From assembly GCF_000337515.1 (NCBI RefSeq), contig NZ_AOIQ01000006.1, forward strand, positions 130,265-194,264: DNA of 64,000 nt, read 5' to 3'. Below, one piece after another: positions 1-64,000 of the stretch (the first letter of the stretch is position 1; every line of letters starts with the position of its first letter). Source of the DNA: Halovivax asiaticus JCM 14624. GTDB lineage: Archaea; Halobacteriota; Halobacteria; Halobacteriales; Natrialbaceae. The translations under genes and the position numbers were made by a program. The notes beneath the pieces are model-generated. The model worked only from the letters and a program-made list of their open reading frames with translations, was not told the origin of the DNA and ran no database searches.

Positions 1-655
1 GGACGTCGAATCGGTCGCCCCGTCGCCGCTCGAGCCAGTACAGGAGCCGCTCGGCCCACGCGAGTTTCCTGGCTTTCGCCGAACCGACGCTCGGATCGTC
101 GAACGCCCAGCCGACGAAGACGAGTTCGTCGGCACCGAACGAATCCGCCAAAAACGCCGCACGGTCCCCATCGGTGAAGCCGCCCACGTTGACGACGTGG
201 CCACGAGGACGGACCTGTGTCGTCGGGAGGATCGATCCTGGCGGACACTCGGGCACGACGTCGTCGATCGCGTCGACGTTGTCGCCATGTGCGTGGACGG
301 CGACCGGCGTCGAGCGGGCGGCGAGCTCGACTACGGTGTCCGGATTCTTATCGAGATCCGTCACCATCCAGTCGACGGTGACACCGTTTTCCTCAAGCAC
401 GTCGACGGCCGTCGATGCGGCGACGACCGCGTCAGCCCCCTTCGCGCGCTCGATAGCCCGCTCCGTTTCCAGGGAGGGGGCAGCACCCGCGACCGCCACC
501 GTCGCGCCAGGATCGACGTCGTTGCGTCGATCGTCGAACGGGCTCGATCGATCGAGGAGTCGATCACGTGCCCGTTCGTCGGCCGTGCGGTCGTACCCGA
601 AGTCGGTCCGAATGGCCTCGTAGATCGGTTCCCACTCGTCGAATTCGACTGTCAT
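1..655 (-). CDS. mptE: 6-hydroxymethyl-dihydropterin diphosphokinase MptE-like (DUF115), 3' end outside window
   Basis: The frame opens at ATG 655 and runs off the left edge with no stop, so only about 218 N-terminal residues are present. Visible motifs are VAVAGAAPSLE at residues 53-63, VTDLDKNPD at 98-106 and HAHGDN at 121-126. These match what I know of the archaeal MptE/DUF115 family, which transfers pyrophosphate from ATP to 6-hydroxymethyl-7,8-dihydropterin in folate or tetrahydromethanopterin synthesis. The folP-like gene immediately upstream on the same strand makes the next pathway step, which supports the call. A TATA-like GCTTATACC on the minus strand near 768-776 would give a leader of roughly 90 bases. 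The family is inferred from motif order and neighbour, not from an alignment. Confidence 0.82.
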   Translation of the reverse strand, partial: MTVEFDEWEPIYEAIRTDFGYDRTADERARDRLLDRSSPFDDRRNDVDPGATVAVAGAAPSLETERAIERAKGADAVVAASTAVDVLEENGVTVDWMVTDLDKNPDTVVELAARSTPVAVHAHGDNVDAIDDVVPECPPGSILPTTQVRPRGHVVNVGGFTDGDRAAFLADSFGADELVFVGWAFDDPSVGSAKARKLAWAERLLYWLERRRGDRFDV

Positions 656-869
656 GGCGGGCGCTCACCAGGTAGCTGTGCAATAAATGAACGCATTGAG
701 CCGGGTACGCCTCCAAGTACCCCTACCCGAGAGGGTTCCCGGCTTCCATCCGGTCTTTCAAATGCCTCCGGTATAAGCTTTCTCTTACCTACGACAGTCA
801 TGTGTGCGAAACACACGCACAGCAGATGGCCGACATAGTAGCGACTCGAACGGCGCCAGCGAACGCCCC

Positions 870-1739
870 TCATCGGCGATCGCGACCGAATCGGTCGCCG
901 ATCAACGCCGCGTCCCGTGTGGCGGCGACATCGTGCGTGCGGATGACGTCCGCACCACGATCGACAGCGAGCGCCGTCGCGCCGAGGCTCACGGGTAATC
1001 GCTCGTCGGTCTCCCGGTCGACGACATCGCCGAGGAAATTCTTGCGGTTGATCGAGACGAGAACGGGCTGGCCGAGCGAGCGAAATTCGGCGAGCTGATC
1101 GAACGTCGCCTGGTCGTCGGCGATCGTCTTTTCCTCGCTCCAGCCGCCGAACGCGGGATCGACGATGGTCTTGTCCGTGAGGGGCGTCGTTTCGAGGGCG
1201 GCCAGGAGTTTGTCGACATAGGTCGCCTCGGCGGCCCACTCGGGTGACTTCCTGTCGGCCCAGTCGATCGCCGACACGGCGCCCGGTCGTTCCAGATCCG
1301 GCGGGCTCGCCATCTTGACGACCGCCGCGTCCCGGGCTGCGCAGACCGAATACATGCCTTCGTCGGCGAATCCACAGATGTCGTTGACCATGTCGAATCC
1401 ACGATCGAGTGCCTCCGCTGCGACTGCCCCGTACCGGGTCTCGATCGAGAAGACGGCGTCGCCGGAGACGCGTTCGATCGTCTCGATCGCGACGTCTAAG
1501 CGTTCGAGTTCCTCCTCGGCGGTGAGGACATCGAAGCGTTTGTTCGCCGATTCGAGACCGATGTCGACGATGTCTGCCCCCTCGCCGATCAATTCCTCGT
1601 CGACGTACCTGGCGGCCTCGGCCGGGTCGTCGTAGACGCTCGGGTCGTACGGCGACTCTTCGCTGACGTTCAACACGCCCATGATCCGAGGCGGGTACCC
1701 GTCGCCGATTCCGAGGCCCGCCGCATCCACGCTGTGCAT
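870..1739 (-). CDS. folP: Dihydropteroate synthase-like protein
   Basis: This is a 289-residue TIM-barrel protein of the dihydropteroate synthase family, which condenses pterin diphosphate with p-aminobenzoate or a related arylamine. Family landmarks in order are IMGVLNVSEES (residues 19-29), DIVDIGLESANKR (56-68), NDICG (119-123), DPAFGGW, SINRKNFLG and RTHDVAATRD. Several deviate from bacterial enzymes: SEES replaces TPDS in the first loop and GLESANKR replaces GGESTRPG in the second, so the exact substrate is uncertain. ATG 1739 was chosen over ATG 1754 because the protein then begins just before the usual first barrel strand. mptE follows downstream on the same strand. Confidence 0.85.
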   Translation of the reverse strand: MHSVDAAGLGIGDGYPPRIMGVLNVSEESPYDPSVYDDPAEAARYVDEELIGEGADIVDIGLESANKRFDVLTAEEELERLDVAIETIERVSGDAVFSIETRYGAVAAEALDRGFDMVNDICGFADEGMYSVCAARDAAVVKMASPPDLERPGAVSAIDWADRKSPEWAAEATYVDKLLAALETTPLTDKTIVDPAFGGWSEEKTIADDQATFDQLAEFRSLGQPVLVSINRKNFLGDVVDRETDERLPVSLGATALAVDRGADVIRTHDVAATRDAALIGDRFGRDRR

Positions 1740-1892
1740 ACCTGTCCTGTGCAAGCGAGCCAGTTAGGGGTCGCGGTTTCGGCGATTTACCCGGAAACGG
1801 GGCGCAGACGCGTCACTTTTGCCACCGTGGCCGTTTTCATCCGGTATGACCCTGTATCACGGAATCGAACGAGCGACCTTCCCCGAACGACG

Positions 1893-2660
1893 ATGACCAC
1901 GGAAACGCCCGCTCACACCGACCCGACCGGTCCACCAGCCGTCGCCGTCGTCGACGCACAGACGCCCGGAAACGTCGGGACGATCGCCCGCGGCATGAAG
2001 AACTTCGGCTTCAGCGACCTCCTCCTCGTCGACCCACCAGAACTCTACCCGGACGGGGAGGCATACGGCTTCGCCGGACACGCCCGTGAGGACGTCCTCC
2101 CGAACGCGACTGAGATCACGTTCGACGAACTCGTCGAGACGTACCACACCGTCGGCTGCACGGCGGTCACCAACGAGGACGATCGCGGACACGTCCGGTA
2201 CCCGTTCACGACGCCGGCAGCCCTGGCTGACCGCCTCTCGACGGTGGCCGCGCCGACCGTCGTCGTCTTCGGCCGCGAAGGCGTCGGGCTCACGAACGAC
2301 GAACTCGCCCGGATGGACGAGATCTGTGCGATCCCTGCGAACCCCGAGTATCCGGTCCTCAATCTCGGCCAGGCCGCCACCATCACCCTCTACGAACTTC
2401 AGGAGCTGGCGCTGGAGGAGACGCAGCTTCCCGATGTCGAGCGAACTCGTGCCCCCGAACCACTACTCGAACGGTGTTTCGACGCGTGGACAGGCCTCCT
2501 GCGTGAGATCAACCATCCAGAACCGAAGCGGGCGAAAGCCGACCGAATGTTCCGCCGGCTCGTCGGTCGTGCAGATCCGACCGAAGGTGAAGCGAACACG
2601 CTTCTGGGCATCCTCAAACGGGCCAGAGACAGACCGGATCGGACGGACGAGACGAACTGA
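1893..2660 (+). CDS. trmJ: tRNA 2'-O-methyltransferase TrmJ (SPOUT family)
   Basis: The 255-residue protein is a SPOUT-class RNA methyltransferase that uses S-adenosylmethionine to methylate a ribose 2'-OH, in archaea usually C32 of tRNA. The trefoil-knot motifs are all present: DAQTPGNVGTIARGMKNFGF near residues 20-40, VVVFGREGVGLTNDEL in the middle, and NPEYPVLNLGQAATITLYEL for the cofactor-binding knot. An acidic C-terminal helical tail follows, as in other TrmJ proteins. The open frame extends further upstream to 1734, but that part would overlap the folP-like promoter and lacks family similarity, so ATG 1893 (MTTETPAH) is preferred. It is divergent from folP and convergent with gatE. Confidence 0.9.
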   Translation: MTTETPAHTDPTGPPAVAVVDAQTPGNVGTIARGMKNFGFSDLLLVDPPELYPDGEAYGFAGHAREDVLPNATEITFDELVETYHTVGCTAVTNEDDRGHVRYPFTTPAALADRLSTVAAPTVVVFGREGVGLTNDELARMDEICAIPANPEYPVLNLGQAATITLYELQELALEETQLPDVERTRAPEPLLERCFDAWTGLLREINHPEPKRAKADRMFRRLVGRADPTEGEANTLLGILKRARDRPDRTDETN

Positions 2661-2717
2661 ACGACCGTCGTCGGGGGCATTCACTCGGCTCGCAGCGGAA
2701 ACTACACTCGGCCGAAC

Positions 2718-4625
2718 TTACGACGAGCGCTTGCCGATCTCTTCTCGCAAAATCTCGCTCACCTGATCGCCGTCGGCCTGGCCGCGAAGGGCACCCATAC
2801 ACTCGCCCATGAGGCCGGAGAACGCCTGCATCCCCTCCGCTTCGACCTGGTCGGCGTTTCGCTCGACGACCTCGACGACGGCCTCTCTGACCGCGTCCTC
2901 GTCGGCACCGCCCAGTTCCTCGGCATCGACAGCCGTGACCGCCGTTCGGTCCGGGTCGGCGGCGAGCGCAGTGAGCAGTTCCGGGACCGCCTCATTGGGG
3001 ATCTCTCCCTCGTCCGCCAGTGCGAGCGTGTCAGCGAGATGGTCGTCGGTGAGGACGTCGACGGCGACGTCGTCACGGCGCAGTTCGGTCAGCGTCGACT
3101 CGAGGGTGCTCGCCGCGAGCGTGGGGTCGACGCTATCCGTCGTCACTGAGCCGTCGTCCGTCTCGACGCCGTCCTCGACGACTGATTCGAATAGCGGCAT
3201 GTGCGTGCCGTAAGCGACCTGTTCGGCCAGACCTGCGTCGAGTTCGTGGTCGGCCTGATAGCGTTCGACCTTCGCCGTGAGCAGTTCCGGGACCGGAACG
3301 TCGCTCGGATCGGGTTCGACCGGCGGGACGTCCGTCTCGGGGTACATCCGCGCGGCGCCGGGGAGGGGCCGGAGGTAGCGCGTCGTTCCGTCCTCGTTCG
3401 CCCCGCGAGTCTCCTCGGGGACACCGGAGATGGCGGTTTCGGCACGCTCGGCCGCGGCCTCGATAGCACCCGGTGCGACGTCCTGGGCTGCGGCGACGAG
3501 TGCGACGGCGTCGTCCGGGTCGGCGTCGACCGCCGCTCTGAGTGACGCGACTTCGGTTTCGGTCACGCCGTAGGCCGGCAGCTCGTCGGTGTGGAAGATG
3601 CCACCCGCGCCGTGGCGCTTCGCGTGATCGGACAGTTCGGTGCCGAGTCGGCGATCGGGGGCGATCTCGCGGCCGACGAGCCCGTCGAAGCCGGCAAGTC
3701 GTACCGCGTAGACGGCGCCGCCGTCGTTCAGGGCACCGGCGATCACGCCGCTGTCGGTGTCCTCGAAGACGGCAGTGACGTCCGTCGACTCGCCGACGGC
3801 CGCGTCGCGCGCTTCGAGTTCGCCCGCGATCTCGACGAGTTCGACCTGTCGCTCGGCCTCGTGACGAACGATGTCGTCGATGTCGTCCAGACTCTGGACG
3901 CCCTTGATCTCGACACGAGCACCCGCCTCGATGGAGACGTTGACGTCCTGGCGGATCGTTCCCAGGCCGCGTTTGACCTTCCCAGTCGATCGCAGCAGCA
4001 TGCCGATTCGTTCGGCCGCCTCGCGGGTCTGTTCGGGTGACCGCAGATCCGGCTTCGTCCCGATCTCGACCAGTGGGAGTCCCAGCCGATCGAGACTGTA
4101 TCGGACGCCGTCGTCCGTCTCGGCGACGCGCTGGGCGCTCTCCTCTTCTATCATCAGGTCCTCGATACCGACCGGTCCCGCTTCGGTCTCGATCTCGCCC
4201 CCGGTCGCGACCAGCGCCGATCGCTGAAAGCCCGCCGTGTTCGATCCGTCGACGACGAGTTTGCGCATGACGTGGGCCTGATCCACCGGATCCATGTCGA
4301 GTAGCTGAGCGATCTCGAGGACCGTCTCCAGCGCCTCGTCGTCGAGCCGGCGCGGCGGTTCGTCGTCCTCCTCGACGAGACACGTCGAGTCGTACGCGAG
4401 GTACTCGAACTCCCGATCGACCCGGCTCTCCTCCAGTGCGGCCCGATCGATCTCGCCGAGTTCGCTGCGCGTCGGGTGGAGATAGCGGGTGAACGTGCGC
4501 GTCGCCTCCTCGGGCTCACGAAGCGCCGTCGGGCACGAACAGAACAGCTTCGAGTCGGTGTCCAGCTGCTGGTGGATCTCGAGACCAGCGACCAGACCGA
4601 GATCTGCGTAGTCGTCTGCGTCCAT
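2718..4625 (-). CDS. gatE: Glutamyl-tRNA(Gln) amidotransferase subunit E
   Basis: GatE is the archaea-specific GatB-related subunit of the GatDE amidotransferase, which converts misacylated Glu-tRNA(Gln) to Gln-tRNA(Gln). The 635-residue protein has the usual length. It begins with the catalytic cradle (GLEIHQQLDT at residues 13-22, then FCSCPT), carries the AspRS-like GAD insertion in the middle, and ends in the helical YqeY-like tail with AFSGLMGECMGALRGQAD. GatD is not in the window, so its partner must be elsewhere. The start at 4625 (MDADDYADLGL) is the only reasonable one. It is convergent with trmJ, 57 bases away. Four kilobases of antisense open frames in this gene are GC-driven shadows. 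Confidence 0.97.
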   Translation of the reverse strand: MDADDYADLGLVAGLEIHQQLDTDSKLFCSCPTALREPEEATRTFTRYLHPTRSELGEIDRAALEESRVDREFEYLAYDSTCLVEEDDEPPRRLDDEALETVLEIAQLLDMDPVDQAHVMRKLVVDGSNTAGFQRSALVATGGEIETEAGPVGIEDLMIEEESAQRVAETDDGVRYSLDRLGLPLVEIGTKPDLRSPEQTREAAERIGMLLRSTGKVKRGLGTIRQDVNVSIEAGARVEIKGVQSLDDIDDIVRHEAERQVELVEIAGELEARDAAVGESTDVTAVFEDTDSGVIAGALNDGGAVYAVRLAGFDGLVGREIAPDRRLGTELSDHAKRHGAGGIFHTDELPAYGVTETEVASLRAAVDADPDDAVALVAAAQDVAPGAIEAAAERAETAISGVPEETRGANEDGTTRYLRPLPGAARMYPETDVPPVEPDPSDVPVPELLTAKVERYQADHELDAGLAEQVAYGTHMPLFESVVEDGVETDDGSVTTDSVDPTLAASTLESTLTELRRDDVAVDVLTDDHLADTLALADEGEIPNEAVPELLTALAADPDRTAVTAVDAEELGGADEDAVREAVVEVVERNADQVEAEGMQAFSGLMGECMGALRGQADGDQVSEILREEIGKRSS

Positions 4626-4775
4626 TAGGCGAGAATGGGTGCCGCCGGGGTAAAAAACCGTTCAGTTTCCGCGCCCGTGTGAGATGCGGGTTCGGCACCC
4701 GTGAGGGATTGCCGTTTCGACGCTCGCTCGATGGACGAGGTCGGTTCCCGACCGACTGCCGTCAGCACCAAGGCG

Positions 4776-6182
4776 TTAATCTTGGCCCAAAATCCCGCGC
4801 TCGGCCATCTTCCGCGGGTCGAGCACCTCGTCGGCCTCGTCCTCGTCGAGGTAGCCCTTCTCGAGAACGACCTCGCGGACCGTCTTGTCCTCCTTGAGCG
4901 CCGTTTTGGCGACCTCGCTGGCTTTGTCGTAGCCGATGTGGACGTTGAGCGAGGTGGCCATCGCCATCGACTCCTCGACGCGTTCGGCGCAATACTCCTC
5001 GTTCGCTTCCAGCTTGCTGACGAATCGGTCGGCGAACACCTGGCTGGCGTTCGAGATGAGTTCCGCCGACTGCAGGAAGTTGTGGGCGAGGACGGGTTTG
5101 TAGAGGTTGAGGTCGATCTGTCCCTCGGCGGCGCCGGCGGAGACGGCGGCGTCGTTGCCGACGACCTGCTTGTGGACCTGGTTGACCGCCTCGGCGACGA
5201 CCGGGTTGATCTTACCGGGCATGATCGAGGAGCCGGGCTGGTTCTCGGGTTGCTCGATCTCGCCGAGGCCGTTGCGGGGCCCCGACGCGAGTAGGCGGAG
5301 GTCGTTGGCGATCTTGTTGAGCGAACCGGCGACGACGCGCAGCGCCCCGTGGGCCTCGCTCATCGCGTCGTGGGCCGCCTGCGCCTCGAAGTGGTTGTCC
5401 GCCTCGCGGAACTGGACGCCGGTCTCCTTCGTGATGTACTCGGCGGCGCGACCCGGGAAGTCCGGATGGGTATTCAGGCCCGTCCCGGTGGCGGTACCGC
5501 CGAGGGCGAGTTCCGAGAGGTGATCGCGGACATTGTCGACGCGCCCGAGTCCCTTCTCGACCTGCGTACGGTAGCCGCCGAACTCCTGTCCGAGCGTCAC
5601 CGGCGTCGCGTCCTGGAGGTGCGTGCGCCCGGTCTTGACGACGTCGTCGAACTCTTCGGCCTTCGACTCCAAGGCCTCGCGAAGCTGGTCGAGCGCCGGG
5701 ATGACGTCCTTCTCGACGGCCTCGAGGGCGGCGACGTGCATCGCGGTCGGGATGACGTCGTTCGAGGACTGCCCGTAGTTGACGTGGTCGTTCGGATGGA
5801 CGACCCGATCGCCGATCTCGGCGCCCATGAGCTCGGCCGCGCGGTTAGCGATGACCTCGTTTGCGTTCATGTTCGACGAGGTTCCCGATCCCGTCTGGAA
5901 GATATCGACGGGGAACTGATCGTCGTGTTCGCCGGCGATGACCTCGTCAGCGGCCTCGACGATGGCTTCCGCGACGTCCGCCTCGATCAGGTCCAGATCA
6001 CGGTTGGCCTGGGCCGCCGCCTTCTTCACCACGCCGAGTGCACGGACGAAGCGGCGGCCGAACCGGATCCCCGAGATGGGGAAGTTCTCCACGGCCCGCT
6101 GGGTCTGGGCGCCCCAGTAGGCGTCGGCCGGTACCTGCATCTCGCCGAGACTGTCCGCCTCCGTTCGGAACTCGTCTGCCAT
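4776..6182 (-). CDS. fumC: Fumarate hydratase, class II
   Basis: The 468-residue protein is a class II fumarase, which interconverts fumarate and malate in the citric acid cycle in the cytoplasm. It has the superfamily signature GSSIMPGKINPV near residues 318-329, GSGTSSNMNANEV near 97-109 and SSNDVIPTAMH near 137-147, all in their expected order, and the usual homotetramer-forming length. Its nearest relatives in the superfamily, aspartase and argininosuccinate lyase, are possible but the overall pattern fits FumC best. It lies alone between gatE and the PH-domain genes, all on the minus strand, with 150 bases before gatE, so cotranscription is possible but not shown. Confidence 0.95.
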   Translation of the reverse strand: MADEFRTEADSLGEMQVPADAYWGAQTQRAVENFPISGIRFGRRFVRALGVVKKAAAQANRDLDLIEADVAEAIVEAADEVIAGEHDDQFPVDIFQTGSGTSSNMNANEVIANRAAELMGAEIGDRVVHPNDHVNYGQSSNDVIPTAMHVAALEAVEKDVIPALDQLREALESKAEEFDDVVKTGRTHLQDATPVTLGQEFGGYRTQVEKGLGRVDNVRDHLSELALGGTATGTGLNTHPDFPGRAAEYITKETGVQFREADNHFEAQAAHDAMSEAHGALRVVAGSLNKIANDLRLLASGPRNGLGEIEQPENQPGSSIMPGKINPVVAEAVNQVHKQVVGNDAAVSAGAAEGQIDLNLYKPVLAHNFLQSAELISNASQVFADRFVSKLEANEEYCAERVEESMAMATSLNVHIGYDKASEVAKTALKEDKTVREVVLEKGYLDEDEADEVLDPRKMAERGILGQD

Positions 6183-6313
6183 ACCGCGGCGTTGTCCGTG
6201 CGCGGGGTAAAAGTCACCGAAACCCGCCGCAAGCGTATCTCCGGGGCCGACGGTTGAACGACGCTAGTACAGCGTCACCCGCGGGCATCAGTCCGATCAA
6301 CCCGCACGAAGGA

Positions 6314-8002
6314 TTAGAGGAAGTCGCTCGACAGCGACGCGTCGTCACGGGCTAGCGACGCCTGCAGTCTGTCTCGGCCCGTGTCGGTGACGTCGCGAGC
6401 GATCGGCAGGTCAACGTCGTAGATCGTCGGGTTCGACCAGGCGAACGTCCGGGAACTCGCCGTGTCGACGACGACCGAGGCGAGTTCCAGCCGACGCTGA
6501 AAGATCGATCGTCGCGTCGAAATTGTCTGGATCCGGTAGTACGGAATCACCGTCGTCTTGCGCGACCAGAACCCCTCGCGGACGATCAGGTGCTCGTCGC
6601 CGACGGCGTATCCGAGGTTCGCCCACCTGAGATGTGCCGCCGGCGGCACGGCCAGATAGGTCACCAGCCCGATGTACCAGGCGTCGAACGGCGTCACGAG
6701 AGCTAGTCCGTAGAGCGCACCGACGACCACCGTCGCGACGAGCGAGTACCTGACGAGATACCGACGTCTGGCGACTCTCGTCGGACGATTGAACGTCGGT
6801 GGTTCGACACTGGTGAGGCGTTCGGCGAACCCGTGTGCCCGGGGTCGTTTCGCGAACGGAACGGCGGACTGACTTCCACTGTCGCTATCGGGCCCGTATC
6901 CGGCCGTTTCGACCACCAGTCCGGCGTAGCCGAGCAGGCGCTGGATCGGGTTGTCCGTAATCGTCACGGACTGGACCTTCCCGAGCGGAATGCTCCCGCT
7001 GTAGCGTTGCAGGAGGCCACGCTCGTAGACGAGATCGTTTCCGGCCCTGCCAAGGCGAAAGCCGTAGTACGAGGCGAACGTGTACGCGATACTCAACGCG
7101 TAGGTCACGACGACGGCGTGGAGCACGGAGATGGTCCCCAGGAGGACGCCACGCGACGAACCGGCTACGTCGGAAGGGGCCTGCTGGGTTACGCTGTCGG
7201 TCACCGCGAGCAGGTAGTCGACGATGAAGTCGGTCCCGAAGAGGGTGAGAAAACCGAGTGCCGCCACCGCAGCAGGACGAAAGGACGCGAACGAGTACAG
7301 AAGCAACTCGCGCATCTCGAGTTCGAACAGCTGTTTTGGCCGTCCCGGCGAGCCGGCGGACTCGGTCGCTGTGCCAGCTCCAGTTGCGTCAGTATCAGCC
7401 GCCATCTCCGACGAGTGTCGAGCACTGGCTCCGTCGATATCGGGGTGTTCCCCGTCCGTCGATGCCTCACCGAGACGGTCGCCCGCCGATTCGTCACTGG
7501 ATCGCTCACCAGCCGTTCGTCTCTCCTCTCGCCGCCTGCGAGCGGCTCGATCGGACGACATCGTCAGTCGACGAATCTCGCGCTGGAGACGGTCGGCTTC
7601 GCCGTCGTCGACAAAATCGAGCGTCGCTTCGCTCGCCCCGCCGCCCGCAGTCTCGATCGTGACGACGGCGATGCCGAGGATCCGGGAGACGACCCCCTGT
7701 CTGATGTCGACGTTCTGGACCCGGCCGAGCGGGATTTCGCGATCCCGGCGGGAGAGAACGCCGGACGCGATGTCGAACGTGTCGTCTGTCAGTTCGTACT
7801 CGAATCGGTAGTAGTAGGCGACGCCATAGGCGGCACCGACGAGAAAGCCGAGTGCCGAAAGAACGAACGCCCAGCTGATGTCGACGGCAGCGACGAACCC
7901 AGAGGAGATCGAGACCAAGAAGAACAGCATCGAACCCCCGACGAACCCGCGCTGAAGGGCGGTCGTGACGGCGCTCAAGGGGTGGAGACGGTTCGTGTTC
8001 AT
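6314..8002 (-). CDS. Membrane protein with three bacterial-type PH (YdbS/YdbT, bPH2) domains
   Basis: This 562-residue membrane protein repeats one module three times: a pair of hydrophobic helices followed by a small beta-rich PH-like domain. The three soluble modules lie near residues 68-150 (IPLGRVQNVDIRQGVVSRIL), 320-400 (IPLGKVQSVTITDNPIQRLL) and 465-545 (IPYYRIQTISTRRSIFQRRL). The recurring IP-x-x-R/K-V/I-Q core is the hallmark of the YdbS/YdbT (DUF304) family. An acidic Ser/Asp/Glu-rich linker fills residues 150-235. The start overlaps the upstream smaller PH gene by 4 bases (ATGA), so the two are one operon. The same pair exists in bacteria such as Bacillus, where it has been linked to antimicrobial-peptide resistance; the function here is unknown. 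Confidence 0.85.
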   Translation of the reverse strand: MNTNRLHPLSAVTTALQRGFVGGSMLFFLVSISSGFVAAVDISWAFVLSALGFLVGAAYGVAYYYRFEYELTDDTFDIASGVLSRRDREIPLGRVQNVDIRQGVVSRILGIAVVTIETAGGGASEATLDFVDDGEADRLQREIRRLTMSSDRAARRRREERRTAGERSSDESAGDRLGEASTDGEHPDIDGASARHSSEMAADTDATGAGTATESAGSPGRPKQLFELEMRELLLYSFASFRPAAVAALGFLTLFGTDFIVDYLLAVTDSVTQQAPSDVAGSSRGVLLGTISVLHAVVVTYALSIAYTFASYYGFRLGRAGNDLVYERGLLQRYSGSIPLGKVQSVTITDNPIQRLLGYAGLVVETAGYGPDSDSGSQSAVPFAKRPRAHGFAERLTSVEPPTFNRPTRVARRRYLVRYSLVATVVVGALYGLALVTPFDAWYIGLVTYLAVPPAAHLRWANLGYAVGDEHLIVREGFWSRKTTVIPYYRIQTISTRRSIFQRRLELASVVVDTASSRTFAWSNPTIYDVDLPIARDVTDTGRDRLQASLARDDASLSSDFL

Positions 8003-8460
8003 ACGGCGTCTGCGGCCTCACTTTCGACGGCGAGTTCGCGCAGCGTGTCCTGCAGCTCCCGGGCCCGATCGGGCGTCAGTCCCGGGATACGAACGTCGGC
8101 GTTGCGCGAGCCGGCGGTGTAGACGACCACGCTCGACAGACCGAGCGCGCGTTCGATCGGACCGAACTGGGTGTCCACGTGCTGGACTCGAACGTACGGG
8201 ACAGCCGTCTCCACGAACGTGATAACGCCACGTTCGAGGTACAGCGAGTCGGCCTCGAGGTCGAACGCCCAGCGACCGTAGAGCACGATCGCGTGGACGA
8301 CGCCGAGCACGACGGCGATCGAGACGACTGCGAGTAGCCCGGCCATCGGCAGTGAACGAAGCCAGGAATCGACGGCGAGAAGAACGAAACCGAGCACAGC
8401 CGCCCCGAGAACGGCCCGTGCGATCCAGACCAGTCGGATGCGCGGGTGGAGCGTTTCCAT
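7999..8460 (-). CDS. Small membrane PH-domain protein (YdbS-like, bPH2)
   Basis: The 153-residue protein has two hydrophobic helices near residues 13-33 and 40-62 and one PH-like domain after them, with VPYVRVQHVDTQFGPIERAL carrying the family core and VVVYTAGS the next strand. It is the one-module partner of the three-module gene that follows, and their stop and start overlap by 4 bases. ATG 8460 (METLHPRIRL) is used because the longer frame upstream is not haloarchaeal in composition and would begin inside a palindrome at 8581-8599. Function is not known; the pair probably forms one membrane complex. Confidence 0.82.
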   Translation of the reverse strand: METLHPRIRLVWIARAVLGAAVLGFVLLAVDSWLRSLPMAGLLAVVSIAVVLGVVHAIVLYGRWAFDLEADSLYLERGVITFVETAVPYVRVQHVDTQFGPIERALGLSSVVVYTAGSRNADVRIPGLTPDRARELQDTLRELAVESEAADAV

Positions 8461-8580
8461 ACACGGAGTCGGGACACGCAGATTGTAAACGTACCGGTCA
8501 CCACCGCTTCCTTTCGGATGGACCGTCTCACCCTCAATCAGTGTCGATTGGGGACGATTGGCACGAATTTTACAGTAGCC

Positions 8581-8599
8581 ACTGGCCACAGTGGCCAGT
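8581..8599. promoter_or_regulatory. Perfect 9-1-9 dyad (ACTGGCCAC-A-GTGGCCAGT)
   Basis: Bases 8581-8589 are the exact reverse complement of 8591-8599 around a single A. The dyad lies 120 bases above the start of the PH-domain operon, next to the AT-rich TAAAATT at 8566-8572 that could be its TATA box, and 60 bases below the end of the bolA-like gene. A one-base centre suits a dimeric DNA-binding protein better than an RNA hairpin, so I read it as a probable operator, but a terminator for bolA is not excluded. Confidence 0.5.
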
Positions 8600-8658
8600 A
8601 GTGTACCACGACACCGAACGGAGTATATCCGATCGATCCTGCCCTCGTCGAGAGGGAG

Positions 8659-8904
8659 TTACTCCGCGTGCTCGTCGGGCGTGTACGTCGAGAGTTCGAG
8701 TGCGTGAATGTCGGTCGTCATGTGATCACCGAGGGCGTCGTAGACGAGCTGGTGTTGGTCGACGAGCGACTCGCCCTCGAAGGCCGGCGACACCACGGTC
8801 GCCGCCAGGTGATCGTCGTCGTGTTCCCCGCGTGCCCGATGGACGTCCGCCTCGGCGTTGGGGAGTGCATCCTCGATCAACTGCTGAACGGCTTGGGGTT
8901 CCAT
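8659..8904 (-). CDS. BolA family protein
   Basis: The 81-residue protein has the length and pattern of BolA/IbaG: an N-terminal helix (QQLIEDALPNAEADVHRARG), a central strand pair (HLAATVVSPAFEGESLVDQH) and the conserved H-Q-L-V-Y-D-A-L stretch near residues 51-58, followed by IHALELSTYTP. BolA proteins work with monothiol glutaredoxins in iron-sulfur cluster and redox control; no glutaredoxin is adjacent here. The gene stands alone between the PH operon and a divergent gene at 9063. The start at 8904 is the only in-frame methionine near the expected N-terminus. Confidence 0.85.
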   Translation of the reverse strand: MEPQAVQQLIEDALPNAEADVHRARGEHDDDHLAATVVSPAFEGESLVDQHQLVYDALGDHMTTDIHALELSTYTPDEHAE

Positions 8905-9032
8905 ACTCGTTCACTGCAGGTGACGCGCCAAAAGCCGCGCGGTCCGGTCCTGTACACGTGAGGGGGACAGACAGCCAGTAGTCGAATCTGACTGCCGGAC
9001 ACCTTTGGTCGGCGTCCACGCATATCAGGGCC

Positions 9033-9038
9033 TTTATG
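9033..9038 (+). promoter_or_regulatory. TATA-like box (TTTATG) for the gene at 9063
   Basis: TTTATG lies 25-30 bases above ATG 9063, the spacing expected for a leaderless haloarchaeal transcript. An in-frame ATG at 9036 sits inside this box and so is unlikely to be the start. Confidence 0.5.
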
Positions 9039-9062
9039 CGATCTGCCTTCCCCAACTCCGGC

Positions 9063-9560
9063 ATGTCACTCGCGGCAGCCACACGGGATGCGGTCGACGA
9101 GTATCCGTTCCTCGTCGACGCACTACGCGCGGGAATCTGTAACTATACCGCCGCCGCGCGTTTTCTGGACGTCGACGGCGAGGTCGACGCCGTCGCGACG
9201 GCACTGCGGCGCTACGGGGAAGCCCTCACGGAGTACGAGACGGCCTCACGAGACGTCCGCGTCACGATGGAGAGTGGCATCGAACCGGTCGAAGAACCGG
9301 ACGCGGCACTTTTGCGGGTCGGTGAGATCGCACTCGGCCCCGGACGCGGCGACCAAACGGCGATCGTCGCCACCGGCGAGATCGACGCTGCGGGGGTCGC
9401 CGGCGCGATGGGCCGCTGCCGGGTCGACGGAATCGATCTGGACGCCGTCTCGTTCGTCGCTGGATCGACGGCCGCGTTCGTCGTTTCACGACGGGACGGC
9501 GCCAACGCTCTCAGAGGTATCGAGAACTCGTTCGACGCTGTCCCGGCGGACGCCGAGTAG
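9063..9560 (+). CDS. Haloarchaeal conserved protein (DUF7523-like), N-terminal HTH-like and C-terminal ACT-like regions
   Basis: The 165-residue protein starts with a helical part (MSLAAATRDAVDEYPFLVDA, then LRAGICNYTAAARFLD) that reads like a small helix-turn-helix, followed from about residue 90 by a region with two betaalphabeta-type units (ALLRVGEIALGPG, TAIVATGEIDAAGVAGAM, SFVAGSTAAFVVSRRDGANA) resembling an ACT-type ligand-binding fold. I associate it with an uncharacterised haloarchaeal family, DUF7523, often found just before cysS, as here (87 bases away, same strand). A regulatory role is an inference from this layout. ATG 9063 was preferred to 9036 because of the TATA box. Confidence 0.7.
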   Translation: MSLAAATRDAVDEYPFLVDALRAGICNYTAAARFLDVDGEVDAVATALRRYGEALTEYETASRDVRVTMESGIEPVEEPDAALLRVGEIALGPGRGDQTAIVATGEIDAAGVAGAMGRCRVDGIDLDAVSFVAGSTAAFVVSRRDGANALRGIENSFDAVPADAE

Positions 9561-9615
9561 GGAGTCGAACTCGCTGGCCGATTCCGTTCCACCAGCGTTC
9601 GGGGTGCATCCAACG

Positions 9616-9622
9616 CTTTATC
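9616..9622 (+). promoter_or_regulatory. TATA-like box (CTTTATC) for cysS
   Basis: CTTTATC is centred 29 bases above ATG 9648, so cysS appears to have its own promoter and a leaderless or nearly leaderless transcript. Confidence 0.5.
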
Positions 9623-9647
9623 ACTCACCCGCGGGTATCACCGGGCA

Positions 9648-11135
9648 ATGACCCTGCACGTGACGAACACGTTGACGGGTGAGACGGAACCGTTCGAGCC
9701 ACAGGATCCCGACGACGTCACGCTTTACTACTGTGGGCTGACGGTCTCCGATCCGCCCCACCTCGGGCACGCCCGCTCGTGGGTCCACGTCGACGTCATG
9801 CACCGCTGGCTCTCCCATCTGGGGTACGACGTCGCCCACGTGGAGAACTTTACCGACGTCAACGAGAAGATCGTCGCTCGCGTCGGCGAAGACGACCTCG
9901 GAACGTCCGAAGCGTCGGTTGCGCACACGTACATCGGCCAGGCCATCGAGGACATGCGCGCGCTCAACCTGCTGCGCGCCGACGTTTATCCGCGGGTCTC
10001 CGAACACGTTCCCGAGATAATCGACCTGGTCGAGACGCTCGTCGAGCGCGGCTACGCTTACGAGTCGAATGGCTCCGTCTACTTCGACGTGACGGCGTTC
10101 GACGATTACGGCGCGCTCTCGAACCAGTCGATCGACGACATCGAATCCCAGGGCGAGCCGGACGAACGGACCGAGAAACGACACCCGGCCGACTTCGCCC
10201 TCTGGAAGGCCGACGGGGTCGACCCCGACGCGATCGCGGACCACCGCCACGACGGCGCCGCCCCGGCGGCCGAATCCTGTGAAACCGCCCAGACCTGGGA
10301 TTCACCGTGGGGAGACGGCCGGCCAGGCTGGCATATCGAGTGTTCCGCGATGAGCATGGCCCACCTCGGAGAGACGCTCGACATCCACGTCGGCGGGCGC
10401 GACCTCGTCTTCCCGCACCACGAAAACGAGATCGCCCAGTCCGAAGCCGCCACGGACCAGCAGTTCGCACGGTACTGGCTCCACTGCGAACTCTTCGAAC
10501 TCGACGACGAGAAGATGTCCTCGAGTCTGGGGAACTTCGTCACCGTCTCCGATGCGGTATCGCGCTGGGGAACGAACGTCGTTCGGACGTTCCTCACCGC
10601 TGGCGCGTACAACAGTTCACAGATCTACAGCGAGGAGGCGATCGACGAAGCCGAAAAGCGCTGGGACCGCCTCGAGCGTGCGTACGAGGACGCGACGGCC
10701 GCCCTCGATTCGCCCGACGCCCACACCAAGGAAACCGACCGGGCGCTTCGCGACTCGGTCGACACCGCCATCACGGCGTTCGAATCGGCCATGAACGACG
10801 ACTTCAACACGCGTGAGGCCCAGACTGCCCTCCTCGATCTCGCACGCGCACTCAACAGTCACCGCGAGGCGACCGACGACTACGATTACGAGGGACTCAG
10901 GCGTGGCGTCGACGCGATGGAACGCTACGGCGCGATCCTCGGCCTCTCGTTCGACGGCGAGACTACGGGCGACGTCTCCCTGGCTGGCGAACTGGTCGAG
11001 TTCCTGCTCTCCATCCGCGAGCGTGAGCGCGAGGCCGGGAACTACGAACGCGCGGACGAACTCCGGGACGAACTCCAGGCGCTCGGTGTGGACGTCCAGG
11101 ACAGCGACGACGGGCCGACGTTCCGCCTTCCCTGA
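9648..11135 (+). CDS. cysS: Cysteinyl-tRNA synthetase
   Basis: The 495-residue class I aminoacyl-tRNA synthetase charges tRNA(Cys) with cysteine. It has the first zinc-ligand cysteine in YYCGLTV (Cys29), the HIGH-class motif as HLGH at residues 38-41, the zinc-binding IECSAMSMAHLG, the HHENEIAQSEA helix and the KMSKS-class motif as KMSSS in DDEKMSSSLGNF. The C-terminal DALR-like helical anticodon domain follows. Length and motif spacing are normal. A hairpin with a 7-base stem lies 26 bases after the stop. Confidence 0.97.
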   Translation: MTLHVTNTLTGETEPFEPQDPDDVTLYYCGLTVSDPPHLGHARSWVHVDVMHRWLSHLGYDVAHVENFTDVNEKIVARVGEDDLGTSEASVAHTYIGQAIEDMRALNLLRADVYPRVSEHVPEIIDLVETLVERGYAYESNGSVYFDVTAFDDYGALSNQSIDDIESQGEPDERTEKRHPADFALWKADGVDPDAIADHRHDGAAPAAESCETAQTWDSPWGDGRPGWHIECSAMSMAHLGETLDIHVGGRDLVFPHHENEIAQSEAATDQQFARYWLHCELFELDDEKMSSSLGNFVTVSDAVSRWGTNVVRTFLTAGAYNSSQIYSEEAIDEAEKRWDRLERAYEDATAALDSPDAHTKETDRALRDSVDTAITAFESAMNDDFNTREAQTALLDLARALNSHREATDDYDYEGLRRGVDAMERYGAILGLSFDGETTGDVSLAGELVEFLLSIREREREAGNYERADELRDELQALGVDVQDSDDGPTFRLP

Positions 11136-11160
11136 GCAACGCCGTTTTGGATCGACACCG

Positions 11161-11184
11161 GCTGGTGATAGCAACACCACCAGC
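11161..11184 (+). terminator. Hairpin after cysS
   Basis: GCTGGTG at 11161-11167 pairs with CACCAGC at 11178-11184 around a 10-base loop. It is placed between the convergent ends of cysS and the protease gene and probably marks transcript ends; no strong T-run follows it. Confidence 0.35.
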
Positions 11185-11259
11185 TCCTGGGTCGATTGCT
11201 CGACGAATCACCGGGTCGCAAAAATCGAGGAGCGTCCGACGGAGCGTTCGGATCGTCGA

Positions 11260-12345
11260 TCAGAGTCCAAGGGCGCTCCAGAGCGACGCGCCGGTCGCCA
11301 CCGCACCGAGGAGGTATCCGCCGATCGCCCCACCGTTCAACAGCGGAAGCCCCGCGTGGGCCCGCCCCTTCACGACCATCCAGAGCAAGATCACGAGCCC
11401 CGCGGTCGTCCCGGCGATCGCACCGAGCGCGGGGAGCGTGAGGGAGACGAACGGAATAGCGAACTGTGGCGCGTCGAGGAACGTGACGCTGCTGGCGACG
11501 AGGATCGTCGGGATGACGGCGTCACCGAGCCCGATGAACAGCGCGTCCCGGTCCAGTCCGTCGGACTCCGCAGAGGTCGGGTTCGACTCGCTCCCGGTGC
11601 CGTCCGTCGCCAGATTCGTGGTCTCTTCCCCGTCGCTCGACACCGAATCCATGGTTGATGCATCCGAAGGTACACTATCGCCTTCTGACACTTCCGGGCG
11701 GTCATCATCGTCGACCGATGCATCGGGCCGACCACCATCGTCGTCGATGTAGGAGTAGCCAACCGTCGCGGGTACGACAAAAACGACCGGAATCTTCAGA
11801 TCGAGGACGCCATCGGCCAGCGAGAGCATGTGCTCGGTCCGGTAGACGCTGATCGCGTCGTAGATCGCGAGGACGGACAGAAAGAGGATGGCCGGAAAGA
11901 GGCCGAAACTGATCCCGAAGAGTGCCGCCGCACCGGCGGCCATCACCACCCCGGCAGCGTCGATGATGTACCATTCCGGGTAGGCGAGCAAGCCGACGCC
12001 GATACCCACCGACGCGAGCACTGCGAGGACGTTGAGACCGTTTACCGTGACGGCTGGCGGGATCAGGACGACGAAGACGTACCACGAGAGCATCACGCTC
12101 ACGCCGACGATGAGCCAGCGGATGAACCGATCGCCGTCGTACCGGAAAGCCGCGAGCATGATCGCCGTCGCGACGAGGATGACACCGAAGAAGACGCCGG
12201 AGTTCGCCGGGTCCTGCGGATTCTCGACGGCAGGCCCGTGGGTCGTCTGGAACGGTTCGACGAGTGCCAGTGCGCCGAACTGCACGCCGAGAAAGATCCC
12301 AACGACGCCAGCTGCCGACAGCACCACTCGAGCGCGGTCGTTCAT
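11260..12345 (-). CDS. Presenilin-like A22 family intramembrane aspartyl protease
   Basis: The 361-residue polytopic protein has about nine membrane segments. It carries both aspartate motifs of presenilin-type proteases: YD in SVLAIYDAISVYRTEHM and GxGD in LFIGLGDAVIPTIL. Between them is a hydrophilic, highly acidic Asp/Ser/Glu loop of about 75 residues, placed like the large cytosolic loop of eukaryotic presenilin. The last motif, normally PAL, reads AGLPLLNGG. Such enzymes cleave signal peptides or other transmembrane helices within the bilayer; the substrate is unknown. ATG 12345 (MNDRARVV) is used because it directly precedes the first helix, whereas the longer frame adds a basic stretch. 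Confidence 0.85.
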   Translation of the reverse strand: MNDRARVVLSAAGVVGIFLGVQFGALALVEPFQTTHGPAVENPQDPANSGVFFGVILVATAIMLAAFRYDGDRFIRWLIVGVSVMLSWYVFVVLIPPAVTVNGLNVLAVLASVGIGVGLLAYPEWYIIDAAGVVMAAGAAALFGISFGLFPAILFLSVLAIYDAISVYRTEHMLSLADGVLDLKIPVVFVVPATVGYSYIDDDGGRPDASVDDDDRPEVSEGDSVPSDASTMDSVSSDGEETTNLATDGTGSESNPTSAESDGLDRDALFIGLGDAVIPTILVASSVTFLDAPQFAIPFVSLTLPALGAIAGTTAGLVILLWMVVKGRAHAGLPLLNGGAIGGYLLGAVATGASLWSALGL

Positions 12346-12488
12346 TTGGCCCCTCTTTGGACGGGGCCGGTATCTGTGTTGTGTTCGATGGAGCGCCACC
12401 TACCCCGGTCGAGTGGCTCAGTACAGGTTGCAACAGTGAGCGGCAAGTGAACCGGCCGAACCCAGATCATCTCTTCCCAACGCGTGAT

Positions 12489-12710
12489 TCACTTGACGTA
12501 GATGCGCTCCCCGACGAGTGTCGGAGGATGGACGGACGAGGACGGCGTCACGGCGAAGTAGGGCTCGGCGACGGGCCCGAAGACGTCGACCACCCGACCG
12601 ACACTGGTGAGCGAATCGTCGAGTACTGGAGTGCCGATGTCGATGTCATCAGTTGCTCGACAGACGAGCAATCCCTGCGCCACCTCGACCACGGAGCCAG
12701 CGCGACGCAT
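12489..12710 (-). CDS. gar1: H/ACA ribonucleoprotein component Gar1
   Basis: The 73-residue protein is a short archaeal Gar1, the beta-barrel subunit that joins Cbf5 in the H/ACA RNP that guides pseudouridylation of rRNA. The core is visible in IGTPVLDDSLTSVGRVVDVF followed by PVAEPYFAVTP and ending GERIYVK. The start ATG shares its A with the last base of the SRP19 stop codon (TGATG), so translation is probably coupled to SRP19. The gene is easily missed because its frame is open far upstream inside SRP19. Confidence 0.88.
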   Translation of the reverse strand: MRRAGSVVEVAQGLLVCRATDDIDIGTPVLDDSLTSVGRVVDVFGPVAEPYFAVTPSSSVHPPTLVGERIYVK

Positions 12711-12991
12711 CAGCTTCGCATTGCCCCCACGTAGGCGGCGACGGCCTGAACCAGATCGTTCTTCGTCGAATCCTCCGCCCCGCGAACGACGACCCGCCCG
12801 CGAGTGCGCCACGGTTCCCGTGAGTAGGTTTTGTCGCGCTCGACGGTGGCGTCGTAGCCAACCTGCTGGACGGCCTTGGCGATTTCGTCGACCGTGGGCT
12901 CGGAGACGGCCAGCTCGTGTGGGACCCGACGACCTTCGCGCCGGGTCCGCTCCGCATCGAGATAGGCGGGCCAGATGACGTTCTCGACCAT
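12710..12991 (-). CDS. srp19: Signal recognition particle 19 kDa protein
   Basis: The 93-residue SRP19 binds 7S RNA and prepares it for SRP54, which delivers membrane and secreted proteins to the translocon. The conserved N-terminal [20 protein letters not shown] and the following [20 protein letters not shown] are typical, as is the downstream [17 protein letters not shown] 12991 was chosen because a TATA-like GATTTAC sits 28 bases above it and the family starts there. It overlaps gar1 by one base. The A22-type membrane protease lies just downstream on the same strand. Confidence 0.95.
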
Positions 12992-13015
12992 ACTCGTGGC
13001 TGGGGGATGGAGGGG

Positions 13016-13022
13016 GTAAATC
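13016..13022 (-). promoter_or_regulatory. TATA-like box (GATTTAC) for srp19-gar1
   Basis: On the minus strand GATTTAC is centred 28 bases above ATG 12991, consistent with a leaderless srp19-gar1 transcript. Confidence 0.45.
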
Positions 13023-13125
13023 CTTCGCAAATCCGATCGGAACATCAGCTGTCAAAATACACCTTGCACTGCGCACTCGATGGCGGCGTCGACTACCCAC
13101 CATCGAGTCGGTCACTCGGGTCCGA

Positions 13126-14274
13126 TCATTGGCGACGAACGGCGAGCGCAGCGACCGACAGGAGCGCGACGAGCGCGACGACGGGGCCGAAGCCAGGAAT
13201 GACTGCCGCATCGTCGTCGGACTCGTCAGGCGAATCCTCATCCGCGGATTCGTTGGTCGACGATTCGTTCGTCACCTCCGCGTAGGCGTCGGCGTGAACC
13301 GTCGAAGCGATCTGTTCGATCGCCGTGATCACGTGCGGACCAGGTTGACTCATCGCGTTGCTATCCACTTCGACGAACTGCTCTTCCTCCCAGGCAGTCG
13401 TCGACTTGATTGCCTCCGTGACGGGCGGCGAATCGTACGAATCTCCGTAGATGATCCACTCAGGGTCCTCTGCGACGATGACTTCTTCGCTTAGGGCTGC
13501 CCACCCGGTGTTGCCTGCTCGCTCGGCGACGTTTTCGACGCCGCCACGGACCATGATCTCGTGCTGGAACGTCCCGGCACCAGCAGTAATGTCAGTGTTT
13601 GGACCCATGACGTAGTATGCCAGTGGCTGGTCCTCACCGGCCGTGACCTCGTCGATCCGATCGAGCGACTCGTTCATCGACGTGATCGTCTGCGCTGCAC
13701 CCTCGCATTCACCAGTCAGCATCCCGGCCAACTGTACGTTAGAACGGACATCGTCCAACGACCCTGCGGCATCGTACACGTACACGGTCTGGCCTGCATT
13801 ACGAAGATTTTCGACGAACCCTTCGTGGTAGGACATGACCGTGTTCGCGGCGATGACCACGTCCGCGTCGAGATCGATCACTTTCTCGGCGACGGGCGAG
13901 GCTCCGTCATCCATGGAAATGTCAGTGACAGATTCCGAAACGTTCAGCGATGCCGTGTACTGTCCGACCGGCATGCCGACGAGTTTCTCGGTCGCGCCGA
14001 TCTCGGTCACGAGTTGGGCATCACTCGGCTGGACGGCCACGACCGATTCGGGCTCGGCGCTGAGTTCGATTTCGGTCCCAGTCGAATCAGTGACAGTCTG
14101 TGGATACGTACAGTTACCGTCATCGACCTGGTAGTTTGTCCCCGCTGGCAACTGTGTCATTTCACTGACCCCTATTCCGTCCGACGGCCCCATTCCGGCG
14201 GCCACCGCTCCTGGCGCTACCATGGCGACGACCACGAACAGTGCAACGATTGTGACGAATCGGTTTCGCATCAC
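13126..14274 (-). CDS. btuF: Corrinoid/siderophore ABC transporter substrate-binding protein, PGF-CTERM anchored
   Basis: The 382-residue exported protein binds a metal chelate, most likely cobalamin given its partners. It has a Sec-type signal peptide (positive start then a hydrophobic run to about residue 25), a TroA/BtuF-type bilobal domain (PESVVAVQPSDAQLVTEIGA, DADVVIAANTVMSYHEGF, WIIYGDSYDSPPV), an acidic Ser/Asp/Glu linker, and a C-terminal PGF motif (IPGFGPVVALVALLSVAALA) followed by RR: the haloarchaeal PGF-CTERM signal that is processed by archaeosortase and lipid-anchored. It is divergent from btuCD, 57 bases apart. Iron-siderophore specificity is the main alternative. ATG 14271 is an equally possible start. 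Confidence 0.85.
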   Translation of the reverse strand: MMRNRFVTIVALFVVVAMVAPGAVAAGMGPSDGIGVSEMTQLPAGTNYQVDDGNCTYPQTVTDSTGTEIELSAEPESVVAVQPSDAQLVTEIGATEKLVGMPVGQYTASLNVSESVTDISMDDGASPVAEKVIDLDADVVIAANTVMSYHEGFVENLRNAGQTVYVYDAAGSLDDVRSNVQLAGMLTGECEGAAQTITSMNESLDRIDEVTAGEDQPLAYYVMGPNTDITAGAGTFQHEIMVRGGVENVAERAGNTGWAALSEEVIVAEDPEWIIYGDSYDSPPVTEAIKSTTAWEEEQFVEVDSNAMSQPGPHVITAIEQIASTVHADAYAEVTNESSTNESADEDSPDESDDDAAVIPGFGPVVALVALLSVAALAVRRQ

Positions 14275-14290
14275 TCGCCACTCACGACCA

Positions 14291-14310
14291 ACTCAATAAA
14301 TACTTATCTA
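14291..14310. promoter_or_regulatory. Overlapping divergent btuF/btuC promoters
   Basis: The 57-base gap holds an AT-rich block. On the minus strand TATTTATT (14302 to 14295) lies about 24-27 bases above btuF, and on the plus strand ACTTATC (14302-14308) lies about 27 bases above btuC ATG 14332. The two boxes touch, so the two transcription complexes may exclude one another. Confidence 0.45.
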
Positions 14311-14331
14311 AAGCAATCGTACTTGCGTTCG

Positions 14332-15429
14332 ATGGAACTTCGTCGGCGGGTGCTCGGGTGGTCGACCGCGCTGGTGATGGTGCTCGTCGGAAGCATCGTC
14401 GTTAGTGCTGCCATCGGACCCGTCGGGATCGATCCTGTCATCGTCGCGAAATCGATACTGAACTCGCTTTCGATCCCAACCGACATCCACACGACGCCAG
14501 CGACGCTCCCGTTCGTCGAGTGGACGATTCCGACCCCGTCGGTCTCGTACACACCGCTGTTTGGATTCGACGTCCACGGGCCGCACGAATCGATCGTCGT
14601 CGATCTGCGCCTGCCGCGAATCGCGCTCGCGGCGACGGTCGGTACGGGCCTCGCAGCCGCGGGAACCGTCATGCAAGGATTCTTTCGGAACCCGCTCGCA
14701 GACCCGTCGATCATCGGCGTCTCGTCCGGAGCGGCCGTCGGTGCCGTCGCGATGCTCGCCTTCCCCGCCTTCTTTCCCTTTGCAGAGCTCCACCTGGCCG
14801 CGTTCGTCGGTGCACTCGCCACGGCCGGGCTCGTCTACGCGATCGCAACTGACGGCGGCCGAACACCGGTCGCGACGCTGCTACTCGCCGGCGTCGCCGT
14901 CCAGACGTTTCTCGGGGCCGTCATTTCGTACCTCCTAGTCCACAGCGGCGATAGCCTCCGCGCGGCAGTCTACTGGATGATGGGGCGACTCAGGGACTCG
15001 ACGTGGGGTGACGTGGAATTCACGCTGCCGTTCGTGATCGTCGGGGTGACCGTGCTGCTCGCGTACACGCGCGAACTAAACGTTCTTCTTCTCGGCGAGG
15101 AGGACGCCCACCACCTCGGCATCGATGTCGAGCGGACCAAACTCCTGTTGTTACTCGTCTCGAGTGTCGTCACCGCGGCCGGCGTCGCCGTCGCGGGTAT
15201 CATCGGGTTCGTCGGACTGGTCGTCCCGCACATGATGCGACTCGTCGTCGGCCCCGACCACCGCATCCTGTTGCCCACGAGTGCACTTGCCGGTGCCTCC
15301 TTCCTCGTCCTGACGGACACCATCGCTCGGTCCGGACCGGTCGAGGTCCCGGTCGGTATCGTGACGGCCGCGGTGGGAGCGCCGTTCTTCCTGTTCTTGC
15401 TCGCTCGCAAGGAGGTACACGCGCTATGA
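14332..15429 (+). CDS. btuC: ABC transporter permease, FecCD/BtuC family
   Basis: The 365-residue integral membrane protein is the channel subunit of the importer. It has about ten helices and clear family motifs: LRLPRIALAATVGTGLAAAG with MQGFFRNPLADPSIIGVSSG after it, the GVAVQTFLGAVISYL helix, the LGEEDAHHLGIDVERTK coupling loop that contacts the ATPase, and GIIGFVGLVVPHMMRLVVGP. The frame is open for another 257 codons upstream, but those lie over btuF and are a shadow; ATG 14332 fits the family start and the TATA box. The stop overlaps the btuD start by 4 bases. Confidence 0.9.
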   Translation: MELRRRVLGWSTALVMVLVGSIVVSAAIGPVGIDPVIVAKSILNSLSIPTDIHTTPATLPFVEWTIPTPSVSYTPLFGFDVHGPHESIVVDLRLPRIALAATVGTGLAAAGTVMQGFFRNPLADPSIIGVSSGAAVGAVAMLAFPAFFPFAELHLAAFVGALATAGLVYAIATDGGRTPVATLLLAGVAVQTFLGAVISYLLVHSGDSLRAAVYWMMGRLRDSTWGDVEFTLPFVIVGVTVLLAYTRELNVLLLGEEDAHHLGIDVERTKLLLLLVSSVVTAAGVAVAGIIGFVGLVVPHMMRLVVGPDHRILLPTSALAGASFLVLTDTIARSGPVEVPVGIVTAAVGAPFFLFLLARKEVHAL

Positions 15430-16673
15430 TCGACGTCGACTCTCTCAACGTCTCGTTCGGCCAGACATCCGTGTTGGAGTCCCTCTCGATAACCATTCAG
15501 GAGGGGAAATTCGTCGGGCTCGTCGGGCCGAACGGCGCCGGTAAGTCGACACTCCTGCGATCGATCAGCGGCGCACTCTCCCCGGACGCGGGCCAGATAT
15601 CGATCGATGGGAAACCGATCTCGACGCTCGGGTCGCGAGCACAGAGCCGACTCGTCTCCGTCGTCGCACAGGACACGGCGCCAGCGTTCTCCTTTAGCGT
15701 CAGACACTTCGTCGAAATGGGCCGTACCCCGTATCGGTCGAAATTTTCCCCGCCCGACGAACGCGACCGCCAGCGCGTCGATGATGCACTCTCCCGAACG
15801 AATACGACACAATTTGCCGATAGATCGATCGACGAGCTGAGTGGTGGGGAACGCCAGCGCGTCGTCGTCGCCCGGGCGCTGGCACAGAATACACCCGTCA
15901 TCTTGCTGGACGAACCGACCGCCAGCCTGGACATCAACCACCAGGTCGAACTGCTCTCGCTCGTGGCTGATCTCACCGCAGGCGGAAAGACAGTCGTCGC
16001 TGCGATCCACGATCTCGACCTTGCAGCTCGCTTCTGTGACGAACTGTGCCTGCTCGCCGATGGGTCGATTGTCGATCGCGGATCGCCAGCACAGGTGATC
16101 GAGACGACCGCCGTCGAACGTGCGTTCGAGATCCCCAACGTGGTAACGCGGAATCCCGTAACCGGGACGCCGTCGGTAACCGCCATCGAACGACCCGACG
16201 AACCGTCCTCGTTACCCGACCGAATCCACGTCCTGGGCACTGGGCCGCGCACCGCTCGACTGCTGACGATCCTGTCGACGACGGACGCCGAACTCTCGCT
16301 CGGCCCGGTTCCGCCGGGCGATATCGCTGCCGTGACAGCATCGGACCTCGATATGTCCGTTCAACAGGCTCCGGCGTTCAGCACTCTCGACGCCCAACAC
16401 CGTCACACACTCCGGTCGTCGATCGAAGCCGCAGACGCAGCCGTCCTCGTGGAGGAAACAGCCGCGATCCCGATTGAAGCTGTGTCCGGCCAGCTACGTA
16501 CACTGCCGACGGCCGCCGTCATCGAAGAAGATCAGTCAAAATCCACGACTCGAGAAGCGATGCACGACGTCGTACTCACCGACGATGGGACTTCAGATAC
16601 CGTTCTCGATGCCCTCACCGCGCTCTCGGTCGATTCGACGAGCGACACTGCAACCGTCTCTCCCTCCTCATAA
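15426..16673 (+). CDS. btuD: ABC transporter ATP-binding protein BtuD with C-terminal extension
   Basis: The ATPase drives the BtuCF importer. Residues 1-255 hold a complete ABC domain: Walker A GPNGAGKST (34-42), Q-loop VVAQDT, signature LSGGERQRV, Walker B VILLDEPTASLD and the switch AIHDLDLA. A further ~155 residues follow (IHVLGTGPRTARLLTILSTT onward) that are not part of a normal BtuD; they contain two alternating strand-helix units and could be a Rossmann-like or regulatory domain, as I recall for other haloarchaeal BtuD proteins. Its start overlaps the btuC stop. A palindrome at 16687 follows. Confidence 0.88.
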   Translation: MIDVDSLNVSFGQTSVLESLSITIQEGKFVGLVGPNGAGKSTLLRSISGALSPDAGQISIDGKPISTLGSRAQSRLVSVVAQDTAPAFSFSVRHFVEMGRTPYRSKFSPPDERDRQRVDDALSRTNTTQFADRSIDELSGGERQRVVVARALAQNTPVILLDEPTASLDINHQVELLSLVADLTAGGKTVVAAIHDLDLAARFCDELCLLADGSIVDRGSPAQVIETTAVERAFEIPNVVTRNPVTGTPSVTAIERPDEPSSLPDRIHVLGTGPRTARLLTILSTTDAELSLGPVPPGDIAAVTASDLDMSVQQAPAFSTLDAQHRHTLRSSIEAADAAVLVEETAAIPIEAVSGQLRTLPTAAVIEEDQSKSTTREAMHDVVLTDDGTSDTVLDALTALSVDSTSDTATVSPSS

Positions 16674-16686
16674 CACCACCATAGTG

Positions 16687-16700
16687 GTTGGATATCCAAC
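16687..16700. terminator. 14-bp perfect palindrome after btuD
   Basis: GTTGGATATCCAAC reads the same on both strands and is followed by TTTTCG. It lies 14 bases after the btuD stop, so it may end the btuCD transcript. With no loop it could instead be a protein-binding site. Confidence 0.35.
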
Positions 16701-17807
16701 TTTTCGAGGAAGATTCAGACACCCCCATATTGTATAGCGATATATAGTTTAAAAGTCGGGCAGTCGACAGCGACAAATTGCATCAGAATGATAGATTGAA
16801 CGGCAATCTTTGGAAAACAGGCCTCAGTACCGCGTATCGCGAATCGATAACCAGTCACCTCCAGAGGCAATATTGCTCGAGGGAATCAGGATATCGACGG
16901 CCACTACCCGACAGAGTCAACGAGGCCAAATGAGTTCTTCACAGCCAAGAGGATGCTGTTCAGCGAAGCAAAGGCAGCCCACACAGAGGGACGTAGGAAA
17001 AAGAGATTGGCACTCTCGACGAGACCAGGCGACGCTAGAATCGAAAGAAGGACTGAAGTGAGTAACCACGAACAACAGCGAGCGTGCGGCGCTCCGTGCC
17101 ACGTCGACGTGAGCGCCGAACCCGCGAACGAGCAGCGGGAGTCGGGAGGGCCAGGCCTTCACACTGATTCTGGCGGCCTGGGTACTCACAGTAGTAGCTA
17201 AAATCGCTACAGGAGATCAGATGTGACCGAGACGCCATGTGGTAGAGTACGTCGGATCAATTGCTCACCCTACGACACGATAACACCATCCGATAATTCG
17301 ATGGCAGTTGGAGGCGAGTCAGTCTCCGCTGACCAACCCGCTACCCAGACTCGAAGGGGCTCACCAACATCCAGATGAGGCCAACGCAATAGTTCACAGT
17401 ATCGGATGACGGACGATGTCATATCGACTCAACATGTCGAGTTCGGGTCGGTCGTCGCCTCGTACTGAATGGGGCACAAACTCACCGAGCCCAGTGAAGA
17501 CGAATATATTCGGACACTTGCAACGGTGTTTTCGTCACCTCGACCCTAGGGGTTGCGGGCCGAGGACACCCCTCCAGAATGAGTGGCTACTGAGAGCGAA
17601 GTACCACCGAAACACCATCGTTGGTGGAGTAATAGAAGACACCTAAATGCTTATTCGGGCAAAAAGCACCAGACCCCATCAGGCGTAGACCTACAAGTCC
17701 AAATATACTGTCCCATGGCGGCGAAGAGAAGAACTAGATACCAAAATAAGGGCCTTTATTTGGAAATATGGGATAGATTGAAGACAGTCGCGTTCGTTGG
17801 ACGTTCC
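16701..17807. other. 1.1-kb gene-poor, AT-richer interval before the recombinase pair
   Basis: No frame here has haloarchaeal coding character. The longest frames (about 16810-17061, 16917-17189 on the minus strand, 16953-17201 and 17416-17646) lack acidic residues and third-position GC bias. AT-rich blocks occur at 16721-16760 and 17701-17775. A perfect 12-base palindrome, CGAATATATTCG, is at 17501-17512. A TATA-like CTTTATTT near 17753-17760 probably serves the gene at 17808. The interval may be the eroded remains of an integrated element, but no transposase remnant could be recognised. Confidence 0.4.
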
Positions 17808-18248
17808 ATGAGCACTGACGATCGGGTGGCGGTGAAGACGTACGTGCCACGCCACCAGAAGCAGACCTGGGTCGCACACGCTGAGGAACTCGACATGACC
17901 CAGAGCGAGTTCGTCAGGACGATGGTTCAGGCAGGACGGGCCGAAATTGATGTTCCAGGTGGTGTGTCAGGTGAGCGTGCGGTATCCGATGGACGATCCG
18001 ATGCTTCGGGTAGACCCGACGAACGATCCGGTAATACGAGCGAAGACACCACCCGGGCGGCCGATTTCCCGGGCCGAATTCGGACGGTTCTCGACCGACG
18101 TGGGGCACTCGAGTGGGACGAGCTCGTGGACGCACTCGTCGACGACGTCGAGTCAGAACTCGACGAGGCGCTGCAGACGCTACAGGCCAACGGAGAAGTC
18201 GTCCACAGTGGACGAAGTGGCGGGTACAAACTGATCGACGATGAGTGA
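17808..18248 (+). CDS. DUF5805-like probable DNA-binding protein paired with recombinase
   Basis: The 146-residue protein starts with a stretch (VAVKTYVPRHQKQTWVAHAE followed by ELDMTQSEFVRTMVQAGRAE) that looks like a ribbon-helix-helix: one strand then two helices. An acidic Ser/Gly/Asp linker follows, and residues 90-143 form a winged-helix-like part (FPGRIRTVLDRRGALEWDEL to EVVHSGRSGGYKLI). I associate it with haloarchaeal DUF5805. ATG 17808 (MSTDDRVAV) is used; the upstream extension is basic and non-coding in character. Its stop overlaps the recombinase start by 8 bases, so the pair is cotranscribed and may act together, for example as a recombination-directionality or regulatory factor (inference). 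Confidence 0.75.
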   Translation: MSTDDRVAVKTYVPRHQKQTWVAHAEELDMTQSEFVRTMVQAGRAEIDVPGGVSGERAVSDGRSDASGRPDERSGNTSEDTTRAADFPGRIRTVLDRRGALEWDELVDALVDDVESELDEALQTLQANGEVVHSGRSGGYKLIDDE

Positions 18249-19254
18249 GACGATGGCCGACCCGATCGAGTACTTCCTCGAGGACGTCACGCACCACGGA
18301 CGCAACGTCAGAACCCACGAAGCGTACGAACGCGTTCTCGGTGAATACGAACAGTTTCTCGACGAAGAACGACGGACGTCCCCTACGAACGCGACGTACA
18401 GAGACTGTATGGCCTGGGTACACGATATTCGGACGAAGCACGCAGAGAGCACCATCGCCACGTATGCCTCCTACCTGAACCGGTTTTACTCCTACCTGGA
18501 GCGCGTCGGCCGTCACGACGAGAATCCGATGGCGCTTGTCGTCGAGGAGATGGACGAATCGATCGAGACCAGCCCGGCACGACGTGATATCTCGATCTCG
18601 GAGATGCAACTATTCGTCTCGCAGATTGCCCACCCGCTCCATCGAACGATCGTCTCGACACTCCTGAAGACGGGCCTGCGATCGGGAGAGCTCTGCAATC
18701 TCGATCTTCGCGACGTGAACCTCGCCGGTGACCAGTACTGGACACCCCGGCCACAGATCGAGGGCCAAGAGGGTTCTCTGTACGTTTCACCCGATCACAC
18801 CTACGGAGAGCAAAGCGGCGGCACCATGCGTACGGCGTCGAACAAACGAAAGCGCGAGACGATCGTCCCCATCGACGACGAACTCGAAATCGAACTCCGG
18901 CGGTGGCTAGCGATACGACCCGACACCGTCGAACCCGTCGAACCCGTGTTCGTGAGTACCGAAGACCGCTGGGGGAAACGACTTACACCCGATCACGTCC
19001 ACCACATCGTCACCGACCGAACCAGGCGCGAGGGCTGGTATCGGACGGGTGGTGGCGCCCGCGAGAACGTCACGCCGCACTACTTCCGGCACTTTTTCAC
19101 CACCCACATGCGTGACCGAACGGGCGATCGGGGGATCGTGAAGTACCTCCGCGGCGACGTTGCCGACGACATCATCGATACGTACACCCACAACTGGGGC
19201 GATCGAGTTCGCACGACCTACCTCTCGAACATCTACTCGATCCATCCCGAGTAA
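18241..19254 (+). CDS. Tyrosine recombinase/integrase (XerC/D-like)
   Basis: The 337-residue protein has an N-terminal SAM-like core-binding domain (residues ~5-100) and a C-terminal catalytic domain. Catalytic candidates are Arg147 in TGLRSGEL, a lysine in the NKRKRETIVPID hairpin (201-212), the H-x-x-R pair His280/Arg283 in PHYFRHFFTTHM, and the nucleophile Tyr315 in DTYTHN. The second histidine, usually in LGH, is replaced by a RGD stretch (304-306). It is probably active. There is no tRNA gene beside it and no recognisable att repeat, so either an element has decayed around it or it is a resident chromosomal recombinase. A second start at 18253 is possible. Confidence 0.88.
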   Translation: MSETMADPIEYFLEDVTHHGRNVRTHEAYERVLGEYEQFLDEERRTSPTNATYRDCMAWVHDIRTKHAESTIATYASYLNRFYSYLERVGRHDENPMALVVEEMDESIETSPARRDISISEMQLFVSQIAHPLHRTIVSTLLKTGLRSGELCNLDLRDVNLAGDQYWTPRPQIEGQEGSLYVSPDHTYGEQSGGTMRTASNKRKRETIVPIDDELEIELRRWLAIRPDTVEPVEPVFVSTEDRWGKRLTPDHVHHIVTDRTRREGWYRTGGGARENVTPHYFRHFFTTHMRDRTGDRGIVKYLRGDVADDIIDTYTHNWGDRVRTTYLSNIYSIHPE

Positions 19255-19927
19255 CGGGCCCAAGGGAGGTCGATACCCCTCCAAGCAGCGTCCGATTCGT
19301 TGTGTCGCTGAGGTCGTACCCGTCGATTATCGGACAGCGTCGAAATTGGGCCTCAACACCGTAGCAACGGAGGAGTTCGCTAGTAGCACTGTCGAGCCGG
19401 AACTTGGCATTGTCCCGTCCAGGGGAGTGTATCCTGCGACGCTTAGCCGTACGTATCGACGGCGAACGGCAGAACAGCCGCTATCATCCGTGATAGTTGA
19501 TCTGGCAGTTTTGCGCGGCCAGCAATCCTGACGGCGAGACAGTCCCACCAGCGTGTCGATCGATACCCTGAATTTGGCCCTTCAACGAGGAGTTGAACCC
19601 AAAATAGAGTAACAATACCATCATTTCCCCTTGTTCGAACGCAGACCCGTAAATCGCATGTAGCTATATAGAACGACCCCTCGGTGAACGGGTAGATAGC
19701 GACAACATTCTAACTAGATTTGGGTCGTGTGTGGATCAAGTGGACAGTCGAAGCGGCGACTCGTACAGATCGATACGGGGAGAACGAGATGTGACGTTGT
19801 CACGAAAACTGAGAGTCAGTCAGCACATCAGCTCGCCTCAACCGATGAGGTCACTCGAAACGTGAACGCGTGATATTCGAACGAAAGAGAACAGAACGGT
19901 TAGTTGCTCGAACGCCAGACGAAGCCG
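19255..19927. other. 673-bp gene-free interval after the recombinase
   Basis: No supported coding frame is present. Two small hairpins can be seen: CTATCA-TCCG-TGATAG at 19481-19496 and TTCAAC-GAGGA-GTTGAA at 19581-19597. A GGAGG/CCTCC stem near 19265-19282 directly follows the recombinase stop and may be its terminator. AT-rich blocks lie at 19600-19730. No tRNA or known stable RNA was recognised. Confidence 0.4.
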
Positions 19928-21433
19928 TTATTCAGAGAACATCGATCCAAGCTGTTCACGCCACTCCAGAATGTCGACGACGTCGTCCGATACCTCGTCC
20001 AGTTCCGTCGACAGGGATTCGACGCTGTTCGAAACGTCTTCAACGTCCGACTCGAGTTCCGCAGAACGTTCGTCGAGGTCGGCAACCGACGATTCGACGT
20101 CCGTCAGTTCGCCTTCGAGGGATTCGATCGACGACTCGTTCGCATCGACGGCGGACGTAACCGACGAGAGATCGTCTTCGACGGCGTCGACGTCCGAGGT
20201 GAGTGTGTCGAGCGACTCGTTCATCGACGACGTCGTGGACGAGAGGTCATCGATCGCGGTACTGTTGTCCTCGACCGTCTCCTCGATCGACGCCATCTCC
20301 GTGTGCAACGCGTCAAGTTCTGACTGGAGTTCTTCGATCAGTTGCGCGCCGGTACCCTCCGATTCGAGGAATTCTTCGAGCGCGCCCGTGTACGCGGCGA
20401 CCGACTCGACGCGTTGCTGGAGATGGGACAGTTTCGCCTCGGTGGGACCGGACGCTTCCGAGGATTGAAGCGCATCCTCGATGGTTTCGAGGTCGGTTTC
20501 ATCGGCGGAGCCGGACCGAATCTCCGACGCAAGCGTTGAGGCGAGCGATTCGTCGGATGGATTAGTGTCCCCGGCGTGGACGCTATCCGTTTCGGTCTGA
20601 TCGTTCGACCGCCCCGATTCGTCGGGAGAAGCAGCCTGGCTAGTCGCTGGGGAATCCGCCTCGGTCGTGGTCGCCCGAGAGGCCTCACTATCGGCAGCGT
20701 CGATTTCGGCCGGTGCAGCCTCATCGGACGAGTCGTCCGATACATCTGTGAACAAGTCGGATTCTCCGGTATCTTTCGACTCGATCGAGTCAACCGGCTC
20801 CACGTCGGCAGACTCGTCGGTATCCGCATCACTCGGCGTGTCGTCTGCGACGCGTTCCGCAGCAGCATCGATGTCGAGTTCGATAGACGATTCATCGGCT
20901 TCACTCGCAGATTTGTCAGTCGCGTCAGACTGCGCGTCATCGTCCAGTCCTGGGACCGAATCGCTGTCACCGGAGAGAAGATCCTTCACGGCGTTCGTGC
21001 CGTCCGTGGAGACGACCTCGTCGACGGAGTCAGAGACATCCGAAGCCGTCGATTCTGTCACACCTGCACTCGTGTCGACCGAAATCGACGGCTCCGTGAG
21101 GAATGCGCCCGGTTCGAAGTCGTCGTCGAGACGGATGCCGTAGACGGTGACGAGCGCTGAATCAGGCTCGACGGTCCCAGTGAACTCGACACGGTGATCC
21201 TGATAGGCGGTCCACTGTTCGCTGTGATACTCCGGATGAAACCCGACGGCGTCCATCGGAAACGATTCGGGAATCGATTCACTCAGTCTGACGGTGACGG
21301 ATTCGTCGTGAGATGAATCGATCTCGAATCGGATAGCCGGGACGGGAAACTCATCGGGTGCGTACCGTTTCGTCACTGAGACGTCGTCCGAACTGACAGT
21401 CACGACATCCCCAGTGTCCACACTCGAACTCAT
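19928..21433 (-). CDS. Acidic coiled-coil protein with N-terminal beta domain, function unknown
   Basis: The 501-residue protein has three parts. Residues 1-115 look like a beta-sandwich (SVTKRYAPDEFPVPAIRFEI, then VTVRLSESIPESFPMDAVGF and VEFTGTVEPDSALVTVYGIR). Residues 115-330 are a low-complexity Ser/Asp/Glu/Thr stretch, surely disordered. Residues 335-500 are a long heptad-patterned coiled coil (LQQRVESVAAYTGALEEFLE, then repeated VDAVEDDLSSVTSAVDANES-type units). No signal peptide or membrane helix is visible, so it is probably cytoplasmic. I recall similar haloarchaeal proteins (possibly DUF7310) but no assigned role. ATG 21433 is supported by a TATA box 28 bases upstream. Confidence 0.7.
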   Translation of the reverse strand: MSSSVDTGDVVTVSSDDVSVTKRYAPDEFPVPAIRFEIDSSHDESVTVRLSESIPESFPMDAVGFHPEYHSEQWTAYQDHRVEFTGTVEPDSALVTVYGIRLDDDFEPGAFLTEPSISVDTSAGVTESTASDVSDSVDEVVSTDGTNAVKDLLSGDSDSVPGLDDDAQSDATDKSASEADESSIELDIDAAAERVADDTPSDADTDESADVEPVDSIESKDTGESDLFTDVSDDSSDEAAPAEIDAADSEASRATTTEADSPATSQAASPDESGRSNDQTETDSVHAGDTNPSDESLASTLASEIRSGSADETDLETIEDALQSSEASGPTEAKLSHLQQRVESVAAYTGALEEFLESEGTGAQLIEELQSELDALHTEMASIEETVEDNSTAIDDLSSTTSSMNESLDTLTSDVDAVEDDLSSVTSAVDANESSIESLEGELTDVESSVADLDERSAELESDVEDVSNSVESLSTELDEVSDDVVDILEWREQLGSMFSE

Positions 21434-21458
21434 TGTGAGACGATTACAGGAGGACGAC

Positions 21459-21464
21459 CATAAA
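21459..21464 (-). promoter_or_regulatory. TATA-like box (TTTATG) for the coiled-coil gene
   Basis: On the minus strand TTTATG lies about 28 bases above ATG 21433, consistent with a leaderless transcript. Confidence 0.45.
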
Positions 21465-21576
21465 GGAAGCGGGCGATTGGAGGACTCGGATCGCACTAAG
21501 TGAGTTCGTCTCGTCTGTGATCGGTCGTGGACGCGCGTTCACTAATGTCAAGACGCACGTTGGCTGTCGTGATCGA

Positions 21577-22410
21577 TTATAGATCGACCCGGTCGCCAAT
21601 CCGGACCAGTTCGAGCCTGCGTGGATACTCGAACGAACCGATGTGGTGCGTAAGGGCCGTCGGATCAGCTGTGAGTCCGCGCCACATATCCCAGTGAGTG
21701 GGGAGGAGCGAATCCACCTGGAGTGCACTGGCGGCACGAACGATCTGGTTCTCGTCGTTGTACCAGCGCGTTCGCTTCGGTTCCCGGGTCTGCTTGTCGG
21801 GGATCATCCCGACCGAACCGAACGCGAGGATACCGAGGTCGATATCGGACGACTCCCCGATTCGTTCGAACGAGTCTGCCGGCCGCGAGTCACCGGCGTG
21901 AAACACGGTCGTACCACCCGACTCGATGACGAACCCCACCGGTGCATCGGCATCCGGATCGTTGACCGCTTCGACGGTCACCGAGATCGAACCCACGTCG
22001 AACGAGTGGCCGGGAGACACCGTTTCGAACTGATTGGACGACACGTCCCACTCGTCCGGCCACGATTCGTCCGAGAGCGCGACGTCGACGCTCGCGTCCG
22101 GGCCGTAGAACGTCGATCCGGTTTCGGCCATGATCGGGGCCTGCGACGGTCCGTGGACGTGGTCGGTGTGTTCGTGTGTGGCCAGGATCGCGTCCATCTC
22201 CCGAAAATCGGCCGGATCGAACGGCACGGGGATCATTCGAACCGTTCTGGGTGGGTCACCGAGACCGACGTACGGATCGATAGCGATGGTGGTCCCGTCG
22301 GCGCCTTTCACAACGAACCCGTTGCAGCCCAGATACCACAGGGAAAGGTCATCCGGTTCGGTCGATTCGATCTCCCTGACGAGCCAGTCGCCCCAGTCAC
22401 TCTCGGTCAT
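21577..22410 (-). CDS. Metallo-beta-lactamase-fold hydrolase, UlaG-like
   Basis: The 277-residue protein has the metal-binding HxHxDH motif as THEHTDHVHG, the later HAGDS and a final histidine in LLPTHWDMWRG, in the order seen in UlaG-type (L-ascorbate-6-phosphate lactonase-like) hydrolases. The N-terminal LWYLGCNGFVVKGADGTTIA and DPYVGLG are also typical of that branch. The substrate cannot be inferred; no ascorbate or sugar-phosphate genes adjoin it. ATG 22410 (MTESDWGDW) was chosen over 22473 because the longer frame has a non-acidic tail of unrelated composition. It lies 92 bases below dph2 on the same strand. Confidence 0.83.
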   Translation of the reverse strand: MTESDWGDWLVREIESTEPDDLSLWYLGCNGFVVKGADGTTIAIDPYVGLGDPPRTVRMIPVPFDPADFREMDAILATHEHTDHVHGPSQAPIMAETGSTFYGPDASVDVALSDESWPDEWDVSSNQFETVSPGHSFDVGSISVTVEAVNDPDADAPVGFVIESGGTTVFHAGDSRPADSFERIGESSDIDLGILAFGSVGMIPDKQTREPKRTRWYNDENQIVRAASALQVDSLLPTHWDMWRGLTADPTALTHHIGSFEYPRRLELVRIGDRVDL

Positions 22411-22502
22411 TACATCGACGTGCGCGAAAAACGGGGGTAAAGGTTGTGACTCCGTGTGAGAGCCCGGGAGCAAAAAACAGAAACCGGCTAGCAGTGGCCG
22501 AT

Positions 22503-23567
22503 CTACCAGGTGTCGTGGAACGTGTCGAACCCGATCTCTGAGAGGCGTTTGTTACCAACGGCAGCGTCGTACTCGCCCGGGGTGAGCATCGGCTTGTGGA
22601 ATCGAGGCCCGTCGTCGGTCGTGATGCGTGGGCAGCCGGTGTTGACGAAGGCGTCCATGTCGAAGTTGCGGAGCCGATCCGGTGTCACTTCGTCCATCGT
22701 AATGAGGTAGGCATCGTCGTTATCGTCGAGAATCCGTTCGGCCTCGTCCCAGCGACCCTGGCCGATCTTCGTACAGAAGATGACGCCCCACTTCTGTGCG
22801 TCCATCGCCTTGTGCACCGACGCGTAGCGTTGCTTGATGAACTTCTCCGTATCCGCGACGGTGACGACGTTGTTGACGGGATCGGCGATGACGACGCGTT
22901 TGTCCGGGTGCTCCATCGCGAGGCCGAGCGGGTGGAACTTACCGCCACCGACGTAGAGGATCTGTTCGGCATCGACGTCCGCGCTGGCGTAGTTACACCC
23001 GAGCACCTGCCCCTCGTGGGTCAAGCGGTCGTCCCCCCGCCGAGTTTTGATGTCGTAGCCCTCGTCCTCGAGCGCCGATCGCATCTCGTCGAACCGGTTC
23101 ATGTGCTGGGCCGTCGTCACCAGACCGAGCGGCTCCTCGTCTGTGGGATCGGTCAATTCTTCGAGGGCCTCGTCGATGATTGGGAGAACGTCGACGTTCG
23201 AGAAGAGCGGTACGTAGATCACCTTCTCCGTCTGTTTCATCGGCGAGTGACCGAAGTGGACGAACACGTCGGATCGTTTCATCAGATAGGTGTCGAGATC
23301 GCACGCGCCGTAACACGGCTGGCCGGAGAGGAGTACGCGAACGTCGTCAGTCAGATCACGTTCTTCGACGAGCGCGCGGATGTCGTCTGCAACGCGTGGG
23401 CCCCGCCGCTTCAACCCTTCCGGGAACTGCAGGCCGACGGTGTCTGCGTCCTTCTCTTCGATGGCCTCCGCGATGCGATCGAGCTCGTAGTCCCACTCCC
23501 GGTCGTGCTTGAGACGCATCCCCGTGTTCCGCAGGTCTCCCTCGCTATATGACGAGTCCTGGCTCAT
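22503..23567 (-). CDS. dph2: Diphthamide biosynthesis enzyme Dph2
   Basis: The 354-residue radical-SAM-like enzyme transfers the 3-amino-3-carboxypropyl group of S-adenosylmethionine to a histidine of elongation factor 2, the first step to diphthamide. Archaeal Dph2 holds a 4Fe-4S cluster with one cysteine from each of three domains; the candidates here are Cys89 (PCYGACD), Cys191 (VLGCNYA) and Cys312 (VNTGCPR). The LQFPEGLKRRGP segment near residue 46 is also diagnostic. Length is normal. The start at 23567 is the first methionine of the acidic N-terminus. Confidence 0.95.
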   Translation of the reverse strand: MSQDSSYSEGDLRNTGMRLKHDREWDYELDRIAEAIEEKDADTVGLQFPEGLKRRGPRVADDIRALVEERDLTDDVRVLLSGQPCYGACDLDTYLMKRSDVFVHFGHSPMKQTEKVIYVPLFSNVDVLPIIDEALEELTDPTDEEPLGLVTTAQHMNRFDEMRSALEDEGYDIKTRRGDDRLTHEGQVLGCNYASADVDAEQILYVGGGKFHPLGLAMEHPDKRVVIADPVNNVVTVADTEKFIKQRYASVHKAMDAQKWGVIFCTKIGQGRWDEAERILDDNDDAYLITMDEVTPDRLRNFDMDAFVNTGCPRITTDDGPRFHKPMLTPGEYDAAVGNKRLSEIGFDTFHDTW

Positions 23568-23737
23568 TGGACTCAGTACCGACTACGAACGTAAAACGTG
23601 CCCGTTTTGGCCGATTGGCGCTCATCGAGGAATCGAGGCCCAGTTTCACGCCAGTCAGACACTCGTCAGACTGCCGTTCGTTCACTGAGATGTCGACGGG
23701 CAAAAAGTCATGGTACTGGAGTCTAAAGCGAGGGGTA

Positions 23738-24664
23738 ATGTCGACGATTTCCGAACAAAACCTGTTCGACCTCTATCGCTCGTACATCGGGGAACCCGAC
23801 AGTGAGCGAGACGTCTACGTCGGTTTTGGACTGTTCCTCTGTGGGATCGTCCTGGCCGTCGTCGCGCTCGGGCTGTTCGTCGTGGCAACCGGTCATCCGT
23901 ACCGATCACCAGAATTCTTCACGTGGGCGCGACCCGCGTACACGCTCGGGATGGTATCACTCCCGCTCGTGATGCTTGGGATCGTCGTTCTCCTTCCGTC
24001 GGAACGACGCGTTCTCGCGGTCTCTGTCGTCGGCGCAGCGATCACGCTCGTTGCGACATCCGGATTCCTCTTTTACGCGTATCCGGAGCACTGGAACGGG
24101 TACGGAAACGACTACACCGTCCCCATCGTCACCGTCTACGCGATCGGACTCGCCGCGATGGCGGCGTCCACGGGTGCAGCCTTGATCGCTCACTACCTCG
24201 ATCTGGCCAGACAGATCGAAGTGACGCCCGAAGCGGACGAAGCAAAAGAACACTACACCGACGAGGAGATCGCGAACGACATCGACGACGCGATGGAAGA
24301 CGTCGAACTCTCCTGGGGAGGGGTCGAAAAGAGCGACAACACGACACTGACGTTCACCGGTCACGAGTTCGAAGACACCGAAGTCGGCGATGCCGGCGTC
24401 ACGAAGACCCGATCGACTGGCGTCCAATCACAGGTCGCAGGCCTCAAGGGGATGAAAGGCGGTGAAGCGAAGACGCAGACTTCCACGGGCACCGTCGACG
24501 ACCAGACGGCGAAGCTGAAGGAGCTTCGAGAGCAAAAGCAAGCCGAAGACGTCGCCACCGCGGACGAGGGGCCGGTCGGCCGAGTTCGATCGGGGCTTAC
24601 TGGTGCGGCCAGAACGTTCAAATCCAAAGTCACAGCCGTTGGCCGACGGGTAAAGCGGAATTAA
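23738..24664 (+). CDS. Four-helix membrane protein with long cytoplasmic tail (DUF7139-like)
   Basis: The 308-residue protein begins MSTISEQNLFDLYRSYIG, then has four hydrophobic segments near residues 29-55, 67-90, 92-112 and 125-150. The remaining half is soluble, acidic and helical, and includes a lysine-rich stretch KLKELREQKQ and a basic C-terminal end. I associate it with haloarchaeal DUF7139. The next gene, on the same strand 96 bases away, is a salactin-like actin; a conserved neighbourhood of the two would suggest that this protein tethers or regulates the filament at the membrane, which is inference. The frame opens earlier at 23549, but that part overlaps the dph2 start. Confidence 0.7.
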   Translation: MSTISEQNLFDLYRSYIGEPDSERDVYVGFGLFLCGIVLAVVALGLFVVATGHPYRSPEFFTWARPAYTLGMVSLPLVMLGIVVLLPSERRVLAVSVVGAAITLVATSGFLFYAYPEHWNGYGNDYTVPIVTVYAIGLAAMAASTGAALIAHYLDLARQIEVTPEADEAKEHYTDEEIANDIDDAMEDVELSWGGVEKSDNTTLTFTGHEFEDTEVGDAGVTKTRSTGVQSQVAGLKGMKGGEAKTQTSTGTVDDQTAKLKELREQKQAEDVATADEGPVGRVRSGLTGAARTFKSKVTAVGRRVKRN

Positions 24665-24730
24665 TGACCGGCGCTGGTCGGTAAGGGCCAATTATACCCA
24701 CATATCAAATCGGGAATTTATTCACATAGA

Positions 24731-24738
24731 TTTATAAT
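24731..24738 (+). promoter_or_regulatory. TATA box (TTTATAAT) of the salactin-like gene
   Basis: A near-consensus TATA box in a strikingly AT-rich 60-base stretch lies 27 bases (centre) above ATG 24761, so the actin gene has its own strong promoter and probably a leaderless mRNA. Confidence 0.6.
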
Positions 24739-24760
24739 CCGTCAGTCGCCTTGCCCACAT

Positions 24761-25795
24761 ATGGCCAAAGGCCTAGACGTCGGAACAATGAACATCCTGT
24801 CGGCACAGCAGGATGGTAACGACACGGTATTCGTCCAGCAGCGCAACTCATTCGTCGAGATCGAGTACTCGGACATGGCCGAGCAGATGCTCTCACGAAG
24901 CGAAGTGCTTCACATCCGAAAAGACGACAAGGTGTACGTCGTCGGTGACGACGCACTCAACTTCGCGAACATCTTCAACAAGGAAACGCGTCGACCGATG
25001 TCCCAGGGGATCCTCTCCTCGGACGAGAAGTCGGCGATCCCGATGATGAAGCTCATCATCGAACAGGTCGTCGGCGAACCGGCCTACCCTGACGAGAAAC
25101 TGTACTTCTCGACTCCGGCCGACCCGATCGACTCCAAACTCTCGACGCTGTATCACCAGAAGACGATCGAATCCTTCCTCAACGATGTCGGCTACGACGC
25201 GGAGCCGATCAACGAGGGGATGTCGGTCATCTACTCCGAACTCGCCGACAACAACTTCACTGGGCTCGGAATCAGCTTCGGTGCGGGTATGACGAACGTC
25301 TGTCTGGCGTACTACGCCGTCCCCGTCATGAAGTTCTCCGTCGCCCGCGGTGGCGACTGGATCGACGAACAGGCCGCCCGCGCGACCGGGACGCCCGTCG
25401 ACAAGGTCACCTCCATCAAGGAAGACGACTTCGAGCTCGACTTCACGACGGACGTCGGCGGCGTCGAAGGCGCCCTCTCGATCTACTACGAGAACCTGCT
25501 CGATTACGTCATCGAGAAGGTCGTCGAAGAGGTCGACGACGAAGACGTCGAAGAGGGACTCGACATCCCCGTCGTCGTCACCGGCGGCACCTCGAGCCCC
25601 AGCGGCTTCGAGGCGCTCTTCCGTGACCATCTCGAAGACGCGAACATCCCGTTCTCGATCAGTGGCGTCTCCCACGCCGACGAACCGCTCTACAGCGTCG
25701 CCCGTGGTGGCCTCGTCGCCGCCAGGTCCGACGAAGACATCGAACACGAGGGAGCAGACGAGGACGAAGCAGAGGCTGCCGCAGCCAGCGAGTAA
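24761..25795 (+). CDS. Salactin-like actin/Hsp70-fold protein
   Basis: The 344-residue protein has the actin-fold nucleotide site: phosphate-1 loop GLDVGTMN (residues 4-11), connect region [10 protein letters not shown] (151-160), phosphate-2 loop [12 protein letters not shown] (169-180) and adenosine loop [12 protein letters not shown] (271-282). It ends in a flexible Glu/Asp/Ala-rich tail. The sequence matches what I remember of salactin, the dynamically unstable actin homologue described in Halobacterium, in which polar filaments help partition DNA under phosphate limitation. Size, single-domain layout and lack of an Hsp70 substrate domain exclude DnaK and MreB-type proteins less well than an alignment would. 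It follows a membrane-protein gene on the same strand. Confidence 0.85.
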
Positions 25796-26080
25796 GTCGG
25801 TCCCCGCAAATTCTTCTCGCCGTTGTACCGAGTGTGGCCGCTTCAGATTCACTCGAGCCTTCTGACGTGACAATTGACGCCACCTGAAGCGATCGTACTC
25901 TCGCAGTTTGGGGATCGGATGTGGCCGTGCTCAGGAATAGGACGAGTAGCCCGAATGTTCCTGTTCGAACAACCCAGCGGTACCAATCTCACACACCCAG
26001 TGGGCAGCTGAAACTGATACCCGTCCGTACGGCTACCAGCGCAGAGACACGAGCGGAACGACAGAACAGGGGCGGATCAA

Positions 26081-26094
26081 ACCGGTCGACCGGT
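26081..26094. terminator. 14-bp palindrome at the end of the zinc-ribbon gene
   Basis: ACCGGTCGACCGGT is a perfect palindrome whose last base is the first base of the zinc-ribbon stop (minus strand). It probably serves as a transcript end or a binding site; nothing further can be said. Confidence 0.3.
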
Positions 26095-26264
26095 CACTGA
26101 TCGTAGAAACGGGCCATCGCGTCGCGCCACGATTCCTGTTCGAGCCACTCTGCCTCGTGCTCGACCGGCACGTCGGCGTACCCACACCGCTTGCATGCCA
26201 CCGTCGACGCCTCGGCGAGCGAAAGCCGCTCCAGCGGCGACTGACACCGGGGACAGTCGTCCAT
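26094..26264 (-). CDS. Small zinc-ribbon protein
   Basis: The 56-residue protein has two Cys-x-x-Cys knuckles, CPRC near residues 4-7 and CKRC near 27-30, followed by a helical acidic tail (HEAEWLEQESWRDAMARFYD). This is a typical short haloarchaeal zinc ribbon, related to TFIIB-type ribbons, of unknown partner. ATG 26264 (MDDCPRC) is preferred to the slightly longer MIWLNMDD start. An AT-rich divergent promoter region separates it from the gene at 26400. Confidence 0.75.
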   Translation of the reverse strand: MDDCPRCQSPLERLSLAEASTVACKRCGYADVPVEHEAEWLEQESWRDAMARFYDQ

Positions 26265-26399
26265 ATTTAACCATATCACTCAATGATCTTAATTCTATTT
26301 GATTTCTCGCCCGGTGAGCCCACCAAGCGACAGTTCACCCACTGTATTACCACTGTGCATTTACTAACCTATTTGTATGCGGAGTGTGTATTGGGGTGT

Positions 26400-26801
26400 A
26401 TGAGCGCAACGACGCAAGCCGATGTCAGTACGACCATCGACGGCTGTCGACCGGTGGACGTCACACCAATCGTCCTCGACGACGAAACGCTCGATTCGAC
26501 TGTACCATCCTATTTGAGCGAGCTGAAGCGGACTCTCTCGGGGGAAGGACTTCAGCCCGCACAGCTTCGGATTTCGGCCAGATTCGACGATGACTGCTCG
26601 TTCACCACACAGGACGAACTCGACCGGATCCGCGAGTACGTTCGTGCAGCCTCGTTCCTCGGGGCGGGAACCGTAACCGTTCGCGTCGAAGCCGTGGCAG
26701 ACGCCTCACGCGTCCAACCCGGCCTCGAAGCCTGTGCCGAACGTGCGAGGCGGGAGGGGCTCCAATTCTCGGTCGAGGGACCGACGGCGCTCTCGGTGTA
26801 A
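26400..26801 (+). CDS. Conserved haloarchaeal protein, TIM-barrel-like fragment
   Basis: The 133-residue protein has strand-helix units (RISARFDDDCSF, then DELDRIREYVRAASFLGAGT, VTVRVEAVADASRVQPGLEA, CAERARREGLQFSVEGP) that read like three consecutive units of a sugar-phosphate isomerase/epimerase TIM barrel, but the protein is far too short for a full barrel and no metal-binding residues are evident. The frame is open further upstream, but ATG 26400 follows an AT-rich stretch and starts the acidic coding pattern. The METTL5-like gene follows 64 bases later, probably in one transcript. Function unknown. Confidence 0.65.
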   Translation: MSATTQADVSTTIDGCRPVDVTPIVLDDETLDSTVPSYLSELKRTLSGEGLQPAQLRISARFDDDCSFTTQDELDRIREYVRAASFLGAGTVTVRVEAVADASRVQPGLEACAERARREGLQFSVEGPTALSV

Positions 26802-26865
26802 TCGTGAGAACCGGACGACCGACAGAAACGAAACACAGAGGGAGTTCTATCACCGAGTGTCGACA

Positions 26866-27504
26866 ATGCCGTCTCGGCGCGATATCGCGAGAGCGCTCGA
26901 AACCGTCGCCGACTTCCGAGAGCCACGGGTCGGTCTAGAGCAATATCTAACGGCACCGGATCTCGCGGCTCACATCTGCCACTTCGCAGCCATGCGTGGA
27001 GATATGGACGAGGCGACCGTTGTGGATCTCGGCTGTGGCACCGGGATGCTCGCACTCGGGGCACGCTGCGTCGAAGCCGATTCGATCGTCGGACTGGACG
27101 TCGACCGGGGGGCCCTGGAAACTGCCGTACAGAACGAAGAGCGGCTGTTCGATCGACGGACGATACACTGGGTCGAAAGCGATGCCACGCTCCCACCCAC
27201 GTGTCCGAAACGGGCGACCATCGTCTCAAACCCGCCGTTCGGTGCCCAACACGGCAATCGCCACGCCGATCGTGCGTTCCTCGACGCCACTGCCAACCTC
27301 GCGAGCGTTTCCTACACGATCCACAACGCGGGCAGTCTCGACTTCGTCGAACAGTTCGCGAGCGACCACGGCGCCAGCGTGACTGATGCCTTCGAATCGA
27401 CGCTCCCGATCGACCACCGGTTCGACCATCACACCGACGCCCGATCGTCGATCGACGTGGAAGTATTCCGGATCGACTGGACCGGCCCCAGCGACGACAC
27501 CTGA
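26866..27504 (+). CDS. METTL5-like RNA/DNA adenine N6-methyltransferase
   Basis: The 212-residue class I methyltransferase has the SAM-binding motif VVDLGCGTGMLALGA (residues 52-66), the acidic loop VGLDVDRGAL and the amino-methyltransferase catalytic motif NPPFG (122-126), in the layout of archaeal METTL5 relatives. Human METTL5 makes m6A in 18S rRNA; the archaeal substrate is likely rRNA but is not shown. The N-terminal segment GLEQYLTAPDLAAHICHFA is also shared by that family. ATG 26866 (MPSRRDIARAL) begins the family homology. The gene at 27537 is convergent, 32 bases away. Confidence 0.87.
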   Translation: MPSRRDIARALETVADFREPRVGLEQYLTAPDLAAHICHFAAMRGDMDEATVVDLGCGTGMLALGARCVEADSIVGLDVDRGALETAVQNEERLFDRRTIHWVESDATLPPTCPKRATIVSNPPFGAQHGNRHADRAFLDATANLASVSYTIHNAGSLDFVEQFASDHGASVTDAFESTLPIDHRFDHHTDARSSIDVEVFRIDWTGPSDDT

Positions 27505-27536
27505 TTTGGGGTCGATCGATCCGCCGGTGACACTTC

Positions 27537-29240
27537 TCAACGATAGGTCTCGACAGCTGCGATAGCCGCCCGGGTTCCCTCGTGTTCGACGACGAGAGTA
27601 TCGTCTTCGCGAACGAGTTCGACTGGCCCCATCGACGCCGTCTCACCGGGTGACGGAACGGCCGTCGTCACGTTCAGCCCGGCATCACTCGTCGCGCGAA
27701 CCACGAACTCGCCGTCGACGGAGGCGATCGACAGCGAGGCCTCGTCGACGACGACGGACGAGCGTTGCGGACCGGACTCGAACGCCATCGTCCGGTCGTG
27801 CGACGGCGCGTCGAGCCAGACCTGGTACGTCGAGCCGTTGCCCACGACGTCCCACCCGGTCCGCTCGACACTGACCGTCTCACGCCAGCCGGGACCGCCG
27901 AGTTCGACGGTCGCCGTCCCGGAGTACGCCAGCTGGTCGGCACTGACGGGATTCGTCCAGAGTGAGCGTTCGGTAGACCAGACGATGACGCCGCTCGCGG
28001 AGACCGTTTCGTTGGACCCGTATGCGTCGAACGGGACGACCGAGACCAGTTCGTTCTGAACCGACTCGTCGTACGTCACGCCGTATTCCTCGATGGAAAG
28101 CGCTGCACGGTCGTCGGCTGGTGCGACCGAGACAGCGTTGAGTGCGAGGGCGGGGCCGCTGATCAGTGCGAGGAGCAGAACGACCGTCGTTACCGCGGTC
28201 GCGCGGCGAGACCGATTCGTCACCGCCCCAAGGTGGGGTGCCTGCACGACGGCCCGACGGAGCCGGCCACCCGCAAGCGGGGTGGATCGATCGACTGGAA
28301 CGATTGGCCGATCGGAGGCGGTCACGGCCAGCGTTACGAGCACGGAGAGCGCGAGGACGACCACGACACCGGGCCCACGAAAGAGAACATAGCTCCCCTC
28401 CGATCCATACCAGTAAATCGCCCACAACGATTTCGAGAACCCGAACAGGACGACGGCGATCCAGAAGCGACGCGGATCGGGACGCGTCCCCCGCCGTGAG
28501 ACGATCGCGAGTGCCAGGACCAGCCCGAGGAAAAAGCCGAGCGCGTGGGCCTGAATCGCGATCGAGGCCCACGACGGTGGCGCTGGCGGCTGTGCCTGGA
28601 CCGACGCCTCGACGATCGGCGACTGAACGGCCCGGACGATCGTCAACACGAGCCCGTGAACCCCGAGGCTCGCAACGATCGTCGCGATCGGGTACGAGAC
28701 CATCGCGAACCCGGCGAAGGCGTAGACGACACCGGAAAATCCGATCACCGGTCCGACGGCGAACAGACTCGTCGCGAGCGCCACGCCACAGACCACAGCC
28801 GGAAAGACGAAAAACGCCCGAAATCGGGGATCAGATCGAAGCGAGCTGGAGTCGGCTGCATCGGCATCCGGATAGTGACCCCAGGCGTACTCGGCGATCG
28901 GTGCAAGGACGAGCGCACCCGTCAGGTTACCGAGCAGGTGATCGAAACTCGCGTGTGCGAAAGGCGCCGTCAACATCCCGAGTGGATACTGATACGACCA
29001 CGCGCGATAGGGGATCACGACCGGATCCCGGATTGCACTCGACCCATCCTGGACGAACAGGTAGACGAAGAGAACGAACGAGATGACGACGAGCGTCCCC
29101 CATGGGACCCCCAGATACAGCCGAGAGCGAAGGTGTGTCAGCCAGTCACCATTCGCAGCGCCAAGGCGGCTGACAGTGTAAACGGAGAGTGCAGCCAGGA
29201 GACAGACGGCGACAGCGAGTAGTACGGAGGCCCATGGCAT
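27537..29240 (-). CDS. Rhomboid-type intramembrane serine protease with extracytoplasmic C-terminal domain
   Basis: The 567-residue membrane protein has a rhomboid core: HLLGN (His101 to Asn105), catalytic Ser169 in [10 protein letters not shown] and His232 in [12 protein letters not shown], the expected Ser-His dyad. About three more helices follow the core, then from about residue 380 a soluble beta-rich domain of ~190 residues ([20 protein letters not shown] through [20 protein letters not shown]) that the topology places outside the cell. The extra domain is unusual for bacterial rhomboids. ATG 29240 ([10 protein letters not shown]) precedes the first helix and overlaps nothing; the longer frame is not acidic. 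Substrate unknown. Confidence 0.85.
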
Positions 29241-29365
29241 ACGCCGACGATGTTTCCCGACTGGCAAAGCGGTTTCCTCTCGTCGTCGACACCGGTCGAG
29301 AGATCCACACGTCTCGACCGACGCCCTTCGAAAGGTACAAACAGCTAACTCACCCACTGGGAGGT

Positions 29366-29650
29366 ATGGAACTGCGGGTCACCGAGCGAACGGACGAAGA
29401 ACTCTCTATCGAGATCGCCGGCGAGGACCACACCTTCATGAACGTCCTGAAGGGCAGTCTCCTCGAACACGAGCACATCAACGCGGCGACCTACGACATC
29501 AATCCGGAGCAATCCGGTGGGCAGACCGATCCGATCTTGACGCTCAAAACCGACGGGTCGATCGAACCGATCGACGCGCTCGAAGAGGCTGCGGGCGACA
29601 TCAGAACGAAGGCGGCCGATTTCAAATCGGCGTTCGAAGCAGCAGCCTGA
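29366..29650 (+). CDS. rpoL: DNA-directed RNA polymerase subunit L
   Basis: The 94-residue RpoL (Rpb11-like) forms a heterodimer with RpoD in the assembly platform of archaeal RNA polymerase. The diagnostic stretch is [20 protein letters not shown], followed by [12 protein letters not shown] and a C-terminal helical tail. The frame is open upstream from 29189, but that part is the 5' end of the divergent rhomboid gene; ATG 29366 starts the family sequence. It is convergent with hisF, 35 bases away. Confidence 0.95.
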
Positions 29651-29685
29651 GAACGTCCCGGAACCAACGCGACGACCCGCCGTTT

Positions 29686-30501
29686 TTACAGCCGGATCGC
29701 GAGCCCGCGATCGGCGAGTGTTTCCTTCGTCTCCTGAATCGAGTACTCGTCGAAGTGAAAGATCGACGCGGCGAGTGCCGCGTCGGCGTCGGCGTCGGTG
29801 AACACGTCGTACATATCCCCCGGTTCCCCACATCCCGACGAGGCGATGACGGGCGTCGAGACGGCCTCGGTCACGGCGGACGTGAGCGCGAGATCGTAGC
29901 CATCTTTCGTTCCGTCCCGGTCGATCGAGTTGACGAAGAGTTCGCCAGCACCGCGGCGTTCGGCTTCGCGGGCCCACTCGACGACGTCGATACCGGTCCC
30001 CTCGCGACCGCCGCTTTTCGTACATTCGAACCAGCACGACTCGCCGTCCACGTCGACGTACTGCTCCCCCTCGTCGTCGAAGCGACGCCGCGCGTCGATA
30101 CTGATGACGATACACTGACTGCCGAACGCCCGGGCGCCGTCGTCGATGAGCTGGGGATTTTCGAGTGCGCCAGTCGTAATCGAGACCTTGTCGGCGCCGG
30201 CTCGGAGCGTCTCTGCGATGTCGTCGACGGTTCGGATCCCGCCGCCGACGGTCAGCGGGATGAACACCTCGTCCGCGACCGACTCGACGACGTCGAGCAT
30301 CGTTTCTCGCCCCTCCGCCGAGGCGGTGATATCGAGGAAGACGAACTCGTCGGCGCCCGCGTCGTTGTATGCGCGCGCCATCTCGACGGGGTCGCCGGTG
30401 TACTCCAGATCTTCGAAGTTGACACCGGTATAGACGGCGGCGTTCCCGTCATCGTCGAGGTCGACGTCGATACAGGGAATAATGCGTTTGGTGAGTCCCA
30501 T
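29686..30501 (-). CDS. hisF: Imidazole glycerol phosphate synthase cyclase subunit
   Basis: The 271-residue TIM barrel cyclises PRFAR with ammonia from HisH to imidazole glycerol phosphate and AICAR in histidine synthesis. The N-terminal KRIIPCIDVDLDDDG includes the catalytic aspartate (Asp12); GGGIRTVDD, SITTGALENP, VISIDARRRF (second catalytic aspartate) and the final SGCGEPGDM complete the phosphate-binding pattern. Length is normal. No other his gene is in the window, so the pathway genes are dispersed. Confidence 0.96.
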   Translation of the reverse strand: MGLTKRIIPCIDVDLDDDGNAAVYTGVNFEDLEYTGDPVEMARAYNDAGADEFVFLDITASAEGRETMLDVVESVADEVFIPLTVGGGIRTVDDIAETLRAGADKVSITTGALENPQLIDDGARAFGSQCIVISIDARRRFDDEGEQYVDVDGESCWFECTKSGGREGTGIDVVEWAREAERRGAGELFVNSIDRDGTKDGYDLALTSAVTEAVSTPVIASSGCGEPGDMYDVFTDADADAALAASIFHFDEYSIQETKETLADRGLAIRL

Positions 30502-30647
30502 ACAGCTTCTATCGAGAGTTGGAGGCGAAGGTAGTAAAGGGACCCGGAGTGATGGTGATCGACTGACCCAGCGATCGATGGTACTGAGCGGCGTGATTCG
30601 TATCCTGGAATACGAGTCTGGCGGTCGCTAGTCACACGAGGGGCCGA

Positions 30648-32003
30648 TCAGTCCCCACCTAGTCGGTCGCGAAACGCCGCGACGGCGTCGGGGAGCGCCG
30701 CCAGTTCCGCCCGGCAGCGTGCATACAGACGATATTCGTCGTCGAGTGATACGTGGACGTCGGGATCGTTGTCGGCGGCGTTCCTGACGCGCTCGTCAGC
30801 CCATTCGAGCGATTGCAGTGTTTCGGCGAGAACGAGCGTCCCGGGGGTCGGGCCGGAGATCGATTGACGGACGGTTTCGGCGGCTTCGAAGGCGGCCGAC
30901 CGTTCGGCCTCGATTGTCGAGACGGACGCGGGCCACGCGAACGATCCGTCTCGAATACGGTCTCGAAACGTCTGAAACGCTCGATACCGGACCTCGAAAA
31001 CGAGCGCGTGATAGAGCGCCGTTCCGAGGCGACCCGCTTCCGAGGCCGATTCGACGCCGTCTGCCGCGTCGATCACCCCACGCCCCACTCGCCACAGGGC
31101 AAGTTCGAGGACTCCCCCGTCGTCGAGGTCGTCGACACCGACGGCCGCGTACCAGCCCTCGTCTTCCTGCGGTGGGAAGTCGACCGTCGCGATCCGATCC
31201 AGCGATCGATCGATTGCCGTCGAGAAGGACGAGTCGAGAGACACTGCACCGGACTGGCTGGCCTCATATCGGTCGGCCAGGTGCGACCAGACCGATGCCG
31301 TCGCCGACGCACGTTCGATCTCGCCCGCAGCTTCTCCGAGATCGATGACGTTGTCGCTGGCGCTACCATCCCAATCGTCCAGGATTCGATCGGCTCGAAC
31401 GAGGTCGTCTTCGCGTTGTCGGGCGACGAGTGCCGCACGGAGTTTTCCAGACGACGTGTCCGGGCCGTGGTAGTCGATCGCGTCGAGTTGCGTTCGCACG
31501 GTCTCACTCGTGTCGGCACGTTCGGTACGGATATCGGCGACGAGCGACTCGTGGTCTCGATCGATCGCATCGAACGTGGTCCGGGCGTGCCGTGCGGCTT
31601 CGCGCGCGGCTGGCGAGTGACACAGGTGTCGATACCGGGTCGCCGCTCCCGACTTGCGACCGTCGACCGCATCTCCCCGATTCGACGCGATCGACTGGCG
31701 AACGACGCCGTTCGGAACGTCGGCAGCCGTGATCAGATCGGGGAGCGGGGCGAGTAGCTCGTCGATTCGATCGCGCGCGTCGTCGATCGATGTCTGGGAT
31801 GGGTCGATTGGGGATGGCCACTCGATGGGCGGTCGGTCGGCCGTCAACACGGCGTCCACGTCTCCCGCAGGCACCGATCCACCCGACGAATCCTCCGTCC
31901 ACGGCAACTCATCGAGACACCCGGCCAACGACCCAAGACTTGCTGCCGCGGTTCCGGCGAGAAACTCCCGGCGGCGCAGCAAACGCGCCCGGGTACCGGT
32001 CAT
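30648..32003 (-). CDS. Tat-exported lipoprotein, function unknown (451 aa)
   Basis: The N-terminus is a Tat signal with lipobox: RRREFLAGTAAASLGSLAGC, with Cys29 the likely lipidated residue. The mature part (~420 residues) is acidic and mostly helical, with ITAADVPNGVVRQSIASNRG, RYRHLCHSPAAREAARHART and a tail ALVFEVRYRAFQTFRDRIRD; no catalytic motif or known domain is recognised. The start overlaps the stop of the preceding smaller lipoprotein by 4 bases, so the two are one operon and probably one surface complex. Confidence 0.75.
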   Translation of the reverse strand: MTGTRARLLRRREFLAGTAAASLGSLAGCLDELPWTEDSSGGSVPAGDVDAVLTADRPPIEWPSPIDPSQTSIDDARDRIDELLAPLPDLITAADVPNGVVRQSIASNRGDAVDGRKSGAATRYRHLCHSPAAREAARHARTTFDAIDRDHESLVADIRTERADTSETVRTQLDAIDYHGPDTSSGKLRAALVARQREDDLVRADRILDDWDGSASDNVIDLGEAAGEIERASATASVWSHLADRYEASQSGAVSLDSSFSTAIDRSLDRIATVDFPPQEDEGWYAAVGVDDLDDGGVLELALWRVGRGVIDAADGVESASEAGRLGTALYHALVFEVRYRAFQTFRDRIRDGSFAWPASVSTIEAERSAAFEAAETVRQSISGPTPGTLVLAETLQSLEWADERVRNAADNDPDVHVSLDDEYRLYARCRAELAALPDAVAAFRDRLGGD

Positions 32004-32680
32004 CGATCACCACCTCCGTTCACGGACTGATTCTCGGAGGCGTCTGCATCAGGAGCCCCTCCCCGACAGACGGCGCTTTCGGAGCTGCCGCGACTCGACG
32101 GTTCGTCCTCGTACGGACGGGCAACCCGAATTGCGACCGCCTCCATCACGTCCTTGTCCGCCGTACAGCGAGTCGTCGGATCCTTCAGCCACCGGCAGTA
32201 GTGAGCACGAAACGAGTCGTCACGAGCCTCGACGCCCGTGACCTCCCGATAGTAGCAGTCGCCGATCGACTGCTGCTGGATCACGATCGATTCGGACGCG
32301 AAATCGGTCGCCGCCACGAACGACCGAAGCCCATCCGTTTCAGTTTCGATTCGGAGTTCGTCGACGGCAGCGTCGTCGAGGACGAACACCGTCGAGTTGA
32401 GCCACGCCGAGTCCGGGTCGTCCTCGTACGCATCGACCGCAGCCTCGTCGGGAAAGACGAACGGATCGTCGGTCTCGGCCCTGGCGAACCGAACTTCGTA
32501 CTCGTGCGTCGACGAATACTTTCCGCTCAGGTCGACACTGGAGCTGTGCGACGAGGAATCGTCGAGTCCGGCTTCCGGGGATCCCTGGATTTCGGTCCCG
32601 TAACAACCGGCCAGGCTCGCACCGAGGCACGCGCTCGCTGTCGCGAGTACTCCCCGACGTGTACAGTCTGTGGAGGGCAT
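32000..32680 (-). CDS. Tat-exported lipoprotein, function unknown (226 aa)
   Basis: The N-terminus TRRGVLATASACLGASLAGC is a Tat signal with lipobox, with Cys26 the probable lipid anchor. The mature protein has a beta-rich centre (YEVRFARAETDDPFVFPDEA, STVFVLDDAAVDELRIETET, SFVAATDFASESIVIQQQSI) and four later cysteines (near DCYYRE, HYCRWL, TRCTAD, AVCRGG) that could pair outside the cell. No family is recognised. It is the first gene of a two-gene operon with the larger lipoprotein at 30648. Confidence 0.72.
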   Translation of the reverse strand: MPSTDCTRRGVLATASACLGASLAGCYGTEIQGSPEAGLDDSSSHSSSVDLSGKYSSTHEYEVRFARAETDDPFVFPDEAAVDAYEDDPDSAWLNSTVFVLDDAAVDELRIETETDGLRSFVAATDFASESIVIQQQSIGDCYYREVTGVEARDDSFRAHYCRWLKDPTTRCTADKDVMEAVAIRVARPYEDEPSSRGSSESAVCRGGAPDADASENQSVNGGGDR

Positions 32681-32816
32681 CTGGTTTCAGTAGTTACCCG
32701 TCGGATAAATATGCATTGAACGACACGAGCAGGGAACGGTGAACCGTGCCCTCCCGCTGGGCTAGTCAACACCGGCTGTAGACGGGTTTAAGGGGCAGTC
32801 CCGGCTACAACTACGC

Positions 32817-32999
32817 ATGACGGACGAACCGGAAACCGCAGCCGCTGACGAGTCGGACGCGCCAGACAGTACGGAACCGAATACGCCGCGAGAGACGGCG
32901 CCAATGAGCGAATTCGGAACTGAAACGGTAACGATCGGTATCCTCGTGCTCGTGGTCGGACTCGCGATCAGTTTCGGCGTCCCGCTGTTCGCGCTGTAA
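32817..32999 (+). CDS. Small single-pass membrane protein (DUF7550-like)
   Basis: The 60-residue protein has an acidic N-terminal 35 residues and one C-terminal membrane helix (TVTIGILVLVVGLAISFGVP). It resembles a family of tiny haloarchaeal membrane proteins I recall as DUF7550. It ends 7 bases before the stop of the convergent ribbon-helix-helix gene. Function unknown; reality rests on codon bias and the clear helix. Confidence 0.65.
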   Translation: MTDEPETAAADESDAPDSTEPNTPRETAPMSEFGTETVTIGILVLVVGLAISFGVPLFAL

Positions 33000-33006
33000 A
33001 ACGGAG

Positions 33007-33219
33007 TCAGAAGACGTATTCGTCGTCGTGTCCCATCATTCCGTCGTCTTCGAATCCCGGTTCCTCTTCGTCCTGTGGGCCGCTCGTCTTGTACGCCTTG
33101 ATCCCAGTCGAAAGCAGATCTTCGACCGCTTCCTCCCGGTTGACGAACTCGCCGCGTTCGACCATCTGGGCGATCTGCATCTCGAGATGTTCCGGAATCG
33201 TGAGCTCGACTTTCGGCAT
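33007..33219 (-). CDS. Ribbon-helix-helix regulator (CopG-like, DUF7120-like)
   Basis: The 70-residue protein opens with the RHH strand PKVELTIPEHLEMQIAQMV, then REEAVEDLLSTGIKAYK, the usual strand-helix-helix spacing for a dimeric DNA-binding protein. The C-terminal 20 residues are acidic and end DDEYVF. A TATA box 28 bases above the start suggests a leaderless mRNA. Its targets are unknown; the convergent membrane gene at 32817 and the protein at 33500 are neighbours. Confidence 0.8.
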   Translation of the reverse strand: MPKVELTIPEHLEMQIAQMVERGEFVNREEAVEDLLSTGIKAYKTSGPQDEEEPGFEDDGMMGHDDEYVF

Positions 33220-33242
33220 CTGATTCGGGTTTCGGTGGAGGG

Positions 33243-33250
33243 GTATTTAA
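33243..33250 (-). promoter_or_regulatory. TATA box (TTAAATAC) of the ribbon-helix-helix gene
   Basis: TTAAATAC on the minus strand lies 24-31 bases above ATG 33219, as for a leaderless archaeal promoter. Confidence 0.55.
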
Positions 33251-33499
33251 GCCTGACGGGGATCCAACCGTGCTGTGAACGACCGCCAGCGTGGCGACTG
33301 ACCTCGGGTAGTACCGTCCGTCGCAATCGTCTCGGTCGTCGGCTACAGACGGACGCTCGGACGCCACAAGAGTCCCGGACGAATCAATTCTGCCGTTCTC
33401 GATCGACGTGCCAGCGGCCACTGTGATCGACCCCTCGAACGACGCGGAACGGAAGGACACGGAACGGGATCAGCGTGCAGGATCGAACCTGTCCGAAGC

Positions 33500-33796
33500 T
33501 TACGAACTGCCCATCATCGAGTCTAACGTCTCTTTGAGCGAACGTCCAGGCGACGTGAGCATCGAGAGTGTCTGTTCCATCTGGTGCTGCTTGAAATAGC
33601 TCGCGAACGCCAGGATGGTCGGCGGCCAGAGGCCGACGAACAATCCGCGTTGTTTGTCCCCCTTGAGGAAGAAGTAGTACCACGACAGGCCCACCGACGC
33701 CGCTGCGGCCATCACGGCCGGACCCATCGATGTGTCGCCTACCCCGCCTGCGGGCTTTTCGGTCGACTGGTCAGGCATCAATTGTTTCGTTGCCAT
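33500..33796 (-). CDS. Small two-helix membrane protein, function unknown
   Basis: The 98-residue protein has two hydrophobic segments (PAVMAAAASVGLSWYYFFLK near residues 26-45 and GLFVGLWPPTILAFASYF near 50-67) and a short amphipathic tail (EQTLSMLTSPGRSLKETLDS). I know similar short haloarchaeal membrane proteins but no function. ATG 33796 (MATKQLMPDQ) is preferred because the open frame above it is basic and lacks coding bias. Confidence 0.68.
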   Translation of the reverse strand: MATKQLMPDQSTEKPAGGVGDTSMGPAVMAAAASVGLSWYYFFLKGDKQRGLFVGLWPPTILAFASYFKQHQMEQTLSMLTSPGRSLKETLDSMMGSS

Positions 33797-34183
33797 GCGT
33801 TTCGGCCGGACGGCGACGCGGCACTTGGTTATCCCCAACGTATCGATTCGACTCCGCGGAACGCTCCGTTTTTCCGACCGTTTCATCCCGTTTCACGCGG
33901 CCCACAAATCGGTGTGCGGGAAGGGGACAATGGGTCATTGAAGCTGTCGATTCGGGTCACACCGGTGCCAGCGAGTGGTGAAATGAAAGGGAAATCGTAA
34001 TTTGCCGACCGTCCTCAGCAGACGGCGACCGAACGAGCCCCACCTCCCCGTCTCGCGCCGGCATCACGCCTCCTCAGTCGACGATCTCCACGCCAATTCA
34101 CGTTTCGTGGCGCTCAGTATCCGTTCGCTCCCCACCGGGTGGGAAACCACCAGACATACGTCCGTACCGCCCGTCCGACCGGT
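33797..34183. other. 387-bp intergenic region between divergent genes
   Basis: No acidic, GC3-biased frame is present. It must hold the promoters of the gene at 33500 (minus) and the molybdenum oxidoreductase at 34184 (plus). A T-rich block, CCGTTTTTCCGACCG, lies near 33867-33881. I see no stable RNA or repeat. Confidence 0.4.
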
Positions 34184-34774
34184 ATGGAAGACGTCACGGA
34201 CCTCCACCGTGAGTTCGACGGGGACCGATTACCACCCGGACAACGGAAAACGACCGCCTTTCCGGTCCTCTCGAAGGGAGAGACGCCAGCCGTCTCGCGC
34301 GAGGAATGGTCGCTGTCGATTTCGGGTGCCGTAGACGACCCACAGACGCTCTCCTGGGAGGAGTTCCAAGAGCTTCCGACGGCCACCCAGCGTCAGGACT
34401 TTCACTGCGTCACGGGGTGGAGCAAGTTCGACTGTACGTTCACCGGCATTTCGTTTCCCACGCTCGCCGAGTACGCCGGCGTGACCGACGACGCCGTCCA
34501 CGTCCTGTTCTCGGCGAGTGATGGCTACACAACCGACCTACCACTCGAAACGTGCATGCGCGAAGAAGTACTGCTCACATGGGAGTTCGACGGTGAGCCC
34601 CTCCCGCCGGATCACGGGGGCCCAGTCCGCGTCGTCACCCCACATCGCTACGCGTACAAGGGAGCGAAATGGGTGGACGGTATCGAGTTCCTGACCGAGC
34701 CGGCGCTGGGATTCTGGGAGAAACGTGGTTACTCCGAGACAGCAAATCCGTGGAACGAGGAGCGATATAGTTAG
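34184..34774 (+). CDS. Molybdopterin-dependent oxidoreductase, sulfite-oxidase/MsrP fold
   Basis: The 196-residue protein is a minimal sulfite-oxidase-type molybdenum domain. The Mo-ligand cysteine is Cys75 in QDFHCVTGWSKFDC, followed by FTGISFPTLAEYAG, LPLETCMREEVLLTWEFDGE and the cofactor-binding HGGPVRVVTPHRYAYKGAKW. No signal peptide is visible, so it is probably cytoplasmic, unlike bacterial MsrP. The natural substrate is unknown. It precedes menF by 32 bases on the same strand, so it may be cotranscribed with the menaquinone genes. ATG 34184 starts the acidic sequence MEDVTDLHRE. Confidence 0.88.
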   Translation: MEDVTDLHREFDGDRLPPGQRKTTAFPVLSKGETPAVSREEWSLSISGAVDDPQTLSWEEFQELPTATQRQDFHCVTGWSKFDCTFTGISFPTLAEYAGVTDDAVHVLFSASDGYTTDLPLETCMREEVLLTWEFDGEPLPPDHGGPVRVVTPHRYAYKGAKWVDGIEFLTEPALGFWEKRGYSETANPWNEERYS

Positions 34775-34806
34775 GCTGAAGGGCGTGCCCGCCCGAATCT
34801 GGCCCA

Positions 34807-36159
34807 ATGGAGAACGCCCCCGGTGGGCAGCCGTCACCGACGACCGAGTCACCAGCACTCGTGAGTCGATGTCGTCAACTGGCCGACGTCTCGGCCCGAC
34901 CGATCCTCGAAGCGCCGTCGAGGCGGCGACTGAGTTGGACCGCACCGACCGGTCCCGAAATCGTCGGCTGTGGCGCCGCAGCGTCACTCACCGCGACCGG
35001 ACCATCCCGAATCGACGACGTTCGCGAGCAGGCCGAGATGGAGTTCGCGCAACTCGACTACGACGGACCGACGATCGGTCGGCCGCGCGCATTCGGCGGG
35101 TTCTCGTTTCACGACGAGGACACCACCACCGCAGCACCGCACGGAGCAGAACCGTCCGACACCCCGTGGGACGGGTTCGGCGATGCCCGATTCGTCGTTC
35201 CGCGCGTGCAAGTCGTCAGAACGGACGAGAAAACGTGGCTCACAGTCACCAGGTCCGACGATACCTCAGCTGCACTCGATCGATGGCAATCGCGACTCGA
35301 ATCGGCGCCGCCGGTCGTCTCACGTCCCGAGCCACCACGTCTCGAGTCCCAGCAACGCTCGACGACACCCGACGAGTGGCGTCACCAGGTGCGACGGGCG
35401 GTCGAGGCGATCGACACGACGGAACTGCAGAAGATCGTCTTGGCCCAATCACTGACCGCGACGCTCGACGGAGCCCTTGCACTCCCGACCATGCTCACGC
35501 GACTGCGGCGGCGCTACCCGGCCTGTTATCGGTTCGCGATCGACGGCACCGACGGCTCGACCTTCTTCGGTGCGACACCCGAACGCCTCATCTCGAAAGA
35601 CGGAACGACGTTCGAAACGGAGGCGCTGGCAGGGTCCGTCCCCAGAGGAGAGACACCGGACGAAGAGTCGAGTCACGCTGACGACCTCCGGCAGAGCGAG
35701 AAGCTCGACGCCGAACACGCGTTCGTGGTCGATGCCATCCGCACGAACCTCACAGATCTCGTCGAATCGATCGCAATCCGTCCACAGACGATCAAACGGC
35801 TGGCGACGATTCAGCACCTGCAGACCCCGATGCACGGGCAAATCGGTGCGAATACACACGTCCTCGACATCGTTCGGGCACTCCACCCCACGCCAGCCGT
35901 CGGCGGCGTCCCGCAAACGCAGGCGTGTGAGACGATTCGATCGATCGAACCGATCGACCGGGGCTGGTACGCCGCACCGATCGGCTGGTTCGACGAACAC
36001 GGCGACGGTGAGTTCGCGGTCGGTATCCGATCGGGCGTGATCTCCGGAGAGAGGGTGACGCTCTTCGCGGGCAACGGAATCGTCGCCGGAAGTGACGCCG
36101 ACGAGGAAGCCGCCGAGATCGACCTCAAGTTCCGGTCGATCCTCGACGAACTGCACTGA
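34807..36159 (+). CDS. menF: Isochorismate synthase
   Basis: The 450-residue chorismate-binding enzyme converts chorismate to isochorismate, the first menaquinone-specific step. Typical elements are the catalytic-helix segment TTELQKIVLAQSLTATL, the FGATPERLISKDGTTFETEA strand pair, the AGSVPRGETPDEESSHADDL loop and IQHLQTPMHGQIG near the metal site, then PTPAVGGVPQTQAC and FAVGIRSGVISGER. It is the first gene of the men cluster; menD starts 14 bases after its stop. Anthranilate or aminodeoxychorismate synthase are less likely given the neighbours. Confidence 0.92.
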   Translation: MENAPGGQPSPTTESPALVSRCRQLADVSARPILEAPSRRRLSWTAPTGPEIVGCGAAASLTATGPSRIDDVREQAEMEFAQLDYDGPTIGRPRAFGGFSFHDEDTTTAAPHGAEPSDTPWDGFGDARFVVPRVQVVRTDEKTWLTVTRSDDTSAALDRWQSRLESAPPVVSRPEPPRLESQQRSTTPDEWRHQVRRAVEAIDTTELQKIVLAQSLTATLDGALALPTMLTRLRRRYPACYRFAIDGTDGSTFFGATPERLISKDGTTFETEALAGSVPRGETPDEESSHADDLRQSEKLDAEHAFVVDAIRTNLTDLVESIAIRPQTIKRLATIQHLQTPMHGQIGANTHVLDIVRALHPTPAVGGVPQTQACETIRSIEPIDRGWYAAPIGWFDEHGDGEFAVGIRSGVISGERVTLFAGNGIVAGSDADEEAAEIDLKFRSILDELH

Positions 36160-36163
36160 CGAC

Positions 36164-36169
36164 AGGAGG
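36164..36169 (+). promoter_or_regulatory. Shine-Dalgarno-like site (AGGAGG) for menD
   Basis: AGGAGG lies 4 bases before the GTG start of menD at 36174 and inside the short menF-menD gap, so internal translation of the operon mRNA uses a classical ribosome binding site. Confidence 0.6.
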
Positions 36170-36173
36170 ATAC

Positions 36174-37976
36174 GTGACACACCAAAACCGAGCGACACTC
36201 TGGGGACGGACGATCGTGGACGAACTCGCAGCCGGCGGCCTGGACGCCGTCTGTCTCGCCCCGGGGAGTCGATCGACACCACTGACCGCCGCGTTCGATG
36301 CACATCCCGACGTGACGGTGTACTCGCACATCGACGAACGGGCTGCGGCCTTCTTCGCCCTCGGCCGAAGTCGTCGTACAGGAAGCCCCACGGCGCTCGT
36401 CTGTACCTCCGGGACGGCAGCGGCAAACTTTCACCCCGCCGTCATCGAGGCCGATCACGGCCGCGTCCCGCTCGTCGTCCTGACGGCCGATCGACCCGCA
36501 GAGCTCGCCGCGAGCGGGGCAAACCAGACGATCGATCAGACGGGCCTCTACAGTGATAGCGTCCGATGGTTTGCCGATTTGCCAGAACCGGCACCCGAAG
36601 ACCGTCGACTCAGGAGCGTCCGAACCACCGTCGCGAGAGCGCTCTCGACGTCGACCGGGACCCCGCCAGGACCGGTCCACCTAAACTGCTCGTTTGCCAA
36701 GCCGCTCGATCCGGATCCGAACGCGGAACCGATCGACGACGAGCGACTCGAATCACTGCTCGCACAGTCGCGAGACGGGCCCTACGTCCGAACGACGAAC
36801 GGGACACAAACAGCCGATAGAGGGACGATCGACTCGATCGCTACGGCACTCGAAGCGGCAGAGCGACCGCTGCTCGTCGCCGGCCCCGCGGACCCGACTG
36901 TCGTCGACGATAGCACCGACTGGCAGGAAACCCTCGTCGACATCGCCGAGGCGATCCAGGCGCCACTCCTCGCCGATCCGCTGTCGGACGTCCGATTCGG
37001 TTCGGCGGCCACGTCTGCCACGGTCTGTGGCGGCTACGACGCCTACGTCGAGGAGCTACCCGCTCCGGACTGTGTCCTCCGAATCGGCGACGCCCCCACG
37101 TCCAAGACGCTCCGACACACCCTTCGGGACGCGTCGTGTCGACAGTTCTTGGTCGACCCAGCCGGGTCGTGGCGTGAAGCGACGTTCACGGCCACCGACC
37201 TCGTCGAGACCGACCCCCGCCATCTGATAGACGGTCTCGCCGATCGGCTCGTCGAAACGGACCGGGGGAACGACCGAACACAAAACCAGCCCAGGGACGA
37301 ACGTGACGCATGGCTCGAGACGTTCGTCCACGCCGAGCAGGTCGTCGACGAGCAGATCGCTGCGGCGACCGAAACGCTCGAAAGCGACCCGGTCGAGGGG
37401 AGCGTCCTCCGGACAGTCCTCGAACGGACGCCCGACCCCGCGACGGTCTTCGTCTCGAACTCGATGCCGATCCGGGACGCCGACCTCTTCGGGCGGCCAC
37501 GCGATGCAGACCTCACCGTCCTCGCGAACAGGGGAGCGAGCGGCATCGACGGGATCGTCAGCTCCGCACTCGGCGCTGGCCGGGCCACGAGCGACCCGCT
37601 CACACTGGTCACCGGCGATCTCGCGCTCTATCACGACAGTAATGGGCTCCTCGCGCTCTCCCGGTGTGACGTCGAGGCGACGATCGTCGTCGTCCACAAC
37701 GACGGGGGTGGCATCTTCCACAACCTCCCGATCGAAGCCCACGACCCGCCGTTTACCGCACAGTTCAAGACGCCCCACGGGCTCGACTTCTCGGCGCTGG
37801 CACAGCTGTACGACTTCGAATACGACGAAACCAGCGCAGCCGGCTTCGAATCGACGTACAGAGCAGCACGCGAATCGGACGGCACGCACCTCGTCGCGGT
37901 ACACGTCGATGCCGAATCGAGTCACCGGCGACGCGAGGACCTCGTCGAACGGATCGCCCAGGATTGTCGAACGTAG
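36174..37976 (+). CDS. menD: 2-succinyl-5-enolpyruvyl-6-hydroxy-3-cyclohexene-1-carboxylate synthase
   Basis: The 600-residue thiamine-diphosphate enzyme joins 2-oxoglutarate and isochorismate (SEPHCHC synthase). Signs include CLAPGSRSTPLTAAFDAHPD near residue 26, the ERAAAFFALGRS catalytic glutamate segment, VLTADRPAELAASGANQTID, and the ThDP/Mg motif VTGDLALYHDSNGLLAL near residue 480, followed by VVHNDGGGIFHNLP. It starts with GTG 36174 behind a clear Shine-Dalgarno sequence. Length is normal for MenD. Confidence 0.95.
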   Translation: MTHQNRATLWGRTIVDELAAGGLDAVCLAPGSRSTPLTAAFDAHPDVTVYSHIDERAAAFFALGRSRRTGSPTALVCTSGTAAANFHPAVIEADHGRVPLVVLTADRPAELAASGANQTIDQTGLYSDSVRWFADLPEPAPEDRRLRSVRTTVARALSTSTGTPPGPVHLNCSFAKPLDPDPNAEPIDDERLESLLAQSRDGPYVRTTNGTQTADRGTIDSIATALEAAERPLLVAGPADPTVVDDSTDWQETLVDIAEAIQAPLLADPLSDVRFGSAATSATVCGGYDAYVEELPAPDCVLRIGDAPTSKTLRHTLRDASCRQFLVDPAGSWREATFTATDLVETDPRHLIDGLADRLVETDRGNDRTQNQPRDERDAWLETFVHAEQVVDEQIAAATETLESDPVEGSVLRTVLERTPDPATVFVSNSMPIRDADLFGRPRDADLTVLANRGASGIDGIVSSALGAGRATSDPLTLVTGDLALYHDSNGLLALSRCDVEATIVVVHNDGGGIFHNLPIEAHDPPFTAQFKTPHGLDFSALAQLYDFEYDETSAAGFESTYRAARESDGTHLVAVHVDAESSHRRREDLVERIAQDCRT

Positions 37977-38012
37977 CGATCAATTGGTGGAGACGCCGAC
38001 TGCATTCTCGAG

Positions 38013-39113
38013 TTACTGTCTCAGCACCCACCAGACCGCTGTGGCGTACCCGAACGGGATCCAGAAGCCCGCCTGTGCGACGAGCGCGATCGGAGCAAAC
38101 GGGGAGATCGCTCCCGTGAGACCGAACCAGGCAGAGACGAGGAGCCCCCAGCCACCGAACGTGACGAGGGCGATCCGCGGCACGGTGAGGAGATAGCCCA
38201 CCAGCACGAGCGTACAGCACGCGACCAGGAGATTGACCAGCCACGAGAAGGCTGGCGTCACCGACGCGTAGACCAGAAATGGATAGATCGAGGCGATGCC
38301 ACCGCCCACGACGAGAGTCGTCCCATCGATCGGCCCGAGCGACCGGTCGACGGCGATGTCGTCGTCCCACTGCGAGACGACGTAGTCCGACGATGACGCG
38401 GATCGATTCGTGACCGATCGGTCTCCTGTGGCCTCATCGCGAGCAGATCGACGCGCCGACCTCGCCTGACTGTCGCTGTGAGTACGGTTCGACGTTGTCG
38501 CTTCCGCTTCGCCGGCTGACGCGGTATCGCCGACAAATGATGTGTCGCCGCCTGACCGAACGTCACCCGCCGGATTTCCGCCGCCGACCGACGTCGAATC
38601 GGTGCCGGTTCGATCGAACGGCCAGTCCGTCGTCTGGCGGCTCGTTCTGGCGCGTTGTCGGCGGGCACGCTGTCTGGCGTGATGGCTCGGACCCGACCGA
38701 TCGGTGTCGTCGGTCGTCCCCGTCGAGTATCGATCCCACCACTCCTCGTCGGGCCAATGTCCGTTCCCAGTCGCTCCGGACGGGTCGGCGTTCGTGGCGG
38801 TGTCGCCCTGGGTGGAGTCACCGTGGTTGGAGTCGGGGTGGGACCCGGCTGCGTTCGTCGGATCTGCCGTTGCTCTCCCGAGATCGGCTGCCCCAGTGTA
38901 CGCAGCGTGCCCGAGTCGATCGTATCGAGCCCGTTCCGTCTCGTCGGTGAGCACGTCGGCAGCGGTCGTCACCGTGGTAAACTCGGCGGTCGCGTCCGGG
39001 TCGTCGTTGTGATCGGGATGGGTCTCGAGGACACGTTCGCGATACGCGCGCTCGATCGCGTTCGTCGAGGCGTCTGAGGCGACGCCCAGTACGTCGTAGT
39101 ACGACTGACCCAT
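38013..39113 (-). CDS. Membrane-anchored J-domain protein
   Basis: The 366-residue protein has an N-terminal J domain (YYDVLGVASDASTNAIERAY with the HPD motif at residues 32-34), which activates Hsp70 ATPase. A long Gly/Ser/Thr/Asp-rich disordered region follows (~85-250), then three to four membrane helices at the C-terminus (IASIYPFLVYASVTPAFSW, LLVACCTLVLVGYLLTVP, LVTFGGWGLLVSAWFGL). It may recruit DnaK to the membrane. It sits on the opposite strand between menD and menB, splitting the men genes into two transcripts; the reason for this position is not apparent. Confidence 0.85.
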   Translation of the reverse strand: MGQSYYDVLGVASDASTNAIERAYRERVLETHPDHNDDPDATAEFTTVTTAADVLTDETERARYDRLGHAAYTGAADLGRATADPTNAAGSHPDSNHGDSTQGDTATNADPSGATGNGHWPDEEWWDRYSTGTTDDTDRSGPSHHARQRARRQRARTSRQTTDWPFDRTGTDSTSVGGGNPAGDVRSGGDTSFVGDTASAGEAEATTSNRTHSDSQARSARRSARDEATGDRSVTNRSASSSDYVVSQWDDDIAVDRSLGPIDGTTLVVGGGIASIYPFLVYASVTPAFSWLVNLLVACCTLVLVGYLLTVPRIALVTFGGWGLLVSAWFGLTGAISPFAPIALVAQAGFWIPFGYATAVWWVLRQ

Positions 39114-39240
39114 TCTCCATCGACTCGTCGGGCCGTCGTAAAAAATCGATCGACGCCGGCGGCAATCGACACGTGGTCACTCCAGCGGGGTGCTCCCCGT
39201 GTCGGGAAGCTATTTGGGGTCGACCACGAAGGATTCGACA

Positions 39241-40128
39241 ATGGTGTCCGATCTGTTCGACGAATCGCAATGGGAGTCGGTATCGGGGTTCGATTTCGAG
39301 GATATTACCTACCATCGAGCGATCGAGTCCGGAACGGTGCGGATCGCGTTCGATCGGCCGGCGGTCAGAAACGCGTTCCGTCCTCGGACGGTCGACGAGC
39401 TCTCGGACGCGCTCCGCCACGCGAAGCGCCAGACTGACGTGGGGTGTGTCCTGCTGACCGGCAACGGGCCGTCACCCAAGGACGGAGAGTGGGCGTTTTG
39501 CTCGGGTGGCGATCAGACGATCCGCGGTGACTCGGGGTACGAGTACGACGGCACCGAAGACCGGGCCTCTGAGGGCGGTCGACTCCACATCCTCGAAGTA
39601 CAGCGCCAGATCCGTCACTTGCCGAAGGTCGTGGTCTGCGTCGTTCCGGGCTGGGCCGTCGGCGGGGGCCACTCCCTGCACGTCGTCTGTGACCTCACAC
39701 TCGCCTCGCAGGAACACGCCCGATTCCTCCAGACGGATCCCGACGTCGCGAGCTACGACGCCGGCTTCGGTTCGGCGTACCTCGCACGGCAGATCGGCCA
39801 GAAGAAGGCCCGCGAGGTCTTCTTCCTCGGAAAGACGTACTCGGCCGACGAGGCGGCGGAGATGGGCATGGTGAACGAGGTCGTCTCCCACGACGAGCTC
39901 GAGGAGACGGCGCTCTCGTGGGGCGAACGGATCAACGCGAAGAGCCCGACCGCGATGCGGATGCTCAAGTACGGCTTCAACATGGCCGACGACGGCTTCG
40001 TCGGTCAGCAGGTCTTCGCCGGCGAGGCGACCCGCCTCGGCTACATGACCGACGAGGCTAAGGAAGGCCGCGACGCGTTTGTCGAAGGACGCGAGCCCGA
40101 GTTCGAGGAGTATCCGTGGCACTACTGA
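39241..40128 (+). CDS. menB: 1,4-dihydroxy-2-naphthoyl-CoA synthase
   Basis: The 295-residue crotonase-fold enzyme closes the naphthoate ring of o-succinylbenzoyl-CoA. It has ITYHRAIESGTVRIAFDRPA, the RNAFRPRTVDEL helix, GEWAFCSGGDQTIRG (the MenB-specific oxyanion loop), PGWAVGGGHSLHVVCDLTLA and the C-terminal EAKEGRDAFVEGREPEFEEYPW, a MenB hallmark that other crotonases lack. ATG 39241 (MVSDLFDESQ) is used because the longer frame overlaps the J-domain promoter. Confidence 0.95.
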   Translation: MVSDLFDESQWESVSGFDFEDITYHRAIESGTVRIAFDRPAVRNAFRPRTVDELSDALRHAKRQTDVGCVLLTGNGPSPKDGEWAFCSGGDQTIRGDSGYEYDGTEDRASEGGRLHILEVQRQIRHLPKVVVCVVPGWAVGGGHSLHVVCDLTLASQEHARFLQTDPDVASYDAGFGSAYLARQIGQKKAREVFFLGKTYSADEAAEMGMVNEVVSHDELEETALSWGERINAKSPTAMRMLKYGFNMADDGFVGQQVFAGEATRLGYMTDEAKEGRDAFVEGREPEFEEYPWHY

Positions 40129-40228
40129 GGGACGCAGCCCGACGGACGGCAATTCGCCGTGTTCGGGCGAAACCACACTCGACCGCAATGCCAACGTTGA
40201 CACTCTCGCGGGACGACAGTAGTGACCA

Positions 40229-41164
40229 ATGACGACGGCCGAGTCGAACGTCTCTCCGACGAGCGCGTGGCTGATGGCTGCCCGCCCGCAGACGCTTCCG
40301 GCAGCGATCGCCCCGGTGCTCGTCGGAACGGCACTGGCGGTACACGATCACGTCTTCGCCCCGCTCCCGGCAGCCCTGGCGCTCATCGGAGCGGCGCTCA
40401 TCCAGATCGGGACCAACTTCGCCAACGACTACTACGACGCGAAACACGGCGCGGACACGGACGACCGCGAGGGCTTTACGCGCGTGACCCAATCGGGGCT
40501 CATCGCCGCCAGCCAGGTGAAAACGGCGGCGATCGTCACCTTCGGCCTCGCGATCGTCTCGGGGACGTACCTCGTCTCCGTCGGCGGCCTTCCGATCCTC
40601 GTGATCGGGCTCTCCGGCGTGGCGTTCGGCTGGGCGTATACCGGGGGGCCGTACCCGCTCGGCTATCACGGCCTCGGTGACCTCTTCGTCTTCGTCTACT
40701 TCGGGCTGGTCGCCGTCGGCGGCACGTACTACGTGCAGGCCGCCGACACGCTCGTCGAGGGCGTTCCGCTGTCCGTACCACCCGAGGCGATCACCGCACT
40801 CGCACTGCTCGCCGGGATCCCGATCGGCGCGCTCGCGACGGCGATCCTCGTCGTGAACAACCTCCGAGACATCGACACCGACCGGGAAACCGGGAAGCGA
40901 ACACTCGCCGTCCGGTACGGTCGCCAGTTCAGCAAGTACCAGTGGGCGGCCCTCGTCGGTCTCGCGTACCTGATCCCGGTCTGGCTCTGGGTCGGCACCG
41001 ACCTCTCCACGTTCGTCCTCGTGCCGGTACTAACGATGCCACACGCGATGCTGGTCGGACGGCTCGTCTGGCGGGAAGTCGACCTCAACTTCGCGCTCGA
41101 ACGGACGGGAATGTTGCTCACACTGTACGCAGTCACCTTCGCCGGAGGGTTGATCCTCGCGTGA
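40229..41164 (+). CDS. menA: 1,4-dihydroxy-2-naphthoate polyprenyltransferase
   Basis: The 311-residue UbiA-family membrane enzyme attaches the isoprenoid tail and yields demethylmenaquinone. It has about nine helices and two Asp-rich motifs, NDYYDAKHGADTDDREG and NNLRDIDTDRETGKRTLA, which bind Mg-pyrophosphate. The stop TGA overlaps the GTG start of menC (GTGA), so menA, menC and menE are translated as one operon. The gene for the final methylation, menG/ubiE, is not in the window. Confidence 0.95.
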   Translation: MTTAESNVSPTSAWLMAARPQTLPAAIAPVLVGTALAVHDHVFAPLPAALALIGAALIQIGTNFANDYYDAKHGADTDDREGFTRVTQSGLIAASQVKTAAIVTFGLAIVSGTYLVSVGGLPILVIGLSGVAFGWAYTGGPYPLGYHGLGDLFVFVYFGLVAVGGTYYVQAADTLVEGVPLSVPPEAITALALLAGIPIGALATAILVVNNLRDIDTDRETGKRTLAVRYGRQFSKYQWAALVGLAYLIPVWLWVGTDLSTFVLVPVLTMPHAMLVGRLVWREVDLNFALERTGMLLTLYAVTFAGGLILA

Positions 41165-42204
41165 AACTCGACGTGCGGTATCGGGCGTTCAGCTGTCAGC
41201 TCACGCGGCCGCTCCGGACCGCTAACGGAGCCATCGAGGAGCGCAGCGGCTTTCTCATCAGGATCTCCGATGGGACGGACACCGGCTACGGTGAAGCAAC
41301 TCCGCTCGCTGGCTGGACGGAATCGATCGACGCGTGCCGGGCGTCACTGGACGACGCCGTCGACGCCGCCTCGAACGGCCAGTCAGCCGTGCTCGACGCC
41401 GTCGACGACACGGCCGCCGCGCGCCACGGGGTCTCACTCGCACTCGGGGACTTAGCCGCGACGCGTGATGCGAACCCGCTGTATCGTGACCTCGGCGCAC
41501 TCGAACGCGTTCCGAGGATTCCCGTCAACGCGACGATCGGCGACGGCTCGCCCTCGGAGACGGTCGAGGCCGTCGAACGCGCGATCGGCGACGGGTTCAG
41601 TTGCTGTAAACTCAAGGTCGGTCGCGACGAAGTCGGCGAGGATATAGACCGCATTCGTCGTGCCCGGGACGCAGTGGGTCCCGACGTAGACCTGCGCGTG
41701 GACGCGAACGGCGCCTGGACGTTCGACGAGGCCGAACGCGCACTCGACGAACTCGACGACCTCGGCGTCTCGATCCTCGAACAACCACTCCCGGCGGGTG
41801 CGCTGTCCGGACTCGCCGAGTTACGGGGCAACGGTGTCGCCATCGCCGTCGACGAGGGCTTGCTCGAACACGGCGTCGACGCCATCGAATCCGCCCAGGC
41901 GGCCGATGTCTACGTCCTCAAACCGATGGCGCTCGGCGGCGTCGACGTCGCCCGGCGCGTCGCCGCCTGGGTGGCTGAATCCGATCGGTCGGCGATCGTC
42001 ACCACGACGATCGACGCCGTGGTCGCTCGAACCGCAGCCGTGCACCTCGCGGCGGCGATTCCCAACGTCCTGGCGTCGGGCGTCGCAACCGGCGACCGGC
42101 TCGCGGACGATCTCGCGCGCGATCCCGTCTTCATCGACGGTGGCACCGCTGTCATCCCACAAACGAAGGGATTAGGCATCGAAAACGTCTGGACCGAACC
42201 GTGA
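41161..42204 (+). CDS. menC: o-Succinylbenzoate synthase
   Basis: The 347-residue enolase-superfamily dehydratase forms o-succinylbenzoate. It shows the capping-domain start MKLDVRYRAFSCQLTRPLRT, the KxK catalytic pair in SCCKLKVGRD, and metal ligands in LRVDANGAW, VSILEQPLP and IAVDEGLLEH. The start is GTG 41161, overlapping the menA stop by 4 bases; its own stop overlaps the GTG of menE in the same way. Dipeptide epimerase is excluded by context rather than by a single residue. Confidence 0.93.
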   Translation: MKLDVRYRAFSCQLTRPLRTANGAIEERSGFLIRISDGTDTGYGEATPLAGWTESIDACRASLDDAVDAASNGQSAVLDAVDDTAAARHGVSLALGDLAATRDANPLYRDLGALERVPRIPVNATIGDGSPSETVEAVERAIGDGFSCCKLKVGRDEVGEDIDRIRRARDAVGPDVDLRVDANGAWTFDEAERALDELDDLGVSILEQPLPAGALSGLAELRGNGVAIAVDEGLLEHGVDAIESAQAADVYVLKPMALGGVDVARRVAAWVAESDRSAIVTTTIDAVVARTAAVHLAAAIPNVLASGVATGDRLADDLARDPVFIDGGTAVIPQTKGLGIENVWTEP

Positions 42205-43730
42205 CACCGACGAGCTGGCCGACGACGGATCTCTGTGCGAAACGAGCCGCCACGACACCGGATCGAATGGCACTCGTCGACGGCGAAAGCGGTCGCCAAT
42301 GGACCTACCGCGAACTCGACGCTGCCGTCGCATCGACCGCACGGAGCCTCGACCTCGAACCAGGGGCGGTCGTCGCGACGATTCTCCCGACCGGCCCCCA
42401 GTTCGTCGTCACGACCTTCGCCCTCGCACGCCTCGGGGCAACGGGCGTGCTCCTCTCGCCGGACGAGTCCGTCGCCGAACTCAGGACGAAAACTGATCAG
42501 ACGTCCCTCGACTGCGTCGTCGGAGCCGCCGAGACCGAATCGGTGGCAGAAACACTCGCCACCTCGTCCGACGTCGACCACGTCACGATCGGCCCGATCG
42601 GAGACAGCGAGTCGAGCAACCACCAGTCGACCGACGTGGGTGAACGAGATCAGGCGAATCCGGACCGACGAATCGATCCGGCGCCGCTCACTCCCGACCA
42701 TACCCAGATCGTCGTCTTCACGTCCGGGACCACCGGGACCCCCAAGGGCGTCAGGGTGACCGTCGCGAACCTTCGCGCGAGCGCGATGGCCTCCGGATTT
42801 CGACTAGGCGTCGATCCATCCGATCGGTGGCTCGTTCCCCTCCCGCAACATCACATGGGCGGGTTCGCCCCGATTATCCGCTCGGCGCTGTACGGGACGA
42901 CGGTCGTCACGACGCAACAGACGGGTCCGGCCGATATCGCCCGTCACGTCGAGACCCACCGCTGTACGGGCCTCTCGGTCGTCCCGACGATGGTTCGCTC
43001 CCTGCTGGAGTGGGGGTGGGAACCGCCGGCCCACCTCAGGTTCGTTCTCGTCGGTGGCGCACCCACACCACCCGAACTGGTGACCGAAGCGCTGGACGCC
43101 GGCGTTCCACTCCATCCGAGCTATGGGGCGAGCGAAGCCGCCTCGCAGATCGCTACGGCGACACCGAGCCAGGCCAGCCGTGCGCCAGGGTCCGTCGGTA
43201 ATCCCCTGTTCGAGACGGACGTTCGAATCGTCGATCACGAGGGAACCCCCGTCGACCGCGGCGAATCCGGTGAAGTCGTCGTAGCAGGACCGACGGTTTC
43301 ACCGGGCTATCTCGATCCTGACCAGACGACCTCGTCGTTCACGGACGGGCGCTTTCGAACCGGCGACCTCGGGTACAGAGACGACGCCGGCCGTCTCCGG
43401 ATCACTGGTCGACAAAGCGATCGGATCATCACCGGCGCCGAGACAGTCGATCCCGCGGAAGTCGCCCGCGTACTCCGATCACACGAGGACATCGCAGATG
43501 CGGCCGTCGTGGGGGTGCCGGACAAGCAGTGGGGCGAACGCGTCGCAGCAGCGCTCGTTCTCGAACCAGGAATCGACGACTTCGAGCGACAGGCGTTCGA
43601 GGCATTCTGTGCGAATCGACTGGCCACACACAAGCGACCACGGACCATCGCCGTCGTCGAACAGCTGCCACGGACGGATTCGGGTACGGTCGAGCGGAAT
43701 CAACTGACAGAGCGACTGGGCGACGAGTGA
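42201..43730 (+). CDS. menE: o-Succinylbenzoate-CoA ligase
   Basis: The 509-residue AMP-forming acyl-CoA synthetase activates o-succinylbenzoate for MenB. Characteristic motifs are the P-loop FTSGTTGTPKGV, SYGASEAASQI, GFAPIIRSALYGTTVV and the C-terminal GDLGYRDDAGRLRITGRQSD with the hinge. It starts at GTG 42201 overlapping the menC stop. It ends the men operon; a gene on the minus strand follows. Confidence 0.93.
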   Translation: MTPTSWPTTDLCAKRAATTPDRMALVDGESGRQWTYRELDAAVASTARSLDLEPGAVVATILPTGPQFVVTTFALARLGATGVLLSPDESVAELRTKTDQTSLDCVVGAAETESVAETLATSSDVDHVTIGPIGDSESSNHQSTDVGERDQANPDRRIDPAPLTPDHTQIVVFTSGTTGTPKGVRVTVANLRASAMASGFRLGVDPSDRWLVPLPQHHMGGFAPIIRSALYGTTVVTTQQTGPADIARHVETHRCTGLSVVPTMVRSLLEWGWEPPAHLRFVLVGGAPTPPELVTEALDAGVPLHPSYGASEAASQIATATPSQASRAPGSVGNPLFETDVRIVDHEGTPVDRGESGEVVVAGPTVSPGYLDPDQTTSSFTDGRFRTGDLGYRDDAGRLRITGRQSDRIITGAETVDPAEVARVLRSHEDIADAAVVGVPDKQWGERVAAALVLEPGIDDFERQAFEAFCANRLATHKRPRTIAVVEQLPRTDSGTVERNQLTERLGDE

Positions 43731-43841
43731 CCTCTCTACCGGCCGCCACCACGCTGAACTGACAACGCGATCAGAACAGTACACAAAACAGCGCGATTGT
43801 ACGCAGGAAAACCAACTTCATTAGCCGCCGAACGTGAACTC

Positions 43842-44417
43842 TCAGTTCTCTGACTGGAGATCCTGAAACGCGCCGACGAAGTCGTCGTGTGATTGCATTC
43901 CCGAGACGCTCTCGTCGACCTCAGCGCGCAACTCGTCGACACGGTCGACCAGTTCCTGGTACTCCTCGTTCGTCTCGAGTTCGCGCTCTGCCTTCTCGGA
44001 TTCGAGCAACGCTTTCTTCGAGACCAGCGCGTAGTACTCCTGGATGTCAGATTCGTACGCAGAACGGCTGAGGACGGAGTCGATCATCTCGAACAGTTCG
44101 TCCTTCGAGACCGGTTTGACGAGATAGTCGTCGAATCCCATCTCGATGATGTCGAAGTCCGGATCGACTGCGGTCACCATGACGACGCGACAATCGTAGC
44201 CGGCATCGCGAATCTCGCTCAACACCTCGTCTCCCGAGAGTCCCGGCATCCGTCGATCCAGCAACACGATCTCGACCGAGTCACTCATCTTCGAGAGGGC
44301 TTGCTCGCCGTCGTAGGCGGTCTCGACGGCGTACTCCGTGCCGATCCACGCCGCAAAGAGATCCGCGAGTCTCGCTTCGTCGTCGACGACGAGAACGTCG
44401 GGTTCGTCGTCACTCAT
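43842..44417 (-). CDS. HalX-domain response regulator
   Basis: The 191-residue protein has an N-terminal receiver domain with acidic pocket Asp12/Asp13, phospho-acceptor Asp54 (VLLDRRMPG), Thr82 and Lys101 (YLVKPVS). The C-terminal half (~110-185) is the helical HalX domain, seen only in haloarchaea, with YYALVSKKALLESEKAEREL. There is no DNA-binding domain and no histidine kinase next to it, so its kinase and output partner are unknown. It is convergent with menE. Confidence 0.92.
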   Translation of the reverse strand: MSDDEPDVLVVDDEARLADLFAAWIGTEYAVETAYDGEQALSKMSDSVEIVLLDRRMPGLSGDEVLSEIRDAGYDCRVVMVTAVDPDFDIIEMGFDDYLVKPVSKDELFEMIDSVLSRSAYESDIQEYYALVSKKALLESEKAERELETNEEYQELVDRVDELRAEVDESVSGMQSHDDFVGAFQDLQSEN

Positions 44418-44695
44418 CCGTCGACCCCTCCCGTTCCATCACCATCGGTACTGCCACAGTGGACGAATGGTATCACTCCATGATAAATCTCGCGACCAGT
44501 TGTAGACATTCCGACATTGAATTTGGCGCAGATCGACCTGGGGGTGGCAACAAGGAGACAGGTAATCCGATTGTCCGGTCCAGGCGCAACCGTGACCGGT
44601 GTGGAACGGTACACGGTGAGAGTCCACCAACCCAACTCAAATAGTAATCGAAACAGCACCAGCAATTCGATGGCTGTGACCAGCCAGGCGCGACG

Positions 44696-46669
44696 TTATT
44701 CGCCCTCGAAATCGGGATCGCGATCCGACTGGAACGCAGACAGGCCTTCCCACAGGTCGTCAGTGGTGAACAGGTGGCCGAACGAACTCGACTCAACCTC
44801 GAGGCCAGCGTCGACGCCATCGCGGCCAGCGAGCATCGCGCGCTTGGTGAACTTCATCGCGATCGGTGGGCCGGCAGCGAGATCACGCGCCAGTTCCCAG
44901 GCCCGGTCTTCGAACTCCTCGGTCGGGACGACCTCGTTGACGAAGTCGTAGTCGGCCATCGTCTCGGGGTCGTAGTCGTTGCGTGCCGTGAAAATGATCT
45001 CCTTGGCGCGACCTTCCCCGACGATTCGCGGCAGGCGCTGGGTGCCGCCCCAGCCGGGAAGCAGTCCGAGATTGTGTTCGGGCTGGCCGAACTGAGATCG
45101 CTCGCTGGCGATCCGCATGTCGGCACAGGCGGACAGTTCCATCCCACCGCCCAGACAGTACCCGTCGATCGCCGCGAGCACGGGAACGGGAATTTCTTCG
45201 AGTCGACCGAAGACACGCTGGCCCAGGCGGGACAGTTCGGCCGCTTCGATACCGGTGCCCGCCGCTGCCGTGGAAGCGTCGAACCCGGCCGAGAACGCTC
45301 GATCGCCGTCGCCGGTGAGCAAGACGGCACGAACTGCGTCATCGTCGACGAGCTGGTCGATCGCGACGTCGATCTCTTCGATCATGTCGGTCGTGATCGT
45401 GTTCATCCGGTGGGCCCGGTCGATCTGGATGTGGCCGACGTTACCGTCGACCTCGACGGCGATCGCGTCGAACGAGACGGTATCCTTCCCACCCTCATCG
45501 CCGCCCGCGTAGAACTGACCGTCCTCGGCAGCCTCGGCGAACGCGTCGGATGGCTCGTGACGAGCCGCACCGGTCTCGTCGTACGTCGATTCGAGTGCTT
45601 CGAACAGGTCGGCGAGACCGCGGTCGTCCGCCAGTTTCGCTGGGCCATCGGGGAAGCCGGCGCCGAGTTGCATCGCGCGGTCGATAGCGTCCGGACCGGC
45701 CACGTCGTCGTCGATCAACTGGGCAACTTCGTCCGCCATCACGGCCAGCAGACGATCCTCGATCCACGCGGCACCGGCGTCGGTCGGAATCTCGACGCCC
45801 TCACCGTCCTCGTAGTCGTAGACACCCTTGCCGGACTTCTTGCCCAGTTCACCGGCTTCGACCTTCTCCTCGGTCATCGGGCACGGCTTGTAGGCCTCGC
45901 CCAGCGTCTCGTGCATGTACTCCTGGACGTGGAGGCCCACGTCGAGGCCGACCTGATCCGTGAGTTCGAACAGCCCCATCGGAAGGCCCATGTCGTAGCT
46001 CGCCGTGGAGTCGACCTCCGCGACGGTCGCCTCTTCCTCGTAGACCATCCACGCTGCCTCGTTCATCAGGGGAACGAGCACACGGTTGACGATGAACCCG
46101 GGCGAATCCTTGTGGACGCGGACTGGCGTCTTCCCGAAGTCCTCGGCCAGGCCACCGATCGCGTCGAGCGTCTCGTCGGACGAGTGCGCCCCCGAAATGA
46201 CCTCGACCAGTTGCATACGGACCGGCGGGTTGAAGAAGTGCATCCCACAGAACTGTTCGGGACGGTCGGTCACCTCGGACAGTTCCGTAATCGAGAGGCT
46301 CGAGGTGTTTGTCGCGAAGATGGTTCGGTCAGGGGCGTGCTCCTCGACCTCGCCGTAAACGTCCTTCTTGATGTCCATCTTCTCCGGGACGGCCTCGATG
46401 ACGACATCCGCGTCACCGACTGCCGCTCCCACGTCGACGAGCGGCGTGATCCGATCGAGCGCCTCGTCGGCGTCAGCCTCCGAGATCTGCTCCCGATCGG
46501 CGAGCTTACCCAGCGACCACTCGATCTGCTCGTAACCGTTCTGGACGAACTCCTCTTTGATGTCGCGCAGGCACACGTCGTACCCCGCGAGGGCCGCGAC
46601 CTCCGCGATGCCGTGGCCCATGTTTCCCGCACCGAGAACTGCGACGGTGTTGATCTCTTCCAGATCCAT
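44696..46669 (-). CDS. 3-hydroxyacyl-CoA dehydrogenase / enoyl-CoA hydratase fusion
   Basis: The 657-residue bifunctional protein carries the NAD-binding hydroxyacyl-CoA dehydrogenase first ([20 protein letters not shown] at residues 8-27, [14 protein letters not shown], then [14 protein letters not shown]) and an enoyl-CoA hydratase at the C-terminus ([40 protein letters not shown]). This is the archaeal order, the reverse of bacterial FadB/FadJ. It would carry out the second and third steps of beta-oxidation, or of the reverse. The divergent acyl-CoA dehydrogenase starts 115 bases away. A long open frame opposite this gene is a GC shadow. Confidence 0.94.
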
Positions 46670-46784
46670 GCCCGACTATGCGACGTGATCCCGTTTCAAC
46701 GTTTCCCTCGCTCCCCGAGGAAACCAATATTCAGTTTACTTCGGGTTACAAAACTCTTTACGGGTGTGGAGGCATGTCACAGGT

Positions 46785-47939
46785 ATGGACTTCGAACTCA
46801 CCGACGAGCAGAAGCAGCTTCGCGAAGAGGTTCGACGCTTCGCGGAAAACGAGATCGCCCCCATCGCCGAGGAGTACGACGTCGAGGAGAAGTACCCCCA
46901 CGAGATCATCGACAAGGCCGCCGACATGGGCCTGCTCGGGCCGCACATCCCGATCGAGTACGGCGGCGCCGGCTACGGCTCGCTCGAAGTCGCCATGATC
47001 GTCGAGGAACTGTTCGCCGTCGACGCCGGCATCGGCCTCTCGATCATCTCCACCTCGTTCGGCTGCGAGTCGATCATGCACTTCGGGACGGACGAACAGA
47101 AGGAACGATTCCTCGAACCCGTCGCGGCTGGCGAGGCGATCACCGGTGCCGCAATCTCAGAACCCGACACCGGATCGGACGTCTCTTCCGTCTCCACACA
47201 GGCGGAGAAAGACGGTGACGAGTGGGTGATCAACGGCAACAAGATGTGGATCACCAACGGCTCCATCGGTGACTTCTTCGTCGTCCTCTGTGAAACCAAC
47301 CCAGACGCCGAGGGCCGCTACAACGGCTTCTCGCAGATCGTCGTCGAATCCGACCGCGACGGCTTCGAGGCCGACAAGATCACCGGCAAGCTGGGCATCC
47401 GCGCCTCCGACACCGCCGAACTCATCTTCGACGACGTCCGCGTCCCCGAGGAGAACCTGATCGGCACGCAGGACGCCGCCTTCATGCAGCAGATGCAGTT
47501 CTTCGACGAGACCCGAACCGCCGTCGCCGCGCAGGGTGTCGGGATCGCCAAAGGCGCACTCCGGGCCTCCCTCGAGTACGCACAGGATCGCGAGCAGTTC
47601 GGCCGGCCAATCTCGGACTTCCAGGCCATCCAGCACAAGATCGCCGACATGGCCACCGAGGCCGAGGCCGCCCGGAACCTCACGTACAAGGCCGCCTGGA
47701 AGGTCGACCAGGGCGAAGACATCACCAAACTGGCCTCCATGGCCAAGGAGTTCGCCTCCCGCATCGCCGTGGACGCCGCCAACGAAGCCGTCCAGATCCA
47801 CGGCGGCGCCGGCTACGTCAACGACTTCCCCGTCGAACGCTTCTACCGCGACGCCAAGATCACCCAGATCTACGAAGGAACCACCGAAATCCAGAAGAAC
47901 GTCATCGCCCGCGAACTGCTCGGCAAGGGCGCGTTCTAA
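46785..47939 (+). CDS. Acyl-CoA dehydrogenase
   Basis: The 384-residue FAD enzyme introduces the first double bond of fatty acyl-CoA. It begins [20 protein letters not shown], has the flavin-binding [20 protein letters not shown] and [14 protein letters not shown], and ends with the catalytic-base region [20 protein letters not shown]. It is divergent from the dehydrogenase/hydratase fusion and so probably coordinately regulated. ATG 46785 is supported by the family start. Just after the stop lies a dense cluster of short hairpins. An electron-transfer flavoprotein gene is not in the window. Confidence 0.95.
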
Positions 47940-47959
47940 GAACCAACCTTTTGCGCTGC

Positions 47960-48216
47960 GGGCCGGCTTCGCCGGCCCTCGGCAAAACGTTGATGAAAAG
48001 CACTCCTCCTTCCCCTACAGCGTCGCTACGCGACGCTTCCGGGTCAGTCGTCGGCCCGCTCGCAGACAGAGTCTGCTCGCGGTACAACGTACTTATTGTA
48101 AGCCAGCCTTTCCTCGTTGAGCGAAAGCGTCGCTTTCGCGATGCTCGGAAGCGCTTTCGCTTCCGTCGGGTAGCGCGCCCTCACTCCCGTTCGGTCGCGA
48201 TCCCGGCCACCGGGAT
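47960..48216. repeat. Cluster of six perfect short hairpins
   Basis: Six non-identical stem-loops, all perfectly paired, lie between the convergent ends of the acyl-CoA dehydrogenase and the Ser-Asp-tail gene: 47960-47978 (8-bp stem, loop TTC), 48019-48037 (8 bp, loop TAC), 48062-48076 (6 bp, loop AGA), 48121-48139 (8 bp, loop GTC), 48146-48165 (8 bp, loop CTTT) and 48200-48216 (7 bp, loop CCA). The stems differ in sequence, so this is not a tandem repeat. Loops are three or four bases, good for DNA or RNA hairpins. The region has no coding character. Function unknown; see findings. Confidence 0.75.
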
Positions 48217-48219
48217 TGC

Positions 48220-48690
48220 TTACGAGTCGCTATCAGCGTCCGTATCGGTGCCGTCGCTGTCAGAATCAGTGTCAGTGCCGTCGCTATCAGAATCCGAATC
48301 ACTCCCATCACTATCCGAGTCTGAATCTCCGTCGTCGCTGTCCGAATCCGAATCGCCGTCGCGGGCCGAGGCACGAGCGGGTGGGTTCGATCGGGTCGTT
48401 GCGGTGCCGCGTTCGGCCGACTGCGGATCCGATCGCCGAGCACGGCTCGCGGAGCGTTCGTCGGGTTCGAGGTCCCGCTCGGCCGACGTGGACCAGCCGA
48501 TCGAAAAGAGAACGATCGGTGGAACGACGTACGACGCGATGGCCAGAAGCGCGAACAGGGAGTCCACGAAGACCAGGATCCCAAACATCGCGAGAACTGC
48601 GACCGAGAGGGCGTGGATCGGTGTCTCCACGTACCGCCGATAAAACTGCCAGAACTCCCGAAGGGTTCCGCTACCGGTGCTCGTAGTCAC
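48220..48690 (-). CDS. Two-helix membrane protein with Ser-Asp repeat tail
   Basis: The 156-residue protein begins with a short amphipathic segment (GTLREFWQFYRRYVETP), has two membrane helices (residues ~24-45 and ~48-68), then a basic-acidic linker and a C-terminal Ser-Asp/Thr-Asp repeat of about 45 residues (from ~112 to 156), with an imperfect 11-residue period (SDSDSDG/TDTD). Such tails are very soluble and calcium-binding in other proteins. Codon composition changes in the tail (GAC/TCG/AGC tracts). The function is unknown. It ends in the hairpin cluster. Confidence 0.7.
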   Translation of the reverse strand: MTTSTGSGTLREFWQFYRRYVETPIHALSVAVLAMFGILVFVDSLFALLAIASYVVPPIVLFSIGWSTSAERDLEPDERSASRARRSDPQSAERGTATTRSNPPARASARDGDSDSDSDDGDSDSDSDGSDSDSDSDGTDTDSDSDGTDTDADSDS

Positions 48691-48783
48691 ACCCAGTGTA
48701 CGCTCCGAGGACTGAATTCGTTTCGGGTCCGCCGGATACGGAGGTCGACTCGGGTGGTCATCCCACGATGGGTGGATAGTCGG

Positions 48784-50094
48784 TCAATCGTCGCTCGGAA
48801 CGGGTCCCGACTGGCCTGCGTGGTCGCCGATCCAGGACCCCTTGTCGAAGTCGATCGCATCGTTCCACGAGGCGACGAGGGTCGTCACCGCGAGATCGCC
48901 GCTAACGTTCGTCATCGTCCGAAGTCTGTCGAGAAGCGGATCGACACCGGCGACGAACGCGACGACGGCGAGTGGGAGGCCGAGCTGGGTCAACACCATC
49001 GTGAGCATGATGAGGCCGGCTCCCGGAACGCCGGCAGCGCCGATACTTGCCAACACGGCGATGGCGACGACGGTTACCTGTTCGCCGAGGGTCAAGGAGA
49101 CGCCAGCTAGATTCGCCGCGAAGATCGCTGCGACGCCCTGGTAGAGGGCCGTCCCGTCCATGTTGATCGTCGCCCCGAGCGGAAGCGAAAAGCCGTACAC
49201 GCTCTCGTCGATGTGAAAGTTCTCGTCCGCGTTTGACATCGTAACCGGAAGCGTCCCGCTACTCGACCGGATGCTCAACGCCGTGATCAGTGCTTCCTTC
49301 GCACCGGTGAGAAAGGCGACGGGCGATTCCCCAACCAGCACCAGAATAATCACACCGAGGTGAACGAGCAGTACGTGAAGGGCCACAGCGAGCGCCAGCG
49401 TGCCGATGAGCACGGCAAACGTCGTGACGGCGGCCACGCCAGCCTCCGCGAAGACCGCGGCCATCAGGGCAAAAACACCGATCACACCGTACTCCATGAC
49501 ACCCCAGACGATCTTGAACATGGCTTCGGCACCCGCCTCGGCAACGTCGAAGATCGTTTCGATCCCTGCCTGGACTCGGTCGTCGTCGGTGGTGTCTGCG
49601 ACCATCGCCAGCGCCAGGCCGAAGACGATGACGAAGAAGATCGTCGGAAGGATCTCGGCGTTCGCCATCGACCCGATCGGGTTCTCCGGAACGATTCCCA
49701 GGAACACCTCCTCTAACGGCGGTGGTGATTGGGTGGTGGATTCGCCCGTCGAGAGTTCCAACCCCGTCCCAGGACTGATCGCATTCGCCAGCGTGAGCCC
49801 GATGAACACGGCGGCGGCTGACGTGAGTAGATACAGACCGACGACTTGCCCGCCGATCCGACCGAGTTTGGACGGTGTGAGTCCCCTGATCCCCATCAGG
49901 AGGGTGAACACGATGATCGGGAGGACGATCATACTCAGGAGTCTCACGAAGAGATCGCCGAGCGGTTGGAGTCGTGTCGCCGGCGCGCCGACCACGAGAC
50001 CGACGATCGAACCGAGGACGAACGCAGCCCCAATTCGGTACACGATGGGAATCGACCGATACCGTGACCACGTAGCGACCAGGGAGCGTGACAT
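48784..50094 (-). CDS. Dicarboxylate/amino acid:cation symporter (DAACS family)
   Basis: The 436-residue transporter imports C4-dicarboxylates or acidic amino acids with H+ or Na+. It has about eight helices, the serine-rich re-entrant loop SIRSSSGTLPVTMSN, the helix-7 motif NMDGTALYQGVAAIFAANLA and VPGAGLIMLTMVLTQLGLPL after it; together these define the GltP/SLC1 family. ATG 50094 (MSRSLVATWSRYRSIPIVYR) was chosen because a membrane helix begins shortly after; ATG 50142 would add 16 residues. The glycosylase is divergent. Confidence 0.92.
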   Translation of the reverse strand: MSRSLVATWSRYRSIPIVYRIGAAFVLGSIVGLVVGAPATRLQPLGDLFVRLLSMIVLPIIVFTLLMGIRGLTPSKLGRIGGQVVGLYLLTSAAAVFIGLTLANAISPGTGLELSTGESTTQSPPPLEEVFLGIVPENPIGSMANAEILPTIFFVIVFGLALAMVADTTDDDRVQAGIETIFDVAEAGAEAMFKIVWGVMEYGVIGVFALMAAVFAEAGVAAVTTFAVLIGTLALAVALHVLLVHLGVIILVLVGESPVAFLTGAKEALITALSIRSSSGTLPVTMSNADENFHIDESVYGFSLPLGATINMDGTALYQGVAAIFAANLAGVSLTLGEQVTVVAIAVLASIGAAGVPGAGLIMLTMVLTQLGLPLAVVAFVAGVDPLLDRLRTMTNVSGDLAVTTLVASWNDAIDFDKGSWIGDHAGQSGPVPSDD

Positions 50095-50277
50095 GGAGTG
50101 CTCGGTCCAGCGCATTTCGCGAAGTGTGTTATAGTTCAGCACATTCTTCGTATACTGAGAATGTCCTGTCAGCAGCCGAAATCAACGGCGAGCGGTGCCA
50201 CACGACTAACGAATCACTTGCCGACGAGTCCGACCGAAAGGTACGTACCCCACAGGCCCGTTCGACTGGCAACCAGA

Positions 50278-50874
50278 ATGTTCACCGACGAGGCCCACGA
50301 CGTGCTGCGAAACGATCCCGTGATGGCGGAGCTCGTCGAGACCTACGACCCGTACACGGAAACGGAGTGGGACGAGTTCGAGCGTCTCTGCGTCTCGATC
50401 ATCAACCAGCAGCTCTCGACCGCGAGTGCGAACGCGATTCGCGAACGGGTGTATGGGGTCCTCGGCGACGAGATAACGCCGGATCGCGTGCTCTCGACCG
50501 CGGACCAGCCGCTGTTGGACGCCGGCCTCTCCGGGACGAAAGTCGAGTACCTTCGCAACGCCGCCCGCGCGTTCGACGAGAACGATCTCACCCGATCGGG
50601 ACTGGCCGACCACTCGAACGACGAAGTCGTCGACACACTGACGGAGATCAAGGGAATCGGCGAGTGGACGGCGGAGATGTACCTCCTGTTCGTCCTCGAA
50701 CGACCGGACGTCCTTCCCCTCGGGGATCTCGCGATACGGAACGGAATCCAGCAGTTGTACGGCGACGGTGAGAAGATGACGCGCGCGGAGATGCGGACCG
50801 TCGCGGACCCCTGGCGCCCGTATCGATCCGTCGGAACGCGTTACATCTGGGCCGCGTACGAAGACGCCGACTGA
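50278..50874 (+). CDS. DNA-3-methyladenine glycosylase II-like, HhH-GPD family
   Basis: The 198-residue base-excision glycosylase has a helix-hairpin-helix motif (LTEIKGIGEWTAEMYLLF, residues 121-138) and the catalytic Asp150 in VLPLGDLAI, the AlkA-type arrangement. The ISIINQQLSTASANAI-like helix (SIINQQLSTASANAIRERV at 40-58) is also diagnostic. It removes alkylated purines from DNA. No iron-sulfur cluster is present, in contrast to EndoIII. ATG 50278 (MFTDEAHDVL) was chosen; upstream coding is not acidic. Confidence 0.9.
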   Translation: MFTDEAHDVLRNDPVMAELVETYDPYTETEWDEFERLCVSIINQQLSTASANAIRERVYGVLGDEITPDRVLSTADQPLLDAGLSGTKVEYLRNAARAFDENDLTRSGLADHSNDEVVDTLTEIKGIGEWTAEMYLLFVLERPDVLPLGDLAIRNGIQQLYGDGEKMTRAEMRTVADPWRPYRSVGTRYIWAAYEDAD

Positions 50875-50970
50875 GGTGGCCCGCAGTCGGCCAGCGGAGA
50901 ACAGGGAGTCGTCCCACCCCGCGGGAACGCGGGTGAGGTTTTACAGTACCCGAACGCATTCGTCCGGACG

Positions 50971-53067
50971 ATGGGACGGTTCACAGGGCTCTTCGGGCCC
51001 GAACGAGTTGGTATCGTTGGCGCCACGGACCGCGATGGATCGATCGGCCGCGCGCTCGTGACGAACCTGGACGAACACTTCGACGGCGAGATCGTCCCGA
51101 TCAACCCCGGCCGGGACACGGTGCTCGGCTACGACTGTTATCCGGACGTCGCGAGCGCACCGTCGATAGACCTCGGCGTGGTCGTCGTCCCACCGCCGGC
51201 CGTCCTCGACGCGGTCCGGGACCTCGGCGAAGCGGGGACCCGCAACGTCGTGGTCATCACGGCCGGTTTCGGCGAGAGCGGAAGTGAAGGAGCGAAACGC
51301 GAACGAGAGCTGCGTGCGGTCGCCGAGGAGTACGACATCGACCTCGTCGGGCCGAACAGCCTGGGCGTCATGTCGACGCCCGCAGGCCTCAACGCCACGT
51401 TCGGGCCCGACATCGCCCGGGAAGGCTCGATCTCCTTTATGAGCCAGTCAGGGGCGTTCATCACGGCCGTCCTCGACTGGGCGAACGAGGAGGGCATCTC
51501 GTTCCGCCACGTCGTCTCCGTCGGGAACAAGGCGGTTCTCGACGAGGTTGACTTCCTCCGCGCGTGGGACGAAGACGAGGGCACCGACGTCATCGTCGGC
51601 TACCTCGAAGGGATCGAAGACGGCCAGGCATTCGTGCAGGCGGCCCGCGAGGTTACGTCGGAGACGCCGGTCGTCCTCGTGAAATCGGGCCGAACGGACG
51701 CTGGCGCACAGGCCGCCTCCTCGCACACGGGCGCCATCGCCGGCAGTGAGGAGGCCTACGAGGCCGGCCTCGATCAGGCGGGCGTGATCCGCGCGTCGAC
51801 GGTCGAGGAACTGTTCGACTACGCCCGCGGCCTCTCGGGTCTCTCGACGCTCGAGTCCGAGGGTGTCGCGATCGTCACGAACGCCGGTGGGCCTGGCGTC
51901 CTGGCGACGGACGCCGTCGGCGACTCCTCGCTCGAACTGGCGTCATTCGAAGACGACACCATCGAGGAACTCACAGATTCGATGCCCGAGGAGGCAGCCG
52001 TCTACAACCCGATCGACGTGATCGGAGACGCGGACGTCGACCGGTTCCGAACGGCGCTCGAACAGGCACTGGCCGACCCGAACGTCGGGAGCGCGATCGT
52101 CGTCTCGGCCCCCACGGCAGTGCTTCCGTACGAAGCGCTCGCAGAGATGGTTCTCGACGTGCGCGAATCGTACGAGACGCCGATCGTGACCTGTCTGATG
52201 GGCGGATCGCGAGTCGATACGGCCGAGGCGATTCTGCGTGACGCCGGTGTGCCGAACTACTTCGACCCCTCACGGGCGGTGGCCGGTCTCGACGCACTGG
52301 CTCAACACGACGAGATCACCGGCCGTGCGGCGGACGACCCGACAGCATACGACGTCGACAGGGAGCGCGCCCGATCGATCCTCGAACGCGCTGCGGAGCG
52401 GACGGACAACCGGCTCGGCGTCGAATCGATGGCCCTGCTCGACGCGTACGGCATTCCGACGCCGACGTCGGAGATCGTCGACGACCCGATCCGGGCCCAC
52501 GACGTCGCCGAAGACATCGACGGCGACGTGGTGATGAAGATCGTGAGCCCCGACATCTCACACAAGTCGGACATCGGCGGCGTGGCCGTCGGCGTCGCAG
52601 TCGACGAAGTCGAAGACACCTACGAGGACCTCGTCGCCCGCGCGCGAAACTACCAGCCGAACGCGTCGATCCTCGGCGTGCAGGTCCAGGAGATGGTGGA
52701 TCTCGACACTGCGACGGAGACCATCGTCGGGATGAACCGCGATCCGCAGTTTGGCCCGCTGTTGCTGTTCGGTCTGGGCGGCATCTTCGTCGAGATCCTG
52801 GAGGACACGTCGATCCGCGTCGCCCCCATCGGGGAGACGGAAGCCCGGAGCATGGTCGACGAGATCACGGCGGCACCGCTGTTGCGCGGTGCTCGCGGTC
52901 GGGAACCAGCGGATATCGACGCCATCGTCGAGACGCTGGGACGGCTCTCGCAACTGGTCACCGACTTCCCCGCACTGGTAGAACTGGACGTCAACCCGCT
53001 CGTCGCCGGCCCGGACGGCGTGCAAGCGATCGACCTCAGGGCAACCGTCGACACGGAGGAACTATGA
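50971..53067 (+). CDS. acd: ADP-forming acyl-CoA (acetate) synthetase, fused alpha-beta
   Basis: The 698-residue enzyme makes ATP from acetyl-CoA plus ADP, releasing acetate, or runs in reverse to use acetate. The alpha part holds a CoA-binding domain (VGIVGATDRDGSIGRALV) and the phospho-histidine His252 in AASSHTGAIAGSEEAYE. The C-terminal part from ~460 is the ATP-grasp beta domain (VVMKIVSPDISHKSDIGGVA, PLLLFGLGGIFVEIL, ALVELDVNPLVAG). The fused form is normal for haloarchaea. Its stop overlaps the ATG of the PtaN-like gene (ATGA). Confidence 0.94.
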   Translation: MGRFTGLFGPERVGIVGATDRDGSIGRALVTNLDEHFDGEIVPINPGRDTVLGYDCYPDVASAPSIDLGVVVVPPPAVLDAVRDLGEAGTRNVVVITAGFGESGSEGAKRERELRAVAEEYDIDLVGPNSLGVMSTPAGLNATFGPDIAREGSISFMSQSGAFITAVLDWANEEGISFRHVVSVGNKAVLDEVDFLRAWDEDEGTDVIVGYLEGIEDGQAFVQAAREVTSETPVVLVKSGRTDAGAQAASSHTGAIAGSEEAYEAGLDQAGVIRASTVEELFDYARGLSGLSTLESEGVAIVTNAGGPGVLATDAVGDSSLELASFEDDTIEELTDSMPEEAAVYNPIDVIGDADVDRFRTALEQALADPNVGSAIVVSAPTAVLPYEALAEMVLDVRESYETPIVTCLMGGSRVDTAEAILRDAGVPNYFDPSRAVAGLDALAQHDEITGRAADDPTAYDVDRERARSILERAAERTDNRLGVESMALLDAYGIPTPTSEIVDDPIRAHDVAEDIDGDVVMKIVSPDISHKSDIGGVAVGVAVDEVEDTYEDLVARARNYQPNASILGVQVQEMVDLDTATETIVGMNRDPQFGPLLLFGLGGIFVEILEDTSIRVAPIGETEARSMVDEITAAPLLRGARGREPADIDAIVETLGRLSQLVTDFPALVELDVNPLVAGPDGVQAIDLRATVDTEEL

Positions 53068-54281
53068 CAGACACCGACACGATAGACGAGCGAACGACGA
53101 GCGACGACGCGACGGACCGATCGAACGAAACGCGACACGACGAAGCGATGGACGGCCCGGACGACACACGACCCGACGACGCGACGGCGCGACAGACCGA
53201 CGCACGACCGGACGGTGGAGCGGAGACGCTGCTGATCGCCTCACTGGAGGAGAGTACCGGCAAGACGGCGATCACGCTGGCGCTGGCCCAGCTCGCCTCG
53301 GACAACGGCGAGCGCGTGGGGTACATGAAGCCGAAGGGGACCCGACTGCAGAGCAACGTCGGGAAGACGCTCGACGCGGACCCCCTGCTGGCGAAGGAAC
53401 TGCTCGGCATCGACGCGGACGTGTCGACGCTCGAACCCATCGTCTACTCACCGACGTTCGTCGAGCAGGTCATCCGGGGTCGCGAAACGCCCGAAACCCT
53501 CCGCAAGCGCGTCCGCGAGGCGTTCGACGAACTCGCCAGCGAGACGAACCGGATGTTCGTCGAGGGGGCCGGCGAGTATACTGTTGGGGAAATCATCGAC
53601 CTCACGGACGCCGACGTCGCTGATCTGCTCGACGCTCGCGTCGTGCTCGTGGCTCCGTACGAACATCCCGGCGACGTCGACGACGTGCTCGCAGCCAGCC
53701 GCGCGTTCGGCGACCGGCTGGCTGGCGTGATCTTCAACGACGTCGCGGACGCGGCGTACGACGACCTCGAGACCGACGTGGTTCCGTTCCTCGAAGGGCG
53801 CGGCGTTCCGGTCTACGGGATCGTCCCGCGAGTGCAGGAACTCTCCGGGGTGACGGTCGCAGATCTGGCCGACGAACTCGGCGCATCCGTCCTCGTCGAG
53901 GAGGGGACCGATCGATACGTCGAGCGCTTTTCCGTCGCGGCGATGGGGGCGGATAGCGCACTCAGATACTTCAGGCGAACCAGAGACGCTGCCGTCATCA
54001 CCGGCGGTGACCGGGCGGACGTTCAGGCCGCGGCACTCGAGGCGTCCGGCATCCGGTGTCTCATCCTGACCGGCGGGCACCACCCATCCGGGCGCATCCT
54101 CGGCACGGCGACCGAACGGTCGGTGCCCATCCTGTCGGTACAGTCGGACACGTTGACCACGGTCGAGCGCACGGAGTCGATCGTACGGGGCGGACGCACA
54201 CAGGACGAGGCCACCGTCCGGCGAATGCACGAACTGCTCACCGATCACGCCGCCGTGGCGGAGCTCTTCGGATCCGAGTGA
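53064..54281 (+). CDS. PtaN-like phosphotransacetylase-family regulatory protein (BioD-like P-loop plus DRTGG)
   Basis: The 405-residue protein has a BioD-like P-loop domain (IASLEESTGKTAITLALAQL, residues 58-77, GESTGKT-type Walker A) and a DRTGG-like C-terminal domain (VITGGDRADVQAAALEASGI, CLILTGGHHPSGRILGTATE). It matches the N-terminal regulatory half of phosphotransacetylase found as a separate gene beside ADP-forming acetyl-CoA synthetase in archaea. An unusual 50-residue acidic, Asp/Thr-rich N-terminal extension precedes it. ATG 53064 is supported by its 4-base overlap with acd. A regulatory role for acd is inferred from the pairing. Confidence 0.85.
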   Translation: MTDTDTIDERTTSDDATDRSNETRHDEAMDGPDDTRPDDATARQTDARPDGGAETLLIASLEESTGKTAITLALAQLASDNGERVGYMKPKGTRLQSNVGKTLDADPLLAKELLGIDADVSTLEPIVYSPTFVEQVIRGRETPETLRKRVREAFDELASETNRMFVEGAGEYTVGEIIDLTDADVADLLDARVVLVAPYEHPGDVDDVLAASRAFGDRLAGVIFNDVADAAYDDLETDVVPFLEGRGVPVYGIVPRVQELSGVTVADLADELGASVLVEEGTDRYVERFSVAAMGADSALRYFRRTRDAAVITGGDRADVQAAALEASGIRCLILTGGHHPSGRILGTATERSVPILSVQSDTLTTVERTESIVRGGRTQDEATVRRMHELLTDHAAVAELFGSE

Positions 54282-54326
54282 GCCACCCCGGTGACGGCGC
54301 TCGGTGAAGCGACGAGCATACCGTAA

Positions 54327-54776
54327 TCAGTCGTCCGTCGAGACCTCTTTTCGGCCGGATACCGACTCCGGAACGAGTCGATAGTGCTGGAACGTAATTT
54401 CCCGCCGCGGCCGGTCGAAGACGTCGACGATCGGGATTTCGATCGCCCACATACCCTGGATGGCGTCCGAGGTGTACGGCAGCTCGGAGACGTCCGCCAA
54501 CCGACCGGTCGCGACGACGCTTCGCCACCCGCTGTCGGACTGCCCGTGGACGACGAACGAAACGGGTTCTTCGACGAGCCCGACCTCGCGTCTCTCGGCG
54601 GGTGACGAGAGGTTGAAGTAGAACGTCCGGTCGGTCGCGTTGTACCCGTAGGAGACCGGAATCGAAGCGGGCGGTTCGTCGTCCGGCGTCGCGAAGGAGA
54701 TGACGCCCGTCCCCCCGCGCCCGAGGAACTCGTCCATCTCTTCGTCGTTCATCTGGACCCATCGCAGCCCTTGCAT
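54327..54776 (-). CDS. FMN-binding split-barrel protein (pyridoxamine 5'-phosphate oxidase family)
   Basis: The 149-residue protein is a split-barrel flavin-binding protein: RGGTGVISFATPDDEPPASI followed by PVSYGYNATDRTFYFNLSSP, then a central VEEPVSFVVHGQSDSGWRSV and the GRLADVSELPYT stretch, as in haloarchaeal pyridoxamine oxidase-like and nitroimidazole-reductase-like proteins. The actual substrate is unknown. ATG 54776 (MQGLRWVQM) is the likeliest start, but 54791 is also open. It is convergent with the PtaN-like gene, 45 bases away. Confidence 0.82.
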   Translation of the reverse strand: MQGLRWVQMNDEEMDEFLGRGGTGVISFATPDDEPPASIPVSYGYNATDRTFYFNLSSPAERREVGLVEEPVSFVVHGQSDSGWRSVVATGRLADVSELPYTSDAIQGMWAIEIPIVDVFDRPRREITFQHYRLVPESVSGRKEVSTDD

Positions 54777-54950
54777 GTCACAATCCACCACCCACAGAGA
54801 GAAAATACCGGGTCCACCGATATGCCCAGGTACCTAGACGGAATCGGTAGTATCTCCCCGACATCTGCACGACAGGATCGAAAGGGCCGGGACGGCGACG
54901 AGCGCGGTCATCTCGGCAGGCCGAGCGGGCCCTGACTGTGATGGATGGTG

Positions 54951-56027
54951 TCAGTGGTGAACCGCCGCACCCGTCGACACCCGGTCTCGTTCGCTCGCCA
55001 CGTATCGCGCGAGGTCGAGCAGCTGGTGGGAGAACCCGTACTCGTTGTCGTACCAGACGAGCACCTTGACCATGTCGTCGGCGACCACCATCAGTGACTC
55101 CAGATCGACGTACGAGGGGATGGGCAAGCCGACGACGTCGGAGGAGACGATCTCGTCGTCGGTGTAACCGAGGACGCCCGAGAGCGGACCGCGTTCCGCC
55201 GCTTCCCGGATCGCGTCCCGCACGTCGTCGGCGGTGACGTCGGTCTCCAGGTTGAGTGTGAGATCGGAGATGGAGCCGTCCGGAATCGGAACGCGCATCG
55301 CCCGCCCGTCGAACTTCCCCTCGAGTTCGGGAAGGATCTCCGTCGTGGCGATGGCGGCACCGGTGGTCGTCGGGACGATGTTCTCCGCCGCGGCGCGCCC
55401 GCGCCGGCGCTTGGCCATCGGGCCGTCGACCAGCCCCTGGCTGCCCGTGTAGGCGTGGACGGTGAGGAGGAGTCCCGAGTCGATGCCGAAGGCGTCGTCG
55501 AGCACCTTCATCACCGGCGCGACGGAGTTCGTCGTGCACGACGCGTTGGAGATCACCGCCTCGCCGTCGTAGGTCTCGTGGTTGACGCCGTAGACGAACG
55601 CCGGGACCGGCGTCTCGCCTTTCGGCGGTGCCGAGATGAGAACCCGATCGGCACCCGCTTCGAGGTGGCGGGCGGCGTCCTCGTACGTCCGGAACAGCCC
55701 AGTGGCTTCGAGAACGAGGGAGACGCCGAGATCGTCCCACGGCAACGCGTCGGGCTGGGGCTCGGAGAGCAGTCGGACCTCCCGCCCGTCGACGACGAGA
55801 CGATCGCCGGTTCGGGCTACACCCTCCGTGCGTCCGTGGACGGTATCGTACTGGAAGAGGTACGCCATATCGTCGTCGTCCATCACGTCGTTGACCGCGA
55901 CCACGTCGAGATCGTCGTGCTCGAGCGAGGCGCGGAGCACGCTTCGACCGATGCGCCCGAAGCCGTTGATGCCGATTCGAAGCGGTTCGCCGGACTCTCC
56001 GTGACTGTCGTTCGTACTGGCGCCCAT
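54951..56027 (-). CDS. gap: Glyceraldehyde-3-phosphate dehydrogenase, type I
   Basis: The 358-residue enzyme belongs to the bacterial-type (phosphorylating) class: Rossmann motif GINGFGRIGRSVLRAS (residues 19-34), catalytic Cys164 in SNASCTTNSVAPV, and HAYTGSQGLVDGP and WYDNEYGFSHQLLDL at their usual places. Most archaea use an unrelated type II GAPDH, so this form marks the haloarchaeal glycolytic enzyme. It uses NAD or NADP; the VNDVMD loop suggests NAD. An N-terminal Ser/Gly/Glu tail of 15 residues is typical of haloarchaeal copies. It sits 384 bases from the oxidase operon, divergent. Confidence 0.95.
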   Translation of the reverse strand: MGASTNDSHGESGEPLRIGINGFGRIGRSVLRASLEHDDLDVVAVNDVMDDDDMAYLFQYDTVHGRTEGVARTGDRLVVDGREVRLLSEPQPDALPWDDLGVSLVLEATGLFRTYEDAARHLEAGADRVLISAPPKGETPVPAFVYGVNHETYDGEAVISNASCTTNSVAPVMKVLDDAFGIDSGLLLTVHAYTGSQGLVDGPMAKRRRGRAAAENIVPTTTGAAIATTEILPELEGKFDGRAMRVPIPDGSISDLTLNLETDVTADDVRDAIREAAERGPLSGVLGYTDDEIVSSDVVGLPIPSYVDLESLMVVADDMVKVLVWYDNEYGFSHQLLDLARYVASERDRVSTGAAVHH

Positions 56028-56296
56028 GCTCGGTCGGACATCGCCACCGAGTAAGATTGTTGGCCCTAAAACCGCCTAATCGGAGACATTCAGACTCGAA
56101 ATACCGTTTACTGTACCAACAGCACGATAGGCCTCACTGAAGTGATGGTGCCAGTCATTTCGCACACCGTGTCACCGATCGCGGAAGAACGGATCGATAC
56201 CCGGGACGAGTCCGATCGAGGCCGAACCGGAGTGAGTTCAACACGAACGCGTCGAAACGGATAACAGTAGCTGGCCGACAATCCACCGTTACCAGC
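56028..56296. other. Divergent intergenic region between gap and the ba3 oxidase operon
   Basis: The full gap runs to 56410. A TATA-like TTTTAG at 56067-56072 (minus) could serve gap. A 39-codon open frame at 56145-56264 lacks haloarchaeal codon bias and is not called. The right part holds a tandem repeat and the oxidase promoter, listed separately. Confidence 0.4.
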
Positions 56297-56340
56297 GATG
56301 TGGCCCAAAATTACTCACGATTTGGCCCACATTTACCCGC
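56297..56340. repeat. Tandem 22-bp direct repeat (two units, 17/22 identical) upstream of the oxidase operon
   Basis: Units 56297-56318 and 56319-56340 abut exactly. Both begin GAT and contain TGGCCCA, then share TTAC; the five mismatches are spread along the unit. A spacing of 22 bp, close to two helical turns, puts both sites on one face of the DNA, 38 bp above the TATA box. This is the layout of an activator or repressor binding site. Confidence 0.6.
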
Positions 56341-56378
56341 GCACTGGTCTTCACCGGACGGCCGCGCGCCACTGGTGA

Positions 56379-56385
56379 TTTAATA
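56379..56385 (+). promoter_or_regulatory. TATA box (TTTAATA) of the oxidase operon
   Basis: TTTAATA is centred 29 bases above ATG 56411, so the operon mRNA is probably leaderless or nearly so. The 22-bp tandem repeat lies just upstream. Confidence 0.55.
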
Positions 56386-56410
56386 CACAGAAGGTGGGCA
56401 GCGATAGGAC

Positions 56411-56584
56411 ATGAGCCGCTCCGGCGTGGCGCGAACGATCGACCACGACGAATTCGATCCGATCGGGACGCTAGCCCTGGTCGTCCTGTACTTCGTGGTC
56501 CTCACGGTGATGTGGCTGTTCACCTACTTCGTCGAGTTCCTCGGACACGGACCCACGGTCGTCGGATTGCTCCCACTCGGCTAA
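56411..56584 (+). CDS. Small subunit of ba3-type cytochrome oxidase (57 aa)
   Basis: The 57-residue protein opens MSRSGVARTIDHDEFDPIGT and contains one membrane helix (LALVVLYFVVLTVMWLFTYF) followed by a short VEFLGHGPTVVGLLPLG tail. It is the first gene of the oxidase operon, 13 bases before subunit II. A single-helix small subunit is usual in ba3 oxidases (subunit IIa of Thermus) and in the N. pharaonis cba operon; which of these it matches is not settled. It is too short to be caught by length filters. Confidence 0.75.
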   Translation: MSRSGVARTIDHDEFDPIGTLALVVLYFVVLTVMWLFTYFVEFLGHGPTVVGLLPLG

Positions 56585-56597
56585 CCGGTGATCACAG

Positions 56598-57470
56598 ATG
56601 CGCATTCACACGTACGAGAAACTGTGGCTCGCTGGGTCCTTCGTCCTGATCGTTGGATTCATCGTAACAGTCACGTACGGCTCGGTCGGGCTCGGCATCG
56701 ACATGATCGGCGAGGAGGCAGACGGCGTTTCGCCCGACGAGATTTCGTCCGACGAGCGGTTCAGCGAACCGCGCGTCGAACAGGTCGGGGAAAACGAGTA
56801 CGAGGTGTACGTCGTCGCGATGACGTTCATCTTTCAACCCGACCCGATCGAAGTGCCGGCGAACTCCGAGGTGACGTTCTACGTGACGAGTCGCGACGTG
56901 ATCCACGGCTTCGAGGTCCCCGGGACCAACATCAACTCGATGGCCATCCCCGGTCAGGTGGCTGAACTGACGGTCGAGTTCGACGAGCCCGGAACCTACG
57001 GAGTCATCTGCAACGAATACTGCGGCCCACAGCACCACACGATGGAAGGGTCGCTGGTAGTGACGCCGGAATGGGAATTCTCGCAGACAGAGCTCGAAGT
57101 CGACGCGCCCGAGAGCGTCGCACAGGGTGACGAAATCGACCTCACGGCCACTGTCTCCAACGGATTGCTCGAAACGCACGAGTCGACGGTCAACGTCACC
57201 ATCGGATCCCAGACCACCGAACAATCGATCACCGTCGACGGCGAGAGTAGCGAGAACGTGTCGGTGACCGTCGACAGTGACGAACTGGGACCCGGTGAGC
57301 ACGACTGGACGGTCAGCGTCGACGATCAGGAAGAGTCCGGGACGATCACCGTCGGGAACGAAACGGACACAACCGAGTCAGTGCCTGCATCGGTGGGAAC
57401 CGAAACAGTATCGGTGACGATGAATCCAGCAGACCCAACGCGCGCGTCCCGTGGAGTGGGCTATCCATGA
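56598..57470 (+). CDS. cbaB: Cytochrome c oxidase subunit II, ba3-type, with Ig-like C-terminal extension
   Basis: The 290-residue protein has an N-terminal membrane helix (LAGSFVLIVGFIVTVTYG) and the extracytoplasmic cupredoxin domain with the binuclear CuA site: His103, and Cys138-Glu140-Cys142-His146-Met149 in VICNEYCGPQHHTM. That domain ends near residue 162. A further ~125 residues form an Ig/CARDB-like beta domain (ELEVDAPESVAQGDEIDLTA, STVNVTIGSQTTEQSITVDG, DHDWTVSVDDQEESGTITVG). Ordinary subunit II proteins end at the CuA domain. Its stop overlaps the ATG of subunit I by 4 bases. Confidence 0.92.
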   Translation: MRIHTYEKLWLAGSFVLIVGFIVTVTYGSVGLGIDMIGEEADGVSPDEISSDERFSEPRVEQVGENEYEVYVVAMTFIFQPDPIEVPANSEVTFYVTSRDVIHGFEVPGTNINSMAIPGQVAELTVEFDEPGTYGVICNEYCGPQHHTMEGSLVVTPEWEFSQTELEVDAPESVAQGDEIDLTATVSNGLLETHESTVNVTIGSQTTEQSITVDGESSENVSVTVDSDELGPGEHDWTVSVDDQEESGTITVGNETDTTESVPASVGTETVSVTMNPADPTRASRGVGYP

Positions 57471-59215
57471 CGCGCCTCTTCGTCGACGAGTATCCGGGGC
57501 AGGCACGACTCGTCCGGGCTGCGTTCCTGAACTCGTTCGTCGCACTCGCAATCGGGGCGACGTTCGGGCTCATTCAGGCGTTCCACCGAACCGATATCTA
57601 TCGCTTTCTGCCGTCGCCCGATTACTACACGGTACTGACCGGACACGGCGTCTTCCTCGTCATCTCGTTCGTGATCTTCTTTCTCGTCGGGCTGTTTCAC
57701 TGGGCGATTACGGACAGTCTCGGCCAGCGGCCGTCCCGCGCCTGGCTGAGCTGGGGCTGGTACGGGCTGATGTCGCTCGGGACCCTCATCATCGCCGCAT
57801 CGATTCTCGGCGGGTTCATGGAGGAACCACCGGAAGTGCTTGGAGCACCGTTGAGCGCGGACGTGCTCTTTACGTTCTACGCGCCGCTTCAGGCCAACCC
57901 ACTGTTCTATCTGGGGCTGATCGTGTTCTTCGCGGGAACCTGGCTCGCCGGTGCCGACTGGTTTCGGACGTGGCTGACCTGGAAGGGCGAACACCCCGGC
58001 AAGCGGATCCCGCTCCCGGCCTTCATGGTCCTGACGACGATGATCATGTGGTATCTCGGTTCGATCGGCGTCATCGTCTCGCTCGTGGCCTTCCTCGTGC
58101 CGTGGTCGTTCGAGGTGATCCCGGGCGTGAACCCGTTGCTGACCCGGACGCTCTTCTGGTTCTTCGGGCACATGGTCGTCTACTTCTGGGTATTGCCGGC
58201 GTACCTGCTCTGGTACAACGTCCTTCCCACGCTCTCGGGCGGACGGTTGTTCAGCGATCCGCTCGCACGAGTCGTGTTCATCCTGTTCGTCCTGCTCTCG
58301 ACGCCGGTCGGCATCCACCACCAGTACATGGATCCCGGCATTGCGGAAGGGTTCAAGTTCGTCGCGATGACCAACACGATGTTTTTGCTGCTACCGAGCC
58401 TCTTGACAGCGTTCACCGTCGTCGCGAGTATGGAACACGGTGCTCGCCAGCGCGGCGGGGCGGGCACGTTCGGCTGGATACGAGCGTTACCCTGGAAAGA
58501 CCCCGCGTTTACCGGCATGGCGCTCGCGGGCGCGGTCTTCGCCTTCGGCGGCTTCACCGGCATCGTCAATGCGGGGATGAACATCAACTACCTCGTGCAC
58601 AACACGCTGTGGATCCCCGGACACATCCACACACAGGTGGGGACGGCGACCGCGCTCTCGCTCATGGCCGGTTCGTACTGGCTCGTCCCCCAGCTCACCG
58701 GAAACCGCCTCGTCGGCCGGCGAATTGCCCTATTTCAGGTCGTCACCTGGTTCCTCGGCATCGTGTTCATGACGAACGCGATGTACCGGTCGGGACTGTT
58801 CGGCGTCCCCCGACGAACCGCGGAGCCACAGTACAGCTTCGAGTACGACGTCGGCATCGGGTCGATGGGCGAACTGAACGCCCAGATCGCCCTCGGTGGA
58901 ACCCTGCTCTTCGTCGCCACGGTACTGTTCCTCGGCGTCATGCTGCTCACAGTTCTCAATCGAGACAGTGAACCGCTGGTGGACGGGACGATTCCGCCCG
59001 CACTGTCCGGACCCGAGGATTCGCCGCGGATCCTCGACAATCTGAAACTGTGGGCGGCCATCGCAATCGTCCTGCTCGTTCTCGCCTACGCCCTCCCACT
59101 CGCAAGCGTCATCCAGGGAGGAGGGCTGCACGGACAGGACATCAGGCCCTACCCGGTCGTTCTCGTCGACGCCGTACAGCACGCCGGAACGATCCTCGGA
59201 GTGCCCATCCACTGA
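57467..59215 (+). CDS. cbaA: Cytochrome c oxidase subunit I, ba3-type
   Basis: The 582-residue heme-copper oxidase catalytic subunit has about 13 helices. Visible ligands are the low-spin heme histidine in LTGHGVFLVIS, the CuB histidine with its cross-linked tyrosine in FFGHMVVYFWVLPAYLLWY, the CuB pair in GIHHQYMDPGI, and heme-b/a histidines in HIHTQVGTATALSLMAGSYW. It reduces oxygen to water and pumps protons. Thermus-like ba3 (type B) features fit, for example no D-channel aspartate pattern is obvious. Start overlaps the subunit II stop. Confidence 0.95.
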   Translation: MTRLFVDEYPGQARLVRAAFLNSFVALAIGATFGLIQAFHRTDIYRFLPSPDYYTVLTGHGVFLVISFVIFFLVGLFHWAITDSLGQRPSRAWLSWGWYGLMSLGTLIIAASILGGFMEEPPEVLGAPLSADVLFTFYAPLQANPLFYLGLIVFFAGTWLAGADWFRTWLTWKGEHPGKRIPLPAFMVLTTMIMWYLGSIGVIVSLVAFLVPWSFEVIPGVNPLLTRTLFWFFGHMVVYFWVLPAYLLWYNVLPTLSGGRLFSDPLARVVFILFVLLSTPVGIHHQYMDPGIAEGFKFVAMTNTMFLLLPSLLTAFTVVASMEHGARQRGGAGTFGWIRALPWKDPAFTGMALAGAVFAFGGFTGIVNAGMNINYLVHNTLWIPGHIHTQVGTATALSLMAGSYWLVPQLTGNRLVGRRIALFQVVTWFLGIVFMTNAMYRSGLFGVPRRTAEPQYSFEYDVGIGSMGELNAQIALGGTLLFVATVLFLGVMLLTVLNRDSEPLVDGTIPPALSGPEDSPRILDNLKLWAAIAIVLLVLAYALPLASVIQGGGLHGQDIRPYPVVLVDAVQHAGTILGVPIH

Positions 59216-59397
59216 TGCGGACTACCCCAGCGAAGCTGTTGATCGTCAGTGCACTGCTCCTCGTCTTCCTCGTCGAGGGACGGACGGTCCTCGGGTTCTT
59301 CGGCGTCGAAATCTCCCCGCTCGAAACTGTCCTCGTCGGCCTGATCGTCTTCGCCGTGCTCTTCGCCTGGGCGTTCGCCCCACGTCGTGACGGGTGA
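59215..59397 (+). CDS. Small membrane protein of the oxidase operon (60 aa)
   Basis: The 60-residue protein has two hydrophobic segments (LIVSALLLVFLVEGRTVLGF and LETVLVGLIVFAVLFAWAFA) and a basic C-terminal end. Its ATG shares the A with the last base of the subunit I stop, so translation is coupled. It resembles the small Cba subunits of haloarchaeal ba3 oxidases, and assembly or stability of subunit I is the simplest role (inference). Confidence 0.7.
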   Translation: MRTTPAKLLIVSALLLVFLVEGRTVLGFFGVEISPLETVLVGLIVFAVLFAWAFAPRRDG

Positions 59398-59473
59398 CGC
59401 AACCGGCGTCAGCGGTGAGAACCCGGCAAACGGAGGGTATCACTACAGGAGGAAGGATGATCTAGGACGATCG

Positions 59474-59668
59474 ATGCTCGAATCGTACTCCCCACGGACT
59501 GCGCTCGCCGTCGCGTTACTCGCACTCGTCCCAACGATCGTCTGGATGCTCACCCGGTCCGGTCTCGGCGGTGCGATCGCGTCCGTCAACGTAGTTCTCA
59601 TCGTCGCGTCGATCTACATCGCGCTCTCACCGATCGACGCCTCGAATCGACCGAGCGGACACGCCTGA
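59474..59668 (+). CDS. Small two-helix membrane protein (64 aa)
   Basis: The 64-residue protein opens MLESYSPRT and carries two hydrophobic segments (ALAVALLALVPTIVWMLTR, then VNVVLIVASIYIALSPI). The frame is open from 59387 but the earlier part has poor coding character. It lies 77 bases after the previous small gene on the same strand and is probably the last gene of the oxidase operon. No function is known. Confidence 0.6.
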   Translation: MLESYSPRTALAVALLALVPTIVWMLTRSGLGGAIASVNVVLIVASIYIALSPIDASNRPSGHA

Positions 59669-59769
59669 CCGAGCAAGGATGACCGGAATTTACCGCTGCC
59701 AGAACGGACTCGAGAGGATCGGGCGACGCCGCCGAACGAGGACGCAACAGTGGATGCCAGAACGAATGG

Positions 59770-61107
59770 TCACTCTTCGGCGAAGTCCCGATCGTCTCCG
59801 TCGACCCGACGCGCGACGTCGACACGATAGTGCGACAGGATATCGCGGCCGAGAATTACGGGATACTCCATGTGACTGCGATCCTCGATGCTCGCGGTCA
59901 CCGTGTGCTGGTTACCGCCGACGCCAACTACGACGTCGACGACGGGGCGGCTCCGGCTCCCTTTCGAACTGCCCGTCCTGACTTTCGTGATGGACTTGAT
60001 CGGCCCGGCACCGATGTCGGCGGCGAGGCTGGTGTCGATGCTCGTCCGACTGGCACCAGTGTCGGACTTGGCAACGATCGATTCCGAGCCACGGGTCCCC
60101 GTGAGGATCACCTCCTCGGTGTAGCCGATGTTACTCGGCTCCTGATCGGCGGCGATCGGCTCCGGCGGCAAGAAGGACGGGCGCGAGTCGTCGAGCGTTC
60201 GCGCGAGTCGATCGACGTCCTCGTCGTCCACTTCGCCGCCGACGCGCTCGATGGCGAGTTTCGCGATGGACGGTGCGGGACTCACACCCGTCGCCTCGAA
60301 CAACCCTTTGAATCCGGCCGTGGGGTTCACCTCCAGGACGAACCAGCCGTCGTCGCCTTCGACGATGTCGACCCCCGCGTAGTCGAGACCGATCGCCTCA
60401 GTCGATTGCAGCGCGATCTCCCGGACGCGGTCGGGGAGTTCGTCTGTGGCGTCCTCGACGGACCCGCCGAGGGCGACGTTCGTCCGCCAGTCGTTCTCCG
60501 GGGCGTACCGGTACATCGCGCCGACGATCTCGTCGCCCACGACGTAGATCCGGATGTCCCGGTGCTGGCTGGCGTCGCGTTCGATGAGTTCCTGCAGGAA
60601 CGCGTACCGGTTGCCGACCTTCGGGTTGACGCGCTCGCCCGGACCGACCTTCCACGTGCCGCCACCGTGGGTGCCGATGGCGGTCTTGTAGACCGCCTCC
60701 TCGCCGAAGTCCGCACGGGCCTCGTTGAGGCGATCGCTACTGAGCGAGAGGAGGACGTCGGGAACCGGAAGTTCGTGGGCGGCGAGGGTGACGGCCGTCG
60801 AAAGTTTGTGGAGCGCCGTCATCGACGCGGTCGGCGGGTTGAGTGTCGGCACCAGCCGAGAGAGCGTGTTGACGATGCCGAGGGCCTCGCAGGGCTGTTC
60901 CGTGTTCGAGAGCAACAATCGATTCGCGATTACGTCGACGGAGGGCTCCAGGCTGACGCGTCCATCTTCCACGCCGATAGTCGTATTGTCCGCTCGAAGC
61001 CACTGCGGGCGATGGCCCAGTTCCTCGATCGCGTTACAGATCGCCTTCGTCTCTTTACTCGTGTGGAGGCTCAACACCCCGACGGTGACCGGTTCGGAAG
61101 AAGTCAT
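59770..61107 (-). CDS. ATP-grasp (RimK/LysX-like) ligase fused to retropepsin-like domain
   Basis: The 445-residue protein joins two parts. Residues ~1-285 are a RimK/LysX-type ATP-grasp ligase (LNPPTASMTALHKLSTAVTL, YKTAIGTHGGGTWKVG, VVGDEIVGAMYRYAPENDWR, VDIVEGDDGWFVLEVNPTAG). Residues ~320-435 look like the retropepsin-fold of the RimB/ATP-dependent zinc protease family, with the active-site DTG at 349-351 in KSDTGASRTSI and the closing VILGRDIL. RimK adds glutamates to ribosomal protein S6 or an amino-group carrier; RimB-type proteins remove them. Both on one chain suggests an add-and-remove enzyme, an inference. The fusion order ligase then protease is intact with no frameshift. Confidence 0.82.
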   Translation of the reverse strand: MTSSEPVTVGVLSLHTSKETKAICNAIEELGHRPQWLRADNTTIGVEDGRVSLEPSVDVIANRLLLSNTEQPCEALGIVNTLSRLVPTLNPPTASMTALHKLSTAVTLAAHELPVPDVLLSLSSDRLNEARADFGEEAVYKTAIGTHGGGTWKVGPGERVNPKVGNRYAFLQELIERDASQHRDIRIYVVGDEIVGAMYRYAPENDWRTNVALGGSVEDATDELPDRVREIALQSTEAIGLDYAGVDIVEGDDGWFVLEVNPTAGFKGLFEATGVSPAPSIAKLAIERVGGEVDDEDVDRLARTLDDSRPSFLPPEPIAADQEPSNIGYTEEVILTGTRGSESIVAKSDTGASRTSIDTSLAADIGAGPIKSITKVRTGSSKGSRSRPVVDVVVGVGGNQHTVTASIEDRSHMEYPVILGRDILSHYRVDVARRVDGDDRDFAEE

Positions 61108-61275
61108 ACAGAAATACCATCATCCGAGGCGAAAAGAGTTACCACCTGTTTCGACGCGTGCTACAGACGCTGTCCCACGACACCGGTTCACGACGTTCGA
61201 GTGCCGCCGTCGGGTCTCCTGAAAGGCAACGGTCGTTGAGTCCTGTCAGACACAAACCCACACCAGCTGACCGTT

Positions 61276-62745
61276 CTACCCAAGAACCGCCCGAATCGAT
61301 CGACGTTCGATCACCCCGCTGGCAAATGCGAGTGCGGCCCAAGAAACCACGCCGATGCCGATCGCGACCCCCAGTAGTGGAAGTGACGTGATCGGCGGCG
61401 CGACGACGACGATCGTCCCGGCCATCACGCCCGAGACGGCGACGACCCGGGCGGCGTCGATCGCTAACACGCGCAGGTGTAACGATAACTCGTCGTGGAC
61501 GACGTAGAGGGTGACCGAGACGTAGATCGCGTGTGTCACGACCGTGGCGAGCGCCGCCCCGACGACGCCAATTGCAGGGATCAGCGCCACGTTGAGCGCG
61601 AAGTTGCCGACCGAGGTCACCCCCTTCGCGATTGCTCGCTCGCGCGCACGGCCGAGATAATCGAGACTGTCACTCGTCAGATTCGTGATCGTCTGCAACA
61701 CCACGAATCCGCTGAGAAGGACCAGTACGGGGGCGGCGCCGGCGTACGACGCACCGAAGACGAGCGTGACGAGCGGCTCGGCGACGAGTGCGAGCCCCAC
61801 TGCGGCCGGGACGTACAGCGCCAGCGCGTTCCCCAACGCCGTCTCGTAGAGCGCCCTGATACGATCGACGTCATCGCCCGCCTTCCCTTCGCCAAAGTTC
61901 GGCGAGATGACGAACCCGAGCGACTCCGCTGGCGCGAGGACGAAGTCGGTGAGCTGTTTCGCCAGTGTGTAGAACGCGACGGCAGACGAGTTCAGGAACA
62001 CCCCCACGAGGACGATGTCGATCTGTTTGTCGAGGACGTTCGCCCCGCGCGTCGCGGTAAGCGGGACGGCGTAGCCGACGAGCCGACGGGCCAGGCCCGG
62101 TTCCATCTCCGCGGACGGTTCGTGTGCCTCGTAAACGAGCACGTACATCGCCACGAGGCCGAAGACGGCGGCGATCCCGTACCCGACGACGTAACCGACG
62201 AACGCACCCAGCGCACCGAACCCGGCCAGGACGAACGCGACGGCGAAGACGAGGCGACCGACGCCGCCGAGCGCCCTGACGGTCGCGCTGTAGCCGAGTC
62301 GGTTCGATCCCTGGAAGACGATCTCCGGAAAAACGGCGAAGGACTTGGCGACGACGAGCAACGCGCCAGCGGCGAAAAACGGTTCCGCGGCCGGTTTCCC
62401 GAGGGCCGCGGCGAGCGGTGCCGCGACGACGAACAGGACCCCTCCCACGAAGGAGACGACGGCCAGTTTGTAGCCGAGGACGTGTCGCAGGAGGTGTGGG
62501 ATCTGGCCGGGGTCCATCTCGCCGTACTCGGCGATGTAGCGCGCGGCGGACTTCCCGAGTCCGAGATCCGCGGCCAGCTGGACGACCGCCAGCACTCCGA
62601 TCGACCAGAACAGGAGCCCGTACGCGTCAGGGTCGAGGAAGACGCGGGCGAGCAGCACCATCAGCAGCGCGCTCGAAAGCATGTACGCCGCTCTGGCGAC
62701 GAGCGTCGCGGCGAATCCGCGGACGATGTGATCGAGTGAGCGCAT
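61276..62745 (-). CDS. Polysaccharide flippase (MATE/PST superfamily, Wzx-like)
   Basis: The 489-residue protein has 12-14 membrane helices in the MVF/PST pattern: a helix-1 start LDHIVRGFAATLVARAAYML, the LGLGKSAARYIAEY loop and internal repeats such as PLTATRGANVLDKQIDIVLV and AVAFYTLAKQLTDFVLAPAE. It probably flips lipid-linked sugars across the membrane for surface glycan or N-glycan synthesis, though no glycosyltransferase adjoins it. An ATG at 62814 would add 23 residues that are arginine-rich (TARRTGRRRRRQ); I prefer 62745. Confidence in the start is low. Confidence 0.83.
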   Translation of the reverse strand: MRSLDHIVRGFAATLVARAAYMLSSALLMVLLARVFLDPDAYGLLFWSIGVLAVVQLAADLGLGKSAARYIAEYGEMDPGQIPHLLRHVLGYKLAVVSFVGGVLFVVAAPLAAALGKPAAEPFFAAGALLVVAKSFAVFPEIVFQGSNRLGYSATVRALGGVGRLVFAVAFVLAGFGALGAFVGYVVGYGIAAVFGLVAMYVLVYEAHEPSAEMEPGLARRLVGYAVPLTATRGANVLDKQIDIVLVGVFLNSSAVAFYTLAKQLTDFVLAPAESLGFVISPNFGEGKAGDDVDRIRALYETALGNALALYVPAAVGLALVAEPLVTLVFGASYAGAAPVLVLLSGFVVLQTITNLTSDSLDYLGRARERAIAKGVTSVGNFALNVALIPAIGVVGAALATVVTHAIYVSVTLYVVHDELSLHLRVLAIDAARVVAVSGVMAGTIVVVAPPITSLPLLGVAIGIGVVSWAALAFASGVIERRSIRAVLG

Positions 62746-62988
62746 AGAGGCCACCAGCGAGCGTGCCAGCACAGACTGCCGTCGGCGACGTCGACCGGTT
62801 CGTCGGGCGGTCATAGAATTGTTATCTGGGCCGATCAGCGGGCAGGGAGAGCTTACGAGGCCGATGAATCACACGATGGGCGACCTGCAGCCCACCACCA
62901 ACTGATGGCGCCTGGGCCGGTGGCCCGACACCCACGTCGGGTACAAGAACGGACGAGGACAGCCGATCCGATGGTGAAGAGCGCCGCC

Positions 62989-63741
62989 TCAGAGATAGGA
63001 AGCGTCCCAGCGAGTGGCTTTCCGCTTGTTGCCACAGACGTTACACTCGATGCGACCCATGGCATCCATCGCGTTGTCGAGCGTCTCGCAATTGCCACAG
63101 AACCAGCCGAAGCGGTCGGTTTCGTCGCGGGACTCGTACGCGCTGTAGAACGGCGCCTTCGATCCCCGGTCGGCTTCGCCGTAGCTAACGAACACCGTGG
63201 CGCCGTCTTCGAGGTGCCGTTCTTCGATCGCCCGCCACTCGGCGTCCGCGTCGTCACTCTCCATGTAGACGTTCTCGGTGTACGTGTCCGCACCGATCTG
63301 AATGCTGCGCGTACCCGCGCGTTCGAAGCCGTGTTCCTCGTAGAATCGGGTCCCGTCGTCGTTACCCTCAAGGACGAACCCGCGAATTCGCTCGGCGCCG
63401 GCATCGAGCAACGCTTCCCGCGTGCGGGTCAAAAGCCGAGAACCGAGGCCGGCACCTCGCTCGTCCGGGCGGACGTGCAACCAGTGAAGGTGGCCGATCG
63501 TCTCCACGTCACCGACCACCTCGGACTGACTGAATCCAGCCGGTTGGTCGTTCTCGGCGATCAGGACGATCGTGTCGTCGCTCTCGACGAGATCGGACGT
63601 GGCCTCGTCGCTGTACCACTGTGCCAGGGCATCCTCGATCGTCTCCTCCGAGAGAAAGGACGTGTACGACGCGGTTACCGACTCTTCGGCCATCGACCGA
63701 ATCGCCTCCGTATCTGCCGCGGTTGCCTCGCGAAACTCCAT
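62989..63741 (-). CDS. GNAT acetyltransferase with C-terminal zinc ribbon (DUF5816-like)
   Basis: The 250-residue protein has a GNAT domain (residues 1-165) with the acetyl-CoA loop RPDERGAGLGSRLL and the GTRFYEEHGFERAG helix-strand, followed by a small C-terminal domain with two Cys-x-x-Cys knuckles, CGNC and CNVC, in FGWFCGNCETLDNAMDAM and RIECNVCGNKRKAT. The tail matches what I recall as DUF5816. It probably acetylates an amino group of a small molecule or protein; the zinc ribbon may position the substrate. ATG 63741 (MEFREATAAD) is preferred over the longer frame. Confidence 0.85.
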   Translation of the reverse strand: MEFREATAADTEAIRSMAEESVTASYTSFLSEETIEDALAQWYSDEATSDLVESDDTIVLIAENDQPAGFSQSEVVGDVETIGHLHWLHVRPDERGAGLGSRLLTRTREALLDAGAERIRGFVLEGNDDGTRFYEEHGFERAGTRSIQIGADTYTENVYMESDDADAEWRAIEERHLEDGATVFVSYGEADRGSKAPFYSAYESRDETDRFGWFCGNCETLDNAMDAMGRIECNVCGNKRKATRWDASYL

Positions 63742-63902
63742 ATCCGGGCGAATCACAGCCACGTACAAAACGTTCGCCCCCCGACGCACGTTTCGAGGGA
63801 GCCCGCACTCACCACGGCACGGGCGGAAAGATGGTCGCTGGTCCCGCTCTGTGACTGTAGTGTTCCTTTTGTAGCGTCCCCATAGGCAATATCAGCACAG
63901 AA

Positions 63903-64000
63903 GTGCAAACAGCGGAGACACCCTTCGCCGACCTCCCGGTCAACGCCGACACCACCGGCAGAAACGAGGGCATGTGGGCACGACGCATACGCACCACTAA
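63903..64000 (+). CDS. Possible start of a gene running off the right edge
   Basis: A GTG at 63903 opens a frame that stays open to the window end (about 32 codons, 75 percent G/C at third positions), with acidic residues and no stop: VQTAETPFADLPVNADTTGR, then NEGMWARRIRTT. The composition suits haloarchaeal coding DNA, but no family is recognised and the start is unsupported by a TATA box. Treat as a hint. Confidence 0.25.
   Translation, partial: MQTAETPFADLPVNADTTGRNEGMWARRIRTT

What the first reader, a model, noticed from the sequence alone, without database searches (positions are those of the whole stretch)
23738..25795. Membrane protein next to a salactin-like actin: a candidate tethered cytoskeletal system
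The 344-residue protein has all three nucleotide loops of the actin fold and lies 96 bases below a four-helix membrane protein with a long acidic-basic cytoplasmic tail. Salactin is a dynamically unstable archaeal actin known to polymerise at cell poles; its membrane partner is not well described. The strong separate TATA box of the actin gene suggests it is expressed above the membrane gene. If the neighbourhood is conserved, the membrane protein is the natural anchor or regulator.
Basis: partly seen in the sequence, partly recalled or inferred. Interest (0 to 1): 0.72.

Follow-up and report, generated by a model that had tools for sequence, protein, structure and literature searches.

The report
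Volactin and its dedicated membrane partner
The window encodes volactin, the shape-determining actin of salt-loving archaea, directly downstream of an uncharacterised four-helix membrane protein that turns out to be its near-obligate companion across haloarchaea, Archaeoglobi-like archaea and methanogen-like archaea, which makes it the best candidate for the protein that ties this archaeal actin to the cell membrane.

Summary
The gene pair is real and correctly placed. The actin is not salactin-like: it is an ortholog of volactin (Pfam PF25216, 457 bits; no match to the separate Salactin family). The membrane protein is DUF7139 (PF23600): four transmembrane helices and a cytoplasmic tail with two conserved motifs found in no other DUF7139 protein.

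Of 292 haloarchaeal genomes, 174 have both volactin and the tailed DUF7139, none has intact volactin alone, one fragmented draft has only the membrane gene, and 117 have neither intact gene. The two co-vary inside ten genera. In Halorubrum the genes are usually unlinked, yet one complete genome nested among unlinked ones has lost both. Adjacency holds in 140 of 153 testable distinct haloarchaeal volactin genes. Outside haloarchaea, 32 of 32 intact volactins in the sampled phylum have a DUF7139 gene immediately upstream, in some with overlapping reading frames.

The best reading is an ancient two-part module in which DUF7139 anchors or regulates volactin at the membrane through its tail. Functional linkage is shown; direct binding is inferred. 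A fused-chain structure prediction was uninformative. I found no paper on this partner.

The parts
23706..23721 (+). Conserved promoter-proximal element AGTCATGGTACTGGAG of the DUF7139 gene (-32 to -17)
   Evidence: Exact or near-exact at -32 in most Natrialbaceae loci; weaker consensus CAACAGTCATTA elsewhere, also upstream of unlinked Halorubrum copies
23738..24664 (+). DUF7139 four-TM membrane protein, 308 aa, candidate volactin membrane partner
   Evidence: PF23600, 163 bits; tailed subfamily alignments A1 and A3
23804..24220 (+). Four transmembrane helices (residues 23-50, 58-85, 90-114, 127-161)
   Evidence: AlphaFold2, pLDDT 86-98 by block of ten; positive-inside charge pattern
24254..24352 (+). 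Tail motif A, residues 173-205: (S/T)DEEI..DID.AM.DVELSWGGVEK
   Evidence: 53% mean pairwise identity between spacers of 21-24%; D181, G194, G195 invariant
24422..24553 (+). Tail motif B, residues 229-272: V..QV.GLK..KGGE...DDQTA.L.ELREQ
   Evidence: 50% mean pairwise identity between spacers of 24-25%; L260 invariant; helix 253-275 in the model
24731..24738 (+). TATA box of the volactin gene (TTTATAAT)
   Evidence: Conserved at -30 in 151 orthologous upstream regions
24761..25795 (+). volA ortholog: volactin, 344 aa
   Evidence: PF25216, 457 bits; 76-94% identity to volactins of 27 other haloarchaea
24770..24796 (+). Actin phosphate loop 1 (GLDVGTMNI)
   Evidence: Nearly invariant
25262..25297 (+). 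Actin phosphate loop 2 ([12 protein letters not shown])
   Evidence: Nearly invariant
25571..25609 (+). Actin adenosine loop ([13 protein letters not shown])
   Evidence: GG invariant

Best explanation
The two genes form an ancient, dedicated two-component module: volactin, a filament-forming actin, and a four-TM DUF7139 protein that works on it at the membrane. The DUF7139 domain is a membrane platform with both ends in the cytoplasm. Its long disordered tail carries two conserved short motifs that most likely bind volactin monomers or filaments, and so tether, nucleate or regulate filaments at the membrane during rod-to-disk shape change. Shown: gene identities, co-occurrence, co-loss, joint transfer, ancient adjacency, topology by prediction, and conserved tail motifs unique to this paralog. 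Inferred: direct tail-volactin contact, and whether the contact anchors, nucleates or inhibits.
For: Co-occurrence in 292 haloarchaeal genomes: 174 both, 0 intact volactin alone, 1 tail alone (180-contig draft), 117 neither; in ten polymorphic genera the only discordant genome is that draft. Co-retention without linkage: in Halorubrum the genes are mostly far apart (about 80 kb to over 1 Mb) yet both are kept. The complete genome G206, which has neither, nests (support 0.994) with G006 and G176, where they are unlinked. Joint transfer: two Halorubrum-genus genomes with a linked pair group with Halonotius in both gene trees. Adjacency: 140 of 153 testable distinct haloarchaeal genes, although the neighbouring dph2 gene is kept in only 71 of 133 loci. 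Outside haloarchaea: 32 of 32 intact volactins have DUF7139 immediately upstream, 0 unpaired; the neighbours score over the Pfam cut-off, and two loci have overlapping reading frames. In G060 one deletion fused the start of DUF7139 to the end of volactin, removing both genes together. Tail motifs at 50-53% identity sit between spacers at 21-25%. Other DUF7139 paralogs carry unrelated tails, DUF7140 or DUF1508 repeats.
Against: No direct evidence of binding. The fused-chain AlphaFold2 model (35 paired and 27 unpaired rows) folded the volactin part poorly (pTM 0.42) and did not raise tail confidence, so it neither supports nor refutes an interface. Volactin filaments in Haloferax are described as spanning the cytoplasm rather than lining the membrane (PMC10869688). 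The membrane gene has its own, weaker promoter in haloarchaea, so co-expression is not guaranteed. The WGG motif is not seen outside haloarchaea, where only the tail layout is kept. One Halostagnicola draft (L198) has volactin without an adjacent partner; the rest of that genome was not searched.
Confidence: 0.66

Rival explanations
1. The two proteins serve the same process without touching: DUF7139 is a membrane sensor or channel (for example of tension or ions) whose output acts on volactin through other factors.
For: Co-occurrence and co-loss show functional dependence, not contact. The DUF7139 platform is reused with other cytoplasmic modules, as sensors often are. Volactin is proposed to be mechanosensing (PMC7617734).
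Against: The pair is two-gene specific and survives changes of neighbourhood; no third gene was seen to accompany it, though this was tested only for the window's neighbours. The tail motifs are conserved only in this paralog, as expected for a private partner site.
Confidence: 0.2
2. DUF7139 is a negative regulator that sequesters monomers or caps filaments through its tail, rather than an anchor.
For: The same genomic evidence fits; short tail motifs could bind monomers. Volactin is dynamically unstable in vivo (PMC10869688).
Against: No similarity to a known actin sequestering protein was found. The sign of the effect cannot be read from sequence.
Confidence: 0.1
3. The adjacency is a by-product of local gene order with no functional meaning.
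For: In one family the wider neighbourhood is also partly conserved (dph2 in 71 of 133 loci).
Against: Pair kept in 32 of 32 loci outside haloarchaea with different neighbours; retained together when unlinked; lost together; transferred together.
Confidence: 0.03

Closest known systems
Volactin (VolA, HVO_2015) of Haloferax volcanii, Schiller et al. 2024, PMC10869688
   Same: The window actin belongs to the same Pfam family (PF25216) with full-length similarity; in Haloferax it forms dynamic filaments, is needed for timely disk formation and appears essential.
   Different: The paper as read here describes no membrane partner; the DUF7139 companion, its co-loss and its age are new here.
Salactin of Halobacterium salinarum, Zheng et al. 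2023, PMC10746226
   Same: Another haloarchaeal actin with dynamic instability.
   Different: Separate Pfam family (PF25229); poor synteny reported; no co-occurrence with the tailed DUF7139 (phi -0.17); the host genome of the window has none.
Bacterial MreB with RodZ or MreC/MreD (family knowledge, not tested beyond Pfam and fold searches)
   Same: Works like it: an actin paired with a membrane protein whose cytoplasmic part binds the filament; MreB is the closest solved fold.
   Different: DUF7139 has no sequence or fold similarity to those partners and has four TM helices with a disordered tail.
PilM-PilN (actin-fold protein bound to the cytoplasmic tail of a membrane protein; PDB 5eou appears among the fold hits)
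   Same: A short cytoplasmic tail of a membrane protein docks on an actin-fold protein.
   Different: PilM is part of a pilus machine, not a shape filament; PilN is single-pass and unrelated.

Membership tests
Volactin (PF25216) | Profile score above the curated cut-off over the full domain | tested here: met
   457.4 bits against cut-off 35, positions 1-321 of 321
Volactin (PF25216) | Forms dynamic filaments affecting disk shape | not testable with these tools
   Known for HVO_2015 only (PMC10869688)
Salactin (PF25229) | Profile score above the curated cut-off | tested here: not met
   No Salactin match at E<=1 for the window protein; none in the host genome; control salactins score 601-613 bits
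Actin/MreB superfamily | Phosphate 1, phosphate 2 and adenosine loops | tested here: met
   Loops nearly invariant in alignment A2; MreB is the best PDB fold match
DUF7139 (PF23600) | Profile score above the curated cut-off | tested here: met
   163.1 bits against cut-off 30
Volactin-type DUF7139 subfamily (defined here) | Two-motif cytoplasmic tail, absent from DUF7140 and DUF1508 paralogs | tested here: met
   Tail model hits once per genome in nearly all volactin genomes; other paralogs not matched
MreB-RodZ / MreCD systems | Membrane partner homologous to RodZ, MreC or MreD | tested here: not met
   No such Pfam match; no fold match below E 0.001
MreB-RodZ / MreCD systems | Physical binding of the membrane partner to the actin | tested here: inconclusive
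   Fused-chain AlphaFold2 uninformative

The most novel reading that the evidence does not exclude
Volactin and the tailed DUF7139 are a Methanotecta-wide membrane-cytoskeleton module older than haloarchaea. The DUF7139 tail is a private volactin-binding sequence, and the haloarchaeal DUF7139 paralogs (with DUF7140 or DUF1508 tails) arose by duplicating this anchor and swapping its cytoplasmic cargo.
Probability: 0.45. Interest if true: 0.82.

Novelty: new variant of a known kind. Interest (0 to 1): 0.68.

Why it matters
Volactin controls rod-to-disk shape and tissue-like development in Haloferax, but how it is held at or regulated from the membrane is not described in the papers I could search. 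A single uncharacterised gene that is kept, lost and transferred with volactin across a phylum makes that question directly testable in a genetically tractable archaeon. It also points to a membrane-tethered actin system in Archaeoglobi-like and methanogen-like lineages, where I know of no work on it. In one such family the pair sits next to ftsZ.

Tried and rejected
Salactin label: rejected by family profiles. Fused-chain complex prediction: the two window ORFs are in the same frame, so they were read through the intergenic stops as a computational linker with 35 paired rows; the volactin half stayed at low confidence and the tail did not gain confidence, so it is not counted as evidence. Fold search of DUF7139: only weak generic helical-bundle matches, best E 0.058 to LTC4 synthase, rejected. 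The conserved upstream element as a regulon motif: perfect matches occur only at this gene and two-mismatch hits are no commoner than the reversed-pattern control, rejected. Laying the whole genome in Python was not available. Literature searches for DUF7139, HVO_2014 and HVO_2016 found nothing. The rpoB tree has weak support at several nodes, so only the G206 placement (0.994) is used.

Full report
What is there. The window holds two genes on the + strand, 23738-24664 and 24761-25795, 96 bases apart. The downstream protein (344 aa) is volactin: PF25216 at 457 bits over the whole profile, 76-94% identical to volactins of 27 other haloarchaea, with the three actin nucleotide loops nearly invariant. 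It is not a salactin. Pfam keeps Salactin (PF25229) apart; the window protein gives no Salactin match, genuine salactins give 601-613 bits, and the host genome has no salactin. The upstream protein (308 aa) is DUF7139, PF23600 at 163 bits. AlphaFold2 gives a four-TM bundle plus a partly helical tail, and the charge pattern places both ends in the cytoplasm.

Promoters. Volactin has its own TATA box at -30 in most orthologs, consistent with leaderless transcription. The DUF7139 gene has a different, weaker promoter (CAACAGTCATTA-like) that also accompanies its unlinked copies.

Linkage in haloarchaea. DUF7139 as a family is nearly universal (280 of 292 genomes, often several copies), so its mere presence means nothing. 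The volactin neighbour is a distinct subfamily, marked by a tail with two motifs. A model of that tail alone (A3) finds 175 genomes strongly; volactin is found over the cut-off in 175, one of which (G060) is a remnant. Cross-tabulated: 174 both, 0 volactin only, 1 tail only (G186, a 180-contig draft with no volactin match), 117 neither intact. Fisher P values ignore shared ancestry. The better evidence is that ten genera are polymorphic and the only discordant genome among them is that draft. Salactin shows no such link (phi -0.17).

Not just neighbourhood. In the genus identified as Halorubrum (G284 matches the contig of Halorubrum ezzemoulense), the two genes are usually not neighbours: for example 79 kb apart in G013, about 104 kb in G009 and over 1 Mb in G152. 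Both are nevertheless kept. In an rpoB tree, G206, a single-contig genome with neither gene, groups with G006 and G176, whose copies are unlinked, with support 0.994; this is most simply a loss of both unlinked genes. The two Halorubrum-genus genomes with a linked pair (G248, G284) cluster with Halonotius in both gene trees, as expected if the pair moved horizontally as a unit. In G060 a deletion has fused the first roughly 40 codons of DUF7139 to the last third of volactin, removing both together.

Adjacency counts. Of 155 distinct haloarchaeal volactin genes with flanks, 140 have the tailed DUF7139 just upstream on the same strand, 13 do not and 2 lie at contig ends. Ten of the 13 are Halorubrum; one (L229) has the gene downstream instead; L063 belongs to G049, where the partner is on another contig; L198 was not resolved. 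Neighbours turn over while the pair stays: dph2 is present in 71 of 133 loci.

Outside haloarchaea. A phylum-wide draw (295 genomes, 242 of them outside the class) gave 33 outside genomes with volactin matches, one of them a broken fragment (G399). A DUF7139 model found 32 strong genomes outside, exactly the 32 with intact volactin. By the coordinates, all 32 have DUF7139 directly upstream on the same strand. Twenty were read in full; in two of them the reading frames overlap by 8 bases, and in three the pair follows an ORF with the start of FtsZ (one confirmed by Pfam). The neighbours tested pass the DUF7139 cut-off and the actins pass the Volactin cut-off. One family (f18) is probably Archaeoglobi, because a linked tyrosyl-tRNA synthetase is closest to PDB 2cyb (that 2cyb is from Archaeoglobus is my own knowledge). 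Genome size and a neighbouring methyltransferase-like gene suggest f16 is Methanosarcinaceae, an inference. The tail outside haloarchaea keeps the layout (a helix with EEIER-like sequence, then a D...S..L element) but not the WGG motif. In a tree of the membrane domain the outside partners form one clade (100%) and the haloarchaeal subfamilies others; the root is not resolved.

How it likely works. The same membrane platform carries different cytoplasmic modules in its paralogs: DUF7140, DUF1508 repeats, or the volactin-type tail. The volactin-type tail alternates conserved motifs (53% and 50% identity) with fast-changing spacers (21-25%), which is typical of short binding motifs in a disordered chain. 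The simplest model is that the tail binds volactin and couples filaments to the membrane. Whether it anchors, nucleates or restrains filaments cannot be told from sequence. The fused-chain prediction did not help.

Literature. Volactin is described as a dynamic filament needed for timely disk formation, probably essential (PMC10869688), and as affecting tissue-like development (PMC7617734). Salactin has poor synteny (PMC10746226). No paper in the library mentions DUF7139 or the HVO neighbours searched; preprints and most subscription journals are not held, so prior description elsewhere cannot be excluded.

Verdict. Direct anchoring is the best explanation but inferred.

Noticed in passing
L161:5000-7804(-), i.e. 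G000:C6 about 103.0-105.8 kb, roughly 25 kb before the window starts: A second volactin-family protein (934 aa): actin domain (331 bits), then about 550 aa of coiled coil and a hydrophobic C-terminal end that looks like a membrane anchor. Same architecture in L164 and L165; nucleotide loops partly degenerate. A membrane-anchored coiled-coil actin would be unusual.
   Followed up: partly
L162:5903-8701(+), L163:4915-5859(-), L172:6162-7736(+): DUF7139 is a modular platform: one paralog ends in a Cys-rich DUF7140 domain and is near universal, another carries 5-7 DUF1508 repeats.
   Followed up: partly
L166:7187-7627(+) (G060): Natural deletion fusing the start of DUF7139 in frame to the end of volactin, a 146-aa remnant ORF.
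   Followed up: partly
L330:2777-3907(+), L334:2848-4035(+), L338:2717-3889(+): FtsZ (L330 confirmed by Pfam; L334 and L338 by the look of the sequence) directly upstream of the DUF7139-volactin pair in family f19.
   Followed up: partly
[quoted passage not shown]
   Followed up: no
genomes G308, G351, G371, G375, G407, G411, G446, G470, G513, G521 (f16) and G508 (f18): DUF7139-like domains in open frames of about 540-720 aa in genomes without intact volactin: another architecture of unknown content.
   Followed up: no
window 19928-21496(-): 522-aa acidic protein with a coiled-coil C-terminus with weak FlaC-like similarity, present in 47 of 133 volactin loci.
   Followed up: no
window 23706-23721: A 16-base element upstream of the DUF7139 gene is almost perfectly conserved in Natrialbaceae and extends past the core promoter; perfect matches occur only at this gene.
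   Followed up: partly

Follow-up and report, generated by a model that had tools for sequence, protein, structure and literature searches.

Among the closest described counterparts of the repeat reported here are the PATEs and SMR-A of Haloquadratum walsbyi. As far as the accessible part of their description shows, these are haloarchaeal, non-coding, short, and palindrome-rich, exist as heterogeneous copies, and include small elements that sit inside larger ones at favored positions (PMC3119063), all of which is equally true of our element. PATEs are tied to IS605-type ends, whereas the copy number of the element is independent of Y1 transposases, and the accessible text on PATEs does not describe placement directly behind the stop codons of core genes, which is where the element sits (PMC3119063). 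REP and BIME sequences are likewise dispersed extragenic hairpins, some within 15 nt of a stop codon; the available portion of a survey puts about 11% of counted E. coli REPs in that range, and the archaeal genomes in its table include no haloarchaeon (PMC12306157). REPs keep the sequence of the palindrome (PMC12306157, same portion), whereas the element keeps its linkers and varies its stems.

Haloarchaeal transcript ends provide a second comparison. In Haloferax volcanii, according to the excerpted report, T stretches serve as the intergenic termination motif, some hairpins also terminate transcription, and in vivo termination by one of these hairpins reached 59% of transcripts (PMC7237163). 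The element resembles such signals in having a T-run close behind the stop codon and hairpins near 3′ ends; however, the signals in that excerpt are single motifs (PMC7237163), and the element is an array of 150–260 nt with invariant linkers and an A-run that pairs with the T-run. An intrinsic, bacterial-type terminator has its hairpin first and then the T-run, whereas in the element the T-run comes first. Haloarchaeal 3′-UTRs are also reported, in the available part of that work, to set the direction of translational control (PMC2636863). Rfam families are similarly structured and covarying, but none matches the interval beyond chance: for 47800–48400 the sole match was a chance-level CRISPR-DR20 (16.9 bits against a gathering score of 42, E 1.3). 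Topic and motif-string searches found no earlier description of the element, subscription papers, supplements, and preprints lying outside their scope.

The locus lies in a stretch of 64,000 nucleotides from Halovivax asiaticus JCM 14624, hereafter the window. A sequence-only reading had reported six different perfect hairpins at 47960–48216, and we found all six there, occupying the 280 bp gap that separates an acyl-CoA dehydrogenase gene from a convergent open frame. Hairpins were defined as non-overlapping perfect stems of at least 6 bp with loops of 3–4, under the same rule for interval and shuffles. Dinucleotide shuffles of the interval (2,000) gave 0, 1, or 2 hairpins and never 3 or more, which bears out the claim of a density above random and rules out chance or composition as the origin of the six. 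The cluster is the densest hairpin spot in the window: among 3,188 sliding 257-nt windows over the 64 kb, four or more hairpins occur only here and at one spot at 29541. The fold-energy check proposed by that reading gave z = −4.95 on the plus strand and −7.0 on the minus strand. The second, weaker hairpin-rich spot (29541–29800) has four hairpins and is ruled out as a copy of the element, as it lacks any element match.

The cluster represents a single copy of a modular, dispersed repeat of haloarchaea. Its features are as follows, with hairpins 1 to 6 numbered as in the sequence-only reading and the element's own hairpin 4 named as such.

47937–47939, plus strand: TAA stop codon that ends the acyl-CoA dehydrogenase gene, with the element beginning at most 4 nt away.
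47940–48083, plus strand: element core, a whole-model match of covariance model R1 at 159.3 bits.
47944–47954, plus strand: 5′ strand of outer stem P1, CAACCTTTTGC, containing the T-run at 47949–47952.
47960–47978, plus strand: hairpin 1, 8 bp stem of variable sequence, triloop.
47982–47992, plus strand: 3′ strand of outer stem P1, GCAAAACGTTG, covarying with the 5′ strand (G-C/C-G/A-T/T-A).
47992–48012, plus strand: linker 1, GATGAAAAGCACTCCTCCTTC, invariant in the copy alignment.
48013–48043, plus strand: P2, outer pairs 48013–48015 with 48041–48043 around hairpin 2, with CC/GG to GT/AC covariation in other copies.
48019–48037, plus strand: hairpin 2, 8 bp stem, loop of 3.
48044–48055, plus strand: linker 2, TCAGTCGTCGGC, invariant.
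48056–48082, plus strand: P3, consisting of CCGC/GCGG outer pairs and hairpin 3.
48062–48076, plus strand: hairpin 3, 6 bp stem, loop of 3.
48102–48116, plus strand: linker 3, GCCAGCCTTTCCTCG, common to several full-length copies.
48117–48170 (core 48119–48169), plus strand: two-hairpin module M1 (hairpins 4 and 5), inserted relative to the closest relative, G003.
48121–48139: hairpin 4, 8 bp stem, loop of 3.
48146–48165: hairpin 5, 8 bp stem, loop of 4.
48167–48208, plus strand: region of the element's own hairpin 4, intact in G003 and imperfect in the window (by eye).
48200–48216, strand unassigned: hairpin 6, 7 bp stem, loop of 3, 3 nt from the stop of the convergent frame.
48220–48690, minus strand: convergent open frame of 156 aa, stop at 48220–48222.

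The convergent frame has a long Asp/Ser tail, encoded by 27-nt repeats at 48226–48306. It has no Pfam match, and relatives of it occur in 50 of 61 family genomes (E ≤ 0.001), although the weak ones may reflect the Asp/Ser tail.

Searching the genome for more such clusters, another check that had been suggested, returned further copies by every route. Blastn of the interval found 21 places at 74–89% identity, mostly within its first ~125 bases; model R1 (152 positions, E ≤ 0.01) gave 27 matches and model R3 gave 33. We used 26 of the R3 matches and set aside seven, six being the same places on the other strand and one being weak (E 0.06). With copies dispersed in this way, an isolated local curiosity is ruled out. 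R1 also matches in 26 of 41 relatives. In a class survey in which scoring was confined to each genome's ten best candidates, it matched in 191 of the 292 genomes sampled, spanning 60 of 77 genera. A phylum sample had matches in 20 of 196 genomes, all 20 in the order of the source organism. The DNA pattern of linker 1 was present in at least 110 stretches in named genomes; among the 80 matches listed, the genera are Natrinema, Haloterrigena, Natronorubrum, Natronococcus, Natrialba, Halopiger, and similar ones, which we assign to the Natrialbaceae, in part on the taxonomy given in five plasmid records.

The element has a fixed order. An outer stem with TTTT/AAAA encloses hairpin 1; the linker GATGAAAAGCACTCCTCC leads to hairpin 2, the linker TCGTCGGCCCGCTC leads on to hairpin 3, and an extension follows on the 3′ side. 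Cutting the copies of the Halovivax genome at common words gave a consensus plan whose first part reads stop codon, ACCGAACTTTTGC, CTGC, hairpin 1, TCGG, CAAAACTTCGATGAAAAGCACTCCTCCTTCC, hairpin 2, and whose second part reads TCAGTCGTCGGCCCGCTC, hairpin 3, CTCGCGG; many copies continue 3′ of this with CCAGCCYTTCCCCG and the element's own hairpin 4. Linkers are near-invariant across copies and hairpins are variable, with 73 distinct hairpin-1 segments among 77 elements. The six stems of the cluster differ from one another since constancy lies in the stretches between them. The earlier dismissal of a slippage or simple-repeat origin was right. The outer stem carries TTTT nearly always, and this T-run pairs with the A-run. 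At the pair next to these runs, G-C, C-G, A-T, and T-A all occur, and a C.C mismatch is frequent at one outer-stem position (32 of 79). Linker 1 (47992–48010), in its GATCA..CTCCTCC form, appears to resemble the 3′ end of 16S rRNA (anti-Shine-Dalgarno). Among 77 elements, hairpin-1 triloops fall partly into reverse-complement sets (TTC in 14 and GAA in 7; GGA in 5 and TCC in 5), as if hairpin 1 may sometimes flip.

Pairing in the variable stems is maintained by change on both sides. Alignment A1 (12 copies) had 91.8% of cells paired and 14 pairs changed on both sides, with 49 double-change cells compared to 16.2 in shuffles and 3–11 in slid versions. Alignment A4, covering the P1 part in 22 copies, had 96.5% of cells paired and 41 double-change cells, compared to 13.1 in shuffles and 0–5 in slid versions. 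The copies in both alignments were hand-picked, and the stem had been noticed before its test. Covariation is thus present beyond both the shuffled and the slid controls, in pair counts that would look the same for RNA and for DNA. Orthologous copies agree: between the window copy and that of G001, three P1 pairs differ, each on both sides (by eye), and the hairpin 3 pair 48066–48072 is A-T in the window and C-G in the G001 and G004 copies. The prediction that the stems are kept by compensatory changes therefore holds in A1, in A4, and at the orthologous site.

We also compared the two strands. Linker 1 is predicted to be more open on the sense strand (unpaired 0.84 vs 0.63 on the antisense; sense more open in 64 of 67), whereas linker 2 is slightly more paired there (unpaired 0.47 vs 0.54). 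The antisense strand folds better, with a mean z of −4.2 vs −3.1 for the sense strand, the latter being better in only 16 of 67. Among 278 element hairpins there are 5 G.U and 15 A.C pairs. An argument for DNA-level copying from the scarcity of G.U was withdrawn: the 23S rRNA of eight genomes, under a like rule, has 2 G.U pairs in 103 hairpins, and since haloarchaeal 23S rRNA is equally poor in G.U under one rule, this scarcity proves nothing.

Most copies begin close behind stop codons. At 21 of 26 places in the Halovivax genome, a sense stop codon (of open frames of at least 60 codons) ends between −8 and +3 relative to the outer stem. Of the other five, two lack an open frame; in two more the stop lies at −10 and at −16, the latter with a partial second P1 between stop and element; and in the fifth another module takes the place of the 5′ part. 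Elsewhere, we collected 107 distinct elements in named loci, 79 of them with a recognizable outer stem. A sense stop codon adjoins 49 of these 79 (within −10 to +3), compared to 0–3 of 79 in eight shifted controls, and an opposite-strand stop occurs at the same element end in 0 of 79. By eye, four of the remaining 30 also adjoin a stop that the rule missed (L094, L105 minus, L172, and L176), and some others follow SRP RNA genes. Rfam identifies SRP RNA in L091, L137, and L025, with the element 3–11 nt further downstream, and the upstream sequence of L115 is the same as in these three loci. A further sequence (GTGAAACTTGCCAT..AAAAGAACATCGATC) is common upstream of the element in several genera (L103, L104, L124, L143, L183, and L059); it reached the gathering score of no Rfam family in L103, L104, L124, and L059, and is possibly an unannotated RNA gene or the end of a small conserved gene.

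The carrier genes were named with NCBIfam, some proteins being cut at the locus edge and scoring below the curated cut-off. Those of the Halovivax genome include EF-2, IF-2, uL16, RadA, UvrB, GyrB (with the element 16 nt off), the PolD large subunit, TFS, two thermosome subunits, glutamate dehydrogenase, IlvA, IlvE, MvaD, PstB, and acyl-CoA dehydrogenase. More loosely labeled are a geranylgeranyl-reductase-like, a CysD-like, and a CoA-ligase-like protein; two proteins have no match. Elsewhere, 22 of the 49 gene-adjoining elements lie behind genes homologous to one of the 23 Halovivax carriers compared, of which two were short or weak cases outside the NCBIfam scan; with a few thousand genes per genome, we estimate the overlap expected by chance at below one.

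Proximity to stop codons, a single orientation, stable carriers, and the ends of SRP RNA genes together point to a role at the transcript 3′ end. With slightly better than even confidence, we interpret the element as a cis-acting structured 3′-UTR or transcript-end element with exchangeable hairpins. This comes close to the mRNA-end element that was among the earlier suggestions: the placement behind stop codons and the orientation fit it, and the function itself is deduced from them. Past the stop codon, the nascent RNA would fold into the outer stem with its T-run and then into a row of GC-rich triloop hairpins. The folded RNA could set the transcript 3′ end, with termination or processing taking place at the U-run or beyond it, and might shield the message against 3′-to-5′ decay. 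Unpaired linkers would be recognized by a putative protein or by the ribosome, and the stems would drift by paired changes and be exchangeable because pairing alone would matter in them. The family would also spread through duplication, as its near-identical free-standing copies indicate. Against a 3′-end role are the better folding of the antisense strand and the slightly more paired state of linker 2 on the sense strand. Moreover, if the T-run 10 nt past the stop ends most transcripts, the hairpins would lie outside the mRNA.

One rival is a plain terminator array: transcription would stop at the T-run past the stop, and the hairpins would serve as back-ups that catch read-through arriving from either direction. 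The terminating T stretches and hairpin of Haloferax volcanii (PMC7237163, excerpt), the TTTT in nearly every outer stem, and the copies behind SRP RNA genes agree with such an array. However, its T-run (47949–47952) precedes the hairpins, opposite to an intrinsic terminator; a consensus scan gave 3 terminator-like sites in 4 kb vs 2.6 expected; and a T-run terminator needs neither invariant linkers nor a paired A-run. The strand specificity of the family speaks against a two-way version, and we regard the array as improbable. The strong bidirectional terminator proposed for this cluster is not supported, given 0 of 79 opposite-strand stops, the position of the T-run before the hairpins, and convergent genes that can each have their own copy.

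A translation-linked stall element, comparable to those E. coli REPs that lie no more than 15 nt from a stop, would explain a stop distance below 15 nt in nearly all gene-linked copies. REPs less than 16 nt from the stop lower translation, in the available portion of that survey (PMC12306157), and haloarchaeal 3′-UTRs are involved in translational control, in the part of the work cited (PMC2636863). Yet copies also follow SRP RNA, which is untranslated, and down-regulation would be odd for EF-2, uL16, and thermosome; this reading seems to us very improbable.

Neighboring genes were counted as well. Convergent neighbors are slightly more frequent for carriers (24 of 44) than for other genes (310 of 650), as counted with a rough gene caller and with the longer gaps partly being the element itself; enrichment at convergent gene ends is thus weak, was set aside, and counts against a 3′-end role. 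Facing pairs of elements some 0.2–0.5 kb apart occur in L012 and in G002, G003, G008, G041, G048, G055, and G056. In L012, the pair of the Halovivax genome (G000:C21:99649 plus and 100000 minus), each element lies behind its own gene of a convergent pair.

The history of the orthologous site shows both persistence and loss. Behind acyl-CoA dehydrogenase, 10 of 21 orthologues have an element or recognizable outer stem by eye (G000, the window genome, and G003, G001, G004, G005, G008, G013, G009, G015, and G012), a reading that excluded a second G006 match (L225). G002 retains a degenerate version, G030 and G026 no more than a T-run remnant, and the other eight lack the element. Its tie to this gene is thus old and recurrent but not essential; missing behind the same gene in many relatives, it is therefore dispensable over evolution, a further point against a 3′-end role.

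In the closest relative, G003, whose acyl-CoA dehydrogenase is 99% identical, hairpin 1 and the first two linkers of the element are the same as in the window copy, and hairpin 3 differs in a single loop base. A different unit, CCCCCACC-TTC-GGTGGGG, stands in place of hairpin 2, and M1 is missing: the alignment has a gap of 52 columns for a module of 52 nt. Hairpin 6 is not kept in G003 and is perhaps incidental for that reason. M1 is single-copy in the Halovivax genome at the blastn level, and modules of the M1 plan occur at the corresponding place in one G003 and one G160 element. Modules recur within elements at fixed points, in 3 distinct cases for M1, 23 for M2, and 12 for M3. These comparisons show that hairpin units are swapped or inserted as blocks.

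Some members of the family are not linked to genes. Near-identical gene-less copies number four in Haloterrigena alkaliphila (G265), three in G180, and two in G179, their cores identical in model score within each genome. The pairs listed are 87–99% identical over ~157–223 bases, with largely unrelated flanks, and such identity implies recent movement. Five haloarchaeal plasmids also carry copies between genes. A near-identical free-standing short version of ~160 bp occurs in single genomes (L231–L239 and L247), and in L232 a long direct repeat, CTGTACTGAACGGCAACTACG.GTGCGAAC, borders the copy on either side, an arrangement that points to tandem units or recombination. By eye, free-standing copies had no clear terminal inverted repeat of the kind expected of a MITE, and no transposase was recognized by eye among the open frames between two neighboring ones. 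Signs of recent mobility are absent from the gene-linked class, which includes the window copy. Most likely, the family includes some mobile free-standing relatives.

Gene-less copies, some recently multiplied, behave like mobile DNA and count against a 3′-end role. The main rival is a purely mobile, PATE-like element: non-autonomous DNA, kin of the Haloquadratum PATEs and small mobile repeats, with hairpin ends for transposition and a preference for gene 3′ ends, whose link to housekeeping genes would reflect target choice and survival and no gene role. In addition to the near-identical copies with unrelated flanks in single genomes, four of them in Haloterrigena alkaliphila, it would account for hairpin modules that nest at fixed points, as SMR-A does in PATEs in the accessible description (PMC3119063). 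We nevertheless think it unlikely: elements start a few bases from stop codons in strict orientation, the same carrier gene families recur across genera, viral contigs hold no exact element match, and an unsystematic look noticed no target duplication. Copy number is also independent of Y1 transposase (PF01797; Spearman −0.03 across 41 genomes). The Halovivax genome has 0 Y1 matches and 26 element copies, and five genomes without Y1 have at least 10 copies. Dependence on IS200/IS605 or RAYT was ruled out by this lack of correlation; TnpB has one match over the cut-off in the Halovivax genome. The REP/BIME-like origin once suggested for the cluster thus survives insofar as it is a dispersed repeat, but not as a strict REP, since linkers and not the palindrome are conserved and the family tracks no Y1/REP-type transposase.

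The 3′-end reading can be extended to a class-specific "3′-end code," in which hundreds of haloarchaeal species would use one cis-acting RNA architecture behind core genes and SRP RNA, with linkers read by a putative factor and hairpins serving as exchangeable cassettes, the whole forming a post-transcriptional regulon. We offer this extension tentatively, as a possibility against which we would still lean. If it were true, the transcripts for chaperonin, translation, transcription, replication and repair, and SRP RNA would be matured or stabilized together. These results highlight that a repeat resembling REPs or mobile palindromes can remain stably tied to housekeeping genes. Little is understood of archaeal 3′ ends, and the element provides a testable handle on how transcript ends are defined and protected.
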